DNA of 64,000 nt from IMG/VR virus record IMGVR_UViG_3300036652_000269, positions 25,279 through 89,278 of that record. One strand, 5' to 3'. The notes beneath the pieces are model-generated. The model was not told the origin of the DNA. It made no database searches and was given only the letters and a program-made list of their open reading frames with translations. The position numbers and the translations under genes are program-made. Origin of the DNA: a virus. This document shows positions 1-64,000 of this stretch, piece by piece; position 1 is the first letter of the stretch; the number at the start of each line of letters is the position of its first letter.

Positions 1-1260
1 GATGCCGTGGTTCATTGTGTTGCCCCAGGACGTTGCGCCCTGGAAGACGTGGTACAGCCCTAAGCCGAACTGACCGATGATGTGCAGCCATTCCTTCAAC
101 CGGGTGTAGCCGTTGTTGAAGAAGCGAGTGATCTTGTCCGTGTTGGCCGACGCGAGCTTGTTCAGCTTCTCGGCCAGGTTGGCGACATCGCCTGTCATGC
201 TTTGCAAGTACGGCTGTGCGGCAGCCAGCGTTGTCAGTCCGATACCCAGACCCGATGTGGCTGCCCGGCCCACGTTCTTGATGATGTGGTTGTTGCCATT
301 CAGGATGGTGCCGACCTGACCCTGCCGGTTCTGCAACATGCTGGACACACCGTGCATAGTGCCGTTCAGCACGGTGGCCGTGTCACCCAGTTGCTTGCGT
401 AGCATCGGCATGTACTGGTTACTCAGTGTCTTGATCTCGCCACCGAGCCCCTTGAAGAACTTGCCAGCAACGTCGGTACGCAACTGCTGGAACTGCGGGT
501 GCAGCTTGGCGACTTCCAGCGCGAACTCACGAGCAGGTGCGGGCAGATTCTTCATGTCGTTGGCTAGCGTCTTGACAGATGCGGTACCCGAAGTCAGGTC
601 CTTGATTGTCTTTCCGACACCAGCGGTGGCCAGCTTGAAGACGCCCATCCCCTGTGCGGCCGCCACCATCAAGCCGGGCATGGCGATGATGTTCGATGAC
701 ATCGGTGCCAAGTTGTTTGTCAGTGCGACAGCCGCACCACCGAGAGCATTGACACCGTGCACAGCTTGGTTCAAACCATCCAAGATGCCACCGAACTTGA
801 ACCCTTGCAGAAGCGCCTTGAAGGGAACGAGGCCCTTCAACGTCTTGGTCAGCTGCGCTGCTGCGTCCCCACCGGCACTGCTGGCGATGCTTCGCTTGGA
901 ACCGCCACCACCCGAACCGTCACCAAACTCACTGCGCATCGCGCGAAAGTAGCTCTTGTCACCGGTCTGCGTGCTCTTGATGGATTCACTATTCAGCACT
1001 TTCAGTGCGGCGATGTCTTCCCATACAGCATCACGCTGCTGCTTCAGTGCACGGGTGTTGAAAGCAATCGCTTCACGAGTGATGAGGTTCTGGTCCTTGA
1101 CCTTCTTCAGTTCTTCGGCAAGGACTTTCAGATCGACAGCGGTTTCCTTGGCCTGCGTGCCGACCTTCTCTGTGGACTTGCTGACCTTCTCGGCACCAGC
1201 GGCAGTTTGATCAGCACCCTGCCATTCAGACCGGATGACGATCTTCTCTTCGTCAGCCAC
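1..1260 (-). CDS. Tape measure protein, N-terminal part (runs off window)
   Basis: The reading frame is open from a GTG at 1260 to the window edge, giving about 420 residues with no stop. The start is set by a good Shine-Dalgarno (AAGGAGG, 8 nt upstream). The N-terminal 100 residues are charged and look helical (E/K/Q-rich). They are followed by Gly/Ala-rich hydrophobic stretches around residues 150-240, typical of tape measure proteins, which set tail length and are ejected with the DNA. Position immediately after two tail-chaperone frames supports the call. The C-terminal part, where any lytic domain would be, is outside the window. Confidence 0.85.
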   Translation of the reverse strand, partial: MADEEKIVIRSEWQGADQTAAGAEKVSKSTEKVGTQAKETAVDLKVLAEELKKVKDQNLITREAIAFNTRALKQQRDAVWEDIAALKVLNSESIKSTQTGDKSYFRAMRSEFGDGSGGGGSKRSIASSAGGDAAAQLTKTLKGLVPFKALLQGFKFGGILDGLNQAVHGVNALGGAAVALTNNLAPMSSNIIAMPGLMVAAAQGMGVFKLATAGVGKTIKDLTSGTASVKTLANDMKNLPAPAREFALEVAKLHPQFQQLRTDVAGKFFKGLGGEIKTLSNQYMPMLRKQLGDTATVLNGTMHGVSSMLQNRQGQVGTILNGNNHIIKNVGRAATSGLGIGLTTLAAAQPYLQSMTGDVANLAEKLNKLASANTDKITRFFNNGYTRLKEWLHIIGQFGLGLYHVFQGATSWGNTMNHGI

Positions 1261-1277
1261 CGCTGGTGCCTCCTTCC

Positions 1278-1484
1278 TTAGCTAGTTGCTTGTTGTGCTG
1301 CCTGTTCTTTTGCTGCCCGTTCTTCGTCCGCTACAACGACCTCGTAGGCGGCTGCCCGAATCAACCAGTTCCACTTGTCAGCCTTCAGGACTTCTATCGG
1401 ATCGATACGAAAGGCACGGGCGATCCTAGCTGCGGTCTTGACACGTGGGTCATCGGTCAGTTCGTCTACGAGTTCACCGTAGGG
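1278..1484 (-). CDS. Tail assembly chaperone, frameshift extension (T part)
   Basis: An open frame without its own ATG or GTG continues in the -1 frame from the end of the upstream chaperone and stops at TAA 1278-1280, just before the tape measure start. It encodes about 67 residues ending in an Ala/Gln-rich tail and starting after the slip with P-Y-G-E-L-V-D-E-L. The only in-frame initiator is an internal TTG without a visible Shine-Dalgarno. The gene order G, GT, tape measure is the classical lambda-like and myovirus arrangement, so I read this as the extension of a roughly 245-residue fusion made by ribosomal frameshifting. Separate expression or a sequencing error are the alternatives. 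Confidence 0.7.
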   Translation of the reverse strand, partial: PYGELVDELTDDPRVKTAARIARAFRIDPIEVLKADKWNWLIRAAAYEVVVADEERAAKEQAAQQATS

Positions 1485-2014
1485 TCGTCGTCACCACCCC
1501 AGTTCACTTCGTCCCCGTAGCCCGCTTCCTCCATGACGCGCTGGGTGGTCTGCATGATGGCCGCATCCGGGCCGTACATGGCCTTCACTGCGTCGATGGG
1601 TCGGGTGACCCCCAGCATCCCGCACAGGATTGGGTGGTTGAAGGTGACATTCTCACCGCTTGTCGTATCGACAACCTTCTGGCCCTGCACGTAGATGCCC
1701 CGGCAACGGTCCAGCAAGACGATGCTAGAGAACTTGCGGATGTCCAGGTTGTCGGGAAGCGAAGTGTCACGGGAACGCTTCTGCCACATCTGCAAGATGT
1801 TGGCGTCGATGTCCACGTCGAACTCCACCTCGATGGTGGGACGGGTCGGCACCGTGCAGCGGAACAGCGGGATGATGACCTTTTCCTGAAGCACGCTGCG
1901 CAACTGGTCGAGCACGTTGGTCGGCTCGGACAGGGTTTCAGGTTGAAAGGCCTGGGCAGGTGCATCGGGCAAGCCTGGCACCACGATGTCCTGATCGTTC
2001 TTGGCTGTCGCCAT
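1466..2014 (-). CDS. Tail assembly chaperone (G part)
   Basis: This 182-residue protein lies between tail tube and tape measure genes, the standard position of the tail assembly chaperone that coats the tape measure protein during tail polymerisation. The ATG at 2014 is preceded by AGGGAG. The sequence is acidic with a T-I-E-V-E-F-D-V-D-I strand region near the middle and ends in G-G-D-D-D-P-T-V-N-S. Translation can be extended into the overlapping -1 frame to make a longer GT form. No enzymatic motif is visible. Assigned by position, size and frameshift architecture rather than by sequence recognition. Confidence 0.75.
   Translation of the reverse strand: MATAKNDQDIVVPGLPDAPAQAFQPETLSEPTNVLDQLRSVLQEKVIIPLFRCTVPTRPTIEVEFDVDIDANILQMWQKRSRDTSLPDNLDIRKFSSIVLLDRCRGIYVQGQKVVDTTSGENVTFNHPILCGMLGVTRPIDAVKAMYGPDAAIMQTTQRVMEEAGYGDEVNWGGDDDPTVNS
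1481..1484 (-). other. Candidate -1 ribosomal frameshift site
   Basis: On the coding strand the zero-frame codons near the end of the chaperone are GAC GAC GAC CCT ACG. The -1 frame is blocked by TGA just upstream (at GGT GAC) and the zero frame ends at TAG 1466-1468, so the slip must occur in between. The only tRNA move keeping good pairing is Pro CCT to CCC at 1482-1484. This is not a canonical X-XXY-YYZ heptamer, so the exact site is an inference. Confidence 0.5.
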
Positions 2015-2061
2015 GATGTTCTATCTCCCTGACAGTTGGATGGGTTGTGGATGGTGGTGAA

Positions 2062-2103
2062 GGTGTGGGGCTGACGACCCATCCAAACCGCCAGCCCCAC
2101 ACC
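2062..2103 (-). terminator. Hairpin between tail tube and chaperone genes
   Basis: A perfect 12-bp inverted repeat (2062-2073 with 2092-2103, arms GGTGTGGGGCTG and CAGCCCCACACC) with an 18-nt loop starts 6 nt after the tail tube stop codon. No U-tract follows on the transcript, so it may attenuate or protect the 3' end of the abundant tube/sheath mRNA rather than terminate fully. Confidence 0.5.
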
Positions 2104-2109
2104 GGTCTG

Positions 2110-2517
2110 CTACTGGAACGCCCCGATAGCGAACACGAGGTCCCAGCGTGCTTCGTTCCCAGCGGATGCGTCAGCCTCGGGTTCGGTGAGGCCGACGAGT
2201 AATGCGTTGGGGTAGACCGTGGGTGTTCCGGACGCCACCATGTCCCGGTCTGCGGGTTGCACGGTGATAGTCGCGGTGAAGACGCCCACCTGGTTCCGCA
2301 GACTGGCCAGGACACCATCGTCCCGAGCCGGGTCATACGGCTTGGACACGGTGATGTCTGCTGCCTCCGGGGGACCTGCAATCAGGTCTGGGTGCAACGC
2401 ACCACCGTCGTACACCTTGTTGACGGCGGATGTGACGTTGCCGCCCTGCTTGGTCCCGAAGTACCCGTCGATGCCGGACACCGAGACCAAGAACTGCCTT
2501 CTGCTGGCCTTGGCCAT
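2110..2517 (-). CDS. Tail tube protein
   Basis: A 135-residue protein directly downstream of the tail sheath gene, as in contractile-tail phages where sheath and tube are adjacent. The N-terminus (R-R-Q-F-L-V-S-V-S-G-I-D-G-Y-F) and the V-Y-D-G-G stretch resemble tail tube proteins that stack in rings to form the inner tube. ATG at 2517 is preceded by AGGGAGG. Likely co-transcribed with the sheath, with a hairpin just after the stop. Confidence 0.8.
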   Translation of the reverse strand: MAKASRRQFLVSVSGIDGYFGTKQGGNVTSAVNKVYDGGALHPDLIAGPPEAADITVSKPYDPARDDGVLASLRNQVGVFTATITVQPADRDMVASGTPTVYPNALLVGLTEPEADASAGNEARWDLVFAIGAFQ

Positions 2518-2564
2518 TTGCCGAACCTCCCTGCTTCCTTCTTGGTCTTACTTCGGTGCCGGAG

Positions 2565-4025
2565 CTACATGCCCGACGAGAACCCGACCTTGGTGATGTT
2601 GACGTTGATGGTTGCACCGGTCGGACTGACACGCACGGAAAGCCGTGCGTTCACCTGGTTGTTGCCCAGGCTGATGACCGAGTTGACGGACGGACCCGTG
2701 TCCACCTTGTAGCCGGGGTCCACCAACCTGCCGTTGCTGTCGTACATCGCGTACAGCCCACCCGCGTCGGCCAACGGCTTGGCGATACCGATCAGGCTGC
2801 CCGCCACCTTCGAGAGCAGCTGGCCTTTCGCATCGATAGGTGCGAAGACGTACTGTTCGAGTTCCGCGACTGCCTGGACGGCCAGGTCGTTCAGCACATC
2901 TCGGGCAGACAAGAACTGGTAGTTGATGGCGTCACCGGAAAGCGAACGCCAGCCGTACAACCGGATGCTGTTGGCGATGCGACGGATGACGCTGACACCA
3001 GCCCCGTCCAAGGAGTTGCCAGTGGTGCTGTCGTAGTACGTGGTCAGGCCGGTGATCGTGTCTGCCACCGCGATCTGGCCAGCCGGTGCACGCCACGGAC
3101 CAGCGGCGTCGATGGCACGGGCCCGAACAGCTGCCACGTAGCCCTCGGGCGGGATGGTGTAGATACCCAACCCGCCATCGCTGACCTGCACCCAGGGGGC
3201 GAACAAACCGGCGTACTCGGCGTTGGCCACTGCCGTGACAGCAGCGGCCGCGGTGGTCAGGTCGGACTGGGTTGCCGCCGACGTGTGCGACAGCAAGGCG
3301 ATCCGGTTGTTGGCCGCTGCGTGGGTGACGAGACCTGCGTGCACTGCCGTGCCCATGCCGGGGATGGCCACTGCACCATCACCCAGGTCCGGGGTGAACA
3401 ACGCCAGTGCGGCGGTGTAGTCGGAAGCGGTCAAGTCAGCACGGTCATCCGTACCGGCACTGAGGCTGAACGTTCCGGTAGCCGGAAGGTTGGCCGGTGC
3501 AGCGGTCGCACTGCCCATGTCCGTCATGGCCACCAGGGAGCTGTTCTGGAACGCGGTCACGATGGCAGCCGGGGTAGCCAGGTTGTCGAAGTATTCGACA
3601 ACTGAGTTGTCCGCCAGTGCCACCGTCACCTTCACCGTGTTGGCGATGGTACCCGCTGCAACTGTCACCTTGACATGGCTGGACCAGGAACCGGCGGACA
3701 GGGCGTCCACCTTGACGGTCGCTGCGGGTGCACCACCCGTGTCGTCCAGAGTCACCGTGCCCTTGGTGGCCGTGCTGCCGACGACACGTGCGACGTAGCA
3801 CTGCACGCCGCCTTCATCGAAGTACAGCTTCACGGTGTCGTACAGGTAGCCGTAGGACTGACGAGTGCCGAAATACTTGGCGTAATCGGCCATCCCCGAC
3901 AGCAACACTGCCTTGGTCGTTAGGCCACGTTCGGCCATTCCGACAACGAAGAGTTGGCCAGAAGCAGCCCGGAGAGGCGTGCTCGGGCCACTCCGCGCTG
4001 CCGTGGTCACACTTGTGCCTGGCAT
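2565..4025 (-). CDS. Tail sheath protein (contractile tail)
   Basis: A 486-residue protein with the features of phage tail sheath subunits. The N-terminus has G-Q-L-F-V-V-G-M-A-E-R-G, followed by V-K-L-Y-F-D-E-G-G-V-Q-C-Y-V-A-R-V-V-G, the usual sheath N-terminal motif. A central variable domain rich in Ala, Thr and Val follows. The C-terminal domain begins near D-G-A-G-V-S-V-I-R-R-I and contains N-Y-Q-F-L-S-A-R-D-V-L. Sheath subunits polymerise around the tube and contract to drive DNA delivery. This gene is the main evidence that the phage is a myovirus. Start ATG at 4025 follows AGGAAGG. Confidence 0.92.
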   Translation of the reverse strand: MPGTSVTTAARSGPSTPLRAASGQLFVVGMAERGLTTKAVLLSGMADYAKYFGTRQSYGYLYDTVKLYFDEGGVQCYVARVVGSTATKGTVTLDDTGGAPAATVKVDALSAGSWSSHVKVTVAAGTIANTVKVTVALADNSVVEYFDNLATPAAIVTAFQNSSLVAMTDMGSATAAPANLPATGTFSLSAGTDDRADLTASDYTAALALFTPDLGDGAVAIPGMGTAVHAGLVTHAAANNRIALLSHTSAATQSDLTTAAAAVTAVANAEYAGLFAPWVQVSDGGLGIYTIPPEGYVAAVRARAIDAAGPWRAPAGQIAVADTITGLTTYYDSTTGNSLDGAGVSVIRRIANSIRLYGWRSLSGDAINYQFLSARDVLNDLAVQAVAELEQYVFAPIDAKGQLLSKVAGSLIGIAKPLADAGGLYAMYDSNGRLVDPGYKVDTGPSVNSVISLGNNQVNARLSVRVSPTGATINVNITKVGFSSGM

Positions 4026-4065
4026 GGGAGCACCTTCCTGCTAGCGGACCCGGACTGGTCCTGGG

Positions 4066-4359
4066 TTATGACGATGACTTGCTGGTGGCAGCACTAGTAT
4101 CCATGGTCTTGGTGCCTGCCGTCTTGCTCTCGGTGGCTTTCGGCGCGGCGGTAGGTGCCGGTGCCGGTGTGGGTGTTTCTTCCGCGACCTGTTGCTGAAG
4201 CAGAAGACCGTTGTCGATGAGGCTTTTCACCTCATCGTCCAGTTCGACGGTGGCCTTGCTGTGGGCTTCCACCATGGCGAACTGACTGTCGATGACCAGT
4301 GCGTAACTGGCCGGGTTGAAGACCTGGACTTTCACGTGGCCGCTCCTGTTGGTTGTCAC
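4066..4359 (-). CDS. Small protein upstream of sheath, unknown function
   Basis: A 97-residue protein whose ATG overlaps the stop of the preceding gene (4356). Residues 1-50 form a short folded-looking segment (V-K-V-Q-V-F-N-P-A-S-Y-A-L-V-I-D). The C-terminal half is low-complexity Pro/Ala/Thr/Lys/Ser and probably disordered. Position between tail terminator and sheath suggests a minor tail or connector component, but no family is recognised. Confidence 0.65.
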   Translation of the reverse strand: MTTNRSGHVKVQVFNPASYALVIDSQFAMVEAHSKATVELDDEVKSLIDNGLLLQQQVAEETPTPAPAPTAAPKATESKTAGTKTMDTSAATSKSSS

Positions 4360-4994
4360 AACGTTGTCGAATCGACAGCGATGGTGTTTGCTACGCCGTA
4401 CCCGGTCCGTACCATGCTTTCATCGACCTTCAGCTTGAAAGAATGTGATACGGCAGCAGCCCAGACATTGCCACGTTCCAGCTTGGTGGCATCGCTGTAC
4501 CTCTCGTTGAAGGTTTCTTCCATCACCAACAACGCATCGGGTTGGCCCAACGTCAGCCTGTCAAGAAGACAGTTCCTGACCACTGCACCGATGTCATCCC
4601 GAAGCTGCATGGCGGCAGCCTGCTCGGTGGACTGTTCGGCCACGATGTCGTTGACGACCTGGATTTCCAACCCGGTGTCGGTGGCCGGTGTCTTGACGAT
4701 AGTCACGATCATCACGTCGTACCGGTCTTCGTACTGTTCACCCATCAGGTCGTCGTAGTCCACCCGCAGCAACTGGTCCATCCCGCTAACACTGATGTCG
4801 ATGCTGGGCATCAGGCCGGACAGTTCACGCTCGTAGGTGCGGATGACTTCCGGGTACGGCAGCTGGTCGGCAGTCAGACCCCAGGCTGCCCGGCACTTGG
4901 TGAACATGGCAGGCAGAGCGCTGTCGAAGTAATCGGCGATGGCGTGACGGACAGTCGTGGCCCCACGGAAGACTGTCGCATTGATATTCGTCAT
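4356..4994 (-). CDS. Putative tail terminator protein
   Basis: A 212-residue protein in the neck-gene block (adaptor, virion morphogenesis protein, this gene, sheath). Its size and alpha/beta layout, starting with T-T-V-R-H-A-I-A-D-Y-F, and the central D-Y-D-D-L-M-G-E-Q-Y-E-D-R-Y-D-V-M-I-V fit tail-terminator or tail-completion proteins that cap the tube and sheath. Overlaps by 4 nt with both neighbours, indicating translational coupling. Assigned mainly by synteny. Confidence 0.6.
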   Translation of the reverse strand: MTNINATVFRGATTVRHAIADYFDSALPAMFTKCRAAWGLTADQLPYPEVIRTYERELSGLMPSIDISVSGMDQLLRVDYDDLMGEQYEDRYDVMIVTIVKTPATDTGLEIQVVNDIVAEQSTEQAAAMQLRDDIGAVVRNCLLDRLTLGQPDALLVMEETFNERYSDATKLERGNVWAAAVSHSFKLKVDESMVRTGYGVANTIAVDSTTL

Positions 4995-5488
4995 TCCGCT
5001 ACGTCCTTTCCTTGTCTACCCATCAAGTAGTTGGCGATGATCTGCCTGATGTGGACAGACATATCAGGGGTGAGCACAAGGATCGGCCGGGCTGGGTTGA
5101 CCTGCTTGCCGTGCCGGTGGGTACCGCCGTGGTGGAAGACGGCCAATCTGTCCGAGCTACCGTATTCGGCTTCGTGGCCCATGTACCGTTCGATGTCCAT
5201 CGGGCGGGACGTGAACGAACGCATCATGTCGCCGTTGAAGCGAAGTATCTTGTTGATACCTCCGTGCGCCAGCTTCCAGGTCTTGTATTTCGGTGTCAGT
5301 GGTTTCCACGGTTCACCGAAGTAGGCACCTTCACTGACGAACTGCTTGCGCACTTCCGACGACAGGTAGGAACCCACCTTCCGCCATGCTGGCTCAGGGC
5401 TCCGGGATCGCTTCTTGATGGCGTTCATCCGACGACGCAGGTTCTTCATGCTCTCGTCGCTGACTTTCAAAATGAGACCTTCGGCCAT
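4991..5488 (-). CDS. Virion morphogenesis / tail completion protein (Mu gpG-like)
   Basis: A 165-residue protein resembling the phage virion morphogenesis family (PF05069 type). It has a basic N-terminal helix (N-L-R-R-R-M-N-A-I-K-K-R-S-R), then P-W-K-P-L-T-P-K-Y and I-L-R-F-N-G-D-M-M-R-S-F-T. A late H-H-G-G-T-H-R-H-G-K-Q-V-N-P-A-R-P segment matches the usual fold marker H-x-G-G...P-A-R-P. Members act in head-tail joining or tail completion. Coupled to the adaptor upstream and the terminator downstream by 1- and 4-nt overlaps. Confidence 0.75.
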   Translation of the reverse strand: MAEGLILKVSDESMKNLRRRMNAIKKRSRSPEPAWRKVGSYLSSEVRKQFVSEGAYFGEPWKPLTPKYKTWKLAHGGINKILRFNGDMMRSFTSRPMDIERYMGHEAEYGSSDRLAVFHHGGTHRHGKQVNPARPILVLTPDMSVHIRQIIANYLMGRQGKDVAE

Positions 5489-6120
5489 CAGACAGCAACC
5501 CTGCGCTTCAATCGCTTCAGGTTGGCCAGTTCGGCGGGCTGCCAGCCGGTAGGACGCTTGTCCGATGCAGCAGCTGTCTCGGTGACAGTTGACTTCCGGC
5601 CCACGTTGTCGTCCAGGATCGGTTCGATGTCACGGGCAGCCACCCGCTTGATGGCCATCTTCAGTGCTTCGTCGGTGTAGCCCTTGTAGCCACCGATGTA
5701 CTCCATCGAGACCCACTGGTTGGGCCAGCCCGCGAAGTATTGATTACCTTGCCTGACATTCTGAAAGAATGTCACATTGACAGCGCCACCCGTCAGCAGG
5801 TCAAGGGTCGGTCGGTTGGCGACGGAATCCGCGGTGAGTGCAGGCGGGGTGACTTCGTACTGGTACCAGGGGATCAGCCCCGGCAGCGTTTCCGGCGTGA
5901 CGTTGTAAACCTGCCAGACGGGCGCTGCCAAGGGGCTGACCAATCCCCGGCTATCGGACAGCAGGGACTCTCGAACGTGGATGACTTCGACCGGACGATT
6001 CAGCTTCACTTCCAGTTCCGACTGAACGCCAGCCAGAATCTCGATGATGGCCTGCCGTTGCGAATCGGTGCAACGGGTCTGGCCCATGTAGCGCATCATT
6101 TCGTCCAGCGAAACTAGCAT
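5488..6120 (-). CDS. Head-tail connector / adaptor protein
   Basis: A 210-residue protein at the position of the HK97 gp6-like adaptor, after capsid and before the virion morphogenesis protein. The N-terminal helix region (I-E-I-L-A-G-V-Q-S-E-L-E-V-K-L-N-R-P-V-E-V) and the middle E-Y-I-G-G-Y-K-G-Y-T-D-E-A-L-K-M-A-I-K-R-V-A-A-R are typical of head-tail connector proteins that bind the portal ring. The C-terminus is basic. ATG at 6120 is preceded by AAGGGGA. Confidence 0.7.
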   Translation of the reverse strand: MLVSLDEMMRYMGQTRCTDSQRQAIIEILAGVQSELEVKLNRPVEVIHVRESLLSDSRGLVSPLAAPVWQVYNVTPETLPGLIPWYQYEVTPPALTADSVANRPTLDLLTGGAVNVTFFQNVRQGNQYFAGWPNQWVSMEYIGGYKGYTDEALKMAIKRVAARDIEPILDDNVGRKSTVTETAAASDKRPTGWQPAELANLKRLKRRVAV

Positions 6121-6141
6121 TTCGACAGTCCCCTTGGGTTC

Positions 6142-6642
6142 TTAGCTCTGCTTCACCAGCAGCGAACGGGGGATCGTGGCCCCTGCCCGGTACAGCAACA
6201 CGTAGGTGGGGCGCTTCGAACGACGGGGGAAGACCTCGCGGTAGACATCCCGGTCCGGGATCACTCCACCATTGACTTCGTGGCCTTCGACCTGCACCGG
6301 TTCCCCGGCCCGGATGATGATGCCGTCCGGTTCCGTCGTCCGCTCCTGGAAGGCCCGTGTACGCCCCGCAGAGCCTCTGGGGACCGTCGCGGGGTCGTCG
6401 GATGCATCAGGGGGCAGGTTCGGGTCCGTACGGGGGTCTGACGGCTTTTCGTCGCCATCCCCGGCCGTGTCGCCCCCGGTGGTGTCGTTCTGCTCGTCCT
6501 GCTCAGCCGGATCGGTGTCGTCCTGGGTGTCACCGTCTGTGGCACCATCGCTTGTCGTATCGACAAGTGTTTCGTTGTCGTTGTCGTCCAGACCTGGGGG
6601 CAGCGATTCGCCAGCCACCTGGTTGGGTCGGTTGCGAGCCAT
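6142..6642 (-). CDS. Acidic head-region protein, unknown function
   Basis: I place the start at ATG 6642, which has a strong Shine-Dalgarno (AGGAG, 7 nt away), although the frame stays open upstream. The 166-residue product has an extremely acidic Asp/Thr/Glu-rich region (about residues 18-90, probably disordered). A short conserved-looking C-terminus follows (E-P-V-Q-V-E-G-H-E-V-N-G-G-V-I-P). It follows the capsid gene and may be a minor head component or connector partner. No family recognised. Confidence 0.7.
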   Translation of the reverse strand: MARNRPNQVAGESLPPGLDDNDNETLVDTTSDGATDGDTQDDTDPAEQDEQNDTTGGDTAGDGDEKPSDPRTDPNLPPDASDDPATVPRGSAGRTRAFQERTTEPDGIIIRAGEPVQVEGHEVNGGVIPDRDVYREVFPRRSKRPTYVLLYRAGATIPRSLLVKQS

Positions 6643-6652
6643 CAATCCACTC

Positions 6653-6820
6653 CTACTGGGTACACGTGCCGGATGGGGCACCACACAACGGGCACGTGTC
6701 CGCTGTAGGTGGCAGAACGTACTGGCCAACACCTTGCATGGCCCATTCTTCACCAACAAGGTGATTGCCGGTCTCACGAGTCGGTGCTGGCGTCAGGATG
6801 AAGACTTCGGGCTCAGCCAT
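6653..6820 (-). CDS. Small zinc-knuckle-like protein after capsid gene
   Basis: A 55-residue open frame with ATG at 6820 and TAG at 6653, filling the space between capsid and the acidic protein. The C-terminus carries C-P-L-C-G-A-P-S-G-T-C, a compact Cys cluster suggesting a zinc knuckle. The upstream purine stretch AGAAAGAAAG may serve as ribosome binding site. Similar small Cys-containing ORFs are common near capsid genes in actinophages; function unknown. Confidence 0.6.
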   Translation of the reverse strand: MAEPEVFILTPAPTRETGNHLVGEEWAMQGVGQYVLPPTADTCPLCGAPSGTCTQ

Positions 6821-6843
6821 GAGACTTTCTTTCTGATGGGCCG

Positions 6844-6883
6844 AAGCCCCGTGCCCCAGTATCGCTACCGGAACACGGGGCTT
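6844..6883 (-). terminator. Hairpin after major capsid gene
   Basis: A perfect 10-bp inverted repeat (AAGCCCCGTG at 6844-6853 and CACGGGGCTT at 6874-6883) lies 30 nt after the capsid stop codon. No clear U-tract follows on the minus-strand transcript, so it is either a weak terminator or an mRNA-stabilising hairpin controlling stoichiometry of capsid versus downstream genes. Confidence 0.5.
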
Positions 6884-6912
6884 GGCGGTTGGTGCTAAGG
6901 ATCGGCTGTCGG

Positions 6913-8262
6913 TTAGAACGTGCCGACGACGAAGGACTCCGGACGCTTGACGGCGAGGGCAATACGCTCTTCGACCAGCACCGCGATGGCGTTGCGGACG
7001 AAGAAGTCGGCGTGCTGCTCTGCGATCCGGACGTTGGCCTGCTCGCGGTCGTAGACCTGAGCGCCCAGACCGAACGCACCGGTAAGCCAGGTGCCTTCGT
7101 TCATGGCCGGGGTCTCAACAACGGGCTGACGCCAGACCTGCGCCTGGGCACCGATGGCGATGTTGGTGAACAGCATGTACTGGCCGTCACCGCCGTTGGT
7201 CGTGGTGCCCTTCTGAAGCTCGATGTCCTCCCAGTCGAACGGGTGGAGCACGAAGCCGGTGCCGGGGTAGTTGGCGATGACCGACAACGTGGCCGACCGG
7301 CGAAGGGCGTCCGACTTCAGGTCCCCGGCTGCACGGGTGTAGACCTGCACGCCAGGCGTGTTCAGCAGACCCAGCAGGTTGTTGCCGGTGCCGTCACCGT
7401 TGAGCAGCTGGTCGTCCTCTTCGAGCGCGAGGCCGTACAGCAACTCGTTGTTGATGATGGACTGCAACTGCGGCACGTCGCTGATGACGTTGCGGTGGGC
7501 CGCTTCCCAGTGCGCGATGGTGCGGACCGGGGCCTGCGCAGTGTCGAACTGAAGGCTGGACTTCGGCTTGGGGCCGAAGACAGCGACCGAGTTCTCGACG
7601 GCACGGTCAGCGACGGCCTGGGCGTTGCCGTTGCCGTTGTTCTCCGCGAACCCGATGACCCGGAAGAAGTCGATCAGGTTGGCCGACGTGGTGGCGACCG
7701 GGAAGAGGTCACGCACCCGGTAGGTGCGCTGGCCACGCGGGACGATGGGGTCGAACTGGATCGGGCCCCAGCCCTGCGGGTTCACCGTGTCCGGGACCAT
7801 CTGCCCGAACACGTCCTTGGTGCCGTAGCCACCGTTGCCGATGATCCGGCCGTCGATGTCGAACGGAGCGTCCATGCTGGTTTTGCCGGCCTTGACCATG
7901 GCGTTGAACTGCTCGGACTCGGTGAACATCTGGCCGAACGACTTGCGCTGCTGCGGGACGTACAGCCGCTGTGACTGGGTACCGGCACTGGAAGCAGCTG
8001 CGGCCATGGCAGCACTGAAGCCCTCGGGCTCGGCACCGTACTTCTTGACTTCTTCGGTCAGCCGCTTCATGGCGATGAGCGACTTGATCTCCGTGCACTT
8101 GTCGTACGCGGCCTTGATCTGGTCGGCAGTGTCGCGGGAAAGCTCGACGTTCGCGCCATCGACCTTGACGCCCTTCGCCATGCCTTCTTCCACGATCTTC
8201 GCGTTCTGGGTCAGCGCGGACTCAAGGTCCTTGACGCTGATGTCAGCGAGGTCGGTGCTCAC
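6913..8262 (-). CDS. Major capsid protein (HK97 fold)
   Basis: A 449-residue protein starting at GTG 8262 with AGAAAGG upstream. Residues 1-90 are a charged helical N-terminal region resembling the delta/scaffold domain removed by the prohead protease. The rest matches phage capsid family proteins, with a strong G-D-G-T-G-N-N-L-L-G-L-L-N motif near residue 290 and a C-terminal A-D-F-F-V-R-N-A-I-A-V-L-V-E-E-R-I-A. It forms the icosahedral shell. It follows the prohead protease gene, separated by a 115-nt leader that could hold its own promoter, and a hairpin follows. Confidence 0.92.
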   Translation of the reverse strand: MSTDLADISVKDLESALTQNAKIVEEGMAKGVKVDGANVELSRDTADQIKAAYDKCTEIKSLIAMKRLTEEVKKYGAEPEGFSAAMAAAASSAGTQSQRLYVPQQRKSFGQMFTESEQFNAMVKAGKTSMDAPFDIDGRIIGNGGYGTKDVFGQMVPDTVNPQGWGPIQFDPIVPRGQRTYRVRDLFPVATTSANLIDFFRVIGFAENNGNGNAQAVADRAVENSVAVFGPKPKSSLQFDTAQAPVRTIAHWEAAHRNVISDVPQLQSIINNELLYGLALEEDDQLLNGDGTGNNLLGLLNTPGVQVYTRAAGDLKSDALRRSATLSVIANYPGTGFVLHPFDWEDIELQKGTTTNGGDGQYMLFTNIAIGAQAQVWRQPVVETPAMNEGTWLTGAFGLGAQVYDREQANVRIAEQHADFFVRNAIAVLVEERIALAVKRPESFVVGTF

Positions 8263-8377
8263 GGGTCTGTCCTTTCTGAATGTCTGAATGATACTTCCGG
8301 GATGACTGTTCAGGTGGTGAAGAGTCCGGTAAGCACCGTGACACCTCGTTGCCCATCAGTGTGACACATTGCAAAGC

Positions 8378-10540
8378 CTATTCCAACGACACACCCAACG
8401 AGGCCAGGTCGAAGGACTTGGTGTCGATGACAACCCGATCCGACTTGCCTTCGGTGTCATCGTCGCTGCCGCCGTCCATCCAGTCTTCGGGCAGCTTGCT
8501 TGTCAGATTGAGATCTTTGGCGCGCTTGATGATGAACTGCTTGGCAGCTTCTTCGTCACTGGCACGACCGATGGACTGGATGGCGTTGTCCAGGTCGTCT
8601 TCGTTCTCGATGGGGAAGCTGAAGCTGCCGTCCGGGTTCTTCAGGGCGTGACCCTGCTTGCCCAGTTCTTCCCGCTTGGCAGTCGTGAACTGCCGCTTGA
8701 TCTGGTAATCGATGTCGTAGTCCTTGACGGCCACTGTGTTCTCCCATGCCTTCGAGTCGGGAACCTTGTGCATGGCCTCCATGCGGGCCACGAAGTCAGC
8801 ACTGCTTTGCTTGATGGTGTTTGTCTTTCCGATACGTGCGATCCGCCGCTTCTTGTCCACGTTCCGGGCCTGACGCATCGCGGCCCAGTGCTGCGATCCC
8901 TGGTGTCGCATCGATGCGTAGATGTGTGCACTGTTCGGGTGCAACGTGGACACGTCCAACGTCTGCTTGGGAGTGAGCTTCAGCACGCCGTAGTTAATGC
9001 CCTGGGTCGGGTGCCCGACCAGACGCCCGTACTTGGCCACACCGGCTTCGGTACGCACCATGGCTTTCGATTCGACAACCATGTTGGGCGACCACGACTT
9101 GGCCGATTCACCGGACATGTCAATGTCACCACCCGACTCGCCTGCCTCGGGGTCCTGGTTGTCGTCCGCCTGGTCGATGGCCTTGGCGATGGCCTGTGCC
9201 ACACCCTTCAGGGCATCACTGCCGTCACCGGTTGCGCTGTCGATAGCCGCGTCGATGGCGTCCAGGATGTTGTCTGCCGCCTTTTCGATGGCTTCGGGGT
9301 CGTCACCGATGATGGCGTGGTCGAAGTTCTGTGCCATCGGTGCCAGCTGGTGCAGGACGTCGGGTTCGATGTCATCTTGATACCCGTCAAGCACCTGCAC
9401 GATGCTGACCGGCTCGTTGTCAGCCGATTCGTCGTCGTCCCCGGTGCCACTGTCTGCGCTGTCCGCTTCCCCGGCCTTTTCACGAGCATCGTTGCTGGCG
9501 TCTTCCAGCGGGTCACGCGGCTGCGGTGGCGGGTTGAAAGGGTTGGACGGCATCGGCAACGATGACCCACCCGTAGGGCCAGCAGGGGCAGCCTTTTCGC
9601 TGATGGTGTCTTCGTTCATCGGGTCCTTGGGCCCGTTCGGGTTCTTGCGAGGCTCTTCACCCGTCATCGCGTACAGCAGTTCCCCGATGGCGTCCTGCAC
9701 CTTGCGCACCAGGTCCAGGTTGGACGCACTGATGCTGAACACGCCATCACCCTGCGGGTACTCGTCCGGGGTTTCCAACGCCTTGTGTTCGCTGTCGTCT
9801 TCGTCATCGAACAGTTCGCCGTCTTCGTCGCCTTCCCCTTCGCCGGTCCCGTCATCGTCGTCCGTGATGTCGGTACCTTCGTGGGTCTCGGCTTCGTCTT
9901 CGGCTTCGTCGTCGTCAGTGTCGTCGGGCACCTTGGTGGCCGACATCGCTTTGACTTCCTGCATGAAGGCATCGGGAGTGGTCCCGAAGAAGTCCTTGAA
10001 CTGGACCCAGGCTTCCTGTGCCGACTTCACCGATTCGGTACGGGCAGCTGACATGGCACCGAACAGCACCGGGCTGTACTCGAACAGGTCGAGGTAGTCG
10101 ATGGTACGGATGCCCTTTTCCTGGGTGGCCCCACCGACCGGGACGTTGTAGCCGATGGACCACTCCTGCTGGTCCCCGAAGAACTTCACGTCTTCGTAGG
10201 CTTCCCGGCCCCGCTGTGTGTTCAGGTTGAACTGCATCTTGACCTGAAGGGCACCGGCAGCCTTGGGCCACGGTGAACCATCCGGCAGAGTCGTTGGCAG
10301 TGCAGGATCGCCAGGCATCAGTTCCTTGATTTCCAAGGTCTTACTGATGCTCTTCTCCCACGAGTGGTGCCAGACGCCCTTGGGAATGCGCTTCTGCAAC
10401 GTCTTGGTGTACGCACCAGGCTTGATGATGTCGGACACGTTGTCCACGATGCCTGTCACACTGACAAGCGCAGTGACCACACCCGCGCCGTCGTCTGCTT
10501 TGACGCCGGTAACACCTACCGACTTGTACTGAAGCTCCAT
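8378..10540 (-). CDS. Prohead protease fused to acidic scaffold-like region
   Basis: A 720-residue protein; typical HK97 prohead proteases are about 200-250. Residues 1-190 match the U35 protease fold: N-V-S-D-I-I-K-P-G-A-Y with G-V-W-H-H-S-W (His58/59, candidate catalytic) and Q-E-W-S-I-G-Y-N-V (Ser128, candidate nucleophile). A very acidic Asp/Glu-rich and Pro/Ala-rich segment follows (about 210-520). A C-terminal module (about 650-705) reads F-S-F-P-I-E-N-E-D-D-L-D-N-A-I-Q-S-I-G-R and K-D-L-N-L-T-S-K-L-P-E-D-W, a domain seen in several phage head-maturation proteins. The fusion could combine protease and scaffold roles for capsid assembly. Confidence 0.85.
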   Translation of the reverse strand: MELQYKSVGVTGVKADDGAGVVTALVSVTGIVDNVSDIIKPGAYTKTLQKRIPKGVWHHSWEKSISKTLEIKELMPGDPALPTTLPDGSPWPKAAGALQVKMQFNLNTQRGREAYEDVKFFGDQQEWSIGYNVPVGGATQEKGIRTIDYLDLFEYSPVLFGAMSAARTESVKSAQEAWVQFKDFFGTTPDAFMQEVKAMSATKVPDDTDDDEAEDEAETHEGTDITDDDDGTGEGEGDEDGELFDDEDDSEHKALETPDEYPQGDGVFSISASNLDLVRKVQDAIGELLYAMTGEEPRKNPNGPKDPMNEDTISEKAAPAGPTGGSSLPMPSNPFNPPPQPRDPLEDASNDAREKAGEADSADSGTGDDDESADNEPVSIVQVLDGYQDDIEPDVLHQLAPMAQNFDHAIIGDDPEAIEKAADNILDAIDAAIDSATGDGSDALKGVAQAIAKAIDQADDNQDPEAGESGGDIDMSGESAKSWSPNMVVESKAMVRTEAGVAKYGRLVGHPTQGINYGVLKLTPKQTLDVSTLHPNSAHIYASMRHQGSQHWAAMRQARNVDKKRRIARIGKTNTIKQSSADFVARMEAMHKVPDSKAWENTVAVKDYDIDYQIKRQFTTAKREELGKQGHALKNPDGSFSFPIENEDDLDNAIQSIGRASDEEAAKQFIIKRAKDLNLTSKLPEDWMDGGSDDDTEGKSDRVVIDTKSFDLASLGVSLE

Positions 10541-10597
10541 GTCAGCCTGTCCTTCTGTGTGTGGTCGCTCTCGGCAGGATAGCCGACTGACGACTGG

Positions 10598-12709
10598 TCA
10601 ATGGCCCGAAGCGGCCCGAAGGACCGCAGCGGTGTGTTGGTCGAGACTGCCTGTCACTGGTAATCCTGCTTCCCGCTGAACTGTCGAAATGCCAGCTTGC
10701 CCTTCCGGCAACCCAAGGTTCTGCATCGCCTGGTGTGCCTGCGCCACTTGTGCAGGAGACAGTTGTACAGCCGCGGGCTTGGTGGTTCCGGCTGGCTTCT
10801 GGCCACCCGTGGTGTAGGTGAACTTCCCGCCGACCCGTGGGTGCTTGGACGGGTCCCAACCTGCTCCGCTGGGGCCGGTGTTGCTGGCGTTCGGGTCAGC
10901 GTGGTTGGGATCGCCACCCGGCTGCTTGGCTAGTTCTGCCTGCGCTTGGTTGAAGGCGGTCGTGGGGTCGGACGATGCCAACGCAGTGCTACCTGTCTTC
11001 CCGACACCCTTGCCCTTACCGGTAGCCGTCTTCTTGGGGGCCGCAGTCCTACGGCTGCCACTGCTGCCACCACGGGCCGCTGCTCGGTGGGTACCACCGT
11101 GCCCGGCATGGGACGACGACCCCTTGGGCGGGGCTACTGCTGCCGGTGCCTTGCTACCCGACCACGCCTTGCTGTCTTTCTGAACGAAGTCACGCACGCC
11201 TACTACCTCGTCACGCCCCACCTTGTCCTTGGCCCAGTCCACGTGGTCGTCGCACACCGGAACCTGGGCCATCCCTTCTGCCCAGAGCACACCTTTGGTC
11301 GCGGGCTTTGAACAGTCGGGGTTCTTGCAGTGGTAGGTCTTGGTGGCGATGTAGTCAGCACGCTGCATCACGTAGGACTTGATGTCTGCGTAGTCACGAA
11401 CGACTTTCCGTTCGATACCCGGTTCGAACGACTTGCCTCCCGCACGCTGGTTCAACTTGCGCATGACGGCATCACGGGATGCACCTTCGTGCAACACGTA
11501 GTCATGCTGGTCGGTGGCCACCCACTTGTTCGGGGTTTCCGCACCCACGTAGTAGACGTTGTTGTCCGCCCCCTTGTACTTCTCGAAGTTGTCGTATTCC
11601 GACCGCAGCTTGTTCAGGTTTTCGTACGTACCCGCTGGCTTCTTGGCACCGACACGCACCGTCCGTTCCTTCGCACGTTGCAATGCAGCCTGGCGTGCCT
11701 CATCACGACGGGCAGCAGCAGCTGTCCGTTCGACAACCGGGGGTTTGTGGTTCGCCTGCCGGTCGGCATCGGCAGCGTTTGCTGCATCACGCCGTGCACG
11801 TTGCTTCGCAATCTCAACAGCAGCGCGCATCTTTTCGGACGCCGACGTGTCCACCGAAAGGTTTGGCACGCCGTAATACTGCCGCTGTTCATTCCACAAC
11901 GTCGGTGTCATGTCATGCAGGTGTTGTTCAGCTTCCGCTACCTTGCCCTGAGACATCGCGTGGACGGCAGCTTCGATGTGCTTCTGTACTTCGGGGTGTT
12001 TGATAGCCGGAGTCTTTTCATGGTGTTGCAGACCCGCAACCAAACTATTGGCGACGCTTTCATCGTCTTCGAAGTACCCATCATGGATGATGTGCTTGTC
12101 CCCGTTGAGCGCAGTGAACTCGTACTTGGTGTGCTGCGCTGGGTTAGACACCGTTGTGATGGTCGATCCGATGTCGGCACCATGGCGACGGGCACCAGCT
12201 TCGGTAGCCACCCGCCTAACGTGTGAACCTCCGGATGCCCTACTTCCCCGTACGCCAGTGATGTGCCCCTGGGTGTAAGTGGTTCCGTGTTCGTTAGACC
12301 CGAGCATCCGACCAGACGTACCGATGGTCCATCGTCCGTGTTCATCGCGGACTTCGTTGATATTGAAGATTTTCTGTTCGACAGGTGCATCGAACGCTTT
12401 GCCCGACGTACCCTTCATTGCCTCCCACTGGGCCAGTGCGGCCTGTGCCTTAGCCACCGTGTCGGGGTGCACCTTGTCACCACCACGAGCCCACCGCTTG
12501 ATGGCACCGATGGCCAGTTCGATGGCGTTGCTTTCGTCCGCGTGCCCGGTCCGGATCAGGGCATGGGCTATCTCCCTGACATACGGGGGCAGGCCACCAC
12601 GGCGGGTGACCCAGTTGTCCCCCGTGCCCAGGGGTGACGTGTCATGGGGACCGCCAACCACCTTGAACTCTGCGAGAAGTTCTAGCTCGTTGTCAGTCAG
12701 CATGTTCAA
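10598..12709 (-). CDS. Large multidomain head-region protein, unknown function
   Basis: A 703-residue protein (TTG at 12709 overlapping the upstream stop, or ATG at 12703). Residues 30-100 form a helical module (G-G-L-P-P-Y-V-R-E-I-A-H-A-L and K-V-H-P-D-T-V-A-K-A-Q-A-A-L-A-Q-W-E) known from other actinophage structural proteins. The shared motif E-x-K-x-F-N-x2-E-x-R-x3-G-R-W sits at 111-127. A zinc-ribbon-like segment (C-K-N-P-D-C...C-D-D-H) lies around 465-495. The C-terminus resembles a peptidoglycan-binding-1 repeat (V-Q-R-E-A-G-L-P-V-T-G-S-L-D). The central part is basic and low-complexity. Likely virion-associated, possibly contacting DNA and cell wall. Confidence 0.6.
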   Translation of the reverse strand: MNMLTDNELELLAEFKVVGGPHDTSPLGTGDNWVTRRGGLPPYVREIAHALIRTGHADESNAIELAIGAIKRWARGGDKVHPDTVAKAQAALAQWEAMKGTSGKAFDAPVEQKIFNINEVRDEHGRWTIGTSGRMLGSNEHGTTYTQGHITGVRGSRASGGSHVRRVATEAGARRHGADIGSTITTVSNPAQHTKYEFTALNGDKHIIHDGYFEDDESVANSLVAGLQHHEKTPAIKHPEVQKHIEAAVHAMSQGKVAEAEQHLHDMTPTLWNEQRQYYGVPNLSVDTSASEKMRAAVEIAKQRARRDAANAADADRQANHKPPVVERTAAAARRDEARQAALQRAKERTVRVGAKKPAGTYENLNKLRSEYDNFEKYKGADNNVYYVGAETPNKWVATDQHDYVLHEGASRDAVMRKLNQRAGGKSFEPGIERKVVRDYADIKSYVMQRADYIATKTYHCKNPDCSKPATKGVLWAEGMAQVPVCDDHVDWAKDKVGRDEVVGVRDFVQKDSKAWSGSKAPAAVAPPKGSSSHAGHGGTHRAAARGGSSGSRRTAAPKKTATGKGKGVGKTGSTALASSDPTTAFNQAQAELAKQPGGDPNHADPNASNTGPSGAGWDPSKHPRVGGKFTYTTGGQKPAGTTKPAAVQLSPAQVAQAHQAMQNLGLPEGQAGISTVQREAGLPVTGSLDQHTAAVLRAASGH

Positions 12710-12960
12710 CCAACCTTCATGGGCGTGATGGTGTCAGGTTCGACTTGACGGCTCTTGCCTGTTGGCGTCGTCACCCAGTATTGCGTGTAAGCGCCGAACG
12801 GGGTGTCAACATGTGAAGTCGTCAACGTGCCGAGGATGCCAAGCTCATCACCCAGCGGTTCGTCCGGCCCATCTGGTGCATAGACAGCGCCCGGTACATC
12901 GTGGCGTCCATCGAAGTTGTACAGCTTGGCCCGCACCATCGTGCCGTCGTCGGGAATCAT
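12706..12960 (-). CDS. Small conserved-looking protein, unknown function
   Basis: An 84-residue protein between two large head-region genes, with ATG at 12960 preceded by AGAGG and a stop overlapping the next start. The composition suggests a small beta-barrel (M-V-R-A-K-L-Y-N-F-D-G and Y-W-V-T-T-P-T-G-K-S-R-Q-V). No family recognised. Coupling on both sides suggests it is made with the multidomain proteins. Confidence 0.65.
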   Translation of the reverse strand: MIPDDGTMVRAKLYNFDGRHDVPGAVYAPDGPDEPLGDELGILGTLTTSHVDTPFGAYTQYWVTTPTGKSRQVEPDTITPMKVG

Positions 12961-12962
12961 GG

Positions 12963-14789
12963 TTACCTCTTCTGGGGTGGGCCCATGATGCCGGGTGGCA
13001 CGGGCTTCGGGAACGCTACACGTTGGCTGGCAGTGGCACCTCGTTCAGTACCACGCTTTGGCTTTGTCTTCAAGACAGACGCGATAAAAGCAGGCGTATA
13101 CCACGCTGGCTTGGCCGCCTTCAGTCCTGTGCCTTCGTGCATCGGCTTGTCAGAACGAAGTTTGTTGCACCCAGAACACGCCGGGACGATGTTGTTGGTT
13201 CGGTACTTGCCACCCAGGTTGGTGGTGATGATCTTGTCTTGCTCAAACATCGGTAACTTGCCCTTGTTGTGCCACGACATCTTGCACCCGCAATAGACAC
13301 AGGGCACGTAACCCTTGTCCTTGCCCTTGGCGTCCACCCCACCGAACTCGACATAGACCGCCCAGTTGCGATTGTCCCGGTCCAGGTTGTTTCCACGCAG
13401 GTTGCGGAAGGCTTCACCGCCAGCAGCGATTCGTGCCTTGTTGTCAGCTATCTCGATAGGCGTCGGCTGCGGGATAGCTTTGGCCTTGGCAATAGCTTGC
13501 TTCTGCGCTCGCTTCAGTTCGGCGTTGGACACATGTTCGTGCACCACGTCCTTTTCGCTGCGGTGTACCCCAGTGCCTGTCGTTTCGATATGCGTGTACT
13601 TGGTCTTGCCCAATGCAGATCGAGCGGCCCCAAACGCCGACCACCTACCATGGTCATCGCGTAGTTCGGCAGGATCGAACTTCTTACCTTCTTGTGTTTC
13701 GACAATCGGACCGTGGTAGCCGTACTCACTGATGGAGTTGCCATCGGTGTACAGATGCTTGGCCTTGACTGTCGCACTGATAACCGGCAGGTCTTTTTCC
13801 GGGTCAGTGGGGTGCAGCCCGTGTTGCCGGGCGTAGGCAGGGTGTACAGCAACCCAGTCACCAGGGTTGATCTGTCGGACTCCATGCGGGACGGACCGAT
13901 AGATGGTGACATCGGCTTCCGGGTTGCCACGAACCTGTTGTGCTACCTGCATCCCGTACGGGTCGTGTGCCTCGTCGTGGATGTAGAAATGCGGGTTGGT
14001 ATAGACGTCGTCTGGATAGACGCCGTTCTGCGTCAGGTCATGGATCGGGGCATCGTTCTTGTTCGGTGCTGTATGTAGCCCCCGATAGTCGGTGGTTTCC
14101 TGCTTCAGTACCTCGTACGCCTTGCGATACGGGTCCAGTGACGGATCGTTGTCGCCTTCGATCCATTGATATTCCGACATGGGGTCACTGGACTGCTTCA
14201 TGTAGTCGTAAGCCGAGTGCCATGGTTCGTGGATGGCCACGATCTGGCTGGGCTTCACGTCGCCTTTCATGATGACATGGTGGTGACCCTGTTGCCACTC
14301 ATCCAACAACTGGTTACCGGCCAATGACGACTGCGGGTGTTCGGCCCGCTGGCTGATTTCGTCAGGGTGGGCGTGGAACTCGACTACCGCACGCTTGGCG
14401 TGGGCATCCATTTTGGGCATGTATGAAGATGCCCAGACACCTGCTGACGGTTCGTTCCCTGCCCCTAGACCACCATCACCATGAGCATGGCTTTCCAACA
14501 ACCCATGTTGCCTTATCGAATCGACATTTTCGGTAGACGTGTAGTGGAACAGCCTGACGTGCCCTGCCGGGATCGCAGCCCACCGGCCATGCAGGCCACG
14601 GGCTTCGGCAGGGTCGAAAACCTTGGCCTCTAGACGGGCTGTACGGCCCGCTGCCGGGTCAATGGGCTGCCAGACGGGTGCTGGCCCAGCCAGCCCACCC
14701 AAAGCCTTCAGAAAGACGTTCAGCGCAGCTTTGACCTGGACCTCCTGGGCACGAGCCCTGATCCGGTCGCTGATGATCACTTGACCCAC
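12963..14789 (-). CDS. ADP-ribosyltransferase-like and HNH multidomain protein
   Basis: A 608-residue protein (GTG 14789; a second GTG at 14780 forms a GTGA overlap and may be the true start). Order: shared motif F-D-P-A-E-A-R-x3-G-R-W at 58-70; an ART-like segment (V-R-L-F-H-Y-T-S-T-E-N-V-D-S-I, 78-185); a second, clearer ART domain (T-I-Y-R298-S-V-P, I-N-P-G-D-W-V, I-S-E355-Y-G-Y, 290-360); the motif again at 371-383; and a C-terminal HNH domain (C497-x2-C500, E-Q-D518-K, N533-I-V-P-A-C538-x2-C541-N). The HNH carries D-K where D-H is usual, a variant seen in actinophage HNH proteins. I infer a virion-packaged effector or DNA-handling protein; the catalytic roles are untested. Confidence 0.7.
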   Translation of the reverse strand: MGQVIISDRIRARAQEVQVKAALNVFLKALGGLAGPAPVWQPIDPAAGRTARLEAKVFDPAEARGLHGRWAAIPAGHVRLFHYTSTENVDSIRQHGLLESHAHGDGGLGAGNEPSAGVWASSYMPKMDAHAKRAVVEFHAHPDEISQRAEHPQSSLAGNQLLDEWQQGHHHVIMKGDVKPSQIVAIHEPWHSAYDYMKQSSDPMSEYQWIEGDNDPSLDPYRKAYEVLKQETTDYRGLHTAPNKNDAPIHDLTQNGVYPDDVYTNPHFYIHDEAHDPYGMQVAQQVRGNPEADVTIYRSVPHGVRQINPGDWVAVHPAYARQHGLHPTDPEKDLPVISATVKAKHLYTDGNSISEYGYHGPIVETQEGKKFDPAELRDDHGRWSAFGAARSALGKTKYTHIETTGTGVHRSEKDVVHEHVSNAELKRAQKQAIAKAKAIPQPTPIEIADNKARIAAGGEAFRNLRGNNLDRDNRNWAVYVEFGGVDAKGKDKGYVPCVYCGCKMSWHNKGKLPMFEQDKIITTNLGGKYRTNNIVPACSGCNKLRSDKPMHEGTGLKAAKPAWYTPAFIASVLKTKPKRGTERGATASQRVAFPKPVPPGIMGPPQKR

Positions 14790-17179
14790 CGTCCGTCGTT
14801 TCGCAGGTATCGAAGTTCCAGTTGCCGGTACGTGTGGTCAGGAAGGATGTCGAAGTATAAAACCATCGGCACCACGAAGGGGAACTTCCCCGCGATGTCG
14901 GCTTCGGTAGCACCCACGAGTACAAGCAGCTTGGTTCGTGTGTCGATGGTACCGGCAGCACCAGCTTCGGTTGCGGACCCGATGGTGATGCTGACGCTGC
15001 GGGTCAACACTCCCGCTGTCCCGGTTTCTGTCACTGTGCCAAACGTGGGCAGCAGCTTCGTCCGGGATAGCGTCTGGGCAGCACCTGTCTCAGTGACAGT
15101 TCCCAGGGTCAATGTCTTGGACTGACCGAACGATCCCGCCTGCCCCGATTCCACGACGCCGGTCAATATCAGGGTCTTGGCCCGCTGCCCCAGGGCGTGG
15201 GCGACATCTGCCTCGGTGGCGACACTGAAGCTAGCCAACTTGCTTCGTGACAAGGTGCCGGTTGCATCGGCTTCACTGGTACCGGTGAAACTAAGTTTCT
15301 TGGCCCGTGTCAGACCTCCGGCGATGCCGGACTCGGTAGCTGTACCAATGACAAGCGATCCGGTCAGTACAAACGTGCCGGTGGTGTCTACTTCCGATGC
15401 AGTCCCCAGGGTCAACGCTGCCCGTCCGACGACAAGACTTCCGGCAGTGTCTGTCTCGCTGGCAGTCCCGATGCCTAAGGTCTTCGTCCGGACGAACGTG
15501 CCTGCTGTTTCGACATCGTTGTCCGTGGCAAGTGTCAGTGCCTTGCTGCGAGTTGTGAAGGCCATCGCGGCACCTGCTTCGGTAGCAGTACCGAAACCAG
15601 CCGACTTCGCACGGATGAACGTTCCTGTCGTGCCCAGGTTGCTGACCGTACCCAGGGTCAACGACTTCGAGTGCGTGAAGGCACCGGTCGTACCGATGTT
15701 GGTGACAGTGGCCAGCCCGATTGTCTTCGCACGACTAAAGGTGCCAGCAATACCGGTGTTGGTGGCCGTCCCCAAGGTCAGTGACTTTGTGCGAGTGAAA
15801 GTGCCAGCTGTACCCGTGTTGGTGGCTGTCCCGATAGTGGTGGTGTGTGAAACGCCACCGGGCAGCGGAATGGCCCATACCGTTGCTGTGCCACCGCTAA
15901 CCGTGCCGTTGAGTGTGATCGAGTTATCGGCTGGAGTGACACCGGACGGCAGCAACTTGACGTACAGCGCACCGTAGATTGCACCGTTGGCCGTTCCGGC
16001 TCCAGAAACACCAGACGCGATCTGTGCCCAGCCATCTGGCAGGGTGGTTGCGTCAGTTGCGCCAGCACCCGCGTCTATCATCATGACAAGCAAACGGTTT
16101 ACGGCCGATGCTGGCAATGTCGAAATGGTGTACGCGAGTGCTGCCCCGCCACCAGAGTGCTTGAACGTCTTCGACCATGCTGTCGAAGCGTCTGCACCAG
16201 CTAGTTTCGCAGTGATCCACAACCATGCTCGGCTAGCGGTGGTGTGTGCAGCCCAGAAGTTCGTGTTCGACGTGTCGTTTGTGCCGTTGAACAACCACGA
16301 CGAAAACGTGGTTGATGTGGCTTGTTCGAAGTCGAACTCTGCCCAGTTGCCCGAGCCAGCCGATCCGTTGTAGCCCAATGTGATGCTGGAACTCGATGCA
16401 CTGGCATTACCGGCACCGGCGACTAGCACAGTGTTGCCATTCACCACCCCAGTTGGGGCAGTTAGTGTCCGGTCAGTTGCCGTCGCAGCATCGTTGGTGA
16501 CGACAGGACCATCAAGCTCTGGCCAGGACCCTTGCACTAGGTTGTAGCAGAAAGCTGCGATCTGCGTGTACGTCGGGCACGTCCACATGCCTGTCGGTGA
16601 GACAGTCCCTGCGGTTGCAACATTCGTGTGCGCCGCTTCGGACGTGTACATGGTTCCGGAAGTCTGGTTGTTGACGCCATCGTCAGTCCAGCCAGAACCA
16701 CCAGCCGCAAGAGTGGGTGACGTGGACGAACGACAGGTGATCGCGTTCACCATGACGCAGTTGTCAACAGCACTAGTCGCAACCGCACCAGCAGGGGTAG
16801 CTGAGCCACCGTTATACGAATACGTTCCGGACAGGCCTCCGTACGTGATCGGGGTCCATGTCCCCGACCATTCGGCAACCCGCCACAGCATCCCTGTGCC
16901 GGACGCGCCGACGTTGCCGAACGTCACAGTCGTCGTAGACAGAGCGTTTTGGCACATCCACAGTTCGAACGTGTACGTGTTGACCGGCTTCCAAACCAGT
17001 TTCCATGTGTTACCCGCGTTGTCGGTCACTGTGTTGGCTGCTGAGTTGCCACCGCCCCAATGGACAGAAGCGATCAGTGTGTTGCCAGCCGTTGTTGCGG
17101 TCGCAAAAGAAACAGTCGAGTTACCAGTGGCCCCAGACTGCTTCTTGCCTAGCGCGACCTGAACTGGGCTGTCGCTCAT
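14777..17179 (-). CDS. Decoration/fibre protein with 16 tandem 20-residue repeats
   Basis: An 800-residue protein. Residues 1-460 are Gly/Ser/Thr-rich and beta-rich in two halves, each resembling lectin-like jelly-roll domains (G-N-T-L-I-A-S-V-H-W-G-G-G and V-N-R-L-L-V-M-M-I-D-A-G-A-G). Residues about 465-770 are 16 degenerate repeats of 20-21 residues with the pattern [LI]-G-T-A-x-E-x-x-x-A-G-x-[FL]-x-R-x-K. A short C-terminal segment ends in R-Y-L-R-N-D-G-R-W. Such repeats occur in actinophage virion proteins and probably form a long beta structure on the capsid or tail surface. It lies between fibre-like genes and the ART/HNH gene. Confidence 0.65.
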   Translation of the reverse strand: MSDSPVQVALGKKQSGATGNSTVSFATATTAGNTLIASVHWGGGNSAANTVTDNAGNTWKLVWKPVNTYTFELWMCQNALSTTTVTFGNVGASGTGMLWRVAEWSGTWTPITYGGLSGTYSYNGGSATPAGAVATSAVDNCVMVNAITCRSSTSPTLAAGGSGWTDDGVNNQTSGTMYTSEAAHTNVATAGTVSPTGMWTCPTYTQIAAFCYNLVQGSWPELDGPVVTNDAATATDRTLTAPTGVVNGNTVLVAGAGNASASSSSITLGYNGSAGSGNWAEFDFEQATSTTFSSWLFNGTNDTSNTNFWAAHTTASRAWLWITAKLAGADASTAWSKTFKHSGGGAALAYTISTLPASAVNRLLVMMIDAGAGATDATTLPDGWAQIASGVSGAGTANGAIYGALYVKLLPSGVTPADNSITLNGTVSGGTATVWAIPLPGGVSHTTTIGTATNTGTAGTFTRTKSLTLGTATNTGIAGTFSRAKTIGLATVTNIGTTGAFTHSKSLTLGTVSNLGTTGTFIRAKSAGFGTATEAGAAMAFTTRSKALTLATDNDVETAGTFVRTKTLGIGTASETDTAGSLVVGRAALTLGTASEVDTTGTFVLTGSLVIGTATESGIAGGLTRAKKLSFTGTSEADATGTLSRSKLASFSVATEADVAHALGQRAKTLILTGVVESGQAGSFGQSKTLTLGTVTETGAAQTLSRTKLLPTFGTVTETGTAGVLTRSVSITIGSATEAGAAGTIDTRTKLLVLVGATEADIAGKFPFVVPMVLYFDILPDHTYRQLELRYLRNDGRWVK

Positions 17180-17199
17180 CAGTTACCCCAGACCATGAA

Positions 17200-17245
17200 C
17201 ACACCCGTGCCTGTACGGGCTATCAGCCTGACAGACACGGGTGTG
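17200..17245 (-). terminator. Intergenic hairpin
   Basis: A 14-bp inverted repeat with one G-U type mismatch (17200-17213 with 17232-17245) fills the gap between the genes at 17274-17726 and 14777-17179. It is not followed by a U-tract, so I read it as a processing or attenuation hairpin. Confidence 0.4.
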
Positions 17246-17273
17246 ACCTCTTTCAGAACGTCAGGGGTGCGAA

Positions 17274-17726
17274 CTACGCCGCGAAGAATCCGCCAGCCGG
17301 GCAGTTGATGGTCTGCGTGGTGCCGTCCGTGGTGAAGGGCGCATCGTGAGCGGTCAACGGGATGATGTTCGAATCGGTACCGCCCGTGGTGTCGTTGTCG
17401 TAGCAGACCAGCAGCTTCACGACGGAGTTGTTGATCGCCCCACCCGCGTTGGTGTAAGTCAGCGGGTCGAATGTCACCTTGACAGTGTTTGCAGTGTTGT
17501 CCACCGTCACCACGACGTTCGCGGGATCGAGCCGGGTGTAGTTCGTGAAGGTGGCTTCGGTGTTGCCAGCCGCCGCAATCAGGGTGGCCAGGTCGGTGTA
17601 GTTGTTCAGCGTGTCGTCTGCCTCGGCTGCCTGAAGCAGCACGACGACCAATGCGTCGTTGGTGGCAGGTAGCCCGGCGTAATAGGCCACCTTGCCCTTG
17701 GCACCGTTGAAAACAAAGCTGCCCAT
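17274..17726 (-). CDS. Putative head decoration or minor virion protein
   Basis: A 150-residue beta-rich protein with a Gly/Thr/Asn composition and the start M-G-S-F-V-F-N-G-A-K-G-K-V-A-Y-Y. This resembles a class of actinophage virion proteins encoded among the head genes. Residues 95-115 (N-A-G-G-A-I-N-N-S-V-V-K-L-L-V-C-Y-D) are hydrophobic strands. No catalytic motif. Function inferred from location between fibre-like genes. Confidence 0.6.
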   Translation of the reverse strand: MGSFVFNGAKGKVAYYAGLPATNDALVVVLLQAAEADDTLNNYTDLATLIAAAGNTEATFTNYTRLDPANVVVTVDNTANTVKVTFDPLTYTNAGGAINNSVVKLLVCYDNDTTGGTDSNIIPLTAHDAPFTTDGTTQTINCPAGGFFAA

Positions 17727-17769
17727 CGGGGTCTGCTCACTTTCTCGTTTCGATAGTTGGGTCTGCTGG

Positions 17770-18234
17770 CTAGGCCGTCTGTGGCTTCAGCCATAGGTCG
17801 ATACCGGGGATTGCATCGGCCGGTGGTGGTGGACTGCCCCGCCACTGGACAACTCGGGTTGGATCGTTGGTGATGCTGGCCCTGGTCGGGTAGGTGCCGT
17901 TGCTGTCCGGTACCACGGTCACCGGCACCTGTGGTGGCAGGTCGTCCACCGTGTAGCTGGCGTTGGTTCCCGGAGCACCCTTCAAGGATGCCAGCCAGTC
18001 GTCTTCGTTGCCCTGAAAACCACGGGCCACGGCCAGTTCGTACGGGCTGGCTCCTTGTGGGCCCTGTCCACCCGCATCACCCTTGGTACCCTTCAGCGAT
18101 GCCAGGAAGTCGGCCTGGGTACCGGTGTTCCCTGCTGCCAGCCAGAGTTCATAGGCAGACTGCCCTGGCTGACCGATCTTCAGCGGGATGACGGGGTTGG
18201 TCGGTGCCCCCGAAAAGGTGATCTGCGTGGTCAT
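17770..18234 (-). CDS. Fibre-like protein with collagen-like turn segments
   Basis: A 154-residue protein with two copies of an S-x-Y-E-L-x-x-A-x-G-x-x-G module (Q-S-A-Y-E-L-W-L-A-A-G-N-T-G and A-S-P-Y-E-L-A-V-A-R-G-F-Q-G). Each is followed by D-[FW]-L-A-S-L-K-G and short Gly-x-x collagen-like stretches (K-G-D-A-G-G-Q-G-P-Q-G). These repeats are typical hinge segments of phage tail fibres and head fibres. The Pro-rich C-terminus may attach to a receptor-binding or anchoring partner. Confidence 0.65.
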   Translation of the reverse strand: MTTQITFSGAPTNPVIPLKIGQPGQSAYELWLAAGNTGTQADFLASLKGTKGDAGGQGPQGASPYELAVARGFQGNEDDWLASLKGAPGTNASYTVDDLPPQVPVTVVPDSNGTYPTRASITNDPTRVVQWRGSPPPPADAIPGIDLWLKPQTA

Positions 18235-18240
18235 CGTGGT

Positions 18241-18615
18241 TCACGCTTTCTTCAGGTAGACAGTGCCGAACAACAGGTCGGCGTTCCCGTCCGTGGCACT
18301 GGTGATGGCCAAGCCCCAGGACGAACACTGCACTCCGATTGTCTGGACGACAGACTTCGGCAACTTCAGCAACACGTCACCTTCGGCCAGGCCGTCCGGA
18401 TTCCCGACCGCAGACATGTCACTGAAGTATTGCGACAGATCGAGGATGATGTCCGGTGACCCGCTGGACAGCTTGATTTTCGAAACGAAAGTGTACGGCG
18501 TCACGTCGAACGGCTGCCCGTTGACCACGATGTTCCACTTGCCCCAGAAGTCGGTGGACTCGTCCAGGTACAGGTCGAACTTCTGGGCGTCAATGATGCT
18601 GCTGTTGACGATCAC
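18241..18615 (-). CDS. Small beta-rich virion-region protein
   Basis: A 124-residue protein coupled to the upstream gene by a 4-nt overlap. Short strands dominate (F-D-L-Y-L-D-E-S-T-D-F-W-G-K-W and Y-T-F-V-S-K-I-K-L). The layout resembles small beta-sandwich proteins found next to fibre genes in actinophages, but I do not recognise a specific family. Likely a baseplate, fibre or head-fibre accessory. Confidence 0.6.
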   Translation of the reverse strand: MIVNSSIIDAQKFDLYLDESTDFWGKWNIVVNGQPFDVTPYTFVSKIKLSSGSPDIILDLSQYFSDMSAVGNPDGLAEGDVLLKLPKSVVQTIGVQCSSWGLAITSATDGNADLLFGTVYLKKA

Positions 18616-20111
18616 GTCAGACTCCCTCGATGGGCACGGTCAACGGCTTCCTGCACTTCATCTTTCGACAGCTTGCGACGACGCTGGGGCTTCCCGGACA
18701 ACGGGGCCACCACTATGGGGAGTTGTCCGGACGGCATCCCGGATGGGCTGATGGGTCCGCCACCGAATACGTCCTTGAAGTCGTCCCCGTCCGCACTACC
18801 ACCGCCCGCACCATCGATCCAGCCGTCACTGCCGAAGCTGATGCCACCATCGGCCCCACCACTGGGTTCGAGGTCGTCACCTTCCGACGAGTAGCTGCTG
18901 TCGTTGCAGTAGGTGCCCAGCGGCTGTTCTTGTCCGCAGATCAAACAGCGAGGGTGCCCGTTCGGGTGTGTCCATGCGGCCGGGGTGAAAGCGTGCTTGC
19001 CCTTCGCCTTTGCGGTCTGCTTGTTCTTCTTGATGAGTTCGGTTTCCTCGTCCGCCGTGATCCCGGTCTGGGCGGACATCGCGGATGACAGGTCCTTGTG
19101 CCGCCTGTCTTCTTGATAACCAAGTTGGGCAATCCGCTTACGGCGTTCCTCGCGCTGGTGTTCCAGGAACTGGCCTGCCGTCATAGCCGGGGTGCCAGCG
19201 GCCCTGTAGCGGTCGCTGCGGCCCTGGGGCTTCTTGCTGGCCACTTCCATGGCACGTTCGATCTGGGCAGCCCAGCGACCACCACGGCCACGTGGCTCGG
19301 CGGGGTTGAACGACTTGTCTTCCGTCGTTTGCCCGAAAGGGATGTCCACCCGGTTCGAGCCATGTACGACCGACAGATGGCTGAAGGTCACCTGCCGAGG
19401 TTGCCACCTGTTGATCGGCTGGTCGTCGGTCGGGTCCAGGTAGGCCAAGGTCATGTGCGGGGAATAGCCGTGACTACTGACTGGCTCGTATTTTCTGTCT
19501 GTCAGAAAGGCTTGGGTGACAACCTGTCGCAACCGTTCGACTTCCGGCGCATCGACGTTGACCACCAGCGGGTCCTGGCCACCTTCGTCAGAATCCTCAC
19601 CACTGAACCGGGTGATGCCGTTCAGCTTCGCAGTGATCGGGGCGAACTGGGAAGCGACTTTCTTCCCGATATTCACCAACTCTTTCTGGGTTCCGGCCAC
19701 ATCGCTGCCGACCTTGCCCAGATACAGCACCGTGCAGTGCAGGTCGTCGGGGTACAGCCCGTCCGGTAGAGCGATCTGTTGGGCATCGCCGGGACTGGGG
19801 TGCAGGGCTACCATGACGCCGGTCGAATAGTCCGGGCCAGGTGCCAGCTTCTTGGATTCCGTCTGCCAGATAGCAGCGGCTTCACGCATCAGGTCAGCGG
19901 AGAGGTTCTTGGCTTGCAGACAGTAGGCGGCAGCACCCAGCATGTCTGTCTTCATGATAGTTGCGACCTGCGACACTTTGGTCGCGTCGCTGCCGTCTGG
20001 CAGTTCGACAGGCAGCTGCTTGATCTGGCCTGCCTCGGGACGGGCTAGGCGGTCCTGCAATGCGGCCAGCATCCCCAGCATCTTGGCCGACACACGGATC
20101 GAGCCCGGCAC
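18612..20111 (-). CDS. 2H phosphoesterase-domain virion-region protein
   Basis: A 499-residue protein starting at GTG 20111 behind GAAAGGAC. Residues about 95-255 form a 2H phosphoesterase (LigT / cyclic phosphodiesterase-like) domain with two His-x-Thr motifs: L-H125-C-T127-V-L-Y-L and S-P-H219-M-T221-L-A-Y-L. A linker follows with the shared motif E264-D-K-S-F-N-P-A-E-P-R-x3-G-R-W280. Then come a basic helical region, a zinc-like C-L-I-C...C segment and a Gly/Asp-rich C-terminus. 2H enzymes hydrolyse cyclic or 2'-5' nucleotides; some phage ones (T4 Acb1) defeat CBASS immunity. Its place among head genes suggests packaging in the virion. Confidence 0.75.
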   Translation of the reverse strand: MPGSIRVSAKMLGMLAALQDRLARPEAGQIKQLPVELPDGSDATKVSQVATIMKTDMLGAAAYCLQAKNLSADLMREAAAIWQTESKKLAPGPDYSTGVMVALHPSPGDAQQIALPDGLYPDDLHCTVLYLGKVGSDVAGTQKELVNIGKKVASQFAPITAKLNGITRFSGEDSDEGGQDPLVVNVDAPEVERLRQVVTQAFLTDRKYEPVSSHGYSPHMTLAYLDPTDDQPINRWQPRQVTFSHLSVVHGSNRVDIPFGQTTEDKSFNPAEPRGRGGRWAAQIERAMEVASKKPQGRSDRYRAAGTPAMTAGQFLEHQREERRKRIAQLGYQEDRRHKDLSSAMSAQTGITADEETELIKKNKQTAKAKGKHAFTPAAWTHPNGHPRCLICGQEQPLGTYCNDSSYSSEGDDLEPSGGADGGISFGSDGWIDGAGGGSADGDDFKDVFGGGPISPSGMPSGQLPIVVAPLSGKPQRRRKLSKDEVQEAVDRAHRGSLT

Positions 20112-20136
20112 CGTCTGTCCTTTCGATAAATCTGAT

Positions 20137-20193
20137 GAAGGGGTACCTGCCGTTGAAAGACCGATGGTCGGAATCTCGGGCAGGTACCCCTTC
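20137..20193 (-). terminator. 15-bp perfect hairpin after IPT/TIG gene
   Basis: Arms GAAGGGGTACCTGCC (20137-20151) and GGCAGGTACCCCTTC (20179-20193) pair perfectly with a 27-nt loop, beginning 10 nt after the stop of the gene at 20203. The stem is strong, but only a short AT-rich run (CATCAGATTTATC) follows, so termination efficiency is uncertain. Confidence 0.55.
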
Positions 20194-20202
20194 GGCTCAG
20201 GA

Positions 20203-20691
20203 TCAGGTGTAGATGAACGAAGCCGCGTCGGTGACGTTGCCCGCGTCGTCCTGAACGATCACGTCGTACGTGCCCGCAGTCTTCGCCGGGGTCGTGACGT
20301 GGATGGTCTCGTCGTTGACGACCGAGAACGACGTGCCAGCGGTGCCACCGAAGGTGACGCCGGACGCACCGTCGAACCCGGTGCCCCTGATGACGATGGC
20401 CGTGCCACCCGCAGCCGCACCCGTGGCCGGGGTCAGCGAGGTGATGGTCGCGGCACTGTAGTTGCTGTAGAAGAAGTCGCGTTCGGAAGTGCGGATGTTG
20501 GTACCCGCCTTCCACTTCAGACGACGGCCGGTCTCACCCGATTCTCCGACCATCTTGAAGTGCTCGTACACGTCTTCCGTCAGGGTCAGCAACGGATCGG
20601 GGTCGCTGTACCCGGTGGACGGAAACGATGCCTTGGGGATCGTGGTGCCCGATGCGTCGGTCAACCACCGGTCTCCGGTGTCGGTGCCCAT
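20203..20691 (-). CDS. Head decoration-like protein with IPT/TIG Ig domain
   Basis: I choose ATG 20691 because AAGGAAGG lies 7 nt upstream; the frame stays open further but without such a signal. The 162-residue protein has an N-terminal helical/charged half. The C-terminal IPT/TIG immunoglobulin-like domain (about 82-162) has T-S-L-T-P-A-T-G-A-A-A-G-G-T, I-R-G-T-G-F and the closing V-I-V-Q-D-D-A-G-N-V. Ig-like domains often decorate phage capsids and tails and bind cell-surface carbohydrate. Located between the portal block and the 2H protein. Confidence 0.75.
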   Translation of the reverse strand: MGTDTGDRWLTDASGTTIPKASFPSTGYSDPDPLLTLTEDVYEHFKMVGESGETGRRLKWKAGTNIRTSERDFFYSNYSAATITSLTPATGAAAGGTAIVIRGTGFDGASGVTFGGTAGTSFSVVNDETIHVTTPAKTAGTYDVIVQDDAGNVTDAASFIYT

Positions 20692-20819
20692 GTCTTTACC
20701 TTCCTTGTCGAACGGTGGGTGTGGTACGGACGGGTCTCTTAGAAGCATAGGGCTTCATCTGGCGGAACATACAGAAGCCCAAAACTTCGGGGTGTCCATC
20801 TGTCAGCTAGACAGTCTGG
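20692..20819. other. Noncoding leader between two decoration genes
   Basis: This 128-nt gap contains no convincing gene. It holds a 7-bp hairpin on the minus strand (GGGCTTC/GAAGCCC) upstream of the IPT/TIG gene. It is long for this compact region and could carry a promoter, but I cannot identify convincing -35/-10 boxes. Confidence 0.35.
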
Positions 20820-21131
20820 TTACAGGCCGGTGACGGTGTACTTGGCTCCAACAGTGGTTGACCGCACGGTGACAACGCCCTGGTGGGTGTCGCCAGTCTC
20901 TCGCTGTTCGGGTAGCCGCACCGTCACCTTGTCACCGGGTGACAGGTAGTAGGCGTCGTCGCCCCCGGTCGCGGTCATGGTTGCGGTGCCGACCACGAAC
21001 TCGATTTCGGCAGCCGCGTCGATGTTGTGTACTTCCACCACCCCATACCCGCCCGTGATGGTGATGACCTCGTTGGTGTCGGCCACCGCGATGCTCTGCT
21101 TGGTGGACTTCTTGCAGGTGTGCGTTGCCAT
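20820..21131 (-). CDS. Small putative head decoration protein
   Basis: A 103-residue beta-rich protein just after the portal-MuF gene. It contains V-I-T-I-T-G-G-Y-G-V-V-E-V-H-N and Y-Y-L-S-P-G-D-K-V-T-V-R-L, compatible with a small beta-barrel decoration or stabilisation protein. No Cys cluster beyond a single N-terminal Cys. Assigned by size and position. Confidence 0.6.
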   Translation of the reverse strand: MATHTCKKSTKQSIAVADTNEVITITGGYGVVEVHNIDAAAEIEFVVGTATMTATGGDDAYYLSPGDKVTVRLPEQRETGDTHQGVVTVRSTTVGAKYTVTGL

Positions 21132-21179
21132 CAGTCTGGTCCGTCCTTGTCAGGTTGAAACTTGCTTGCTTGGACCGGG

Positions 21180-23612
21180 CTAGCGCTTGGGAGCCCAGTT
21201 GCACCAGCACCGGCAGTTGATGATTTCGTCCAACGCACCTGCTGGGTCACCAGGGTAGAGCATCTTGGATTCTCCGACAGTGAAACGGTCGCCACCGGAA
21301 ACTGACTTCCCGTCCACCATGGCGTGGGTGTGCCGGACCCGCTCGTCGTCTTCGGTCCACCAGGTCTTCGTCATGTAGTCGGCAGCCGTTCCGTACACCG
21401 CCTGCCGGATGCCTTCAACCGTTGAAGTTGTCAGGTTGACAGCAAGGCCCGTCTTCCAGCTGGACCGAGCGCCCACCATCTTGGTGACCGCCTTCTTGAT
21501 TTCCGTCATGGACGCACCCTGGCTGTCCAGTTCGGCAATCTTGGCAGCGACCTTCTCGGACTGCCGCATGGCTGACGATTCCACGATGCCCAACGCCTGA
21601 CCCAGCACGTCGTACAGCTTGGCTTCCGGATCGATGAACAGCCGGGTCAGTGGAGTGTTGCCGAACTGGTTGATCCGCCCGCTGTCCGCCATCTGGTCGA
21701 TGACCCCGGCTTGGTGCAGGGATCGGGCAGCACGCTTGGCTTCGCGTTCGAGGATGGGCTTCAGCAAGGTGTGCATGTCGCCCACGATGTCCTGCGACCA
21801 TTCGTCACCAGCCACCACGTACATCGGGTCCAAAGCCTTCGTGCCGACTTCCTTGCCGTCCCAGTGCCGGGTGTGCTTCAGCACCTTGGCGTGGTCCAAC
21901 CGGGACAGGAAGACCTTCTCTTGGCGATGACCCCAGACCGTCAGCCCGGTTTCGACTGTCGCTTCGATAGTTGCACGCAGCTGAAGGTACGGGTGTTCCT
22001 TGTATTCGGGCTCGATGACTATTTCGGCGTCGATGATGTCCGGGTCATCACCCCCGGTGTCGGACAGCATCTTTCGTTCGATGAGTTCGTTCATTGATGC
22101 CTTGGCCGCAACCCGTTCCGCACGGGCTGCCACGACCCCCAGGGCTGCCTGCACCGGGTTGAAGGACGACGCCGGTCCACCGATGGGGGCCAACGGCTTC
22201 TGAGAGCCCCCAGGAAGGGCTGCCGGGGCTGCCGGGGCACCGGGAAGGGCCGGGGCCTGTGCAGGGGCACCAGGGGCACCCTGCGTCATCGACTGCCTGG
22301 CCAGGGCGGACTCGGCACGCATCATGCCAGCGATGGCTGCCGCTGCCAGGTTGGGCAGGTTGCGGATCGCTTTTTCGTCGTCCGGGTCCCGCGCGATGAC
22401 CACACCGTTGGGCAGGAACAGGGCACGGGTGCCAGGGATGTCCCAGGGCTTCTCCCCGACTGCCCGGAAGAAATCGTCCAGGGTGGCTGCCCCGGCTGCG
22501 ACTTCGGCCAGCTTGTTCGTGCGCCGGGTGTTGATGGCCCGTTGCAAGACTTCGACTCCGCTGAAGTCGTAGGCCAGGTTGATGTCGTCGTCCAGGTCAC
22601 CGGTCAGGGCGTTCAGCCCCATGGCCATGCCCTTGCAGTGGTCTATCTCGGTGTGCAGCCAGAACCCTTCGAGTTCTGCGTCCGCGTTGTCAAACGTACG
22701 ACCCGAGGCATTGCCCAGCACCGATTCCGCGACACCGAACGCCAGCAGCAGATCGTCCTTACCTGCCTTCAGCCCAGCCAGCCACTCGATGTCGCGGGGG
22801 GTGGCACCCAGGTCCTGCACGCTGATGTCGTCGGCTTCGATGACGATGGTCTGGCCAGCAGCCAACGGACCACCCGTGAACCGGTTCTTGATTTCCTGAG
22901 CATCACCGGGGCTGGTGTCACCCTTGATGCCGACCAACAGACCAGGGCGTCCGTCGTTGGTGATGAAGTTCCGGTTGAACAACCTGGCGAGCCAGTCGCT
23001 TTCCGCCACGATGCCTGCCGACACCATCGGGGTCAGTTGCTGGTACGGATCGGTCGGGTGCGGCATCAGCTTGATCCAGATCACCTGATCGGGAGCCAAC
23101 GTCTGCACCGTGTAGTCGGACCGGGTGACTTCATACCCCGACACGAAGGTGATCGGGTCTGGTATCGGGTTGACAGCTTCTGCGTTCAGCAGGTGCAGTT
23201 GCGACGGCCTGCCATCCCGACCTCGCACCACTTCGACAAAGGCACCTTTGCGGGACAGCAGCAGTTGGGTGGACAGCCGGTACCGGAACATCCAAGCTGT
23301 CTCGTAGATGTTGGCGTTCAGGTTCAGCAGCTTGTACAGCCGGGGGTCGTCAATGGTCGTCCCGGTTTCGTAGTCACCCCGGCGCAGGATGATGGGTAGC
23401 CCGGCCTGCTTGGACGCGATGGCGTTCACACACCGTGCCACCCAGATGACTTTCTCCAAGCCATCCTTGACAGATCGACCCAAGTCCCACGGACCAACCG
23501 GACCTGACGACCGGATCAGTGCACGGCCCAAGGCACCCGACGACCGTGCCACCGCACCAGCCGAGCTAGCCGTACGCCGGTTCAGCAGCGGTGCGAGGAA
23601 GTTGCCTGGCAT
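21180..23612 (-). CDS. Portal protein fused to MuF-type domain
   Basis: An 810-residue fusion. Residues about 40-430 are a phage portal domain with W-V-A-R-C-V-N-A-I-A, the E-S-D-W-L-A-R-L-F-N-R-N-F region, and G-V-A-E-S-V-L-G-N-A-S-G-R-T-F typical of HK97-type portals. A Pro/Ala-rich linker (about 440-500) follows. The C-terminal MuF-like domain (about 540-810) ends in W-W-T-E-D-D-E-R-V-R-H-T-H and D-E-I-I-N-C-R-C-W-C. The portal forms the DNA entry ring; MuF domains act in head morphogenesis and are often fused in actinophages. Start ATG 23612 follows AGGAGC. Confidence 0.9.
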   Translation of the reverse strand: MPGNFLAPLLNRRTASSAGAVARSSGALGRALIRSSGPVGPWDLGRSVKDGLEKVIWVARCVNAIASKQAGLPIILRRGDYETGTTIDDPRLYKLLNLNANIYETAWMFRYRLSTQLLLSRKGAFVEVVRGRDGRPSQLHLLNAEAVNPIPDPITFVSGYEVTRSDYTVQTLAPDQVIWIKLMPHPTDPYQQLTPMVSAGIVAESDWLARLFNRNFITNDGRPGLLVGIKGDTSPGDAQEIKNRFTGGPLAAGQTIVIEADDISVQDLGATPRDIEWLAGLKAGKDDLLLAFGVAESVLGNASGRTFDNADAELEGFWLHTEIDHCKGMAMGLNALTGDLDDDINLAYDFSGVEVLQRAINTRRTNKLAEVAAGAATLDDFFRAVGEKPWDIPGTRALFLPNGVVIARDPDDEKAIRNLPNLAAAAIAGMMRAESALARQSMTQGAPGAPAQAPALPGAPAAPAALPGGSQKPLAPIGGPASSFNPVQAALGVVAARAERVAAKASMNELIERKMLSDTGGDDPDIIDAEIVIEPEYKEHPYLQLRATIEATVETGLTVWGHRQEKVFLSRLDHAKVLKHTRHWDGKEVGTKALDPMYVVAGDEWSQDIVGDMHTLLKPILEREAKRAARSLHQAGVIDQMADSGRINQFGNTPLTRLFIDPEAKLYDVLGQALGIVESSAMRQSEKVAAKIAELDSQGASMTEIKKAVTKMVGARSSWKTGLAVNLTTSTVEGIRQAVYGTAADYMTKTWWTEDDERVRHTHAMVDGKSVSGGDRFTVGESKMLYPGDPAGALDEIINCRCWCNWAPKR

Positions 23613-23630
23613 GGGCTGTTGCTCCTAGGA

Positions 23631-23819
23631 CTAGAAACCGATAATGACCCCCACCACCAGCAGGGCTAGTCCCAGTATGGCGATCCCGGCTGCCCAAGAC
23701 CACAACATCCCCACACCCACCACCAACGAGGCGAGTCCAGCCACCATCAAAACGACAGACAGCACGGCTTCCAGTACAGGCGTTTCCGGTGTCCTCGTCT
23801 GTCTTCTGTCAATCTCCAT
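23631..23819 (-). CDS. Small two-helix membrane protein (possible holin)
   Basis: The start is ATG 23819 with AAGGAGTG 6-7 nt upstream, giving 62 residues. After a short basic N-terminus there are two hydrophobic helices (about 18-38 and 42-61; V-L-S-V-V-L-M-V-A-G-L-A-S-L-V-V and I-A-I-L-G-L-A-L-L-V-V-G-V-I-I). Size and topology would suit a holin, and it sits with another membrane protein, but no lysin is immediately adjacent, so the role is unproven. Confidence 0.65.
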   Translation of the reverse strand: MEIDRRQTRTPETPVLEAVLSVVLMVAGLASLVVGVGMLWSWAAGIAILGLALLVVGVIIGF

Positions 23820-24285
23820 TTTCGTCACTCCTTGACTTGCGGTGCTTCGGGTCGGATGGGGTAGTGGGCGTGTCGCCATCGATCATCCGGTCGATGTAGT
23901 CGGCCATGGTGCCCACTGACAACTCTTCGTTCTGCGAGTTGCTGAAGTGTTCCCACAGCTGGTTACGGACTATCATGCAGACAACGGTGGCTATCTCGGT
24001 GGCCTGCTGGACCGACACCCCGTGTTCGTCCGCCAGTCGTTCCATGTCTATCTGTTCGAAAGGCTGATGACGTTCGAGATATGCGTCACGTTCGTCCAGG
24101 GTGGCCATCACCACCCAGTAACACCCGGCCAGCAGCAGCAGGGTCCACTGCCCGGTCATCACGGTGTACGCGCCACCGAGTAGGTAGCTGCCCCGCAACA
24201 ACCAGGTCTGGGCATCCGGCCTGCGCATCACCCAACGCATGGCCAGGATGCCAGCACCCAGCAGGGGCAGATACCAGAGTTTCAT
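23809..24285 (-). CDS. Membrane protein, unknown function
   Basis: A 158-residue protein with hydrophobic segments at about 3-18 and 30-61. A soluble helical C-terminal domain follows (A-D-E-H-G-V-S-V-Q-Q-A-T-E-I-A-T-V-V) with a charged tail. It overlaps the next gene by 11 nt and the previous by 4 nt, forming a coupled membrane-protein pair with the gene at 23631-23819. Could be a second holin-type or membrane-remodelling protein. Confidence 0.6.
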   Translation of the reverse strand: MKLWYLPLLGAGILAMRWVMRRPDAQTWLLRGSYLLGGAYTVMTGQWTLLLLAGCYWVVMATLDERDAYLERHQPFEQIDMERLADEHGVSVQQATEIATVVCMIVRNQLWEHFSNSQNEELSVGTMADYIDRMIDGDTPTTPSDPKHRKSRSDENGD

Positions 24286-24734
24286 CTTGCTAATACACCG
24301 ATACGCGGGTCCATCACGGATAGCGCCAGTCGGGTATCCGCCATGAACTGGTAGAAGCTACCCCGCATGGCAACGTCGTGCAGCGGGTCGGTGCACAGGT
24401 ATTCGCATACCTCGTCGTAGATCGGGGCGCTGGAATAGACCGGCCCGAACGCAGCCCCGAACAACGGGTCGTGCGGGCTGAACGATTTCCACCTGATGTG
24501 GCCATCCGATGTCCGGGTACCGAAGCAACCACACGGGGCTTCGATGTCTTCCACGATGTCGATCCCCGCCATGTTCATGACTCCACCGTAGATGTCACGC
24601 CGTGGTGCACTGCTGAACTTGGCTTTCAGGTTGGCAATATCTTTCGGGCTCATCCGGATGTTGGTCGTTAGCAGTGCCCCACCGGGCAGATACACACGTG
24701 TCCCACGGGGCCACCAACGAGATAGCAGAAACAT
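24282..24734 (-). CDS. Hypothetical protein
   Basis: A 150-residue protein with no recognised family, preceded by AGGATAG. It contains a C-G-C-F-G short Cys pair near residue 70 and a C-terminal C-E-Y-L-C-T-D segment, compatible with a metal site. Its stop overlaps the start of the downstream membrane protein. The 5' leader is AT-rich for this genome (around 24735-24750), which may mark a promoter. Confidence 0.6.
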   Translation of the reverse strand: MFLLSRWWPRGTRVYLPGGALLTTNIRMSPKDIANLKAKFSSAPRRDIYGGVMNMAGIDIVEDIEAPCGCFGTRTSDGHIRWKSFSPHDPLFGAAFGPVYSSAPIYDEVCEYLCTDPLHDVAMRGSFYQFMADTRLALSVMDPRIGVLAR

Positions 24735-24760
24735 ATTTCTATCCTATCTTTGTCGATGTG

Positions 24761-24802
24761 AAAGTCCCCCGCCACCGGACCTTGCAGCCGATGACGGGGG
24801 AC
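24761..24802 (-). terminator. Likely rho-independent terminator
   Basis: On the minus strand an 8-bp G/C stem (GTCCCCCG at 24795-24802 pairing with CGGGGGAC at 24764-24771) is followed by TTTCACAT, directly after the gene at 24825-25433. The strong stem and short U-run fit an intrinsic terminator separating it from the downstream membrane genes. Confidence 0.55.
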
Positions 24803-24824
24803 CGCTGGATGGGGTGGCGCGAAC

Positions 24825-25433
24825 TTAGCTGGTGGGCTGATCGGTGGGCTGGCTGGCCGAGTCCGTGCTGACCGTCATCGGGGCAGCGGTGTCGTTGCCG
24901 GTGGCCGTAGTGGTGCTGATCTGAACACCCGGTGTGGTGTCGCTAGTCGGTGCACTGTCCGCTACCGCCACCGGGTCGCCGGCCACCGTGGTGTCCGCCG
25001 GAGTGCTGGCGTCCGTGGTGCTGGTGGTTGTCGGATCGACAGTCGGGGTCGCTGTGCCGGTCGTGTCGGTCGTGGTGGCGTCAGCCGGGGGTGCAGCCGG
25101 GGCAGCCTGCGGGAGAACGTTGTTCAGTGCCACCAGGTCGTTGTTGACCGCCGACGATGCTGCGCTGATCTGAGTCTGAAGGCTGGCGATGGTGGCCTGG
25201 TCCGCTGCGTCCGCCTGGGTCAGCTGGGACACCTGGGCCTGAAGGCTGTTCACCGAGCCCATCAGACTGACAACCTTGCCGACAACGGCGTCCAGCTGGG
25301 TCAGTTCGTCGGACAGTGCGTTGTTCTGGGTCATGAGTGCTTCTCCGATTTCGTCTACGCGCCGGTATAGCGCGATCAGGATGTCGCGGTCCGACAGTTC
25401 ATGCACTGGCAAGACCGCATGGTGTTCGCCCAC
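24825..25433 (-). CDS. Coiled-coil protein with Ser/Thr/Ala-rich tail
   Basis: The start is GTG 25433 behind GAAGGG, giving 202 residues. Residues 10-100 form heptad-like helices (R-D-I-L-I-A-L-Y-R-R-V-D-E-I-G and L-Q-A-Q-V-S-Q-L-T-Q-A). Residues 105-202 are a low-complexity Thr/Ala/Asp/Pro tail. This looks like an extended, possibly virion-associated spike or tether. No enzymatic motif; followed by a terminator-like hairpin. Confidence 0.6.
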   Translation of the reverse strand: MGEHHAVLPVHELSDRDILIALYRRVDEIGEALMTQNNALSDELTQLDAVVGKVVSLMGSVNSLQAQVSQLTQADAADQATIASLQTQISAASSAVNNDLVALNNVLPQAAPAAPPADATTTDTTGTATPTVDPTTTSTTDASTPADTTVAGDPVAVADSAPTSDTTPGVQISTTTATGNDTAAPMTVSTDSASQPTDQPTS

Positions 25434-25494
25434 TGGGATGGCCCTTCGGGACGGAGTTGGCTTACGGCAACACTGTGGGTCAACTAGGTCAGCT

Positions 25495-26226
25495 TCAGCA
25501 ACCCCCTTCGACCATGGCCAAGATGGTGTCCGCGTGCTGAATGGCTGTCAGCACGATAGATGAAAACAGATGGTCCTTGAACTGCTGGTCCACCGGCAAC
25601 TGGTCGTAGGGCACCAGACACGGGTGGGTTTTCAACTCGGGGTCCTTGACCGGCCCGTACACCCAGCCCTGTTCTGTCTTGGTGTCGCACCACAGCTGGT
25701 GGGACTGTTCGGGAGTGTTCCCGTTCAGCACCCCACGTACGCCGATCCGCACGCTTTCCTGCATGGCCGGGTCCACGTCGTCCCAGTCCGCTGCCACGTC
25801 GATGCCGGACCACGGCTGCAACTGCTGAACACCTCTGTTGGCTGAATGACAAAAACGGGCAATCGCATCGATCACCAGGTTCTTGTCCGCAGTGGACATC
25901 GGGTCTTCGGCGTCGTGGTCTTCCTCCCGATCCACCTGCAACGCATCGGTAGGCATGTCGGGTGTCTTCACGATGTCCGGGTGCGCTTCCTGCCAGGCTA
26001 CGATCCGGGCAACGTGGGCGTTGAGGCCATCAATGATGTTCTGGTCCCGTTCGACGGTAGGCAAGTGGGCCACTGCTTCCTGGTAACCACGGATCGCGTG
26101 CAGGATGAGCTTGTCCTTGGCCCGAAACAGGATGACCGGTTCGTCTTCACCGATGGTGGTGGTGATGTGCTTGCGCTTGTGGGGCCAGTCCTGAACCCCC
26201 TGATAATCCGCACGTGCGTGCAACAT
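25495..26226 (-). CDS. RyR-domain protein
   Basis: A 243-residue protein whose C-terminal third (about 150-235) matches the RyR (ryanodine-receptor repeat) domain pattern: A-M-Q-E-S-V-R-I-G, T-K-T-E-Q-G-W-V-Y-G-P-V-K-D, K-T-H-P-C-L-V-P-Y-D-Q-L-P and Q-F-K-D-H-L-F. RyR domains in bacteria and phages are linked to nucleotide-derived ligand sensing or conflict systems, but no enzymatic activity is established. The N-terminal half is helical with no recognised domain. Overlap-free but only 1 nt from the next gene. Confidence 0.75.
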   Translation of the reverse strand: MLHARADYQGVQDWPHKRKHITTTIGEDEPVILFRAKDKLILHAIRGYQEAVAHLPTVERDQNIIDGLNAHVARIVAWQEAHPDIVKTPDMPTDALQVDREEDHDAEDPMSTADKNLVIDAIARFCHSANRGVQQLQPWSGIDVAADWDDVDPAMQESVRIGVRGVLNGNTPEQSHQLWCDTKTEQGWVYGPVKDPELKTHPCLVPYDQLPVDQQFKDHLFSSIVLTAIQHADTILAMVEGGC

Positions 26227-26227
26227 G

Positions 26228-26611
26228 TCATAACTCCACTACTGCATCACGGGTGATGACCGTGGAACCGGGACGGTTCGCGGCCCGCTTGCGACATTCC
26301 CGTTCGGCGTCGGCTGCTGTCGAACTGAAAGCCTCGAAACCGTCTTCGAGTACCCACACCCACTGCTGCTTGCGAACCTTGCGTGGACCCCGCTGGGACT
26401 TGGGTCGTGACTGCACAGCCTGAGCTTCTACTGCCGGTGCCCGATGGTTGTCTGCGGCCTTGGTGCAGCGTTCGCATATCTGGGTGTTGGGTTTCAGTTC
26501 AATAGTTAGCGTCAGGTCGGTGCCACACCAGGCTTTCAGGTCTTCGGTAGACCTGATCAGGTGCTTCATGGTGCCGAACCGAGAATGGGCGTACACAGGG
26601 GTATCTGTCAT
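26228..26611 (-). CDS. Hypothetical protein with Cys pair
   Basis: I choose ATG 26611 (TAGGAAC upstream), giving 127 residues. It has one C-x2-C pair (I-C-E-R-C-T) near residue 47 and a single Cys further upstream. A basic linker (Q-R-G-P-R-K-V-R-K) follows, then a short domain W-V-W-V-L-E-D-G-F-E-A-F-S-S that resembles the small DUF-like domain in the protein at 58771-59016. Possible nucleic-acid-binding protein; not recognised. Confidence 0.55.
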   Translation of the reverse strand: MTDTPVYAHSRFGTMKHLIRSTEDLKAWCGTDLTLTIELKPNTQICERCTKAADNHRAPAVEAQAVQSRPKSQRGPRKVRKQQWVWVLEDGFEAFSSTAADAERECRKRAANRPGSTVITRDAVVEL

Positions 26612-26921
26612 AACGATAGTTCCTAGCTGTTGTCTGACCGGCGAAGTCATCCTAGCCGGGCCAGGTCGGGTTGGTGCAATGGCCGGTAGCCCGGCTGTAC
26701 GGCACGCTGACGGGCTAACCGGACGGGTTGGCAGTCCAGGTCCGGATCGGGCTGATAATCTGCCTGCTGCGTTGCTGGGCGTTGTCTCCTGATTGGTTAG
26801 TCGTCCCGATCAGCTTGACCGTCAGCACGTGTGGTGCCCCGCACCTGTCTGCTGACCGGCAGATCACAGACAGCTGTGTGCGGGGCACCACTCATGTTCA
26901 CGCCCGGTTATGGACTGATAG
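26612..26921. other. 310-nt intergenic region with a long hairpin
   Basis: No supportable gene on either strand. Its lower-coordinate part is a featureless GC-rich stretch. The higher-coordinate part, next to the NlpC/P60-like gene, contains the long stem listed separately at 26831-26891. It is the longest clearly noncoding gap in the window, so it may hold a promoter for the RyR-gene block, but I see no confident boxes. Confidence 0.45.
26831..26891 (-). terminator. Long nested hairpin after NlpC/P60-like gene
   Basis: A perfect 14-bp outer stem (GTGGTGCCCCGCAC at 26831-26844 and GTGCGGGGCACCAC at 26878-26891) encloses a second 7-bp stem (CTGTCTG/CAGACAG). It begins 30 nt after the stop of the gene at 26922. 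There is no U-tract, so it may act as a transcript 3' barrier rather than a classical terminator. Confidence 0.5.
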
Positions 26922-27491
26922 TTACTTGGTGAACAGGGTGTTGACGGTCTGCTGGTAATACAGCTTGTCAAGTAGACAAGTGATCGAGCCGGGAGTGACA
27001 TACCCCGGCCAGCGGTGGTCATCGAACAGCTGGTACCCGCCGTCCTGGTAGCACTGGTCGATGTACTGCGAGCAGATCATGTGCTTGTTGCTGGCGATGT
27101 AGTCCTTCAGCAACTGATCTGCCGGGTACAGGTGCAGCCGGTGAGTAGCCAACGCCGCATAGTCCAGGTACGAATACCCCACGTGCAGGTCGGCATAGCG
27201 CTGGGCCGCTGCCACGATGGCGGCACGCTGGTCGTCGGTCGGGTTGATGAGTCCCGACGACCACCGGATCGTTCTGCCGTCATAGATCGACAGGTCACGG
27301 ATCGCGGCCCCGTGCGGTTGGGCCTGGGCTATCTTGCCATCCCCCATGTACATGAGCACATGTTCGTAGTCCTTGTAGCCGTCACCGTTCAGCCACTGGC
27401 CGATCCGGATCGCCTTCCCCACGTCCCCCATCACCTTCACCACTCCGATGTCGGCTGGCTTCAGGGTCGGGGACAAGTTCGTGGTGGTCAT
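26922..27491 (-). CDS. Permuted NlpC/P60-like (YiiX-type) hydrolase
   Basis: ATG 27491 follows AGGAAGCAGG, giving 189 residues. The sequence fits permuted papain-like NlpC/P60 proteins. A-D-I-G-V-V-K-V leads into Y-E-H44-V-L-M-Y-M-G-D-G-K-I with the candidate catalytic His. Later I-C140-S-Q-Y-I-D-Q-C-Y gives the nucleophile Cys after the His, the YiiX-type order. Members cleave amide or thioester bonds in peptidoglycan or lipids. Could assist lysis or modify the host envelope; no signal peptide is visible. Confidence 0.7.
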   Translation of the reverse strand: MTTTNLSPTLKPADIGVVKVMGDVGKAIRIGQWLNGDGYKDYEHVLMYMGDGKIAQAQPHGAAIRDLSIYDGRTIRWSSGLINPTDDQRAAIVAAAQRYADLHVGYSYLDYAALATHRLHLYPADQLLKDYIASNKHMICSQYIDQCYQDGGYQLFDDHRWPGYVTPGSITCLLDKLYYQQTVNTLFTK

Positions 27492-27747
27492 TGGTGCCTG
27501 CTTCCTTTTTCTGTTTGACAGGTTCCATGTGCGGGCGAGCATGAGCCAGCACACCTATCATCCAAGCAGGCGGCACATACTGTTTGGGTGCATCGGGCGT
27601 GATACCCAACAGGCGTTTCTCTTCCGATTCGACGGCTGCCGTGTAGCGGTCCACTTCCGCTTCGATCCTGGCGTGTGCCTTCTTCGTGTGTTCGGCCAGG
27701 ATGCGACGGCGTAACTCGGCGCGCTGTTGTTCCTGTGATGTCTTCAT
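27382..27747 (-). CDS. Charged helical protein overlapping NlpC/P60-like gene
   Basis: A 121-residue frame starting with M-K-T-S-Q-E-Q-Q-R-A-E-L-R-R-R-I, coupled by ATGA to the upstream gene stop (27744). The first 90 residues are helical and charged and fill otherwise noncoding sequence, so the gene is probably real. Its last 37 codons overlap the start of the hydrolase gene by 110 nt in another frame and are low-complexity, which suggests either a readthrough-like tail or a true overlap. Confidence 0.55.
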   Translation of the reverse strand: MKTSQEQQRAELRRRILAEHTKKAHARIEAEVDRYTAAVESEEKRLLGITPDAPKQYVPPAWMIGVLAHARPHMEPVKQKKEAGTNDHHELVPDPEASRHRSGEGDGGRGEGDPDRPVAER

Positions 27748-28529
27748 GGCGCGGGCACGTAGTGTTCGGTGATGTACCGGGCGGCAGTCTTCGCGGCGTC
27801 CTTGATGCGAACCACTTGATAGCCGTCGTCGTCCGAGTACGAATCCTGGTCCAAGAACACGGATTCCAGGTCAGCGGCCAGCTTGTCCAGTGCTGGCATG
27901 TCGGCAAACGCATCGATCAACGGGGTGCCGATGCTGTAGGTGCCGCCACCGACGTCGAGCGGCTCAAGCAGTTCAAACGGTTGGTTCAGCCGGGCGATGA
28001 TGTGGATGTCCTGATCTTCCAATCGAGCACTGACCACTTCTAGGCTGCCGATGACATCGTACGGGGGCGTACCCGGTGTAGGGGACGGACCGAAACTGTA
28101 GGACTCTTCAAAGTAATCACTGGCGAAGCAGGTCCGTACCCCGTCCGCATAGGTCAGCGATAGATAGTCGCCATACTTGACCGTCATGTCGAACGGCTTG
28201 CCATCTTCTTCGAAGACGAACATCACCCCACTGCCGCGATTCGTATCTTCGACGTACGAGAACTTTTCGGCCTTCAGGAACCGGGCACAGTCGCGTTCGT
28301 TCCCCGGCTGTAGCTGAATCGCCGTCAACACGGCGGGTGTGTACTCTTTGCGCCGGGCCTTGTTGTTCCAGTGATACAGCGACGGGTAACCGCGTGCCAT
28401 GTCAGTCTTGGTTTCCGGCTTCGGCATCCCATGTTCCTTCGGTTCGACGTTGGGCCACTCGGTGGAGCGGGCCGGTGGGCGTTCGGGTGCAGCTGATGGT
28501 TCGGGGTCGTAGGCGTCGTCGCGTCCCAT
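27744..28529 (-). CDS. Hypothetical protein
   Basis: A 261-residue protein, ATG 28529, with a Pro-rich N-terminus. A folded region from about residue 45 includes Y-P-S-L-Y-H-W-N-N-K-A-R-R-K-E-Y and G-V-M-F-V-F-E-E-D-G-K-P-F. The C-terminal part is acidic (D-Q-D-S-Y-S-D-D-D-G). No catalytic motif recognised. It begins the short operon ending at the NlpC/P60-like gene. Confidence 0.6.
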   Translation of the reverse strand: MGRDDAYDPEPSAAPERPPARSTEWPNVEPKEHGMPKPETKTDMARGYPSLYHWNNKARRKEYTPAVLTAIQLQPGNERDCARFLKAEKFSYVEDTNRGSGVMFVFEEDGKPFDMTVKYGDYLSLTYADGVRTCFASDYFEESYSFGPSPTPGTPPYDVIGSLEVVSARLEDQDIHIIARLNQPFELLEPLDVGGGTYSIGTPLIDAFADMPALDKLAADLESVFLDQDSYSDDDGYQVVRIKDAAKTAARYITEHYVPAP

Positions 28530-28533
28530 AGGG

Positions 28534-28827
28534 TCAACCTTTCAGTTCGACAATCTGTACGTGGGCAAGGGATTCTGCACCACAGTTCAGGCAGCTGTCC
28601 CCAGCAGAGCCTGCTTCTTCGTCGTCGGTGAAGATTTCGCAAGACTGGCAGAACCACCCCACCGCCAGCACTGTCGGAGCAGCATCGATCACACCGGGGC
28701 ACTTCAGGATCGCGGTCCGTGAACCGGGACGGTCACGATTGTCGTGCGGTGGGTGCGGCCTGGTGTCCGGACAGGGGCTGTAGGGGAACGCAAGGTGTAC
28801 GTCCTGCTTACCCAACATCGGTACCAT
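28534..28827 (-). CDS. Small zinc-ribbon protein
   Basis: A 97-residue protein with two Cys pairs, C-Q-S-C and C-L-N-C, about 20 residues apart in the C-terminal half, forming a likely zinc ribbon. The N-terminus is less ordered. Overlaps the upstream gene slightly (28808-28827). Possibly nucleic-acid or protein binding; no specific family recognised. Confidence 0.55.
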   Translation of the reverse strand: MVPMLGKQDVHLAFPYSPCPDTRPHPPHDNRDRPGSRTAILKCPGVIDAAPTVLAVGWFCQSCEIFTDDEEAGSAGDSCLNCGAESLAHVQIVELKG

Positions 28828-29018
28828 TCTCCCGAACGACTGTCAGTTCGACATCATCGGTGTGCAGCACCACCTTCACCCGGTCCGCCAGACCAGCCGG
28901 AAGCGCAGCCTTGACGACCTCGCGTACCTGGTCGATGGCACCGTAGTCGGACACCCTGACCAGCAACAGGTCGTCGGGTTGCAACCGCAGCACCCGGACC
29001 TCTGGTACTTCGCTGAGC

Positions 29019-29026
<8 letters not shown>
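28808..29026 (-). CDS. Small hypothetical protein
   Basis: I prefer ATG 29026 (M-D-E-L-S-E), which overlaps the preceding short ORF's stop, giving 72 residues. Strand-rich (V-R-V-L-R-L-Q-P-D-D-L-L-L-V-R-V) followed by a helix (I-D-Q-V-R-E-V-V-K-A-A-L). It looks like a compact alpha/beta fold. Function unknown. Confidence 0.55.
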
Positions 29027-29941
<915 letters not shown>

Positions 29942-29990
29942 GTCTACTGTCAGGACGACATGTGCCATCGCATCACTTCCGATCTTTGGG

Positions 29991-30572
29991 TTATGGGCGA
30001 CCCCCTAATAGGGCTGCGACCCCTGTCACAATATCCGAAACACCGGGCAACAGACCACCAGCCACAGAAGGCCCTAGAAGGCCCGTAGACGGGCTAACGG
30101 CCACCAGGGGCAGCTGGGCAGCAGTCGATGGGGTTTCGCCGCCCACGAACGATCCTGGCGTGGTTATGCCCCCGGTCTGAGAAGTCTGCTGGGGCTGCGG
30201 CGTCGGGCTGGGTGTCTGCGTGGGTGCCGGTGTGGGCTGCGGCATCGAGGTCGGGGTCACCGCAACCACCTGAGTGACTGTCTTCTTGACAAGTTCTTCC
30301 CGGACGATGACCCGCTGGCTGGGGTTCGGGGTCAGCGTGGCAACCGGGGATGCGGTGACGGTGACTACCGGGTGGGCGGCAACATGGTGAGGTTGTTCCG
30401 CGATCCCCAGCCCAGGCTCGTTCAGCGTCTTAGCAGCCCAGTGCAGCCCGGTGGGCGAAGCAACCGTGCAGGCGATCATCCCGACCAGTAACGGCACCGC
30501 CCACTTCGGTCGGGTGCTGTACCTGTACTTCACGTGCTGCGCAGACTCGTGCTGCCGTTGAAGTATCGACAT
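29991..30572 (-). CDS. Single-pass membrane protein with Pro/Thr-rich exterior
   Basis: A 193-residue protein with a short basic N-terminus (Y-R-Y-S-T-R-P-K) and one hydrophobic segment (about 24-45, W-A-V-P-L-L-V-G-M-I-A-C-T-V-A). A Pro/Thr/Gln-rich low-complexity region (about 105-150) follows, then a small hydrophobic C-terminus. N-in, C-out topology is predicted. It resembles wall-spanning proteins and precedes the Rpf-like gene, separated by a terminator. Function unknown. Confidence 0.6.
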   Translation of the reverse strand: MSILQRQHESAQHVKYRYSTRPKWAVPLLVGMIACTVASPTGLHWAAKTLNEPGLGIAEQPHHVAAHPVVTVTASPVATLTPNPSQRVIVREELVKKTVTQVVAVTPTSMPQPTPAPTQTPSPTPQPQQTSQTGGITTPGSFVGGETPSTAAQLPLVAVSPSTGLLGPSVAGGLLPGVSDIVTGVAALLGGRP

Positions 30573-30679
30573 GACAGTGGCATCCCTTGGTCCGACCAGT
30601 CGTTGTTCCCGAAGAAAGCTACCCGGTCCATGTGCTCGCTACACAGGGTAGCCTTACCGGTGCTGTCGGGCACGCAGGT

Positions 30680-32185
30680 CTAGGCCAGGATGCGGACCTT
30701 GCGACCGAAGGCCAGTTCCTTCAACGCTCCCGATGTTGCGTCCACCTGGTCGTCGTGCGCCCCGTTCGGGAACAATGCCGCTTCGTCCAGGAAGGCTCGG
30801 TTCCAGGTGGCTTTCTTGATGTAGCAGTTGCCTGCCTTGGCCATCGATGACAACGGCTGGGCACGCACCTTCTTGTCTCCGGTGGACCTGATCCCATCGA
30901 AGTTGAAGCCCACCAGGATGTTGCGCCGGTAGTGGCTGATGGCCATCACACCCGAGCTACCCGGTTCCTGTTCCATCCGGATCGGGATGTCGGGTCCGTC
31001 CATCATCGCGGTGTGCCGGATGATGCGTTCGGCTTCGGCTGGACCTCGGCGGAATCGCACGATGTCTTCGATGTAAAGGTTGCCGTCCAGCAATCGGCAC
31101 AGCGTCCCCACGGTCCAGTCGGGATCGTTCTTCTTGTCTTTCTTCTGCTCGGTTGCAGCCATGTCCCAGAACCGGACCAGCTTGCCACCCGCTGGCGTCA
31201 TGTCCAACGCGGTGAACCAGTGCCGCTGGAAGTAGTCACCTTCCTCGGTGACATCCCAGTCGCCGTTCAGCAGTCGTTCCTGGTCCACCGGGTTCAGGTG
31301 TTCCAGCGCTTCCCGGTAGCTGGCCTGGTCCAGTGATGGATTGTCAGAAAGCAAAGAGGGGACGAAGATCGCTTTTTCGTTCCGGGTGCGTTCATCGATG
31401 AACCGGTTCCGCACCCATTCGTGCCCGATGCCACCGGGGTTGGTGGCCGAACGCATCCTGAGCGGCAGATCGAAGATTGTCATTCCATCAGGGGCGGGCG
31501 GGTACTGGCCCAGCACCTGCTGGTCGGGGTAGGGCTCTTTGCAGTATTGCTTGCCTTCGGCGGTGGTGTGCTTGTAATAGACCCCGGTCATCGATCGATA
31601 CTGCCGAAGGTTGGTACGGCAGTTGAGGCAGTTGATCGCAGGCTTCCGCATCCGGCTGAACATGTAGGTGTACATGTCGGTATCGAACTGTGTCAGTTCG
31701 TCAAACCCGATGAACTGGAACTCCGCTGATTGGTAGCGGGTCTTGTCCCGGTTGTATTGCAGATAACCGAAGGTGATTCGAGCCCCCGACGGGAAGGTCC
31801 AGTACCGGCCCCCATCGTGCGACTTCGCATCTGTGCTTTGGAGCCACTGTCTGGCCCGGTCCATGATGGCACCCGGCAGCGCAAGGTCGGACCAGGTACG
31901 GCGCAGCAACAGAGCCGAATATCCCGGCACATCGACGTATTGCAACGCAGCCATCAACAGGGCGTCGCTCTTGCCCCCACCAGCCGCTCCACCGAAGCCG
32001 ACTTCCTTGGTGGTCAACGACAGGAAGACCTGCTGCTTGGGGTGCGGGATGTGCGGGATGTACTTGGTCAACCGAGGGATGACAGCCCGCTGAATCTTGT
32101 GCCGCTGTTCCGGGGTCAGTTCGGCCAGCTTCTTGGCCAGCACTCGGGTTTCTAGTGCTGTGCGTTCGGTCAGGGTCAGGGACAT
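30680..32185 (-). CDS. terL: Terminase large subunit
   Basis: A 501-residue packaging motor protein. Walker A is G66-A-A-G-G-G-K72-S73, and Walker B with catalytic acid is F-Q-F-I-G-F-D162-E163-L-T. The nuclease domain has W-D341-M-A-A-T-E, E405/E407 and H-D478-D479-Q-V-D482. A C-L-N-C (186-189) plus Cys215 cluster between ATPase and nuclease suggests a structural zinc site. The ATPase drives DNA translocation and the nuclease cuts concatemers. It is followed by the membrane protein and Rpf-like gene, not directly by the portal, an unusual insertion of some 7 kb. Confidence 0.93.
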   Translation of the reverse strand: MSLTLTERTALETRVLAKKLAELTPEQRHKIQRAVIPRLTKYIPHIPHPKQQVFLSLTTKEVGFGGAAGGGKSDALLMAALQYVDVPGYSALLLRRTWSDLALPGAIMDRARQWLQSTDAKSHDGGRYWTFPSGARITFGYLQYNRDKTRYQSAEFQFIGFDELTQFDTDMYTYMFSRMRKPAINCLNCRTNLRQYRSMTGVYYKHTTAEGKQYCKEPYPDQQVLGQYPPAPDGMTIFDLPLRMRSATNPGGIGHEWVRNRFIDERTRNEKAIFVPSLLSDNPSLDQASYREALEHLNPVDQERLLNGDWDVTEEGDYFQRHWFTALDMTPAGGKLVRFWDMAATEQKKDKKNDPDWTVGTLCRLLDGNLYIEDIVRFRRGPAEAERIIRHTAMMDGPDIPIRMEQEPGSSGVMAISHYRRNILVGFNFDGIRSTGDKKVRAQPLSSMAKAGNCYIKKATWNRAFLDEAALFPNGAHDDQVDATSGALKELAFGRKVRILA

Positions 32186-32294
32186 GGGTCGTAGTCGTCT
32201 TTCTAGTTGACAGTCTGGTTCCCAACCTCAGCGGCCGGTACTGGGACTGCCTAGCGTATTCATCACGTGTACTGCTGGTCATGCGTGGTGCGGG

Positions 32295-32600
32295 CTAGAT
32301 GTGCACGTAAAACCGACCGTTCAGTGCGGTGTGCTCGCTTTGCTTCTGCAAGCTGGACAACCGTTCCGTCTGGTGGCCGTACGGGTCACGCTTGGTCGGG
32401 TCGGTGGACACATAGACCACGTTGATGCACTCGGGCCCATGCACCGCCGTGACCAAACCGAAGTGTTCGACCCCGGTTTCGTCTGTCACCTTGACAACCG
32501 TGCCCACCACCAACTGCTCGCGGTAGGTGCCGGTGTCGATCGACTTCCGGTTTTCGTGGTCCCATCGCGTCACCGGGACCTGTTCCATGTCAGACAGCAT
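32295..32600 (-). CDS. Small hypothetical protein
   Basis: I choose ATG 32600, which has an excellent AAGGAGG 8 nt upstream, giving 101 residues. The middle looks like a small beta-barrel (V-V-G-T-V-V-K-V-T-D-E-T-G-V-E-H-F-G-L-V). No recognised family. It lies directly before the terminase gene. Confidence 0.65.
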   Translation of the reverse strand: MLSDMEQVPVTRWDHENRKSIDTGTYREQLVVGTVVKVTDETGVEHFGLVTAVHGPECINVVYVSTDPTKRDPYGHQTERLSSLQKQSEHTALNGRFYVHI

Positions 32601-32922
32601 CTTGTTCACCTCCTTCCGTACGCGGTGTGCGTCCATGCAGTATGTCATCGATCCGGCGCTGGTTGTCATAGAAGCGCTGCGACATAGCTGGTAGCCGTAC
32701 TCCGGCGTGGTAGGCGATGGTGGCGTTCCCGATGGCGTCCAACAGCCCGAACAGGATGTCGTCTGTCATGTGCACATACAGATCGATGGTGTCATACCCG
32801 GTGGCCGGGTAACGCTGGTGCAGGTCAGTGCGCCACTCGTCAGTGATGACCAGCCGGGGTCGGGGTTTGTTTTGCGCCGTGTGCTTGCCGCACCGACACC
32901 CTCGCTGGCAGATCGTACCCAT
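32590..32922 (-). CDS. Small protein with N-terminal Cys cluster
   Basis: A 110-residue protein starting M-G-T-I-C-Q-R-G-C-R-C-G-K-H, a Cys/His cluster that could bind zinc. A helical region follows (D-D-I-L-F-G-L-L-D-A-I-G-N-A-T-I). Its stop overlaps the next gene's start by about 10 nt. Function unknown. Confidence 0.6.
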   Translation of the reverse strand: MGTICQRGCRCGKHTAQNKPRPRLVITDEWRTDLHQRYPATGYDTIDLYVHMTDDILFGLLDAIGNATIAYHAGVRLPAMSQRFYDNQRRIDDILHGRTPRTEGGEQDAV

Positions 32923-32924
32923 GG

Positions 32925-33116
32925 CTAACTGTCTAGCAGATACAGGTAGTCCAGTTGGTCATTCAGCGCCATCAGGTCGGGATGGGCCAGGATGTTGTGT
33001 TCCAGCACGTGGGCCCGTGCATGGTCATATCGGGTCTTGTTCACATCCCCGTTCGCGTCTACCCACGCCTTGCAGTCCCGGCAGTAGAACGCTCGAACGT
33101 GCATCCGGTCCGTCAT
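32925..33116 (-). CDS. Small C2H2-type zinc-binding protein
   Basis: I choose ATG 33116, giving 63 residues; the frame is open far upstream but that part overlaps another likely gene. It contains F-Y-C-R-D-C followed by D-H-A-R-A-H, a C-x2-C...H-x3-H zinc-finger arrangement, and a hydrophobic C-terminus. The upstream purine run is weak. Confidence 0.55.
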   Translation of the reverse strand: MTDRMHVRAFYCRDCKAWVDANGDVNKTRYDHARAHVLEHNILAHPDLMALNDQLDYLYLLDS

Positions 33117-33118
33117 GA

Positions 33119-33283
33119 TTACCGGTTCTTTGGTTTGGTGGGGTGGCCCAGCTTCCGGCAGCTGCACAGGATCGGCTGGTTGTCGGGGGTGAATGCGTTT
33201 CGCAGTGCCCCGTTGCACTTGGCGTGGTCGTTGGCGAAGCAGTGCGTACACATCGGGATCACACAGTCGGGGGTCGTCGTCAT
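33119..33283 (-). CDS. Small Cys-rich protein
   Basis: I choose ATG 33283 with AAAAGG upstream, giving 54 residues. It contains C-T-H-C-F-A-N-D-H-A-K-C-N-G and C-S-C-R-K-L-G-H, a compact Cys/His pattern suggesting zinc binding. It lies 2 nt from the next gene. Function unknown. Confidence 0.5.
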   Translation of the reverse strand: MTTTPDCVIPMCTHCFANDHAKCNGALRNAFTPDNQPILCSCRKLGHPTKPKNR

Positions 33284-33417
33284 GGTCGGCTGCCTTTTGG
33301 TTCGGTTGCTCTGTACCTGTTGTACGGATGCCGGTGACAGCCGGGCTGCGGAATCCAGTGTTAGGTCGCAGGCCAGTCCGGACAACCACAACCCGGCTGT
33401 CACTCTGAAAGGCTAGC

Positions 33418-34548
33418 CTATGGGATGACGGACCCGTCGGTGTCCAGCGTGTTGCCGGTCCAGGTCGTCACGAATGGCGAACCGATGTGAGTCTTGATGC
33501 CGTACCGGTAGTCGGTGCCGAACCGGTTGTTGGTAAACGTCAACGGTCCCGCCTTGTGGGTGGCCGGGATGCCCGAGTTGTTCGCATTGATCGAGTAGTT
33601 GCCGCCGTCGCACAGGTTGCCGGTGAAGGTCAGTTGGGCCAGGTCACCTTGCAGTGCGCCGATCTGAAGACACGAGTTCATCGGGTCGCCTGCGGTGAAC
33701 GGTATCAGCGTGTTGTGCACGAAGGTTTCGTCCCCACCCGATGTCTGCAAGGTGTCATCATGCGAGGTGGACGACCGCTGCAAGCCGTGGATGTAGCTGT
33801 CCTGCACCACGTTGAACGGGTTCGCCCCGCCACCACCCCAGGCGTCGATACCGTCCTGGCCACCGGACAGGTCAGCCCGAATGACAGTGGCGTCGTGGAT
33901 CGTCATGGCCGCGGTCTGACTGGGTGTCACGATGACAGTCACATCGCTGATCGTGGTGTGCCCGGTGGCCTGGTGCAGATCGATACCGCCGAGTGCATCG
34001 CCACCTGTCACCTTGACGTTTTCGATGATGACGTTGGCCGATGTCACCTTGATAAAGCCGGTGACGTTCAGGTTACGGATGACCTGGCCATCGGTGGTCG
34101 AAGTGATGGACCCAGAAGCGGTGAGGGTGCCGTGCGCCCCGGTGTTGGTGGCGTCGGGCCAGCCGCAGGCAGATGGTGTCTTCAGACAGTGAGTGGCCGA
34201 AACAGCACTGCTCGATGGGGTCGGGCTGACCGTCACGTTACTGGGGCTGGGACTGGCCGGTGGGCTGCTCACAACGGGGGTGCTGCTGCTGGGTGCCGGG
34301 TTGGCGCTGCTGCTGACCGGGACCGGTGGGCTGCTGCTGGGGGCTGCACTGCTGGGCGGCGGGCTGCTGGGCAGCGATGAAGGGCTCGACTGGGACGATG
34401 CGGTCGGCGTGGTCTTGGCCAGTGTCAGTGTCATGCTGACAACCGCTAGCAAAGCGGCCAGTGCAGCGATGACCTCGGCACGGTGGGCGGTGAACCAGGC
34501 GATCCAGGTTTGCCCGGTGGGCGGTGGGGCAGCGGACGGCGTAGACAC
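33418..34548 (-). CDS. Membrane-anchored beta-helix protein
   Basis: A 376-residue protein. Residues 21-45 form a membrane anchor (E-V-I-A-A-L-A-A-L-L-A-V-V-S-M-T-L-T-L). A Ser/Pro-rich wall-spanning stretch covers about 46-115. The C-terminal 240 residues have the short-strand periodicity of a right-handed parallel beta-helix (V-I-R-N-L-N-V-T-G-F-I-K-V-T and V-I-I-E-N-V-K-V-T-G-G-D-A), as in pectate-lyase-like and phage spike proteins. The anchor argues for display on the host membrane rather than the virion. Possible glycan hydrolase or adhesin; catalytic residues are not assignable. Confidence 0.7.
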   Translation of the reverse strand: MSTPSAAPPPTGQTWIAWFTAHRAEVIAALAALLAVVSMTLTLAKTTPTASSQSSPSSLPSSPPPSSAAPSSSPPVPVSSSANPAPSSSTPVVSSPPASPSPSNVTVSPTPSSSAVSATHCLKTPSACGWPDATNTGAHGTLTASGSITSTTDGQVIRNLNVTGFIKVTSANVIIENVKVTGGDALGGIDLHQATGHTTISDVTVIVTPSQTAAMTIHDATVIRADLSGGQDGIDAWGGGGANPFNVVQDSYIHGLQRSSTSHDDTLQTSGGDETFVHNTLIPFTAGDPMNSCLQIGALQGDLAQLTFTGNLCDGGNYSINANNSGIPATHKAGPLTFTNNRFGTDYRYGIKTHIGSPFVTTWTGNTLDTDGSVIP

Positions 34549-34648
34549 GATGGTGTCCTTTCGTGGAGAGAAGGGAACACCATCGTGTCATGCGCCAAGG
34601 TCAACCAGCCGGTCTTTTGCCCCACCATCGGGGCGGCGTCACTCTGCG

Positions 34649-34732
34649 TTATAGCCAGTTCTGGTGCACTGCCACTATCAGTTCGACAATGAAGATGGCA
34701 GCCAACAGCACGTCGGTCAACGTGATCCGCAC
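34649..34732 (-). CDS. 27-residue hydrophobic peptide
   Basis: GTG 34732 with a strong GGGAGG 6 nt upstream opens a 27-residue frame ending at TAA 34649. The product is largely one hydrophobic helix (V-L-L-A-A-I-F-I-V-E-L-I-V-A-V). The good ribosome site in an otherwise empty 240-nt gap makes a real single-pass micropeptide plausible. Confidence 0.5.
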   Translation of the reverse strand: MRITLTDVLLAAIFIVELIVAVHQNWL

Positions 34733-34789
34733 CAAGTACCTCCCTAGTCAGGGACGGGCACCGGGGACGATACCCACGAATCGCCGGGG

Positions 34790-34996
34790 TTATACCCGCA
34801 CCAGTGATGGCCTGGTTCGCGGGGTCATGTCGTTCGATAACTCGGTGTTGTGGAACACCTGTCGTTCCTGGATGGCATGTCGTTCACACATCAGGTGGCC
34901 GGGGCACCATGCCAGGCAGGCGATGCACCAGACCCGGTATCGGGCGAGTTCGTCACAGTGCCGGGTGTCGCAGACTTCCCGACCTGGGCTGGTCAC
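34790..34996 (-). CDS. Small Cys/His-rich protein
   Basis: GTG 34996 forms a GTGA overlap with the upstream stop, so I prefer it to the longer frame (GTG 35026). The 68-residue protein has C-D-T-R-H-C, C-I-A-C and C-P-G-H-L-M-C-E-R-H, up to two zinc sites. Probably nucleic-acid or protein binding; family unknown. Confidence 0.6.
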   Translation of the reverse strand: MTSPGREVCDTRHCDELARYRVWCIACLAWCPGHLMCERHAIQERQVFHNTELSNDMTPRTRPSLVRV

Positions 34997-35319
34997 TTCC
35001 CGATCACTTCCCCGCACGACGAACACTGAGCCAACGAATCACTGCCTTGCACACTGTGCCATTGTCCGATGTGCTGACCATGACCCCCGCAGCCAATCAC
35101 GTTCAGCGCTGCTCTGATGTGTTCCAGCTGTTCAGCCAACTGGTCGATGGCTGGTTGGTTGCTGGCCCGGCGCAAGGCTTCGGTCGTGCAGCAGGCTTCA
35201 TCGACGGGTTGATAACTCGACAAGTACCGCAGGGTTTCGGTTTCGAAGTTCCGCAAGGCACGGCGAAGCACCTTCCGACTGGTGGCCGGAAAGGTCAGTG
35301 CTGTCTCTTCGTCGGACAT
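34993..35319 (-). CDS. Small protein with C-terminal zinc site
   Basis: A 108-residue, mostly helical protein (A-I-D-Q-L-A-E-Q-L-E-H-I-R-A-A-L) ending in C-S-S-C-G-E-V, with an upstream G-C-G-G-H-G-Q-H that could complete a zinc site. Coupled by GTGA to the downstream gene. Function unknown. Confidence 0.6.
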   Translation of the reverse strand: MSDEETALTFPATSRKVLRRALRNFETETLRYLSSYQPVDEACCTTEALRRASNQPAIDQLAEQLEHIRAALNVIGCGGHGQHIGQWHSVQGSDSLAQCSSCGEVIGK

Positions 35320-35364
35320 GGATGGTGGCCTTTCGTCAGGTCGGTCGGCAGGTCGGTCGGTGGG

Positions 35365-35475
35365 TCAGTCGTCATCGGGGCTGTGGTCCACGCAGATGGC
35401 CGAACGAATCCCCCGGCCCGCTGCATACCCAATCGACGCAGCGAGCACTGCTACGGCCAGTACAGCTAGTTTCAC
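35365..35475 (-). CDS. 36-residue membrane peptide
   Basis: GTG 35475 overlaps the stop of the upstream gene by one base and has AAGGAC 5 nt upstream. The product begins with a hydrophobic helix (L-A-V-L-A-V-A-V-L-A-A-S-I-G-Y-A-A-G) and ends with a charged, acidic tail. The coupling argues that it is translated; likely a single-pass membrane peptide. Confidence 0.6.
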   Translation of the reverse strand: MKLAVLAVAVLAASIGYAAGRGIRSAICVDHSPDDD

Positions 35476-35726
35476 TAGCGGTCCTTGCGTTTGATCCGGA
35501 CGAACCTGGTGTTGTCCGGTGACAACTCGTACAGCTGCCAGAACTGGCCGGTGTGTCGTTCCTGCCTGATCTTGTCCAGGTCATCGGGTTCGATGTCCAC
35601 CGCTGTCGGGTTGATAGTCGTAGTGATCGTCTTATCTCCGTGACGAACATCGACGTACAGCCAGTCGTTGGCGAACTGGTGCAGCACGACCTGCTTGCCC
35701 TTGTGCACACCATTACGCAGCTTCAC
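35475..35726 (-). CDS. Small hypothetical protein
   Basis: An 83-residue basic/acidic mixed protein (L-R-N-G-V-H-K-G-K-Q-V-V-L-H-Q-F and P-D-D-L-D-K-I-R-Q-E-R). Looks like a small beta domain plus helix. Coupled to both neighbours by short overlaps. No family recognised. Confidence 0.6.
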   Translation of the reverse strand: MKLRNGVHKGKQVVLHQFANDWLYVDVRHGDKTITTTINPTAVDIEPDDLDKIRQERHTGQFWQLYELSPDNTRFVRIKRKDR

Positions 35727-35992
35727 GACGGGTCACCACTGAGTTCTTCGTCGTAGATGCGCTGGCAGTCCGGGCAAACCGGATACTTCTTCGGGTCGCG
35801 AAACGGTACCCACTTCTTCCCGCACAGAGCTTCACACGGGGTGCCGAAGACAGCCGCGTTCATGATGGCTTCCTTGTTCGCGTAGTGCGCGAACCGTTCG
35901 TGGTTGCCGTCGTCGTTACTCAACCTGGGCACCACAACCGTGTCGGTGTCGGTGTCCGGCGAAGACAGCGCGGGCAGGGTTTCGGTGTCCAT
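35723..35992 (-). CDS. DUF3039-like protein
   Basis: An 89-residue protein matching the DUF3039 pattern of actinobacteria and their phages: F-A-H-Y-A-N-K-E-A-I, G-T-P-C-E-A-L-C-G-K-K-W-V-P and Y-P-V-C-P-D-C-Q-R-I-Y. The two Cys pairs probably bind one zinc ion. Function of the family is unknown; it supports an actinobacterial host. Directly abuts the gene upstream (shared base 35992). Confidence 0.8.
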   Translation of the reverse strand: MDTETLPALSSPDTDTDTVVVPRLSNDDGNHERFAHYANKEAIMNAAVFGTPCEALCGKKWVPFRDPKKYPVCPDCQRIYDEELSGDPS

Positions 35993-36495
35993 CAGGACGT
36001 AGCTCCTTTGTTACGGGCCTGCTTCGTTCGCCGTTCGATTTCGTCGTTGATGTACCAGACCGCTTTCTTCAGGTCTTCGATCGAGTCGTTCTTCAGGTCC
36101 GCCCGCCAGATGTACTTGACGGCGTTACCCAGGTTGAACCCCATGTGCCGGGTGACTTCGATGCACTCGATACCGCTGGGGTGGCTGGTGTAGTGCGGTG
36201 GGTGGTTCACCATGTCTGCGGTAGGTGCTGCGGGAAGACCGGGACACCAGCACTGGTCACCCCACAACCACGTATGTGCAGGGTGTGAGTCGAGCCGTTC
36301 ACACCGGGCGGTCGGTAACGATTGCGGTGGCACGTCGGGTGCCCAGACGGAACTCGTCATTGGCAGGTTGACACCCGGGCACCACTTGGGACCGCTGAAG
36401 TTGGTCCAGCTGTGCGGCTTGTGCTCGATGAGTGCGTCATCACACAACTGCCGGGGTACCCGGTCGGCACTGCCGATGGGCGGCATGGCGATCAC
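35992..36495 (-). CDS. DUF3310 (SaV-like) protein
   Basis: A 167-residue protein. The C-terminal part (about 95-157) matches DUF3310: V-N-H-P-P-H-Y-T-S-H-P-S-G-I-E-C-I-E and N-A-V-K-Y-I-W-R-A-D-L-K, then D-L-K-K-A-V-W-Y-I. The domain is common in phages of many hosts and has been described as nucleotide-kinase-like, but its role is uncertain. The N-terminal part carries several Cys and Trp residues (W-C-P-G twice) and may be a separate small domain. Confidence 0.75.
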   Translation of the reverse strand: MIAMPPIGSADRVPRQLCDDALIEHKPHSWTNFSGPKWCPGVNLPMTSSVWAPDVPPQSLPTARCERLDSHPAHTWLWGDQCWCPGLPAAPTADMVNHPPHYTSHPSGIECIEVTRHMGFNLGNAVKYIWRADLKNDSIEDLKKAVWYINDEIERRTKQARNKGATS

Positions 36496-36848
36496 TTCCC
36501 TTCGACCTTGTGCCAGGCCGGGTGGGTGAACTCGCGTAGTTCATAGCGTTCATGCGGGTTCGGGTTCGCGGCCAGCATCACCGCAATGTGGTCGGGGCAG
36601 CACATGGACCGCTTCGGTGGGTCGATGCCGGAGTCAAAACGAGTGACCAACAGCCAGGTCGGTTCGTTGGGGCAGTCGGGCTGTACGCATCTGACGTGAC
36701 TATCCGACCGACAGACGACCCCACAGTGGGGGCAGGTCCCGCTGCACTGGTCGAACTTCTGGTGGACGCACTCGTTGGATATGTAGTACGGGTGTGCTTT
36801 CTGATCCGAATCCAGCGGCACGTTGCCGGTGAACGATGTGTACGACAT
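36492..36848 (-). CDS. Zinc-finger protein
   Basis: ATG 36848 follows AAGGAGA, giving 118 residues. The sequence has C-S-G-T-C-P-H-C-G-V-V-C and then C-V-Q-P-D-C, with C-C-P-D-H further on, so two zinc sites are likely. Coupled to the DUF3310 gene by a 4-nt overlap. Nucleic-acid binding is plausible but unproven. Confidence 0.6.
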   Translation of the reverse strand: MSYTSFTGNVPLDSDQKAHPYYISNECVHQKFDQCSGTCPHCGVVCRSDSHVRCVQPDCPNEPTWLLVTRFDSGIDPPKRSMCCPDHIAVMLAANPNPHERYELREFTHPAWHKVEGK

Positions 36849-36893
36849 GGCAGATTGTCTCCTTGACACATGATGGATGGATGGGATGGGTGT

Positions 36894-37073
36894 TCAGGTG
36901 TTCAGGTGCGGGAATGTCAGGATGACACCGATGATGACCAGGATCGCCGCGACGACCAGCCACACCGTGTGGTGTGCCACCCGCCAACGGGGTACGTCCT
37001 TCTCTTTGTAGAAGAACACCAGGGCGACCAGGAACACCATCCACCCGATGTTGTAGAACAGGTGACCTATCAT
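36894..37073 (-). CDS. 59-residue two-helix membrane protein
   Basis: ATG 37073 has GGAGG 5 nt upstream and overlaps the previous gene's stop (ATGA). Two hydrophobic helices (I-G-W-M-V-F-L-V-A-L-V-F-F-Y and V-W-L-V-V-A-A-I-L-V-I-I-G-V-I-L) flank a short basic loop. Such small two-TM proteins can be holins or membrane modulators, but no lysin is adjacent. Confidence 0.65.
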   Translation of the reverse strand: MIGHLFYNIGWMVFLVALVFFYKEKDVPRWRVAHHTVWLVVAAILVIIGVILTFPHLNT

Positions 37074-37390
37074 CCCGACCTCCGCTTGGTGGGTGTGGCT
37101 GTGTGGCTGGCTGCTACCAACCTAGATGCCCAGGTCTTGCCGATGCGGTCCAGCGACGACCGCAGCCGTCGGTTGTCCCGGCGCAGGGTGTCATTCTCTT
37201 CTTGCAAGATACGTAGTTCTTCGTTGACCGGCAGCGGGTCCAGCCGCAGGTCCAGTTCCTTGATGCTGGGACCGAACAGGGTGGGTGTCGTGGTGCCCAC
37301 CATTTTGACCACGGCTTCCTGAGCAGCTTCCTTGGTGGTGTGCACCGACGAAGGTGTCCCGATCACCAGGCTGACGACATACACTTTCAT
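37070..37390 (-). CDS. Small protein with coiled coil
   Basis: A 106-residue protein. A short alpha/beta N-terminal domain (M-K-V-Y-V-V-S-L-V-I-G-T-P) is followed by a coiled-coil helix (E-L-R-I-L-Q-E-E-N-D-T-L-R-R-D-N) and a basic tail. Coupled to the membrane peptide gene. Function unknown. Confidence 0.6.
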   Translation of the reverse strand: MKVYVVSLVIGTPSSVHTTKEAAQEAVVKMVGTTTPTLFGPSIKELDLRLDPLPVNEELRILQEENDTLRRDNRRLRSSLDRIGKTWASRLVAASHTATPTKRRSG

Positions 37391-37418
37391 CTGGACAGTC
37401 TTTCTACTGGATGTGGTT

Positions 37419-37655
37419 CTAGCCGTGACGGAGCTTTATCGTGGCATCGAACAAACCGGGGCTGATGTCTTCCAGCGCATCGATCAGGTCAAGGTACTTG
37501 TCCATGCCGATTGTCGGATAGCTACACGCTTCCCCCTTTGCGCGGGCTCTCTTGCAGCGTTGGTACACAGATGGGCTTGGGAAGGTGGCGACTTCTAACG
37601 CCGCAAACACCAGTCGGTACCCTTCGGCGGGTGTCAGGGTGAACTGTTTGCTCAT
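37419..37655 (-). CDS. Small helical protein
   Basis: A 78-residue, mostly helical protein (A-E-G-Y-R-L-V-F-A-A-L-E-V-A and L-D-L-I-D-A-L-E-D-I). No catalytic motif or family recognised. Start ATG at 37655 is preceded by AGGAGACAACC. Confidence 0.55.
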   Translation of the reverse strand: MSKQFTLTPAEGYRLVFAALEVATFPSPSVYQRCKRARAKGEACSYPTIGMDKYLDLIDALEDISPGLFDATIKLRHG

Positions 37656-37667
37656 TTTGGTTGTCTC

Positions 37668-37808
37668 CTAGATATCTGCCGTGTACAGCGACCTGATGGT
37701 GTGTGCGCCCGCTTCGTTCGGGTCCATCGGCAGGTCTAGCACTTCGCGGTTCGACAGTCCGTGTTGTTCTGGCTGTTCTGGTTGCTGGGGTTTGGCCGGT
37801 GTCGTCAT
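37668..37808 (-). CDS. 46-residue hypothetical protein
   Basis: ATG 37808 to TAG 37668, directly following the candidate small terminase gene. Gln/Pro-rich N-terminus (P-A-K-P-Q-Q-P-E-Q-P-E-Q) and a short helical C-terminus. Weak ribosome site; kept because it fits the gap exactly. Confidence 0.45.
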   Translation of the reverse strand: MTTPAKPQQPEQPEQHGLSNREVLDLPMDPNEAGAHTIRSLYTADI

Positions 37809-37810
37809 GG

Positions 37811-38758
37811 TCAGTTGTCTTTCTGCGAGTTGGGAGCGTCGTCGTCTTCGTCATCCAGATCGTCGGGGCTGGCCATCCCCGGTGGCAGGGCCAGTTGGCG
37901 CTTCACTTCTTCCGGAGCATCTTCGGCTTCGTCCACCAGTTCGGCATCTTCTATGTCGTCCATGCCCAGTAGCCGGGGGTCGATCAGGTTGGCAGCTTGC
38001 AGGGCCTTCACCACCGCTGCCGTTCGAGCACTGTCGTCCCGCAACAGTTCGTCCTTGATGTTGACTGTCACATCGAAATCCCCGGTGATGCCGATGGGAC
38101 CACCATCCGCCCCGGTTATCTCATGCTTCTGCACGTCGGTGCCCAAGGCCCGCTGGCCCACCTGCTGGAACATCGCCAACGACTTGGACAGGCCATCTAG
38201 CTCGCGGTAGTTGACGGTCGGGTACAGTTCCCACTTTTCCACCGGCAGCCCCGCGTTCAGTCGGGCCACCGCTTCGTTCCGGCGGTCGGTGGCACCGGGT
38301 AGCTCTTTGACAATCTCACTGAGGCGTTGGGCGATCAGGCCCTGGCCCAGCTTAGCCGCGTTCAGTGATGTCTCATCGAACCTCAGAGCTTCGTCACTTA
38401 GCTTTTTGATACGTGCCTTCTGCCGGTCGATGGCCAACCGAGCCTGGAAGTCAGAACGCTTTTCGGACCATCGTTCGGCAGCACTGTGGGCCCGCACTGT
38501 TTCGTACGGTGCCCCGTAGTGTTCGGCTATCTCTTTGAGATTCATCATCTTGCGTTCGTCGGTGTTGCTGCCCAGCGTCAACCCTTCGATGAATGTCTGA
38601 CTGATAGTCTCCCAGTCATACTTCGTGGCATGTTTCCGGGTTGTCACTGTGATAGTGCCGGTACCGGGCTTCTTCCGTGGTCGTCTAGCTGGCTGTCTAG
38701 CTGACTGACTAGGTGCCTGACTAGTGGGCTGACCTGCGGTTTTACGTGGAGTAGGCAC
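37811..38758 (-). CDS. Putative terminase small subunit (HTH protein)
   Basis: I choose GTG 38758 (TAGGACGAC upstream), giving 315 residues; the frame is open further but without a ribosome site. A Gln/Ser/Arg-rich basic N-terminus precedes a helix-turn-helix-like segment (L-K-E-I-A-E-H-Y-G-A-P-Y-E-T-V-R-A-H-S). A long helical central region and a very acidic C-terminus (D-D-L-D-D-E-D-D-D-A) follow. This layout fits small terminase subunits that recognise pac/cos DNA. It lies 5.6 kb upstream of the large subunit, so the assignment rests on architecture only. Confidence 0.5.
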   Translation of the reverse strand: MPTPRKTAGQPTSQAPSQSARQPARRPRKKPGTGTITVTTRKHATKYDWETISQTFIEGLTLGSNTDERKMMNLKEIAEHYGAPYETVRAHSAAERWSEKRSDFQARLAIDRQKARIKKLSDEALRFDETSLNAAKLGQGLIAQRLSEIVKELPGATDRRNEAVARLNAGLPVEKWELYPTVNYRELDGLSKSLAMFQQVGQRALGTDVQKHEITGADGGPIGITGDFDVTVNIKDELLRDDSARTAAVVKALQAANLIDPRLLGMDDIEDAELVDEAEDAPEEVKRQLALPPGMASPDDLDDEDDDAPNSQKDN

Positions 38759-38769
38759 TTGTCGTCGTC

Positions 38770-38961
38770 CTAGTTCGTCCTGGTGGTGGATGGTCTGTGA
38801 ATGACCTGCGGTTGACCTGTGGTGTGATCCGGTCCAGCGTGACTGTGGGTTCGATACTCGTTCCGCCACTGTAGTACAGCTGTGCCCCGTTGTAGGGTCA
38901 TCGCTGCCACCGGGTAGCTGTACGGGCTGCTAAGCCGATAGGACCTTCCCCGCCCGGTCAT
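38770..38961 (-). CDS. Doubtful small basic protein
   Basis: An open frame of 63 residues (or 43 from the internal ATG at 38901, which has GGTGG upstream), rich in Arg, His and Thr. No recognisable fold, and no good ribosome site for the longer form. Alternatively this 228-nt stretch upstream of the candidate small terminase is a noncoding leader. Confidence 0.3.
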   Translation of the reverse strand: MTGRGRSYRLSSPYSYPVAAMTLQRGTAVLQWRNEYRTHSHAGPDHTTGQPQVIHRPSTTRTN

Positions 38962-38986
38962 GTAGGGTCGGTGGGTTTCGGGGCTT

Positions 38987-39199
38987 CTACGTCCCGCTCA
39001 GCCCGTCCACAGACCCGGTCTGCCGCTGGTGCCGGACCTGCATCCGGTGAACATGGGCGACGAAGTTGGCTCGGGCAGCCTTCTTGGTCGGCCAGGGCTG
39101 GCTACGTCCCAGACAGGCACACCGCCATGTCCACCCGGCACCGTCCCGGCCCATCGCCACCAGGTAGTGCGCGGCGGTCGATGATGGAATGACAGTCAT
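38987..39199 (-). CDS. Small basic protein
   Basis: A 70-residue protein starting at ATG 39199 in an ATGA overlap with the preceding gene. Contains W-T-W-R-C-A-C-L-G-R-S-Q-P-W-P-T-K-K-A-A-R and ends in a basic His/Arg region, suggesting DNA or RNA binding. Unknown family. Confidence 0.55.
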   Translation of the reverse strand: MTVIPSSTAAHYLVAMGRDGAGWTWRCACLGRSQPWPTKKAARANFVAHVHRMQVRHQRQTGSVDGLSGT

Positions 39200-39378
39200 C
39201 GGGCGTAGTCGTCAGGTTCTTCTCCAACCAAGTTGGCCACCTGCACTGTCGGATTGACAGGCAGACCTTTGCAGTACCGGTATTCGTAGTCCTGCCAGTA
39301 CCGGTGCGGCAGGTGCTCTCTGGGTTCGTCGCACCGTATGACGAAGATGATCGTGTCGTAGTCGTCAACGTCAACCAT
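39196..39378 (-). CDS. Small hypothetical protein
   Basis: ATG 39378 (AAAGGTGG upstream) gives 60 residues, overlapping the upstream stop by 8 nt. Sequence D-D-Y-D-T-I-I-F-V-I-R-C-D-E-P-R-E suggests an alpha/beta core. No family recognised. Confidence 0.5.
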   Translation of the reverse strand: MVDVDDYDTIIFVIRCDEPREHLPHRYWQDYEYRYCKGLPVNPTVQVANLVGEEPDDYAR

Positions 39379-39610
39379 GGCTCTCTGCCACCTTTTCATT
39401 GTGAAAGTCAACCGTATCCTGCTTGACCGGTAGCCCCAGCACGGCACACGCGATCAGATACAGACTAGGTAGGTCGGTGTCCCGTGGTGCCGTGAAGTGA
39501 CGGATGGGCAGCGCTGGGTTGCTTGCTCTGGCCCGCCAGACCACACCATCGTCGTCTTCAATGTCCGGTCCCCATGTCGTGACCACACAGTCTGTGAAGA
39601 CGACTGTCAC
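39371..39610 (-). CDS. Small hypothetical protein
   Basis: A 79-residue protein with strand-rich N-terminus (T-V-V-F-T-D-C-V-V-T-T-W) and a helical C-terminus (L-Y-L-I-A-C-A-V-L-G-L-P-V). Coupled to neighbours by 4- and 8-nt overlaps. Function unknown. Confidence 0.55.
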   Translation of the reverse strand: MTVVFTDCVVTTWGPDIEDDDGVVWRARASNPALPIRHFTAPRDTDLPSLYLIACAVLGLPVKQDTVDFHNEKVAESHG

Positions 39611-39933
39611 TGTGGCTCTCCTTGGGTTGGGAGGATGGACCGAAGACGGCGCGCTGCATCGAGGGTCGCGCCAGCCATCACGATCGCCGCTAGGCCGTCC
39701 TCGTCGGTCTTCGCAAGAAGGACTCGGCCGCGATGCTTGTCACACTCAGCGTCGAACTCGTCGGCCAGCGCCTGGATCTTCTCCACTAGCGCGGTCTCTC
39801 GGCGTTGCAGGACGGGAAGGACAGCATCGGCGTGGTCGCGGTAGAAATGCCAGCCTTCGGTGACGTTGTCGCAGCAGCGTCGGCGATGGATTGCCTGCGC
39901 GATCTCGTCTCGTAGCGCCTCTTGGTCACTCAT
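39607..39933 (-). CDS. Helical protein, unknown function
   Basis: A 108-residue, strongly helical protein (E-A-L-R-D-E-I-A-Q-A-I-H and L-V-E-K-I-Q-A-L-A-D-E-F-D-A-E) of a kind common in the accessory regions of actinophages. Codon use here looks a little more GCG/CTC-biased than neighbours, which may hint at a separate origin. Confidence 0.55.
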   Translation of the reverse strand: MSDQEALRDEIAQAIHRRRCCDNVTEGWHFYRDHADAVLPVLQRRETALVEKIQALADEFDAECDKHRGRVLLAKTDEDGLAAIVMAGATLDAARRLRSILPTQGEPQ

Positions 39934-39960
39934 CGGTGCTGCCCTCCGGTCCTTCCTGGC

Positions 39961-40233
39961 TCATTTCGCATCCTCCATGGGTGTGGCACGACGGTCTGCC
40001 ATGATGCGAACGAGGAACTGTTCGATGTCGTTCAGACAGTCCTTGTTCCACATCGTGTGCTGCGTGGGGAAGAAGACGTACTGCCGCCAGCGACCTGCCC
40101 ACTTGATGATGCCGAGTAAGTCACCGTGGTTGACCGAGTAGATATGCCAAACGTCTGTCTTCCGACCAACCAACGGATCGTGCTTTCGAAACGACAGGTA
40201 CTTGGTGGTGACGGTATTGGTAGTCGCTGTCAT
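39961..40233 (-). CDS. Small conserved phage protein, unknown function
   Basis: ATG 40233 (AAAGGCGATC upstream) gives 90 residues; the longer frame lacks a ribosome site. The core D-V-W-H-I-Y-S-V-N-H-G-D-L-L-G-I-I-K-W then W-R-Q-Y-V-F-F-P is a pattern found in many phage accessory proteins of unknown function, followed by C-L-N-D-I-E-Q-F-L. Coupled by 4 nt to the upstream gene. Confidence 0.65.
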   Translation of the reverse strand: MTATTNTVTTKYLSFRKHDPLVGRKTDVWHIYSVNHGDLLGIIKWAGRWRQYVFFPTQHTMWNKDCLNDIEQFLVRIMADRRATPMEDAK

Positions 40234-40460
40234 GATGACAAGATCGCCTTTCGTAGTTCGTCCGCTAGATGGTGATAACCCGATCTGCGTGCTCGGATGC
40301 GGGAATCGCTTTCGGTGTCCAACCCGAAGTGCACATGGCAGTGTGGGTCGGTCCAGCCACAAGAACACCGGACGTAGTAGCCGTGGTGGTAGCTCAGCTT
40401 GACGCGATGGGCTTCCAGTGTCCGCACCAGCACGTCGGGCGATTCAGGTGGTGGCGTCAT
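40230..40460 (-). CDS. Small Cys/His protein
   Basis: A 76-residue protein with Y-Y-V-R-C-S-C-G-W-T-D-P-H-C-H-V-H, a compact Cys/His cluster that could bind zinc. N-terminus contains V-L-V-R-T-L-E-A-H-R-V. Function unknown; coupled on both sides. Confidence 0.55.
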   Translation of the reverse strand: MTPPPESPDVLVRTLEAHRVKLSYHHGYYVRCSCGWTDPHCHVHFGLDTESDSRIRARRSGYHHLADELRKAILSS

Positions 40461-40713
40461 CTACCGCATTTCCCAGTGCGTGCTTGGCTTCCGGTGAAGG
40501 CCACGGCCCGACTCGCAGTTCGACATACGGTTGCGGGCTGCCGTCGTCACCGTACGGATACCAGATCACCCGCCGCACCACTCCCATCCGGGAGTCACCC
40601 AGTTCGATGATGTCGTCAGTGCGGGGGATCGGGAAGTGCGGGTAGGTGTCCGGCCATTCGATGTCTGGATCGGGCGAGAAGTCTTCCGTCACTACAACGA
40701 CGGGGATTGTCAT
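40444..40713 (-). CDS. Small hypothetical protein
   Basis: An 89-residue acidic protein, probably beta-rich (I-I-E-L-G-D-S-R-M-G-V-V-R-R-V-I-W-Y). Overlaps the next gene by 17 nt. No family recognised. Confidence 0.5.
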   Translation of the reverse strand: MTIPVVVVTEDFSPDPDIEWPDTYPHFPIPRTDDIIELGDSRMGVVRRVIWYPYGDDGSPQPYVELRVGPWPSPEAKHALGNAVDDATT

Positions 40714-40722
40714 CTTGACATG

Positions 40723-41055
40723 TCACCCCTTCAGGTTGTCATGCAGATAGTGGAGTTCGGTGTTCAGTGCTTCGACTTCGGCTTCAGCTGCGATGGCCCG
40801 GTTCAGCAACGCTGCCACCAGTGGGTCTTCCACGTCCATCGTTTCGGTCAGTGCATCGATGGTGCGCTTCATGTTCCGACGGGCCAAGTCGCGGTAGAAC
40901 CCGACCTCTGATTGCAGCTTGCGTTCCAAGGCTGCTGCTTCCCAGCTGTGTCGACCAAGGTGACCCTTCTTGCGATCACACGCGGTGTATTCGGTCATGG
41001 GCTGAATCCAGCACAGCGGTTCGGGTGATGGTTCATAGTTGTTGGGCAGTGTCAT
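40723..41055 (-). CDS. Small helical protein
   Basis: A 110-residue protein. Residues 15-38 contain C-W-I-Q and a later Cys with H-L-G-R-H-S-W. The rest is a long helix (A-I-A-A-E-A-E-V-E-A-L-N-T-E-L-H-Y-L) likely to form a coiled coil. Start ATG 41055 follows GAAGGGA. Located just after ThyX. Confidence 0.55.
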   Translation of the reverse strand: MTLPNNYEPSPEPLCWIQPMTEYTACDRKKGHLGRHSWEAAALERKLQSEVGFYRDLARRNMKRTIDALTETMDVEDPLVAALLNRAIAAEAEVEALNTELHYLHDNLKG

Positions 41056-41078
41056 CCTGATAGTTCCCTTCTTAGGGC

Positions 41079-41795
41079 TTACGGTGCGATGGAGCCGTGC
41101 TTGCGGAACAGTTCACGGGTGATCGGCATGATGTTGGCCCACTGTGATTCCATCTTCTGGGCCACTCGCTCGATTTCCCACATCGGGAACGACTTGAAGC
41201 TGCTGTCGTCGTGCTTGGTACGCAGCGACAGAAAGTTCATCAAGGACCGTGCGTTGCAGGTCACGTACATTGACGAGTAGATGTACACCGGCAACACACC
41301 GCGAGACACTTCCTTGGCAATCCCAGCCGCCAGCAGTTCTTCGTATGCACTGTAGGTGTCTTCGAAGTGGCCTTTCATTGTGTCAAGGAGTTGTTCATAC
41401 TGTTCGTGTGTACCTTCCACATAGTTGTAGTGGCCAGGCTTGCCGACCTGCACCAGTGGGCGAACTGGCGGCGGCACGTAGAACATCGGTTCCAACTGCA
41501 TGTAGCGACCGCTGGCTTCGTTGTATGAAAACCCTATCCTGTGTCGCTGGAACTCGCGGAAGACGGCGATGGGTGCCGACACGAAGAAGGTGAAGGCGTT
41601 GTGTTCGAAGGGGCTACCGTGCCGGTTCCGCATCAGGAAGTCGAGGAACTTCTCTGTCTCTTCATTGGTGTAGTTCCTGGTAGCCGTAGCTAGCTGGCCC
41701 AGGGTGCTGACCTTCGCGGCATCGACCACCGCTTCGTCGTTGCCCATGAACCGGATCAGTTCAACTTTCAGTTCACTAGTCAGTTTGACGGGCAT
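41079..41795 (-). CDS. thyX: Flavin-dependent thymidylate synthase
   Basis: ATG 41795 (AAAGGAGAAG upstream) gives 238 residues, the normal ThyX length. The signature R84-H-R-I-G-F-S-Y-N-E-A-S-G-R-Y98 is present, one residue longer between R-H-R and S than the textbook R-H-R-x2-S motif. ThyX makes dTMP from dUMP with FAD, NADPH and methylene-tetrahydrofolate, and is typical of actinobacteria and their phages. No partner dUTPase is visible in the window. Cytoplasmic; supplies nucleotides for the DnaE-type replisome. Confidence 0.95.
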   Translation of the reverse strand: MPVKLTSELKVELIRFMGNDEAVVDAAKVSTLGQLATATRNYTNEETEKFLDFLMRNRHGSPFEHNAFTFFVSAPIAVFREFQRHRIGFSYNEASGRYMQLEPMFYVPPPVRPLVQVGKPGHYNYVEGTHEQYEQLLDTMKGHFEDTYSAYEELLAAGIAKEVSRGVLPVYIYSSMYVTCNARSLMNFLSLRTKHDDSSFKSFPMWEIERVAQKMESQWANIMPITRELFRKHGSIAP

Positions 41796-42087
41796 CAAAA
41801 ACTTCTCCTTTGGTTGGTGGGTCAACGTAAGTCACCTTGTCCAGCCGTATCGCCAGCTGGATCGGTGTGGTTTCATAGCGGTCGAAGAACCCTCGGCAGA
41901 TAGCGTTGTCACCCTGCAAAGTGTCGTGGCAGATCAACGCACTGTCTGCTTGCAAGTTGGCAGCTATGAGATTCTTCAGCCTGCCGGGCGTCAACTGCAT
42001 CAGATTGCCGGGTCGGAAGACACACGTGCTGCACTGTTCGGACAGCACGTGCACCCGTCCGTCCCGGAAGGCATTGTGTCGGGGCAT
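41776..42087 (-). CDS. Conserved phage protein with Cys motif, unknown function
   Basis: A 103-residue protein with E-Q-C-S-T-C-V-F-R-P-G-N, L-T-P-G-R-L-K-N-L-I, I-C-H-D-T-L and A-I-C-R-G-F-F-D, a pattern recurring in actinophage accessory proteins. Four Cys and one His could hold a zinc or iron-sulfur centre. Its stop overlaps thyX, so the two are translated together. Confidence 0.65.
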   Translation of the reverse strand: MPRHNAFRDGRVHVLSEQCSTCVFRPGNLMQLTPGRLKNLIAANLQADSALICHDTLQGDNAICRGFFDRYETTPIQLAIRLDKVTYVDPPTKGEVFDARQTD

Positions 42088-42318
42088 CTACTTGGTGGCT
42101 TCCAGCATTTCGTTGATACGCCGAGCAAGCAACCGGGCCTGGGCACGTGTCAGATCGACAACCAGATGACGGCTATCACCACTGCTGGTGATGAACCCTG
42201 GCACCTCCCTGGCCAGCACGACCCTGACTTCTTTCGTATTGATAGTCCGGACGTACGAACCATCTTTTTCGAGATGGCGGTTGAAGCACCATACTGTGCT
42301 GGGCTTGTGAACGGCCAT
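42088..42318 (-). CDS. Small hypothetical protein
   Basis: A 76-residue protein with an N-terminal strand-rich half and a C-terminal helix (L-T-R-A-Q-A-R-L-L-A-R-R-I-N-E-M). Abuts the next gene and overlaps the upstream stop as TAATG. Function unknown. Confidence 0.6.
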   Translation of the reverse strand: MAVHKPSTVWCFNRHLEKDGSYVRTINTKEVRVVLAREVPGFITSSGDSRHLVVDLTRAQARLLARRINEMLEATK

Positions 42319-42425
42319 TAGCTGAACACTTTTTCCGTGAATGAATAACCGTCGATGTCCAGGTACATCCCACCCGCATCGATGAAGTGGCTGGTGTTGT
42401 AGCGCAAGAAGTAGTTCGTTCCCAT
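42318..42425 (-). CDS. 35-residue protein, first gene after terminator
   Basis: ATG 42425 behind GAAAGGTGA, with stop TAA overlapping the next ATG (TAATG). The product M-G-T-N-Y-F-L-R-Y-N-T-S-H-F-I-D is Tyr/Phe-rich. It lies immediately after a strong terminator and probably belongs to the thyX transcript. No family. Confidence 0.6.
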   Translation of the reverse strand: MGTNYFLRYNTSHFIDAGGMYLDIDGYSFTEKVFS

Positions 42426-42440
42426 TAGGTCACCTTTCAT

Positions 42441-42484
42441 AGAAACAAAACAGCGGGGCCGAGTCCGAAGACCCGACCCCGCTG
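42441..42484 (-). terminator. Strong intrinsic terminator with UUCG tetraloop
   Basis: The minus-strand transcript folds into a 15-bp stem (42451-42465 with 42470-42484; a few G-U pairs) closed by a TTCG loop and followed by TTTTGTTTCT. This is the clearest rho-independent terminator in the window. It separates the JAMM/zinc-protein transcript from the thyX operon. Confidence 0.85.
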
Positions 42485-42550
42485 CCCGAAGGGACTACCA
42501 ACCAGGGACACACATGCGATGCCGATGGTAGGCAGGCGTTCCGCAGACCG

Positions 42551-42676
42551 TCAAGCGGTGCAGTCGTCACACACCCAGTTCATGCGCCCACGGTACATTT
42601 TGATCTGTGCACTTGACACCGGCACGTCATTCATGCACACCACACATTCGACGGTGTGGTCCTTGGTCTTCTTCAC
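42551..42676 (-). CDS. 41-residue zinc-ribbon protein
   Basis: GTG 42676 (AAGGAAGG upstream, 6 nt) gives 41 residues with C-V-V-C and C-D-D-C, a minimal zinc ribbon. The longer frame lacks a ribosome site. Overlaps the upstream stop. Function unknown. Confidence 0.6.
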   Translation of the reverse strand: MKKTKDHTVECVVCMNDVPVSSAQIKMYRGRMNWVCDDCTA

Positions 42677-42894
42677 CGCTGTCCTTCCTTGCGAGTGTGG
42701 ATGTGGATGCCGCAACGGTGTGTTCGGTGACTGCCTTGTAGGACACACAGGTCGGTGCAGAAGTCACAGAATCGAGTGCACACCGGCTTGTCACGATGAC
42801 AAAGCTGCCCGCAGTAGCAGTGCCCGATCATGCCGTCCTTGATACCGCAGTGTGGTCCACATTGGTCAGTCAGTCGCGTTAGTTCTGGTTTCAT
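42673..42894 (-). CDS. Small Cys-rich protein
   Basis: A 73-residue protein with ten Cys and several His (C-G-P-H-C, C-Y-C-G-Q-L-C, C-D-F-C, C-G-I-H-I-H). At least two zinc sites are likely. It is one of a run of small zinc-binding proteins at this end of the accessory block. Confidence 0.55.
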   Translation of the reverse strand: MKPELTRLTDQCGPHCGIKDGMIGHCYCGQLCHRDKPVCTRFCDFCTDLCVLQGSHRTHRCGIHIHTRKEGQR

Positions 42895-43057
42895 TCAGAT
42901 ACCCTTCGAAGTCCTTTGCTGTCTGGATGACAGTTTCACGTCCGGATGGTTTGGCACTTGCGGATAGACAAGCTAGACCGTGATGGATGACGGCTGCGAA
43001 CAGTGCCCAGACCCTGGTGGGGACCTCGACGGTGGGTCGGGCGGGTGATGGTGCCAT
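42866..43057 (-). CDS. Small hypothetical protein
   Basis: ATG 43057 (AGGAAGG upstream) gives 63 residues: a short Pro-rich start, a hydrophobic helix (V-W-A-L-F-A-A-V-I-H-H-G-L-A) and a charged tail. The longer frame upstream looks noncoding. Function unknown. Confidence 0.5.
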   Translation of the reverse strand: MAPSPARPTVEVPTRVWALFAAVIHHGLACLSASAKPSGRETVIQTAKDFEGYLNETRTNATD

Positions 43058-43148
43058 GGTGGTGCCTTCCTGACCTGCGTAGGACGCCCGTAGCGGGCTT
43101 GAAGGGGTTCCGGGCTTGTCAGGGGCTTGGGAACGGCCCCGGTGGCTT

Positions 43149-43550
43149 CTAGGACCGTCTGAGGGCTTCGGCCAGGCTGCCGATGACGCCCTTGTGGTTG
43201 AAGAAGATGATCGACCCAGGTATCTGAACGACAACTCCGATCAGCCCAGGCATCGTCGCACGGATGTCGTGCTTGGACGGCAGGGGCGAATGGAAGCTGC
43301 AATGGGTGTGGGCGTACCCGACGATGCGGGGTACTTCATCGACCCCGATGGTGTCGAGAAGGTCTTCCTTGGTGATCTGGTAGTGGTTCTGTGGATCAGG
43401 GTGACTGTTGTGCACCCGAACTATCTCTTCGATAAACCTACGCTGCCCGATGACCCGGCCCAGCATGACGCCACAGTGTTCCTGCTTGTCGTCCCGAACT
43501 AGGTCCATCAGGTGATTGATGTTGACGCGGATGTTGTGTAGCCCCGGCAC
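43149..43550 (-). CDS. Stand-alone JAMM/MPN metalloprotease
   Basis: A 133-residue protein that is almost entirely a JAMM domain. Glu24 lies in E-H-C-G-V-M-L-G. The metal motif is Y-A-H81-T-H83 followed by P91-S92-K-H-D95, which fits H-x-H-x7-P-S-x2-D. Zn-dependent JAMM enzymes remove ubiquitin-like modifiers or process tail proteins. In phages the domain is usually part of tail-tip hydrolases, but here it is alone among early accessory genes, with no tail gene nearby. Could counter a host conjugation system. A 12-bp terminator of the upstream gene lies at its 5' side. Confidence 0.85.
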   Translation of the reverse strand: MPGLHNIRVNINHLMDLVRDDKQEHCGVMLGRVIGQRRFIEEIVRVHNSHPDPQNHYQITKEDLLDTIGVDEVPRIVGYAHTHCSFHSPLPSKHDIRATMPGLIGVVVQIPGSIIFFNHKGVIGSLAEALRRS

Positions 43551-43567
43551 GACTTTCTCCTAGATAT

Positions 43568-43608
43568 GAAGAAAGGCACCGCCCCCGAAGAAGGTGGGGA
43601 CGATGCCT
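43568..43608 (-). terminator. Rho-independent terminator after histone-like gene
   Basis: A 13-bp stem (43574-43586 with 43596-43608, including G-U pairs) is followed by TTTCTTC on the minus strand, starting 17 nt after the stop of the gene at 43626. It separates that gene from the JAMM gene. Confidence 0.75.
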
Positions 43609-43625
43609 GACTTCAGTGCGGTTGG

Positions 43626-43967
43626 TTAGCGACCCGTGGCCCGACGTGCGGCGGTGGGGCGACGAGCAACCCGCGTGGCAGCCGCAGCCGGGGCCGGGGC
43701 AGCACGACGGGCGGCACCGGGACGACGGGCGACCCGACCGCCACCACCCAGGGCGGCAAGGGCACGCTGACCGGCAGGGGTGGAACGCTCCCGCTCCATC
43801 TGCGCCAGCTGACGACGGCCACCGGAACTGATGTTGCCGGAACGCGCGTCCGAGATCAGCGTGCGCCGGATGCGCTCGTTGCCGGTCGCACCGGAACCGG
43901 GGCGCGAACCCTGGCTGACGATGTTGGGGAGTTCCGCAGCAAGTGCGGTCGCAATGGCATTGGCCAT
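43626..43967 (-). CDS. Basic Ala/Arg-rich histone-like protein
   Basis: ATG 43967 (AAAGGATG upstream) gives 113 residues. The N-terminal half is a mixed helical region (A-T-A-L-A-A-E-L-P-N-I-V). The last 45 residues are Ala/Arg/Pro-rich with repeated R-R-P and R-R-A, like the C-terminal tails of histone H1-like and actinobacterial HupB proteins. Likely a nonspecific DNA-compaction protein. Has its own terminator, which suggests independent and strong expression. Confidence 0.65.
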   Translation of the reverse strand: MANAIATALAAELPNIVSQGSRPGSGATGNERIRRTLISDARSGNISSGGRRQLAQMERERSTPAGQRALAALGGGGRVARRPGAARRAAPAPAAAATRVARRPTAARRATGR

Positions 43968-44084
43968 TGGTAACACATCCTTTCGTGACATGGCACCGGG
44001 CCACCATCGCTGGTGTTCTCCCCAGGGCCGGGTTGGCAACCACCATCGTGTCATACCCGATACCAGACTGCCTACCAATCCCGG

Positions 44085-44966
44085 CTACGGGCGTGCCGTC
44101 AGTCGGTCCGACAACCCGAGCAGGCAGTTCATCACCGTGTAGTTGGCCAGTACCGATGTGATACCCGCTGGGTCACGGCTGGGCAGCACTTCGGTCAGCG
44201 ATATGCCACTGATGCCGATCTGTGCGCAGAGGTTCTGCACCCATGGCAGCACCTGTCGTGGGTTCAGTCCCATCGGTTCGGGGGCACCGGTACCGGGTGC
44301 ATAGGCCGGGTCGAACACATCGATGTCGATGGCCAGCCATGTCGATTGCTCGTGGCCGGTCAACTTGTCGTGAATGTCAGCCACCCAGTCAGTGACGTGG
44401 ATGGCATTGTGCCCAACGCTTGCATAGTGTTTCCACACCTTGGCTGTCGGTCCGAAACAGCGATGCCCGATCAGCCATGCTTCCGACACAGTGCCCACGT
44501 CCAGAGCGAACCGCATCCACGAACCGTGGTCGTAGTCTTCGTCGGTTTCCGGTTCCCAGATATCTGAATGAGCATCCAGGTGCACCACCCTGACCTGTTC
44601 ACCCGCCTGGCTTGCCAAGGCGTGCAGGCATGGGTAGGTGATGCTGTCGTCCCCACCCAGCACGATGGGCACGGCACCCAACGCGAGTGTTTCGTACACC
44701 CGGTCGAACACCTGATCGGTTGCCTTCTTGTGACTGGACCTGACATCGGTGTCGCCTAAGTCGCACACTTTCACTGTGACACTGCGTTTGGACGACGCAT
44801 CGTAAATCTCGTTGTGCGGCCAGTTCGCTGCTGATCGGATGGCCTGTGGTGCGTCACGCTGTCCACCGTGCCCCGTGCTGCCACCGTCATACGGCACACC
44901 CAACACCGCGACCTGATACCCGCGTGCCGTCGATACGTACGGGTATCCGTTGTAGGTCAGTTCCAT
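44085..44966 (-). CDS. Arginase/agmatinase-family hydrolase
   Basis: ATG 44966 (AGGAG 4 nt upstream) gives 293 residues, the normal size. Five of six dinuclear Mn ligands are intact: D131-A-H133-S-D135 and D214-I-D216-V-F-D-P. The first motif is G104-G-D-D107-S where G-G-D-H-S is standard, so His is replaced by Asp. The loop A-P-G-T-G-A-P-E-P and the G-V-P-Y-D start also match ureohydrolases. Substrate could be arginine, agmatine or a guanidino compound. A phage enzyme might feed polyamine synthesis or deplete arginine, and the substitution could change metal or substrate. Confidence 0.85.
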   Translation of the reverse strand: MELTYNGYPYVSTARGYQVAVLGVPYDGGSTGHGGQRDAPQAIRSAANWPHNEIYDASSKRSVTVKVCDLGDTDVRSSHKKATDQVFDRVYETLALGAVPIVLGGDDSITYPCLHALASQAGEQVRVVHLDAHSDIWEPETDEDYDHGSWMRFALDVGTVSEAWLIGHRCFGPTAKVWKHYASVGHNAIHVTDWVADIHDKLTGHEQSTWLAIDIDVFDPAYAPGTGAPEPMGLNPRQVLPWVQNLCAQIGISGISLTEVLPSRDPAGITSVLANYTVMNCLLGLSDRLTARP

Positions 44967-44987
44967 CTTTCTCCTAGACATAGACAA

Positions 44988-45019
44988 GGGCAGGGCCATG
45001 TCGCACCATGGCCCTGCCC
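44988..45019 (-). terminator. Perfect 13-bp hairpin after ParB-intein gene
   Basis: GGGCAGGGCCATG (44988-45000) pairs perfectly with CATGGCCCTGCCC (45007-45019) around a 6-nt loop, 15 nt after the stop of the ParB-like gene. It is followed by TTGTCTATG, a weak U-run, then the ribosome site of the arginase-family gene. Confidence 0.65.
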
Positions 45020-45033
45020 AGCTTGGGTGTCCG

Positions 45034-47583
45034 TCAGATAGTAGTTTTGCGTCCGCGTGCCTTTGCCTTCTCGGCCAGCTTTTCAAGTCGTGAGTTCACG
45101 ATCCACATCTTGGCACCGTGGAAGTCCCAGGCCCCATCATCGATCAGCTTGCGTGCCTGCTTGCCGATGTACAGCAGGATGCCGTCCGGTGTCAGCGTGT
45201 CGATGACCTTCTGCACCTGAGCGATGTAGTGGTCGATGCCACCGGTCACCGTGTCGGGGTCGATGGTCTGCATCTGCATAGCGATCATCGGCACGTGCTT
45301 GGGCAGGGTGGCCAAGACCTGCTTCTCCAACCACTCCATGTCGCCGTCGATCCAGGTGATGTTCGGGATCACCTTCAGCCCGGCTTCTTGGAAGTAGCGA
45401 CCGACCCACCGGGACCGCATCAGGTTCCACAGCGCATCGACCTTCATCATGAAAGTCTCTTGGCTGTAGTCCGGCGTCAGGATGTGCTTGATGCCGCTGT
45501 TGATGACCTTGGCCGTGTAGCGGTCGGGGTAGTAGTACCAGTTCTCGAAGTAGTCATCGAAGCAGTTTCCCGTGACGTAGACCTTGCCGTTACGGCGAGC
45601 CACGAATGTTCCGTAATCGGTAGTTGGGCACCACACCATGCCGTCGTAGTCAACTGTCGGTTCATTAGTCGCTGAGCTGAAGTTGCTGGTGCCATGCCAA
45701 CCACCTCCACCACGCTTATCGCGGAAGCCACCATGAAAGTCCAGCCCGTTTTGCCCGCTGACAGTCTTCCGCTTCAAGACTGTGGCTTGGTAGATCGGCG
45801 TATCGGTGTATGTGTACCCATTGATTGAAGTGTCTTGCTGGCGAACCCTAGTCGTAGTAGCTCGGCCAGCCATTGCACACAACGCAACGAACGCATCAGT
45901 TGCGGCTTTGTCTTTTTGGAAGAAGTGGTCGAACGTCTTGCTGCGCGTCCCATCTGCGTCAATCATTGTTTCAATCAGCAGGTCCCGCTGGTAGGGCGAC
46001 AACGAAGCCATGAACTCGTTGGTCATGGTCCTGCTAGGTGCGACCTGATGCAGTGCTTCAGCAATGGTTGACTTGATCCTGAATGATCGACAGTTGGTCC
46101 CGCTGTTTGATTCACTCCAAGCAGCGCCTACTAGCTTCAGCGATTGGCGGATACGTCGTTCGCCGTCCGTACCAAGTTTCTGGCTGATGGTCACATACTT
46201 GGTGCTTCCGCCGTCCCGCTTCCGCTCGTAAGTGGAGTAATGGCCTTCGGTGACAGCCCATCCGGCCAGTTCGACAAATGCGTCCGTGTAGACCGATGGG
46301 GAATCTTCTTGCATCGCGTCACCCATCAACAGCAAGATGTCTCGCTTTGTCAGGTAGTCTACAGTTTTGATGGATTGCACACCGGTAGCTGCGTGCCGCG
46401 TCAAGAACTTATGACCTGGCGTTACCAATGCATCAATGCCAGTGCCGGTAAGGTAGTGCATCTTTCCGGTATAGCGGAACCGATTGAACCGGCGAACCGG
46501 AGACCACTTCATCTGGTGGTCGTCAGGGTCCATGCACAGCACGATGTCATCGAGGGTCACCTCGCTACCGTGAAGCCAGCCCCGCTTCGACAAGATTTCG
46601 GTCTCATCGTCAACGCAGTAGAACGACATGATGACCTTCGACACGTCCTTCATGCCGGATGTCGAATCGATACCCCAGTTGTACAGCCACCACTGGTCGT
46701 CGTTGGGCCAGTCCTTGCACGCGCTTCCGGCCCACGAGTCGAGTTCGTCAGGTTCGCACGGCATGTCATCAGGGGTGCACAGCAGTTCGGGGATCAAGCG
46801 GGGGATACCCCAGTACCCAACGGTGTCAAAGTGACACTGGTCCGCAGGCTTCAGGGTCAGCATCCCTTGGAGTTCGCCAGGTGCACCCAGCAACTGGTCG
46901 GGTTCGGTCGGTGCCTTACCGTCCGCATCGTCGTCAACTGCCTTGCCACCACGGTGCACGACGGCAGGCATGTCGTCTTCGTCCAGCATGTCGTCGGTCT
47001 CTTCACCGAGTGGAGCACCGGCGAACGTCTTGGCCTTTCGTTCCCGGTCTTCCATCTGCTGCCTGATTTCCATCGCACGTTGTGCGTCAGACAGTGTGGT
47101 ATCGACTATCGACTGGACACTTTCCAGGATGCCGTCGAGTTCCAGGTTCGAGTAACCGGTACCCACCAGGTCGGGCAGGTCAGACAACAGGTCAGCCAGG
47201 ATTTCGTAATCATATGAGCCGTCTTCGGCTGTTTTATTGTCTGCGACGTTGATGCGGGTTGCCGCAACGTCGTCCACGTCCACGAACGAGACCATGATCT
47301 CGTCCCACTGTTCCTTGCGGGCAGCCAGCCAAGTGTGGTTACCTGCCAAGATTTCGTTCTTGCGGCCAGTCTTCGTCCCGACGTTGACGATGATGGCCCG
47401 GTACTGCCCGTTGCGTCGGAGCGACTCGGCTATCTTGTCGATGTTGCCGATCTTCGGGTTCTTGTGGAACCCGGTCAGTTCACCGATCTGAACCAGCTTC
47501 GTTTCTAGGATGATCTGACGCTTCGGCTCTGGCTTTTCGACAGCCTTCTTCATCGCCCGCTTCGTCGGCGTGGGTGTCGTCAT
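45034..47583 (-). CDS. ParB-like/DUF4417 protein interrupted by an intein
   Basis: 849 residues in precursor form. Residues 25-120 are a ParB-like nuclease domain (H-K-N-P-K-I-G-N-I-D-K-I-A-E-S-L and E-I-L-A-G-N-H-T-W-L-A-A-R). An acidic linker follows, then the first part of a DUF4417-type domain up to M-S-F-Y322. The intein spans C323-N673. The C-extein (674-849) starts C-F-D-D-Y-F-E-N-W-Y and continues DUF4417 (I-K-H-I-L-T-P-D-Y-S). Spliced, the protein would be 498 residues. Such proteins probably act in DNA metabolism or host DNA cutting; the intein lies inside the second domain at a likely conserved site. Confidence 0.85.
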   Translation of the reverse strand: MTTPTPTKRAMKKAVEKPEPKRQIILETKLVQIGELTGFHKNPKIGNIDKIAESLRRNGQYRAIIVNVGTKTGRKNEILAGNHTWLAARKEQWDEIMVSFVDVDDVAATRINVADNKTAEDGSYDYEILADLLSDLPDLVGTGYSNLELDGILESVQSIVDTTLSDAQRAMEIRQQMEDRERKAKTFAGAPLGEETDDMLDEDDMPAVVHRGGKAVDDDADGKAPTEPDQLLGAPGELQGMLTLKPADQCHFDTVGYWGIPRLIPELLCTPDDMPCEPDELDSWAGSACKDWPNDDQWWLYNWGIDSTSGMKDVSKVIMSFYCVDDETEILSKRGWLHGSEVTLDDIVLCMDPDDHQMKWSPVRRFNRFRYTGKMHYLTGTGIDALVTPGHKFLTRHAATGVQSIKTVDYLTKRDILLLMGDAMQEDSPSVYTDAFVELAGWAVTEGHYSTYERKRDGGSTKYVTISQKLGTDGERRIRQSLKLVGAAWSESNSGTNCRSFRIKSTIAEALHQVAPSRTMTNEFMASLSPYQRDLLIETMIDADGTRSKTFDHFFQKDKAATDAFVALCAMAGRATTTRVRQQDTSINGYTYTDTPIYQATVLKRKTVSGQNGLDFHGGFRDKRGGGGWHGTSNFSSATNEPTVDYDGMVWCPTTDYGTFVARRNGKVYVTGNCFDDYFENWYYYPDRYTAKVINSGIKHILTPDYSQETFMMKVDALWNLMRSRWVGRYFQEAGLKVIPNITWIDGDMEWLEKQVLATLPKHVPMIAMQMQTIDPDTVTGGIDHYIAQVQKVIDTLTPDGILLYIGKQARKLIDDGAWDFHGAKMWIVNSRLEKLAEKAKARGRKTTI
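45565..46617 (-). other. Intein in ParB/DUF4417 protein, with LAGLIDADG motifs
   Basis: Codons 323-673 (351 residues). It starts C-V-D-D-E-T-E-I-L, with a block-B T-P-G-H-K-F-L. Two LAGLIDADG-like helices lie about 100 residues apart (V-E-L-A-G-W-A-V-T-E-G and L-L-I-E-T-M-I-D-A-D-G). It ends K-V-Y-V-T-G-N673 followed by C674. The penultimate residue is Gly where His is usual, a variant known in active inteins. A full-size splicing element with a probably active homing endonuclease. Confidence 0.9.
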
Positions 47584-48155
47584 GGTCGGGTAATCCGCCT
47601 TAGTGGTCGTCGGACAGGTGTGGCCATCCTACGATGACCAGTGGTCTGTTGTTCGTCACGTTGATGAAGCTCTTCGACGTGCAACTTTCGATTCCACATC
47701 TGCAAGCCGTACTGCACGATGCACGCCGAGTCCATCAGGTCGGGGTCACTGTTTGACATGTCCCATGCCTTGGGCCAGTGCTGGTGGACGAAGCGTGCTA
47801 TCTCAGGTTTCTTGGCGGCACCGTTGCCGACGACCTGCTTCTTCCAGGTCGAACTGTTCACCATTTCCACCCGCTCGGCTCCTGCCACCCCAGCAGCTGC
47901 GATCAACGCACCGCTGACCTGGCCCAGCAACAGGGTGGATGCCTTGGACCCCCAGACGATGGGGGCTTCGATGAACACCCACGGATCGGAGTACGGCTCG
48001 ACCAGTGCCTTCACCCATTCGTGCACCAACACTAGTCGGCGCACCTTGTCGGTCGGCAGCTTGCGTGTCTCCATGTAGGACGAATCATGTTCTGACAAGA
48101 CCGTTGCCGCCAACTTCTTACTGGACGGGTCGATCCCCACGATGGTCGGTCGCAT
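47580..48155 (-). CDS. RuvC-like Holliday-junction resolvase
   Basis: A 191-residue protein with the RuvC layout of acidic residues: G-I-D9-P-S-S-K-K, F-I-E63-A-P and D139-L-M-D142-S-A. Also V-N-S-S-T-W-K-K and a small Ala/Gly helix (A-L-I-A-A-A-G). It should resolve four-way junctions before packaging. The basic C-terminal tail (R-R-P-L-R-R-I-T-R) extends beyond the fold. Its stop overlaps the ParB-like start by 4 nt. Confidence 0.85.
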   Translation of the reverse strand: MRPTIVGIDPSSKKLAATVLSEHDSSYMETRKLPTDKVRRLVLVHEWVKALVEPYSDPWVFIEAPIVWGSKASTLLLGQVSGALIAAAGVAGAERVEMVNSSTWKKQVVGNGAAKKPEIARFVHQHWPKAWDMSNSDPDLMDSACIVQYGLQMWNRKLHVEELHQRDEQQTTGHRRMATPVRRPLRRITRP

Positions 48156-48157
48156 GA

Positions 48158-48640
48158 TCAGGCACCTTCTATGTTGATGACAGTCATGCCAGGGAACAGT
48201 AACTGCACAGCCACCGACGAACCAGCGTCGACGCTCACTTCGTCTACCATGACTTCTATGCAGTCGGTGATGTCCACCATCACGTTGGTGTCTGTCGATC
48301 TGAGAACCACCCGCGACAGTCGTGGTTGGCCGGGTGTCCTAAGCATGACCACTTCGATAGGACCTGTGCCGACGACAGGTTCACCCGATGTCGAAGACAT
48401 CTTGAGGTACTGACGTTCGTGACAGCCAGCCTTCGGACACGCCCAGCGGAGGTCTTCCGGGTTGTACACCATGTAGGTGCCCGTGTGCTGGGGGCACATG
48501 GGCACCCTGGATGGCCGAGGTACCGAAACAGGTGCACTGACCGGGCGCAGCTTGGGTGCCAGTTCGGGTTCGGGCTGGGCGGGCTTGACGTACGGCTTCA
48601 GTCGTCGCCGGGTGGGTTGCTTATCCTCGCTGGTGGCCAC
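48158..48640 (-). CDS. Hypothetical protein with zinc-like Cys residues
   Basis: GTG 48640 (GAAGGGACAG upstream) gives 160 residues; upstream extension lacks signals. A Pro-rich N-terminus precedes M-C-P-Q-H and C-P-K-A-G-C-H, a likely zinc site. The C-terminal domain is beta-rich (G-P-I-E-V-V-M-L and V-A-V-Q-L-L-F-P-G-M). Function unknown; sits in the recombination block. Confidence 0.6.
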   Translation of the reverse strand: MATSEDKQPTRRRLKPYVKPAQPEPELAPKLRPVSAPVSVPRPSRVPMCPQHTGTYMVYNPEDLRWACPKAGCHERQYLKMSSTSGEPVVGTGPIEVVMLRTPGQPRLSRVVLRSTDTNVMVDITDCIEVMVDEVSVDAGSSVAVQLLFPGMTVINIEGA

Positions 48641-49100
48641 CGCTGTCCCTTCCGTAGATCGCCCGGTCGTGTTCCAACTGTGCATCCGACAACCGTCTGC
48701 TGCCCAGGTCCGCTGCCGACTTGGCCAGTTCACGGAACGTACGGAGTTCGCCAGTCCGGAACAGGTACAGCGGTTCGCCCTTGACGACCCGCTTTTCACG
48801 TTCCAGCTTCTGGATCAGCATTGTCATTTCGCTAGCCCGGCCATAGTACGCTTCGGCTATCTCGTAGAGAGTCATGGTCCCGGCTACGTGCGGTGGTGGC
48901 TTCCGCCCCATCAGCACGTCTGCCATGTCGAAAATCTCTTCTTCCATCTTGGGGATGGACGGCAGACCTTCGCCCAGGAGGAAGGCGCGGACCAGGTGCC
49001 GCTGGGGTCTAGGGGTCGGTGTGTCCCTGCCCACCACACGGCCTGTACGCCGTTCTACGGGCTTCAGATCGTGCCGGATGCGTCTTACCACTGGGTCCAC
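48621..49100 (-). CDS. Helical protein, unknown function
   Basis: A 159-residue basic and helical protein (GTG 49100). The central part M-T-L-Y-E-I-A-E-A-Y-Y-G-R-A-S-E-M-T-M-L-I-Q-K-L and the C-terminal D-L-G-S-R-R-L-S-D-A-Q suggest a small DNA-binding or adaptor protein. Overlaps the next gene by 20 nt. Located between the Cas4-like and RuvC-like genes. Confidence 0.55.
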   Translation of the reverse strand: MDPVVRRIRHDLKPVERRTGRVVGRDTPTPRPQRHLVRAFLLGEGLPSIPKMEEEIFDMADVLMGRKPPPHVAGTMTLYEIAEAYYGRASEMTMLIQKLEREKRVVKGEPLYLFRTGELRTFRELAKSAADLGSRRLSDAQLEHDRAIYGRDSGGHQRG

Positions 49101-49134
49101 CCTTCCGCAGCCGTACGGACGTCCTCAGCGGTCA

Positions 49135-49977
49135 TCAGTACGTCACCTTGCCATCGGCGGTTATCAGTTCCTTGCTTGGCCAGCTACCGGCCCGTGGGCA
49201 GGCACCGTGCTTCCCTGCAAACGAGCAGTGGGTCCATTCGATCCCGTTGCGCATCTGACAACCGGGCAGCATGGACGGCAGTGTCTTGGTGTCCACGGCA
49301 GTATTCAGTTCGACAAGTTCGGCACGGGCAGCGGCAATCTTCCGTGCGTCGGGCTCGACCACCCATTCGAGCATCCGCTGGGTGGTCTTGTCTTCGTACA
49401 GGAAGACGAACAGGTCGAACCCACTGGCCAGGAAGTATCTGTCCACCTGAGCCTCGTGCTTGGCGTTCGGGTCAGCACCTTCGTACTTGCTGAACTGGAA
49501 CGTGGATACGCCTTTCACTTCGACACCGAACGACTTGCCCCGCCACCGTTGCATCGGGTGGTCCATCGGCACTACACCGGCACCGTCTGCCGTACCCCGT
49601 GATCGCAGCTTGGGCCAAGACAGCACGTACTCAATCTCGTCGATGATCCCGGCTTCCAACATGGCAGCCTGCAACCGAAGATGCCGCCACTTGCCGTCTT
49701 GGAAGATGTTCGCCAGTTGAGGGTCGATGGCACCTTCGCCCACCACCCCCAAGAAGGACAGCACCTGGGCACGCAAGCAGGCACCGGCACCTGACGAACT
49801 GAAAGACGAGTGCCGGATGCGTGGTTTGCTTCGCAGCTGTTCGGCAATCTTGGCCACTGTTGCTTCGCTGTACCCGTCGTCGCCGTGCTGTAGCAACCAC
49901 ATATTCAGCCGTGGTGTGATGATCAGCCTGTCATCTTGAAAGGCTTTGATCAGTGGGCCCAGCTTCAAGCCGCTCAT
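49135..49977 (-). CDS. Cas4/RecB-family exonuclease
   Basis: ATG 49977 forms an ATGA overlap with the small upstream gene, giving 280 residues. Features of PD-(D/E)XK exonucleases: S-S-F-S-S-S-G-A-G-A-C-L-R, then F-Q-D-G-K-W-R-H-L-R with a downstream active-site E-V-K-G-V (Glu-x-Lys), and a final Cys cluster (C-Q-M...C-S-F...C-P) that would hold an Fe-S cluster. Such phage Cas4-like enzymes process DNA ends for recombination. Not linked to any CRISPR array. Confidence 0.85.
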   Translation of the reverse strand: MSGLKLGPLIKAFQDDRLIITPRLNMWLLQHGDDGYSEATVAKIAEQLRSKPRIRHSSFSSSGAGACLRAQVLSFLGVVGEGAIDPQLANIFQDGKWRHLRLQAAMLEAGIIDEIEYVLSWPKLRSRGTADGAGVVPMDHPMQRWRGKSFGVEVKGVSTFQFSKYEGADPNAKHEAQVDRYFLASGFDLFVFLYEDKTTQRMLEWVVEPDARKIAAARAELVELNTAVDTKTLPSMLPGCQMRNGIEWTHCSFAGKHGACPRAGSWPSKELITADGKVTY

Positions 49978-50147
49978 CGGGGGATGTGCCCGAACGGGTG
50001 TGTTGGACTGTCCGGGCAACCGTACCGTCCACGGTTGTCTTCCCACCCGATGGTTGTCAGGTGCACAAGTGAGAAGCACAGCCTGCACTGGGCCGTGTCG
50101 CCTAGTGCGTATGTCTTGTTGATGGTTGATGGTGTGTCGTCGGGCAC
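49974..50147 (-). CDS. 57-residue zinc-ribbon protein
   Basis: GTG 50147 with AGGGAC upstream, ending in TGA that overlaps the Cas4-like start. The product has A-Q-C-R-L-C-F-S and Y-G-C-P-D-S, with His residues in the last ten positions, so a zinc site is likely. It fills an otherwise empty 170 nt. Function unknown. Confidence 0.6.
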   Translation of the reverse strand: MPDDTPSTINKTYALGDTAQCRLCFSLVHLTTIGWEDNRGRYGCPDSPTHPFGHIPR

Positions 50148-50151
50148 GTCC

Positions 50152-50457
50152 CTAGGTCCTTTCGATATGCACGACGCAGCGGTAGCCGGGGAACTCGATG
50201 ACGAGTACCGGTTCCTTGCCTTGTCGCACCGCTACGTCATACAACGTGGCGATGTAGCTACGGTTCATGGCGAACGTCTTTGCTGCCGTCTTTGCTTCTA
50301 TCACTTCGTCTTCGCTGCTGCCGTCGAAACGGATGCGACCCGATCCACTACCAGGGTGAGGTCTCCCACCACGGGACTTGACGATGCGCGTTTCCTGGAT
50401 GCGCCCGTTCTCCTGCGGGGTGGGCTTGCGCCACCGTGGTTCGTTGAAGTCCACCAT
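50152..50457 (-). CDS. PD-(D/E)XK-like small nuclease candidate
   Basis: A 101-residue protein with the order G-S-G-R-I-R-F-D, E-V-I-E-A-K-T-A and V-L-V-I-E-F, resembling small phage nucleases of the Hjc/VRR-like type (Asp, then Glu-x-Lys). A basic N-terminus may contact DNA. Overlaps the recA stop by one base. With the RuvC-like and Cas4-like genes it completes a recombination set. Catalytic assignment is by pattern only. Confidence 0.6.
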   Translation of the reverse strand: MVDFNEPRWRKPTPQENGRIQETRIVKSRGGRPHPGSGSGRIRFDGSSEDEVIEAKTAAKTFAMNRSYIATLYDVAVRQGKEPVLVIEFPGYRCVVHIERT

Positions 50458-52319
50458 CAGGCAGTAGCCCGCCTACGCATAACCCGCTTGGCCGGGGCCA
50501 CGGTGATCGGCTTTGGCTTGATGGCTGCCTTCAACGACGGCGGGATGTAGAGGCCGTGCTCTTGTCTGATCGACACTTCCAAGGCGTTAGCAAGGTCTTG
50601 GTCCGTTGCCACCCGTGCCTTGAAGTTGTCCTTGCCCTGCACTTTCAGGGTGCCGAAGGTCCATGACGGACCGGACTGGGTGATGAGCCCGAGTTCTAGA
50701 CCCTGCGCGATCATGAACGCTGTCAAGTCGATAGTGCCGGTGTTCAGGTCCCACATGAAGTGGATTTCCCGCAACGGCTTGGACAACTTCGACTTCTCCA
50801 AGAGCATCCTGTACTTCTGTGCGGTGCGTACCTTGGTGTCGATCCACTTTTCGCCATCGTAAGACTTTTCATTGGTAGACACCCAGCCGGTCTTCTTGAT
50901 GTTGAACCGGTACGAGGCGTAGTACCCCATTGCCTTGCCGCCGGTCGGTTGTTCAGTTGGGCCGAAGGTGACCCCGATGTTCTGCCGCAGTTGGTTGATG
51001 AACATACACGCGGTCCGTGCATTGGCGGTTGTCATCTTGCGAGACCCGCGGGACATCAGGCTGGCCAGTCGTCCCGGTTGTGCGGTGTCGGACATCGACT
51101 TGTCTGCATCCGCCTTGGGCATGGTGGCCGCGATACTGTCGAACACCAGCAGGTCAAGCCCGTTGCGGATCAGCATTTCCGCTGCGTCGATTGCCGCCTC
51201 TCCTGTTTCGGGGCGAGCCTGGATCAGATCGTCCAACCTGACCCCCACCGATTCAGCCCACTGGGGATCGAAGGCATGTTCGGTGTCTACGATGGCAGCG
51301 ATGCCACCTGCCTGTTGCACTTCACGAATGGCGTTCAGCCCGATGTAAGATTTTAGAGTGCTGTTGTGAGTGAACATCCCATCCGCGATTAGCGTCTGCG
51401 TGCTGGTGCCTATCGCGATGACAGGCTGGTCACCAACGTAACGAATGCTAGTCACCCTGGCCGTTCCGTCAAAGGTGGCGTTCGGGCCACGCGATGCGAT
51501 ACCCACACCGTCATACCAGAGTTTGGATGCCAGTCGTTCTGGCCTGACCTGGCCCATAAACCGCATCCGTTCACGCATTCCGCCTAGCAACGCTAACCGC
51601 TGTACGTCGGCCGAACCTTGGGGCTGGACTATGTATTTGAAACCTAGTTGGTCCAAGCACATCCGCACCTTGTCGAGCACAAGTCCGGGGTTCTGGCCGA
51701 ACTGAATACGTGCATGGCTGTCCACCCACCCTTCGCCGTCATAGACACCAGACAGGTAGGCGGCTTCGTACTGGTAGCTAGGCGCACCCCATGGCTTGCC
51801 GAACCATAGAATCTGGTCACCTGCACCAAGGTCGCAGGTCTTCTTCCACTCTGGCTTGTTCTGATTGTTGCGAACCAACCACAAGTGATTGGTGCTAGCT
51901 ACCGTTGTGGTGCCCTGGTCTGTCTTGATTTCGAACGACGGCAGCTGCTTGTGCCTTGTACGTTCGACAGTTGCACGACGGTACTTGCGAATCTGCCCCC
52001 TGCCAGGTTCGGGTTCTTCATCAAACCCGATGATCTCATCACCGACCCGCAGGCTTCCCATTGGTTGCCAGACGTAATCGGCGGTAAGGACCAAGGTTTC
52101 GGGTGCCAGGCAGAAGTCGCCTGTCACTTCGACAAACCTACCCCTTGGTAGTCCGCCTTGGCACAGCACGTCCACGGGGAGTAAGCCGGTCGGTAGATAT
52201 TTCACCACCAACGATTCGTGACTTGCTGGTACTAGAACGGTACTGCCCATCCGCCTGTTTATCTCGGCCATTAGCTCTTGCGATCTTGTCACGGCGGCGG
52301 GCTTCTTCTTGGGCGGCAA
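50457..52319 (-). CDS. recA: RecA/UvsX-type recombinase interrupted by an intein
   Basis: 620 residues in precursor form (TTG start behind AGGAG). N-extein 1-69 ends at E-V-T-G-D-F; C-extein starts S-T-L-K-S-Y-I. Spliced product is 370 residues. Its P-loop reads G-D-F-S-T-L-K-S, a UvsX-like variant of G-x4-G-K-[ST]. Walker B L-D-L-L-V-F-D-S-I-A-A-T and the loop-2 region N-Q-L-R-Q-N-I-G-V are intact, and the C-terminus is basic. Promotes strand exchange for recombination-dependent replication and repair. The intein sits within the ATP-binding loop, so activity requires splicing. Confidence 0.92.
   Translation of the reverse strand: MPPKKKPAAVTRSQELMAEINRRMGSTVLVPASHESLVVKYLPTGLLPVDVLCQGGLPRGRFVEVTGDFCLAPETLVLTADYVWQPMGSLRVGDEIIGFDEEPEPGRGQIRKYRRATVERTRHKQLPSFEIKTDQGTTTVASTNHLWLVRNNQNKPEWKKTCDLGAGDQILWFGKPWGAPSYQYEAAYLSGVYDGEGWVDSHARIQFGQNPGLVLDKVRMCLDQLGFKYIVQPQGSADVQRLALLGGMRERMRFMGQVRPERLASKLWYDGVGIASRGPNATFDGTARVTSIRYVGDQPVIAIGTSTQTLIADGMFTHNSTLKSYIGLNAIREVQQAGGIAAIVDTEHAFDPQWAESVGVRLDDLIQARPETGEAAIDAAEMLIRNGLDLLVFDSIAATMPKADADKSMSDTAQPGRLASLMSRGSRKMTTANARTACMFINQLRQNIGVTFGPTEQPTGGKAMGYYASYRFNIKKTGWVSTNEKSYDGEKWIDTKVRTAQKYRMLLEKSKLSKPLREIHFMWDLNTGTIDLTAFMIAQGLELGLITQSGPSWTFGTLKVQGKDNFKARVATDQDLANALEVSIRQEHGLYIPPSLKAAIKPKPITVAPAKRVMRRRATA
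51363..52112 (-). other. Intein inserted in the recA P-loop
   Basis: Codons 70-319 (250 residues). It begins C-L-A-P-E-T-L-V-L, has a block-B-like S-T-N-H-L-W-L, a single LAGLIDADG-like helix (A-Y-L-S-G-V-Y-D-G-E-G-W), and ends M-F-T-H-N319 before Ser320. Splicing signals look complete. With 250 residues it is smaller than the ParB intein, and the endonuclease part may be reduced. Confidence 0.9.
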
Positions 52320-52635
52320 GTTGACTCCTAGTCGGTTTCATGAGTCGATAGAACTTGGTGCGTTCATCGAATGACAGTCGTGCACGTTGACGGTCTAGCT
52401 TTCGGTAATAGCCCTGTTTGCTGCGCACCTTCATGCACGGTTTGCAGATCAGGTCGTCTTCATCCATCCTGCCGTGCCAGATGCTGATGTCTATCCCGAT
52501 GACACCTTCAACCTCGCAGTCACGGCAGGTTGTGGCGTGTTTGATCGGTGGCTGCCTGCGCATGGCCAGCCATCGGTTCAGCCCGTGTAGTTCCAGTTCC
52601 GTGTAGTCGCTGATGTTCTTCATAGGCACGTCCAA
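52138..52635 (-). CDS. Zinc-finger protein overlapping recA start
   Basis: A 165-residue frame (start 52635, or 52623 at the next ATG) with C-R-D-C and C-K-P-C pairs 28 residues apart, then a basic, helical region (R-S-K-Q-G-Y-Y-R-K-L-D-R-Q-R-A-R-L). The zinc and basic parts lie outside other genes and look real. The last 60 codons overlap the recA start in another frame and may be a low-selection tail. Confidence 0.6.
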   Translation of the reverse strand: MDVPMKNISDYTELELHGLNRWLAMRRQPPIKHATTCRDCEVEGVIGIDISIWHGRMDEDDLICKPCMKVRSKQGYYRKLDRQRARLSFDERTKFYRLMKPTRSQLAAQEEARRRDKIARANGRDKQADGQYRSSTSKSRIVGGEISTDRLTPRGRAVPRRTTKG

Positions 52636-52864
52636 TCAGGAACCCCAGCGTGAGTGCCGATGCCGTGCTGTGTTCAACCAACGTATGACCACCCACCGAC
52701 ATGTTCGAGGGGACACCTAGTACAGAGAACATGTCGGATGTATGACCCACCACCCCGGTTGCTTCGTCCATGGCCCACTGCATGAAAGCCGGGGTCTCCA
52801 CATCATCCACCTTCAGTGCATCAGCAGACCAGGTGGCAATGTGGCGGATCAGTTCGATGGTCAT
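52520..52864 (-). CDS. Small hypothetical protein
   Basis: A 114-residue protein directly after dnaE's neighbour position (10 nt before the DnaE stop end). First 90 residues look like a compact helical fold (I-E-L-I-R-H-I-A-T-W-S-A-D-A-L and A-S-A-L-T-L-G-F-L-I-G-R-A-Y). The C-terminus overlaps the zinc-finger gene by about 100 nt. Function unknown. Confidence 0.55.
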   Translation of the reverse strand: MTIELIRHIATWSADALKVDDVETPAFMQWAMDEATGVVGHTSDMFSVLGVPSNMSVGGHTLVEHSTASALTLGFLIGRAYEEHQRLHGTGTTRAEPMAGHAQAATDQTRHNLP

Positions 52865-52873
52865 GTCTAGGGA

Positions 52874-55696
52874 CTACCTTTGTTCGTGTTCGAGTTGGTC
52901 GAGTGCCCCTGCTTCGTACAGCTTCTTCAAGGTGCCGATCAGGCTGCCGTCCTTGCGGTACTGATCACCACCTGACACTGCACGCTTACTGCACCGGTCG
53001 ATGATGTCGGTGATTGATGCGTAGGGCCGGTTGTTGACTATCTCTACAGCTGCCGCTTCACCGATCCCGGCGATGGACACCAGTCCCTTGCGGATGTTGC
53101 CCCTGCGTTTGTCCATCGACCAGCTAGAGCCGGACATGTTGACATCGGGTGGACCGACCCGGATGCTGATCCGTCGTGCTTCACGGATGTACACCGCTTC
53201 CTTCTTGTCACCGGCCCAGGTCTGCAACAGCGCGGTCATGAACTCCAACGGGTAGTACGCCTTCAGGTACGCGCATCGATAACTGCGCACCCCGTAGCCG
53301 GTGGCGTGTGCACGGTTGAACCCGTATTCCACGAACCCCGCCGTCTGTGCCCAGGCTGCATCGGGGTCGATGCCCTTGTCGGCACACAGCTTGTCGAACT
53401 CTTCGCGGACTTCAGCCATCCGGCCACGGTTGCGTTCGGTGGCACCCTTACCTGAGTCCTTGACCACCTTGAAGAACTTGTTGATGCCTGCGATACCCAT
53501 GCCCATCTTGCGCATGATTTCGATGACCTGTTCTTGGAACACCACGGCACCGAACGTTTCGGACAACACTTCTTCGAAGATCGGGTGGATGTACTTGATG
53601 CGACTACGCAACTCGGGACGGTGCCGGTACTTGTTGTACAGATCAGTCTGCCCAGTGTTCATCGCACCAGGCATGTACAGGGCTTGCACCAGTACGGCGT
53701 CCTTTGTCGTCTTGACACCTAGCTCCTTGCCACCCTTCGACTTAGTGTAACCTTCGAAGTGAAAGATTCCGGTATCGGTTCGACCGTCACGAAGCAGGGC
53801 ACACGCCTTGGGGTCATCCTCCGGAATCCAGGTGAAGTCGCACGGGTCTTCCCGGCCCATCAGTTCCTGACAGATACGCATGGTGCGCAACGTGGCCTGG
53901 CCCAGTACGTCCATCTTCAGCAAGCCGAGTTCTTCCACGTCGTCCATGTCGTACTGGCTGGCACGGGTGTCCGACGATGCGACCAGCATGGTGGGCACGT
54001 AGTCACTGATCTTCACATCATCACCCGATAGCAACACACCGCCAGCGTGGACGCCGTAGGACCGATACGCGCTGTCCATCTTCGCCAGCGTCCTGAGTCC
54101 TATGTAGTCTTCACGGCTGATCTGGGCCACGTCTTCGATGGATTCCACGTGCCCATAGGTACGGGCGAAGATAGCCGCACCGTAAGACTTGATCGCTTCC
54201 TGCGTCGGCTTCCGTGAACCTTCTCGATCCGCCTTGTCCATCAGATAGTCGGATGCACGTTCAGCTGTTTCCCGCCGCTTGGACGCCAACCATGACACCA
54301 GTACGGAACCCCGGTCATCTTCACCGCGAGCACCGAGCTTGCCCCACGTGCCGATCTGTACGGCTTCATACTTCGACAACAAGTACGCAATGGCTTCCGG
54401 ACGACGTGAGTCTTCGATGTCCATGTCGATGTCGGGTGGCTTGATCCGGTCCCTGGACAAGAACCTTTCAAACAGACAGTTCCACCGCACCGGGTCAACC
54501 TGTGTGATCTTCATCAAGAAGTTGACCAGTGAACCGTTAGCCGAGCCACGTGCTTCGATGGCAATCTTTTCTTTCCGACACCACTGCACGAAGTCAAGCC
54601 AGATCATGAAGTAGCTGGCCATGCCCAGATCGTTGATGACCGACAGTTCGTAATCGAGTCGTGCTTCGTACCGCTTCTGGTACCTCTGCCGGTTGCTTGC
54701 TGCCAGGTAGACGGGCAGGGCTGCCTTGACTGCCTTGGTGATGATCTGCTGCGGATTCTTCACCATGGACGGCACATGGGCTTGGAACACATCGAGTGGC
54801 GGGATGACAACCTTGTTCAGTGCCAAGGTGGCATCTGCTGATTCCAGCACCCGATCCCATTGGCCGGGTGTGTAGTGTTCGCCAACCCATTCCGCACTGG
54901 CGAAGTGGAAGCTGTCACCGGGGAACTCGTCTTCTGCACCGCCGTAGACCATCCGCTTCATCAAGGCGTGTGCCTTCTTTTCGCGTTGGTCGGTGTAGTG
55001 GCAGTCCTGCGTGGCGATGACCGGAAGACCTAGCTTGTCCGCCAAACCGAACAGACCAGCCACTAGTGCGTCGTCGGTGATGATGTTCTGCGCTTCGTCT
55101 TGCTCCGGTGTGTGCACGATGTTGTGATGCTGCACTTCCACGAAGGTGTGCGGGAACGAATGGGCGTACATCTTCAGCACCCGCTCGGTGGCACTATCCC
55201 CACGACGCATCATGGTCTGTTGTGCCAACCCGAAGAAGCATCCCGATGTCAGGATGACATCTTCACCGTACTGCTCCCCGAACTCGATGAGGTCTTCCAG
55301 CTGCATCCGTGGGAACCGATTGAACCGTGGCCTGGTGTGCGTCAGGCTGACCAGCCGTACGAGCCCGTGGTACCCACGTTGACTGCGTGCTAGCAGACCC
55401 AGGTGGAACCGGGGAACCTTGCCCGCTTCTTTGTCAGCTAGCGAACCATCGAAGTCGGGGTCGATCAGGTACGCCTCAACGCCGGGGAACGGTGCGATGT
55501 TGTGTTCACGTGCGGCCCGATACAGCTGCACGGTACCTGCCATGTTGCCGTGGTCTGTCAATCCGATAAACGGCTGGCCGTCCAGTGCTGCCTTGGCCAC
55601 TAATCGTTTGACAGTTGACATACCGTCAAGCACAGAGAAGTTGCTGTGGGTGTGCAGGTTGCCCCAACGCTGTTTAATCGGTTGATGTTTTGGCAC
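52874..55696 (-). CDS. dnaE: DNA polymerase III alpha-like replicative polymerase
   Basis: A 940-residue C-family polymerase (GTG start). Order: PHP domain with H15-T-H17-S and L-T-D-H-G (46-50) plus P-G-V-E-A-Y; the palm with A-R-G-S-A-N-G-S-L (382-390) and P-P-D422-I-D424-M-D; fingers with F-Q-E-Q-V-I-E-I-M; and a helix-hairpin-helix near the end (L-V-S-I-A-G-I-G-E-A-A-A). It is shorter than cellular DnaE (about 1,160), stopping shortly after the HhH with no room for the OB-fold and tau-binding C-terminus. PHP histidines suggest intrinsic proofreading. It likely replicates the phage genome itself. Confidence 0.93.
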   Translation of the reverse strand: MPKHQPIKQRWGNLHTHSNFSVLDGMSTVKRLVAKAALDGQPFIGLTDHGNMAGTVQLYRAAREHNIAPFPGVEAYLIDPDFDGSLADKEAGKVPRFHLGLLARSQRGYHGLVRLVSLTHTRPRFNRFPRMQLEDLIEFGEQYGEDVILTSGCFFGLAQQTMMRRGDSATERVLKMYAHSFPHTFVEVQHHNIVHTPEQDEAQNIITDDALVAGLFGLADKLGLPVIATQDCHYTDQREKKAHALMKRMVYGGAEDEFPGDSFHFASAEWVGEHYTPGQWDRVLESADATLALNKVVIPPLDVFQAHVPSMVKNPQQIITKAVKAALPVYLAASNRQRYQKRYEARLDYELSVINDLGMASYFMIWLDFVQWCRKEKIAIEARGSANGSLVNFLMKITQVDPVRWNCLFERFLSRDRIKPPDIDMDIEDSRRPEAIAYLLSKYEAVQIGTWGKLGARGEDDRGSVLVSWLASKRRETAERASDYLMDKADREGSRKPTQEAIKSYGAAIFARTYGHVESIEDVAQISREDYIGLRTLAKMDSAYRSYGVHAGGVLLSGDDVKISDYVPTMLVASSDTRASQYDMDDVEELGLLKMDVLGQATLRTMRICQELMGREDPCDFTWIPEDDPKACALLRDGRTDTGIFHFEGYTKSKGGKELGVKTTKDAVLVQALYMPGAMNTGQTDLYNKYRHRPELRSRIKYIHPIFEEVLSETFGAVVFQEQVIEIMRKMGMGIAGINKFFKVVKDSGKGATERNRGRMAEVREEFDKLCADKGIDPDAAWAQTAGFVEYGFNRAHATGYGVRSYRCAYLKAYYPLEFMTALLQTWAGDKKEAVYIREARRISIRVGPPDVNMSGSSWSMDKRRGNIRKGLVSIAGIGEAAAVEIVNNRPYASITDIIDRCSKRAVSGGDQYRKDGSLIGTLKKLYEAGALDQLEHEQR

Positions 55697-55798
55697 AGTG
55701 GTCCTTTGTCGTCGTCGTCCGTGCCCACGATGTTAGCCGGTAGTGCCGACCATCGCAGCCGGTCCAGGAAACGGCCTGTACGCCACGCTGCCGGGCTA

Positions 55799-56050
55799 TC
55801 AGTCAAGCAAGGCTGGGAAGCACCGCCGTAGCTGTTCGGTGGCCCAGATTTCGCGTGCACGGATTTCAGCAAGGTCGGTGTACTTCGCTCGCCAGTTGAA
55901 AGACCCGTTGTGTCCAGCCCACCACAAGCCGTTGCGCAGTATCCGTTCGACATCTGCGCAGGACAGTTCGGTGCCCAGTTCGGTATTGGACACGCAGAGA
56001 AGGTTCAGTGCTTGCCGACTGTCAATGTGATGGGCAACGTGGATTGTCAT
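55799..56050 (-). CDS. Small hypothetical protein
   Basis: ATG 56050 gives 83 residues; the extended frame upstream lacks a ribosome site. It is mixed helical (C-A-D-V-E-R-I-L-R-N-G-L-W-W-A) with A-R-E-I-W-A-T-E-Q near the end. Ribosome site weak (AGTCAGG). Lies 100 nt upstream of dnaE. Function unknown. Confidence 0.55.
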   Translation of the reverse strand: MTIHVAHHIDSRQALNLLCVSNTELGTELSCADVERILRNGLWWAGHNGSFNWRAKYTDLAEIRAREIWATEQLRRCFPALLD

Positions 56051-56097
56051 CCTGACTTTCCCGCCACGTCGCGGGGTAGGTACCAACATGGCGAGTG

Positions 56098-56370
56098 TTA
56101 TCCACGCGACACTTGGACTGTGCGCCAGGCACCCACGGCGTACACAGCAAGCAGGTATTTCTCGCGGGTAGGTGGTGTCATCCCGACCCGGCGTTGGTCG
56201 GGTGTCAGCGGGGCTGTGGATTCGACCAGATGATAGATGTACAGGTTGCCCAGGTCGTCGGTGTCCATGAACAGCATGTCTTCGGTGTACTCCGCCGACC
56301 TCCATTTACCGGTGTACCTGTAAAAGACCGTCATCGTCATGGTGGTGGGTGTGGTGTCATCGGTGGTCAT
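56098..56370 (-). CDS. Small hypothetical protein
   Basis: ATG 56370 behind GAAAGGACAG gives 90 residues with a Thr-rich start and a beta-rich core (M-T-V-F-Y-R-Y-T-G-K-W and N-L-Y-I-Y-H-L-V-E). Overlaps the end of the membrane protein gene by 14 nt. Function unknown. Confidence 0.6.
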   Translation of the reverse strand: MTTDDTTPTTMTMTVFYRYTGKWRSAEYTEDMLFMDTDDLGNLYIYHLVESTAPLTPDQRRVGMTPPTREKYLLAVYAVGAWRTVQVSRG

Positions 56371-56563
56371 GTGGTTGCTGTCCTTTCGAAAGTTTACGGT
56401 TGGCGACGAAGTACAGTGGGATCGAGATTGGCCACAGTATCCCCAGCAGCCACACAACTATCGCTTCGACAATCCCGTGCGGTCGTGTCTTCCAGACAAT
56501 GTGCGCGGTGTTGATGATGGCGATGCCTACCCAGACCAGGTAGGCGATGGTGAGAGTGCTCAT
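56357..56563 (-). CDS. Small two-helix membrane protein
   Basis: A 68-residue protein with two hydrophobic helices (T-I-A-Y-L-V-W-V-G-I-A-I-I-N-T and A-I-V-V-W-L-L-G-I-L-W-P-I-S-I-P-L-Y-F) and a basic C-terminal tail. Lies between GNAT and a soluble small protein, coupled by ATGA. Possible phospholipase-D-nuclease-N-like fold, but too short to be sure. Confidence 0.65.
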   Translation of the reverse strand: MSTLTIAYLVWVGIAIINTAHIVWKTRPHGIVEAIVVWLLGILWPISIPLYFVANRKLSKGQQPHDHR

Positions 56564-56892
56564 CCATCCACCACCGGTAGCCGGATCATCGTGTCCGGGT
56601 CATCGGTTTCTTCGTGCCACTGCCGGAAGCCAAAGCGGGCGTACCAGTCCACCAGTTGGTGGAAGTCGGGACCGGTGCCGTCCGGTGTGACGGCAAGTAT
56701 CAGAATGACACTCTCCCGATCTGCATCCTTGCAGACCTTACGCAACAGTCGGGTAGCTGCCCCCTGGCGTCGGTACTTGTGATCGACTTCGACGGCAGAC
56801 ACCATCCAGGTCGGGCCAACCACCCCGACATCTTGACATTCGATGAGTGACACCGTTGCCCCGTGTTCTGGGTCGGTGTAGACATCACGCAT
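56560..56892 (-). CDS. GNAT-family N-acetyltransferase
   Basis: ATG 56892 (GAAAGGTGCC upstream) gives 110 residues with the GNAT core: V-S-A-V-E-V-D-H-K-Y-R-R-Q-G-A-A-T-R-L-L, where R-R-Q-G-A-A is the acetyl-CoA pyrophosphate-binding loop, followed by a strand/helix V-D-W-Y-A-R-F-G-F. Transfers acetyl groups to an amine on an unknown substrate; in phages these may modify host proteins or neutralise antibiotics or toxins. The fold is minimal and lacks an N-terminal extension. Confidence 0.8.
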   Translation of the reverse strand: MRDVYTDPEHGATVSLIECQDVGVVGPTWMVSAVEVDHKYRRQGAATRLLRKVCKDADRESVILILAVTPDGTGPDFHQLVDWYARFGFRQWHEETDDPDTMIRLPVVDG

Positions 56893-57073
56893 CAGGCACC
56901 TTTCAATGTGATAGTTGTGTTGGTTCCCCGACAGGCAGACGCACGTCGTACGGCGAATACGGATGGTGAACGCCTGCCTGCCGGGGTCGAGCATCCCGAC
57001 GTAGGACCCCCGCCCAGTCCTGGTTAGGTGGGTTAGGCATCGGGACGATTGGTACCGGGCGACCCGGCATGAG

Positions 57074-58411
57074 CTAGCTTGCTGTCACTTCGACACCAGC
57101 TTGCCTAGTACCCCAGCCGTTCTTCAGACAGGTCACGATGCCCCAGACCCGAAGTGGCCGGAAGATGACCCAACCCCACACAATGATGAGTGGGCTGAGC
57201 AACCACACCCCGAACTTCTGCCAGAACGTTTCATCTGTCCGATGGACAATCAACGTCCGCAACGTAACACCGTAAGTGAGCAACGGGCTAACCAACAACG
57301 TCGGGATGATGAGCCGGTAGTCGTGGTGCGTAGTCGGCCAGATCACCAGCACGTCAGCAAACACTACTGTCGTGACGATGAACTGCACCCAGCTGATTAC
57401 CTCGAACCACAACGCGATACCGGTGGCGGGCAGATAGCGGTACCGCCAGATCGACCTGATGAACATCCCACGGCACCAACGGAGTTGCTGCCTGACGTGG
57501 TGCGACAACCCTTCCGGCCATGTGGTGAAGGCCACTGCATTGTGCTGTTGGACAGTCTTACCTGCCAACAACGCGAACATGGTCAGCAGTGAGTCATCGC
57601 TGTACTTCACCGGACGACCACCAAAGGTTTCACCTAGATAGGCGTCTTCTGCGTTCCGTACCACATCCGCCTTGTACAGCGCGAACGGTCCAGAGTTCAC
57701 CAACACGTTGTTTGCCACCGACAACGCAGCACGGCTTGTCAGCTGCCACGTAGTGATGACCAGGTCGATGGTGCGAACCAAGATGCCGTGGTGTTTGTTC
57801 AGTGCCAGCACCAGTCCAGCTACCGACGTGACTTCAGGATCGATGAATGGCTTCAACCCGTTCTCGACTGCCTTCGGGTGTAGCAGGGTGTCGCTGTCGA
57901 TGGTGATAAAGATGTCGGCCATGTCACCACGGAACGTCTGCATCTGGGCGTGCCGCTTGCCCGCGTTGTCTTGTCGAGCCCACTCGAACCCAAGACTGTG
58001 GGCGTATGCGATTACGTCCGTGTAATCGACGGACGACCCATCATCGACAACCTGCACCCGATCCACACGGTGAGTCTGATCGGCAATAGACCGCAGCACC
58101 TTCATCAGCAGGGCGGGGTCTTCGTTATACACCGGGACGTTCAGGGTCACCTTCATCGCGCCAACGAGGGAATGTTGTCTGGCTGTTTTCAGTTCGACAG
58201 GGACATCGAACCAAGCTGCGACCAGCTGCCACGCCAGGAACAGGAACACACCAGCGAAGATGATGGTGAACGGGTAGACACTCTCCCGACGTACCAGGTG
58301 CGATACCGACAAGTAGTGGTGGTATGTCCACGCGACGATACCCACCAAGGTCAGGATGAGCGGAAGCATGGTTCGCTTCCGCCCACCCACCTTCACGTCA
58401 GGCGTAATCAC
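57074..58411 (-). CDS. Hyaluronan-synthase-like membrane glycosyltransferase (GT2)
   Basis: GTG 58411 overlaps the upstream stop (GTGA), giving 445 residues. Two N-terminal membrane helices (about 15-35 and 46-66) precede a GT2 domain: V-P-V-Y-N-E, V-V-D-D-G-S, T-I-D172-S-D174 metal motif, S-G-P-F-A-L-Y-K, S-D-D-S-L-L-T and Q308-Q-L-R-W312. Three C-terminal membrane helices follow. The set of motifs is that of processive synthases of the hyaluronan/chitin-oligosaccharide/cellulose type. It should polymerise a polysaccharide and export it through the host membrane. A phage-encoded surface polysaccharide could block superinfection. Confidence 0.88.
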   Translation of the reverse strand: MITPDVKVGGRKRTMLPLILTLVGIVAWTYHHYLSVSHLVRRESVYPFTIIFAGVFLFLAWQLVAAWFDVPVELKTARQHSLVGAMKVTLNVPVYNEDPALLMKVLRSIADQTHRVDRVQVVDDGSSVDYTDVIAYAHSLGFEWARQDNAGKRHAQMQTFRGDMADIFITIDSDTLLHPKAVENGLKPFIDPEVTSVAGLVLALNKHHGILVRTIDLVITTWQLTSRAALSVANNVLVNSGPFALYKADVVRNAEDAYLGETFGGRPVKYSDDSLLTMFALLAGKTVQQHNAVAFTTWPEGLSHHVRQQLRWCRGMFIRSIWRYRYLPATGIALWFEVISWVQFIVTTVVFADVLVIWPTTHHDYRLIIPTLLVSPLLTYGVTLRTLIVHRTDETFWQKFGVWLLSPLIIVWGWVIFRPLRVWGIVTCLKNGWGTRQAGVEVTAS

Positions 58412-58572
58412 TTGTCCGTGGCCTTCTTGTTGCGTCGGTAGCCGATACGCACGGCAACAAAACCGACCACGATGGTTGCAGCTGCGAGACCAGCTAACCA
58501 CAGTTGATTGATGACCAGGCCACCGATACTCAGCGAGGCCAATCCGGTGTAGGGGAGCTTTCCGTACGGCAT
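58408..58572 (-). CDS. 54-residue membrane protein with LPxTG-like motif
   Basis: ATG 58572 (AGAAGGG upstream) gives 54 residues. The N-terminus carries L-P-Y-T-G at 6-10, then a hydrophobic region (W-L-A-G-L-A-A-A-T-I-V-V-G-F-V-A) and a basic end (R-R-N-K-K). This is exactly the order of a sortase sorting signal, but without a signal peptide or a mature domain before it. Coupled by GTGA to the glycosyltransferase, so both are made together. It may be a subunit or anchor of the synthase. Confidence 0.7.
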   Translation of the reverse strand: MPYGKLPYTGLASLSIGGLVINQLWLAGLAAATIVVGFVAVRIGYRRNKKATDK

Positions 58573-58770
58573 GTGTCTTGCCCTTCTGTGTTGTTGTGCT
58601 GTGTTGGTGTTGACCACCCCGAGCGCGCAGCATCCAGCCACGGTAGTTGTCAGGGTGATAGTCGAATCCGATGTCCCTGATATCGGATAGACAGCGCGAC
58701 TGCCGGTATCGAAACCGGACCGGGCTAGGAGTGAAGTGCCCGGTACTTCCTGTCAGTCGCTACGGGTGAA

Positions 58771-59016
58771 TCAGAACGCCGTGTCGATTGGTTCGACCTG
58801 GATGGTCGCACCCGGATGTCTGACTACCCGCATTAGAGCTTCGTCATGCTTCATGGATCGATAGGCCCGAAAGCCATCGGCCATCACGACGACGTACCAG
58901 CATGGGTCGGGCTTAGGTGCCCGACGACGCATCAGGAACCGGGGCTTACGCCTGGTCCCTTTCTTCTTGACAGTTGGTCGAGCTTCAGTTGGTTGACTGC
59001 TGAGCAGATTCCCCAC
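58771..59016 (-). CDS. Small basic protein
   Basis: An 81-residue protein (GTG 59016). A strongly basic N-terminal half (V-K-K-K-G-T-R-R-K-P-R-F-L-M-R-R-R) is followed by a small domain W-Y-V-V-V-M-A-D-G-F-R-A-Y-R-S and A-T-I-Q-V-E-P, resembling the C-terminal part of the protein at 26228-26611. Probably nucleic-acid binding. Function unknown. Confidence 0.6.
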   Translation of the reverse strand: MGNLLSSQPTEARPTVKKKGTRRKPRFLMRRRAPKPDPCWYVVVMADGFRAYRSMKHDEALMRVVRHPGATIQVEPIDTAF

Positions 59017-59113
59017 CCCGGATCGTGTCCCTTCACGATTGCCCCTTCATGTGGCCCATGGCAGGGGCATCGTAGGCCCGTTGCATGAGTCCAGACAGTT
59101 GGGCGGGGCACCT

Positions 59114-59131
59114 ATCGTCCGAACGGACGAT
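59114..59131. promoter_or_regulatory. 18-bp perfect palindrome, candidate operator
   Basis: ATCGTCCGAACGGACGAT reads the same on both strands. It lies in the 243-nt noncoding gap upstream of the small basic protein gene, 28 nt from a large hairpin. Perfect dyad symmetry without loop is typical of a dimeric repressor site. Confidence 0.45.
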
Positions 59132-59158
59132 GCGGGGTAGCTGGCATCAACTAGACAT

Positions 59159-59217
59159 GACGTAGCCCGGCCAGTTGGGATCGTGGGGGGTACGAATCCG
59201 TGGGGCCGGGCTACGTC
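59159..59217. other. Large structured inverted repeat (14-bp stem plus inner stem)
   Basis: Arms GACGTAGCCCGGCC (59159-59172) and GGCCGGGCTACGTC (59204-59217) pair perfectly. The 31-nt loop holds a second stem (GGATCGT with ACGAATCC, one bulge). It follows the stop of the acidic protein gene. No U-run on either strand, so it may be a transcript-end structure, a processing site or a replication/regulatory element. Confidence 0.55.
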
Positions 59218-59259
59218 AAGCGCAGTCTAGTCAGATGCTGACGCTATCGGAAGGACGGC

Positions 59260-59853
59260 CTACTCTTCTTCGCCGCCGAGCAGCAGGTCGATCAGCGCGG
59301 GCTTCTTGACCAGCTTGGGATAGGACAAACCCCATTCGTCGGCCAGGGCCTTCAGGTCGGCAAGGGACATTTCTTGAAGCTGCTCTTCGGTGTACTCTTC
59401 CTCGCCCTCGTCGCCTTCCTCTACCTCGGCCTCTTCCTCGGCCTCTTCCTCGGCCTCGTCGCCCTCTTCCTCTTCGCCTTCTTCGAACTCGACGTTGAGG
59501 ATGTTCTCGATCAGGGCGTCTTTGTCAGCCGCCGCGATGTCTTCGGGTTCGAACTCCAACCCCTTGGCGATCTTGCGAAGGGCCACCAGGGTCATCCCCT
59601 GAAGTTCGGCTTCGCGGGCTTCGTACTCGTCGCCACCCTCTTCGGCCTCTTCTTCGGCCTCTTCTTCCGCCTCTTCCTCATCCTCGGGCTCGGCCTCGGG
59701 AGCGGCCTTCTTGGCCGCGGTCTTCTTGGCCGGTGCGGGTGCCGCCTTCTTGGCAGCCGGTGCTGCTGTTGCGGTGTCGTCACTGCCGCCCAACGCCACT
59801 GCGATCAGTTCAGCGATAGCGGTAGCAAGCGCGTCAACATCGATCTTCGCCAC
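59260..59853 (-). CDS. Highly acidic protein with two SAP/HeH-like motifs
   Basis: A 197-residue protein: a short N-terminal helix, an Ala/Lys/Pro-rich linker, then long Glu-rich stretches framing two similar helical hairpins: M-T-L-V-A-L-R-K-I-A-K-G-L-E-F and M-S-L-A-D-L-K-A-L-A-D-E-W-G-L-S-Y, each ending in [LV]-I-[ED]-[NL]-[IL]-L. These resemble SAP or HeH motifs that bind DNA or RNA. With over a third acidic residues it may act as a DNA mimic or a partner of the adjacent SSB. Probably well expressed (large hairpin follows). Confidence 0.7.
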   Translation of the reverse strand: MAKIDVDALATAIAELIAVALGGSDDTATAAPAAKKAAPAPAKKTAAKKAAPEAEPEDEEEAEEEAEEEAEEGGDEYEAREAELQGMTLVALRKIAKGLEFEPEDIAAADKDALIENILNVEFEEGEEEEGDEAEEEAEEEAEVEEGDEGEEEYTEEQLQEMSLADLKALADEWGLSYPKLVKKPALIDLLLGGEEE

Positions 59854-59928
59854 GGTGTAGCTCTCCTTCGGTTGTGTTTGTTGCTTGGGAGGTGTTGTTC
59901 TTGTCGAACGGATGGTGCCGTGGTGCTG

Positions 59929-60669
59929 TTACGACATCCGGCGACGGGCAACCTTGCGTGCGGTTGCCTTAGCCGGGGTTGCGGTTGCCTTCTTGGCGGG
60001 ACGACGGACGGCGGATCGCACCGGCACATCGTCTTCGTCTTCGTCATCCGCGATGGTGGACTTGCCACCCCGAGCAGAAGGCCGTGTCGCTGCCTTCTTG
60101 GCCGGGCGACGACCAGCGGTTCGCGCTGGCTTGTCGTCGTCGTCTTCGTCGTCGCTGTCCGCGTTGTCACCGACCTGCGATTCGAGCAACGCCCACAGGT
60201 CCAGCTTCTTGAACCGGTCCATGGACATCCTCGACGGCGATTCGTGGGTCACGTCGTAGGTGGTGTCCAGCCCGCTGCCTTCCCTGCTGAAGTCGTAGTC
60301 GCGGTCCAGCACAGTGCCGAACTTCTCGTACCGCTTCAGCATGGTTTCCGCTACCGACTTCGGCATTTCGAAAGCGATCACCTTGCCTTCCGTGACATCG
60401 ACGGCGTTGACGAGTACCCGCTTGGTGGCACGGATGCCCTGGGCACAGCCTTCACAGTCGTTGTCCCGGCCCACGCACGGTTCGGCGTGGTCTTGCATGA
60501 AGTGCTGGTAATACTCGATCCAACCGTCGCCCGGTTCGGTCATGAACCTGACGGTGATCCCCGCTTCGGGGATACGCTGCGTGCCCCCGCCGCCGCCCTT
60601 CTTCAGACTCTTACGGAGAGTCTTGGCGTCGGTGGCTTCGGTGGCACGGATCATCGATCTGTTCGCCAC
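59929..60669 (-). CDS. gp32-like single-stranded DNA-binding protein
   Basis: GTG 60669, with GGAAGG 6 nt upstream, gives 246 residues. The core resembles T4 gp32-type SSB: Y-Y-Q-H-F-M-Q-D-H-A then a zinc-like H...C-V-G-R-D-N-D-C-E-G-C segment, V-L-V-N-A-V-D and F-G-T-V-L-D-R-D-Y-D-F, with D-T-T-Y-D-V-T. The C-terminal third is Arg/Lys/Asp-rich, alternating acidic and basic blocks (K-K-A-A-T and D-D-E-D-E-D-D). Coats ssDNA and probably recruits the replisome and recombinase. Adjacent to the acidic SAP-like gene. Confidence 0.82.
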   Translation of the reverse strand: MANRSMIRATEATDAKTLRKSLKKGGGGGTQRIPEAGITVRFMTEPGDGWIEYYQHFMQDHAEPCVGRDNDCEGCAQGIRATKRVLVNAVDVTEGKVIAFEMPKSVAETMLKRYEKFGTVLDRDYDFSREGSGLDTTYDVTHESPSRMSMDRFKKLDLWALLESQVGDNADSDDEDDDDKPARTAGRRPAKKAATRPSARGGKSTIADDEDEDDVPVRSAVRRPAKKATATPAKATARKVARRRMS

Positions 60670-60767
60670 GTTCATCCTTCCATCTGATAGTGCAAAGGGC
60701 CCGGCACCTGGTGATGCCGGGCGGTGCATTGAATCACGGCTGACTGACAAGAACTACCAGCCGCGAG

Positions 60768-61124
60768 TCACGGCATATCGATCACCTTCCTCATCTTCAG
60801 GACCTGATCCCAACGGTCAGTCAGGTCTTTGGACAGTTGATCGGCCACCGCGTCGAACGATGCCCCTTCACGGGTCGCGGTGTACGAAGCCAGTTCGACC
60901 CAGCCGTCAGCGATTGAGTCCGTACCATCGGCACGGCTGTCACGTATGACGGTGATGGTCACGATGAAGTTGGGGTGCACGGCTTCCGATGCGTTCGGGC
61001 ACACGTCATGACCGAACGACTGTGGGGTTGGTACCCCTTGTTCCTCCGCTGTCTTGGCGACAGCTTCGGTGTCGATGACGATGGGGATGCCGCACCCCTT
61101 GTTGCAAACGACTTCGACTATCAA
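60768..61124 (-). CDS. Hypothetical protein
   Basis: A 118-residue protein with an N-terminal C-N-K-G-C-G-I-P that recalls a zinc knuckle, a strand-rich core (F-I-V-T-I-T-V-I-R-D) and a C-terminal helix (L-S-K-D-L-T-D-R-W-D-Q-V). Coupled by ATGA-type overlap to the upstream gene. Function unknown. Confidence 0.6.
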   Translation of the reverse strand: MIVEVVCNKGCGIPIVIDTEAVAKTAEEQGVPTPQSFGHDVCPNASEAVHPNFIVTITVIRDSRADGTDSIADGWVELASYTATREGASFDAVADQLSKDLTDRWDQVLKMRKVIDMP

Positions 61125-61330
61125 GTCGACACACCCTTCCAGCTTTCAGGGAGAAAGCCACCCTGGGTCAGCCAGCCGTCCAATGCGGTGAACAGTTCGC
61201 ACATCCGGTCGCCATTGTCAGTCAGATACTGACTGCCCAGTTCCGTACGCATGATGGCACCGGCCCTGTCAGCTTCGTAGTAGCCATGCACCAGCGTGCG
61301 GAGTTCGTTCAGTGTTGCTTCGGGGTCCAC
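61121..61330 (-). CDS. Small helical protein
   Basis: A 69-residue protein, mostly helical (T-L-N-E-L-R-T-L-V-H-G-Y-Y-E-A-D), overlapping the MerR-like gene end by 22 nt. It contains one Cys and no motif. Function unknown. Confidence 0.55.
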   Translation of the reverse strand: MDPEATLNELRTLVHGYYEADRAGAIMRTELGSQYLTDNGDRMCELFTALDGWLTQGGFLPESWKGVST

Positions 61331-61599
61331 TGCGCCTCTACTTCCTTCTTGGGTCGGCCTACCTTCTTGGTGGACTTGATGACCCGCAGCTTGTCGATGT
61401 CAGCTTCCGAGTACAGCTTGACTCGCACCCCACCGATCCAGGTTTCGTTTTTCAGAACGATACTGCCGGTGTCTTCCCACCGCTTCAAGGTGGATTCAGA
61501 TCGACCGATGATACGTGCGGCCATACTCCGCGTGTAGTAGCCATCGGGTATGCGTGGTGTGATGTGGTCTGTCGGTTTGACATTCATGAGGGTCATCAC
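61309..61599 (-). CDS. MerR-like helix-turn-helix protein
   Basis: A 96-residue protein with a winged MerR-type HTH (Y-Y-T-R-S-M-A-A-R-I-I-G-R-S-E-S-T-L-K-R-W and V-K-L-Y-S-E-A-D-I-D) and a basic C-terminal tail (G-R-P-K-K-E). Likely a regulator or an excisionase-like DNA-bending factor. Since no integrase is seen, regulation is more likely. Alternative start at 61587. Confidence 0.8.
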   Translation of the reverse strand: MMTLMNVKPTDHITPRIPDGYYTRSMAARIIGRSESTLKRWEDTGSIVLKNETWIGGVRVKLYSEADIDKLRVIKSTKKVGRPKKEVEAQWTPKQH

Positions 61600-61620
61600 G
61601 AGCGCTTTCTACTTGAAAGG

Positions 61621-62142
61621 TCAGCCGCTGCTGATAGCGTCTGCCGCTGCCTGGCACCCGTTCGGGTGACAGTGGCTGTGGTCATCGTGTTCGTGCTGGT
61701 TGAGGATGGCTGCACCGGCTGCGCTGCTGGACACACACGCCTTGTGCACGATGCCGATATGGCCGTTGATCGGGTTGCCGCAGATCAGGCACCATTGCAA
61801 GATGATGTCGGACTGGCCCAGTAGCTGTTCGACACTGCCGTTCATGATGGTTTCCGTGGAGACCAAGGATGTCAACCTGACAGACTCTTCATCGTCACCG
61901 AACTGGATGTCGATGTCCGGCATTTCCTGGTCGGTCAACAGGATGGCCACCGGAATCACGACGGTTGTGTTGCCATCGATCTGGTGCATATCAATCAGCA
62001 CCACGACCGACTGGCCCTTGTAAGTACCGGGGCATGGGAATAGCACGTGCTTGTCACTAGTGGCAAGGGTGTGCTTGGCCATTTCCAGCAAGGCGAGGTA
62101 CCGGGGTCCGACATCCCGTGGCAAGCTGTCGAAGTCAGGCAT
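61621..62142 (-). CDS. Hypothetical protein with C-terminal Cys/His region
   Basis: ATG 62142 overlaps the upstream stop by 8 nt and gives 173 residues. The first 110 residues look like an alpha/beta domain (S-V-V-V-L-I-D-M-H-Q-I-D-G-N-T). The C-terminus holds C-L-I-C-G-N-P-I and later H-E-H-D-D-H-S-H-C-H, a possible metal site. Function unknown. Confidence 0.6.
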   Translation of the reverse strand: MPDFDSLPRDVGPRYLALLEMAKHTLATSDKHVLFPCPGTYKGQSVVVLIDMHQIDGNTTVVIPVAILLTDQEMPDIDIQFGDDEESVRLTSLVSTETIMNGSVEQLLGQSDIILQWCLICGNPINGHIGIVHKACVSSSAAGAAILNQHEHDDHSHCHPNGCQAAADAISSG

Positions 62143-62476
62143 GGGCACTGTCCCTGTCGTCGGCTTGCAGCAGGTCAATCAACTGAGCTTTGGTCAACCC
62201 GCTGTACCCGTGCAGCCCACGGTCCTTGCACATGCCCCGCAGGTCGGCGGCGGTGTGGTCGTCGTAGTCGTCTGCCGGGGTGCTGTTCACCACCCCGAGC
62301 GGCTTGGGCTGCACGATTGTCACCTTGACAGGCTTCACGTGCAGCTTGGCCAACTCGTCCTGGGTGGCGTTCTTCCAGCCGTCCAGCTTCAGGCAGGCAC
62401 ACTGCCGCCGGACCTTCTTCCCCCGCAGTCGCACGACGTTGCTGAAGTCGTGGGCGTGGGCCTTGGTGTTAGTCAT
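62135..62476 (-). CDS. Protein with C-terminal SAP-like motif
   Basis: ATG 62476 (ATAGGACC upstream) gives 113 residues. A basic, Cys-containing middle (K-K-V-R-R-Q-C-A-C-L-K) is followed by a helical hairpin (T-A-A-D-L-R-G-M-C-K-D-R-G-L and S-G-L-T-K-A-Q-L-I-D-L-L-Q) that matches SAP motifs for DNA binding. A smaller relative of the repeats in the protein at 59260-59853. Confidence 0.65.
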   Translation of the reverse strand: MTNTKAHAHDFSNVVRLRGKKVRRQCACLKLDGWKNATQDELAKLHVKPVKVTIVQPKPLGVVNSTPADDYDDHTAADLRGMCKDRGLHGYSGLTKAQLIDLLQADDRDSAHA

Positions 62477-62539
62477 CAGGGTCCTATCTGTTGTCTGCAT
62501 GACAGAGTGCCACGCAGCTGGTATGTGAACTGGGTCGGG

Positions 62540-63082
62540 TTACAGACTATCGCTAAGCACCCGTGCGTGGATCACCGCTTCCCACGCGGTGCTTAGTTCT
62601 TCCCACATGTCGTCGTCCCTTAGACCAAGTGAGAAACCGTATTGTTCGGCTTCGTCAGCTGTCAGGGTGAAAGGTGCACTGGGTGGTGGCGCATCATCCG
62701 GTGCCAGGATGTTGGGGACCACGTTGAAGTAGCCGCCGAAGACATACCCAAGCACGCACATGCACGGGTTCTCCATCGCCAGCCTGCCGAAGATGCGCCA
62801 GTACCAATCGGGCACGTAGGTGTCCAACCACTTGGCACCGTGCATCACCCGCACACCCAGTGACGATCCGGTGTCCGTTTCCATTCCGGCTTCGATCACT
62901 AACTCGGTGCGGGCGTCGTGTGCGGCCCCGTGGTTCTGATAGTTCGTGGGGCAGTCGTCCACGGTTGTTTCGCGGACCATGCCTCCACCGCACGCCTGAC
63001 AGATGCAGGCGTCCCATGGCTGGGCACGACAGGTAGGGCACGGGAAGACCAGTGCCACGGTGTTGAGCAAGTCGGGTGTCAT
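62540..63082 (-). CDS. Zinc-ribbon-headed hypothetical protein
   Basis: A 180-residue protein beginning with F-P-C-P-T-C-R-A-Q-P-W-D-A-C and C-Q-A-C-G, an N-terminal zinc ribbon. A mixed alpha/beta C-terminal domain with no recognised family follows (W-Y-W-R-I-F-G-R-L-A and E-Q-Y-G-F-S-L-G-L). Coupled by 4-nt overlap to the upstream gene. Confidence 0.6.
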   Translation of the reverse strand: MTPDLLNTVALVFPCPTCRAQPWDACICQACGGGMVRETTVDDCPTNYQNHGAAHDARTELVIEAGMETDTGSSLGVRVMHGAKWLDTYVPDWYWRIFGRLAMENPCMCVLGYVFGGYFNVVPNILAPDDAPPPSAPFTLTADEAEQYGFSLGLRDDDMWEELSTAWEAVIHARVLSDSL

Positions 63083-63450
63083 GACGCCACCCGTAGCTGA
63101 CGCCGGGACACGGCACCCATCCTGGCCAGCTGTTCCCTGAGCAGGTCTTCACGAGCCAGCCGACCGCTGCCCGGTTCCAGCAAGTAGCCGGGCTGGTATC
63201 GGACCTGTGTCTTCTTGACAAGCCGGAAGCTGCCGTCGAACGTCTGCACCTGGACGGCACGTTCACAGCGCATACAGGTTGACGTACGAGTGAACTCGAT
63301 CAACCTGCCACGACTGCTGTAGGTCAGGTTCCAGTCGCCGTCGTATCGCCAGGCGTGCTGGTGCCGGTCCCGACATTCCAACACCGCGTCGTTCATCGAG
63401 GTCAGCGCGGTCTTGGCGTCGGGGGTCTTGCGGTTGCGAGTGGTTGGCAT
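63079..63450 (-). CDS. Small basic protein with Cys pair
   Basis: A 123-residue protein with an Arg-rich composition and a C-M-R-C pair near residue 60, then R-Y-Q-P-G-Y-L-L-E-P-G-S and a helical C-terminus. Possibly a DNA-binding or regulatory protein. Function unknown. Confidence 0.6.
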   Translation of the reverse strand: MPTTRNRKTPDAKTALTSMNDAVLECRDRHQHAWRYDGDWNLTYSSRGRLIEFTRTSTCMRCERAVQVQTFDGSFRLVKKTQVRYQPGYLLEPGSGRLAREDLLREQLARMGAVSRRQLRVAS

Positions 63451-63483
63451 GTGTGTTCCTTGTCTGTCCGATAGTCAGGTGAC

Positions 63484-63533
63484 ACCAAAGACCCAGGGTG
63501 GGTGCCCATCCCTCCGAGGCACCACCCTGGGTC
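63484..63533 (-). terminator. Terminator after Lsr2-like gene
   Basis: On the minus strand a 16-bp stem with one bulge (63490-63506 with 63518-63533, arms starting GACCCAGGGTGG) is followed by TTTGGTGTC. It starts 14 nt after the Lsr2-like stop and indicates that this gene is a separately controlled transcript. Confidence 0.7.
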
Positions 63534-63547
63534 GTCTGCGGTGGTTG

Positions 63548-63955
63548 CTAGTTGACAACCGACGTGCGACGAGTCCGCCTAGTCCTGCGGGCCGGGCGCT
63601 TGGACTTCAGGTAGGCGTTCACCACGTCCTGGGCGATGCGGCCACGTTCGGCAACGGGCTTGCCACCCCAGTGTTCGGCTGCCCACGTACGGACCTCATC
63701 GTTAGACACCTTCGGTTTCGCTGCCGCCTTCCGCTGGCGCGGGACTGGTGTGCTGGTACCGGCGTCGGTGCCATCGACTGCCTTGGGCTTGTGGCTGACC
63801 TTGATGTACGGGGCCAACGTCCGCAGGAACTCGGCACGGTTCTTCTTCGACAAGTGCACTTCGTAGCTGTCGCCGTTGACGCTGAACACCACGGCTTCGG
63901 CGTTGGGAGTGTCATCGAAGTCGTCGTGCTGCACTACGTGGATGCGTGTGGTCAT
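63548..63955 (-). CDS. Lsr2-like nucleoid-associated protein
   Basis: A 135-residue protein with the two Lsr2 parts. The N-terminal dimerisation domain has D-D-x-D...A-V-V-F-S-V-N-G-D-S-Y-E-V-H-L and N-R-A-E-F-L. The C-terminal AT-hook-like DNA-binding domain has V-R-T-W-A-A-E-H-W-G and E-R-G-R-I-A-Q-D-V-V-N-A-Y. Actinobacterial Lsr2 silences AT-rich foreign DNA. Phage copies may compete with or co-opt it to keep phage DNA active. The Arg-rich tail (R-R-T-R-R-T-R-R-T) is longer than usual. Followed by its own terminator. Confidence 0.88.
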   Translation of the reverse strand: MTTRIHVVQHDDFDDTPNAEAVVFSVNGDSYEVHLSKKNRAEFLRTLAPYIKVSHKPKAVDGTDAGTSTPVPRQRKAAAKPKVSNDEVRTWAAEHWGGKPVAERGRIAQDVVNAYLKSKRPARRTRRTRRTSVVN

Positions 63956-64000
63956 GCTGTCGTCACTTCTTTCTGGTTACGAACCGACGCTTGGGTGCGT

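What the first reader, a model, noticed from the sequence alone, without database searches (positions are those of the whole stretch)
18612..20111. Virion-region 2H phosphoesterase, possible anti-CBASS or RNA-repair enzyme
Two His-x-Thr motifs (H125/T127, H219/T221) 94 residues apart define a 2H phosphoesterase. T4 Acb1, of the same superfamily, degrades cyclic nucleotides and blocks CBASS. Here the domain is embedded in a head-region protein with the shared motif, so it could be pre-loaded and act immediately on entry. This is an inference from superfamily and position; 2'-5' or tRNA-repair activities are equally possible.
Basis: partly seen in the sequence, partly recalled or inferred. Interest (0 to 1): 0.75.

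Follow-up and report, generated by a model that had tools for sequence, protein, structure and literature searches.

The report
Head-gene-cluster 2H phosphoesterase, LigT-type
This phage gene, sitting among the genes that build the virus head, encodes a conserved, probably active enzyme of the 2H phosphoesterase family that may be carried into the cell with the viral DNA; it is a new member of a group already known and already suspected of blunting host defences, and its substrate is unknown.

Summary
The 499-aa protein (minus strand, GTG at 20111) has H125xT127 and H219xT221 in a 2H phosphoesterase domain: Pfam 2_5_RNA_ligase2 E 6.5e-10; AlphaFold2 pLDDT 91.5; best solved matches LigT/ThpR. 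In 78 diverse homologues the tetrad is essentially invariant, so the domain is very probably catalytic. It lies between portal-MuF and the capsid protease. Its nearest complete relatives (Gordonia phages) run portal, 2H, VIP2-like ART. In 57 of 80 non-redundant homologous loci the 2H is fused to, or within 4 kb of, head or terminase genes.

Virion packaging and nucleotide-signal degradation were already proposed for portal/MuF-fused 2H domains (Iyer 2017; 2022). Nothing singles out CBASS: the protein misses Pfam's Acb1 model and is nearer LigT/ThpR than Acb1 by sequence and fold score. RNA repair is weakened: no RNA ligase, RtcB, KptA or tRNA gene was found in the 89-kb record, nor RNA ligase or RtcB in six complete relatives; the database label "RNA ligase" looks like a misnomer. 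New detail: a conserved C-terminal tail (KDVFGGG, basic patch, helix) in Gordonia-type orthologues, possibly a virion-docking element.

Verdict: new member of a known kind, substrate unresolved.

The parts
18612..20111 (-). 2H phosphoesterase gene, 499 aa, GTG start
   Evidence: ORF; AAGGA upstream of GTG; Pfam, PHROG
19854..19976 (-). N-terminal helical module, residues 46-86, shared with Gordonia-phage orthologues and L130, L146
   Evidence: alignment; confident helices; weak in leave-one-out profile
19326..19835 (-). 2H phosphoesterase domain, residues 93-262
19731..19739 (-). first HxT motif, H125-C126-T127
   Evidence: H 78/78, T 76/78 in homologues
19449..19457 (-). second HxT motif, H219-M220-T221
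   Evidence: H 78/78, T 78/78 in homologues; part of one search pattern
19272..19310 (-). FNPAEPRGRGGRW motif, residues 268-280, in a low-confidence linker
19005..19178 (-). predicted long helical stretch, residues 312-369, within the lineage-specific insertion
18615..18785 (-). C-terminal tail, residues 443-499: DFKDVFGGG, basic patch, terminal helix 483-497; possible docking element
20137..20193 (-). perfect 15-bp hairpin upstream of the start codon, possibly regulatory; not shown to belong to the gene
21180..23612 (-). portal-MuF gene upstream (context)

Best explanation
The gene encodes a catalytically competent, LigT/ThpR-like 2H phosphoesterase made with the late head proteins. It is most likely incorporated into the virion near the portal and released into the cell with the DNA. 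There it would act early, using the two-histidine, metal-independent chemistry of the superfamily on a small 2',5'-, 3',5'- or 2',3'-cyclic phosphodiester, most likely a nucleotide signal or an RNA end produced by host defence. Shown by computation: the fold, the conserved catalytic tetrad, and the head-cluster context and fusions in relatives. Inferred: virion incorporation, injection, substrate and counter-defence role. My estimates: active 2H enzyme about 0.9; virion-associated about 0.7; acting on a defence-related nucleotide about 0.45; on RNA ends or as an RNase about 0.35.
For: 2H family and fold. H125 is 78/78 and T127 76/78 although no search pattern contained them; G165, F169, D187, R195 and H214 are near-invariant. 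Portal, 2H, VIP2-like ART order in the nearest complete phages; portal beside 2H in GMA6, DalanDe and Cantare. Of 80 non-redundant homologous loci, 26 are fused to and 31 more lie within 4 kb of head or terminase genes. Of 73 ORFs scanned with Pfam, matches include Phage_portal 13, Peptidase_S78_2 10, Peptidase_S78 8, Phage_Mu_F 6, Mu-like_Pro 5, Portal_Mu 3. A conserved C-terminal tail separate from the catalytic domain. The same reading of MuF/portal-fused 2H domains is published (PMC5512222, PMC9503650).
Against: No virion proteomics was found for this or any close relative; the one 'phosphoesterase' I found reported in virions (Thermobifida phage P318) lies in that phage's replication cluster and was not shown to be a 2H protein. 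The protein has no portal or MuF domain itself. The substrate is not deducible from a 2H fold or sequence. No null rate for proximity to head genes was measured. A late-cluster position also fits an enzyme used only during assembly.
Confidence: 0.5

Rival explanations
1. An Acb1-like anti-CBASS nuclease: the enzyme cleaves host cyclic di- and trinucleotides and so keeps CBASS effectors from firing.
For: Same superfamily and catalytic tetrad; Foldseek matches Acb1 structures at E 8e-5 and 1.6e-4; 4 of 73 relatives weakly match the Acb1 Pfam model.
Against: P0001 itself has no Acb1 match at E up to 1; LigT/ThpR is much closer by profile and by hhalign coverage, 113 against 39 columns.
Confidence: 0.15
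2. An RNA-repair 2',3'-cyclic phosphodiesterase that heals tRNA or mRNA ends cut by host defence nucleases, before ligation.
For: Best profile and fold matches are LigT/ThpR RNA 2',3'-cyclic phosphodiesterases.
Against: No PF09414 ligase, RtcB or KptA in the record, no tRNA genes, no PF09414 or RtcB in six complete relatives; TIGR02258 cut-off missed. The record may be incomplete, PF09511 could not be judged, and host ligases could supply the second step.
Confidence: 0.15
3. A Usb1-like RNase or RNA-trimming enzyme injected for host takeover.
For: Foldseek matches Usb1 at about 1e-4; Iyer et al. 2017 offered this reading for MuF/portal-linked 2H domains; neighbours in relatives include ART and HNH genes.
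Against: No sequence evidence that separates it from the other 2H activities.
Confidence: 0.15
4. A head-assembly or structural protein in which the 2H fold is only a scaffold, without an enzymatic role.
For: Position among head genes, and frequent fusion to portal and protease domains.
Against: The catalytic tetrad is essentially invariant over 78 homologues at 20-38% identity to P0001.
Confidence: 0.05

Closest known systems
Portal-linked 'RNA ligase' proteins of Gordonia phages (GMA6, DalanDe, ChisanaKitsune, ScarletRaider)
   Same: 2H domain (30-39% identity), N-terminal helical module, C-terminal KDVF/KDVY tail, position just after portal-MuF
   Different: P0001 has a long extra insertion with the FNPAEPRGRGGRW motif, a predicted helical stretch, a CxxC and a disordered region; two small ORFs separate it from the portal and no ART gene directly follows it
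Polyvalent/MuF- or portal-fused 2H domains (Iyer et al. 2017, PMC5512222; 2022, PMC9503650)
   Same: 2H domain in a virion-gene context beside other effector-like genes; same proposed role
   Different: P0001 is a separate gene, not fused to MuF or portal
LigT/ThpR RNA 2',3'-cyclic phosphodiesterase (5ldm, 5h7e, 1iuh)
   Same: fold, HxT pair, best matches by profile and by Foldseek
   Different: below the NCBIfam ThpR cut-off (21.5 against 65.7 bits); extra modules; phage head context
Acb1 anti-CBASS nuclease (T4 57B; 7t26, 7t27, 9q2g)
   Same: superfamily and catalytic tetrad
   Different: no Acb1 Pfam match; only a partial profile alignment

Membership tests
2H phosphoesterase superfamily | two HxT/S motifs in a 2H fold | tested here: met
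   H125/T127 and H219/T221; pLDDT 91.5 model matching solved 2H enzymes
2H phosphoesterase superfamily | profile match above the curated cut-off | tested here: met
   PF13563 39.7 bits (cut-off 27), PF02834 24.2 bits (cut-off 23.3)
LigT/ThpR RNA 2',3'-cyclic phosphodiesterase (TIGR02258) | equivalog score above 65.7 bits | tested here: not met
   21.5 bits
LigT/ThpR RNA 2',3'-cyclic phosphodiesterase (TIGR02258) | 2',3'-cyclic phosphodiesterase activity | not testable with these tools
   needs a biochemical assay
Acb1 (PF23474) | match to the Acb1 profile | tested here: not met
   no match at E up to 1
Acb1 (PF23474) | base-stacking aromatics (Y12, W74, F107, W147 in FBB1 Acb1), E141 and C-terminal lid | tested here: inconclusive
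   features from PMC9117128; no superposition was available; the alignment columns show no obvious conserved lid after residue 262
Acb1 (PF23474) | cleavage of CBASS cyclic oligonucleotides | not testable with these tools
   needs a biochemical assay
Virion-packaged (polyvalent/MuF-type) effectors | gene located among head genes | tested here: met
   window map and relatives
Virion-packaged (polyvalent/MuF-type) effectors | fusion to a virion domain (MuF, portal, protease) | tested here: not met
   not in P0001, but in many homologues
Virion-packaged (polyvalent/MuF-type) effectors | presence in the virion and delivery into the cell | not testable with these tools
   needs virion proteomics and a delivery assay

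The most novel reading that the evidence does not exclude
The 2H protein is virion cargo loaded through a dedicated C-terminal docking tail (KDVFGGG, basic patch, helix), and the FDPxEPRDxxGRW motif that it shares with a neighbouring effector-like protein and with many phage head, ART and zeta-toxin proteins is part of a general cargo-loading or cargo-processing code for injected phage effectors.
Probability: 0.1. Interest if true: 0.75.

Novelty: new member of a known kind. Interest (0 to 1): 0.35.

Why it matters
If the protein enters with the DNA, it could act before any phage gene is expressed, the stage at which a nucleotide-signalling or RNA-cutting defence would be easiest to blunt. Many actinophage records call this protein 'RNA ligase', which appears to be a misnomer inherited from the LigT family name; correcting it would help annotation. 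The conserved tail gives a simple target for testing how phage heads load enzyme cargo, using Gordonia phages that have already been isolated.

Tried and rejected
A first viral-contig scan with the motif used a pattern one base short and was wasted. A single-sequence scan for relatives in viral contigs found none; an alignment-based scan found 194. phmmer against the PDB gave only chance matches. tblastn with a 22-residue motif consensus found nothing in phages or plasmids, probably a limit of the method for short queries. The virion-detected phosphoesterase of Thermobifida phage P318 was dropped as evidence: it lies in the replication cluster and no link to 2H proteins was shown. In leave-one-out profiles P0001's tail (E 0.62) and N-terminal module (E 21) are not significant over 28072 ORFs, though both match at the right place. 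The T4 Rnl1 family search was uninformative because no control genome rang. With my small reference set only 27 of 94 motif-bearing ORFs could be shown to be fused to or near head or terminase genes, so the motif as a head-cargo tag stays a lead.

Full report
What was checked. The finding covers window 18612-20111. The gene is on the minus strand, 499 aa, with an AAGGA just upstream of its GTG. The window is bases 25279-89278 of an 89278-base virus record. The two HxT motifs are at residues 125-127 and 219-221 as stated. Pfam gives 2_5_RNA_ligase2 (6.5e-10) and LigT_PEase (3.8e-5), both above cut-off; PHROGs gives 'RNA ligase' families to 2e-19; the ThpR equivalog model is matched far below its cut-off; PADLOC gives nothing.

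Context. Terminase 30680-32185, portal-MuF 21180-23612, 2H 18612-20111, a multi-domain HNH protein 12963-14789, S78 capsid protease 8378-10540, major capsid protein 6913-8262 and a tail sheath 2565-4025 are all on the same strand, so this is the late cluster of a myophage (inference from the sheath). The large terminase is 54-55% identical to those of Gordonia phages of the Chidieberevirus/Bendigovirus type and the portal 41-45%, so the host is probably an actinobacterium (inference).

Relatives. tblastn finds 283 phage records, mostly actinophages, annotated mainly 'RNA ligase' or capsid maturation/MuF proteins. In ChisanaKitsune and ScarletRaider the order is portal, small gene, 2H, VIP2-like ART, large gene (annotated HNH in one); in GMA6, DalanDe and Cantare the 2H is next to or one gene away from the portal. 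An alignment-based scan gave 194 viral relatives, 80 kept, and 21 loci in bacterial genomes or metagenome bins. After removing near-duplicates, 26 of 80 were fused to and 31 more lay within 4 kb of portal, MuF, protease, capsid or terminase genes. This is likely a lower bound, because only a handful of reference proteins was used; no null rate was computed. A Pfam scan of 73 ORFs independently shows fusions to portal, S78 peptidase, MuF and Mu-like protease domains.

Activity. Across 78 homologues H125 is 78/78, T127 76/78, H219 78/78 and T221 78/78, with G165, F169, D187, R195, H214, P218 and Y224 nearly invariant. The second motif was inside one of the two search patterns, so its invariance is biased; the first was not. 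This argues for an active enzyme.

Which kind of 2H. The domain model (pLDDT 91.5) matches E. coli LigT (8e-8), Deinococcus CPDase and Thermus TT0787 (1.5e-7), then 2',5'-phosphodiesterases of RNA viruses (6e-6 to 5e-5), Acb1 (8e-5 and 1.6e-4) and Usb1 (about 1e-4); TM-scores are all about 0.5-0.6 and do not separate functions. By profile the order is similar: ThpR-type 5.4e-12, Acb1 0.02. hhalign to E. coli ThpR covers 113 columns and to T4 Acb1 39. Acb1's substrate-binding residues (PMC9117128) could not be mapped without a superposition.

RNA repair. No RNA ligase (PF09414), RtcB or KptA was found in the record, no tRNA genes, and no PF09414 or RtcB in six complete relatives. The record may be incomplete, and PF09511 could not be judged.

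Other parts of the protein. The full-length model (mean pLDDT 72) gives a helical N-terminal module (46-86), the 2H domain, a low-confidence linker holding FNPAEPRGRGGRW, a helical stretch (312-369), a long low-confidence region (402-477) and a terminal helix (483-497). Gordonia-phage orthologues and L130 share the KDVF/KDVY tail and a basic patch; the background frequency of [KR]DV[FYW] in the ORF set is 2.1e-5 per residue. In leave-one-out profiles P0001's tail scores E 0.62 and its N-terminal module E 21 over 28072 ORFs, at the right places; that is suggestive for one pre-chosen protein, no more.

The motif. The consensus is FDPxEPRDexGRWTxGG. Among 59 non-redundant motif ORFs are ART, MuF, portal, S78 and zeta-toxin proteins, and one 2H protein. 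None of the ORFs found through the 2H search carries the strict motif; L156 has a near form just after its 2H domain.

Literature. Iyer et al. 2017 (PMC5512222) and 2022 (PMC9503650) already proposed that MuF/portal-fused 2H domains are packaged, injected and act on RNA or on nucleotide signals. I found no paper reporting such a protein in virions within the library searched.

Verdict. A real, probably active, probably virion-linked 2H phosphoesterase; a new member of a known kind; the specific anti-CBASS claim is possible but not favoured.

Noticed in passing
window 20137-20193 (-): A perfect 15-bp inverted repeat with a 27-nt loop ends about 26 nt before the 2H start codon; RNA fold -43.6 kcal/mol, z -7.7. 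Similar strong hairpins lie at 17200-17245, 26820-26902 and 33334-33403; no Rfam match.
   Followed up: partly
window 12963-14789 (-): A 608-aa protein with two copies of the FDPxExRxxxGRW motif, a region like 'ParB C-terminal domain' of PHROGs and an HNH domain; it looks like a polyvalent effector protein.
   Followed up: partly
window 25495-26226 (-): A RyR-domain protein (PF02026, E 3.9e-12) in the late cluster between terminase and portal.
   Followed up: no
viral-contig loci L012-L091: The FDPxEPRDxxGRW motif occurs, sometimes two or three times in one protein, in many phage proteins, among them ones with ART, MuF, portal, S78 and zeta-toxin domains; function unknown.
   Followed up: partly
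phage records such as L002, L004, L233: The 2H proteins are annotated 'RNA ligase', which appears to be a misnomer carried over from the LigT name.
   Followed up: partly
L231:3092-3911: In phage T4 the Acb1 gene (57B) lies right beside ipI, which encodes an internal virion protein.
   Followed up: no
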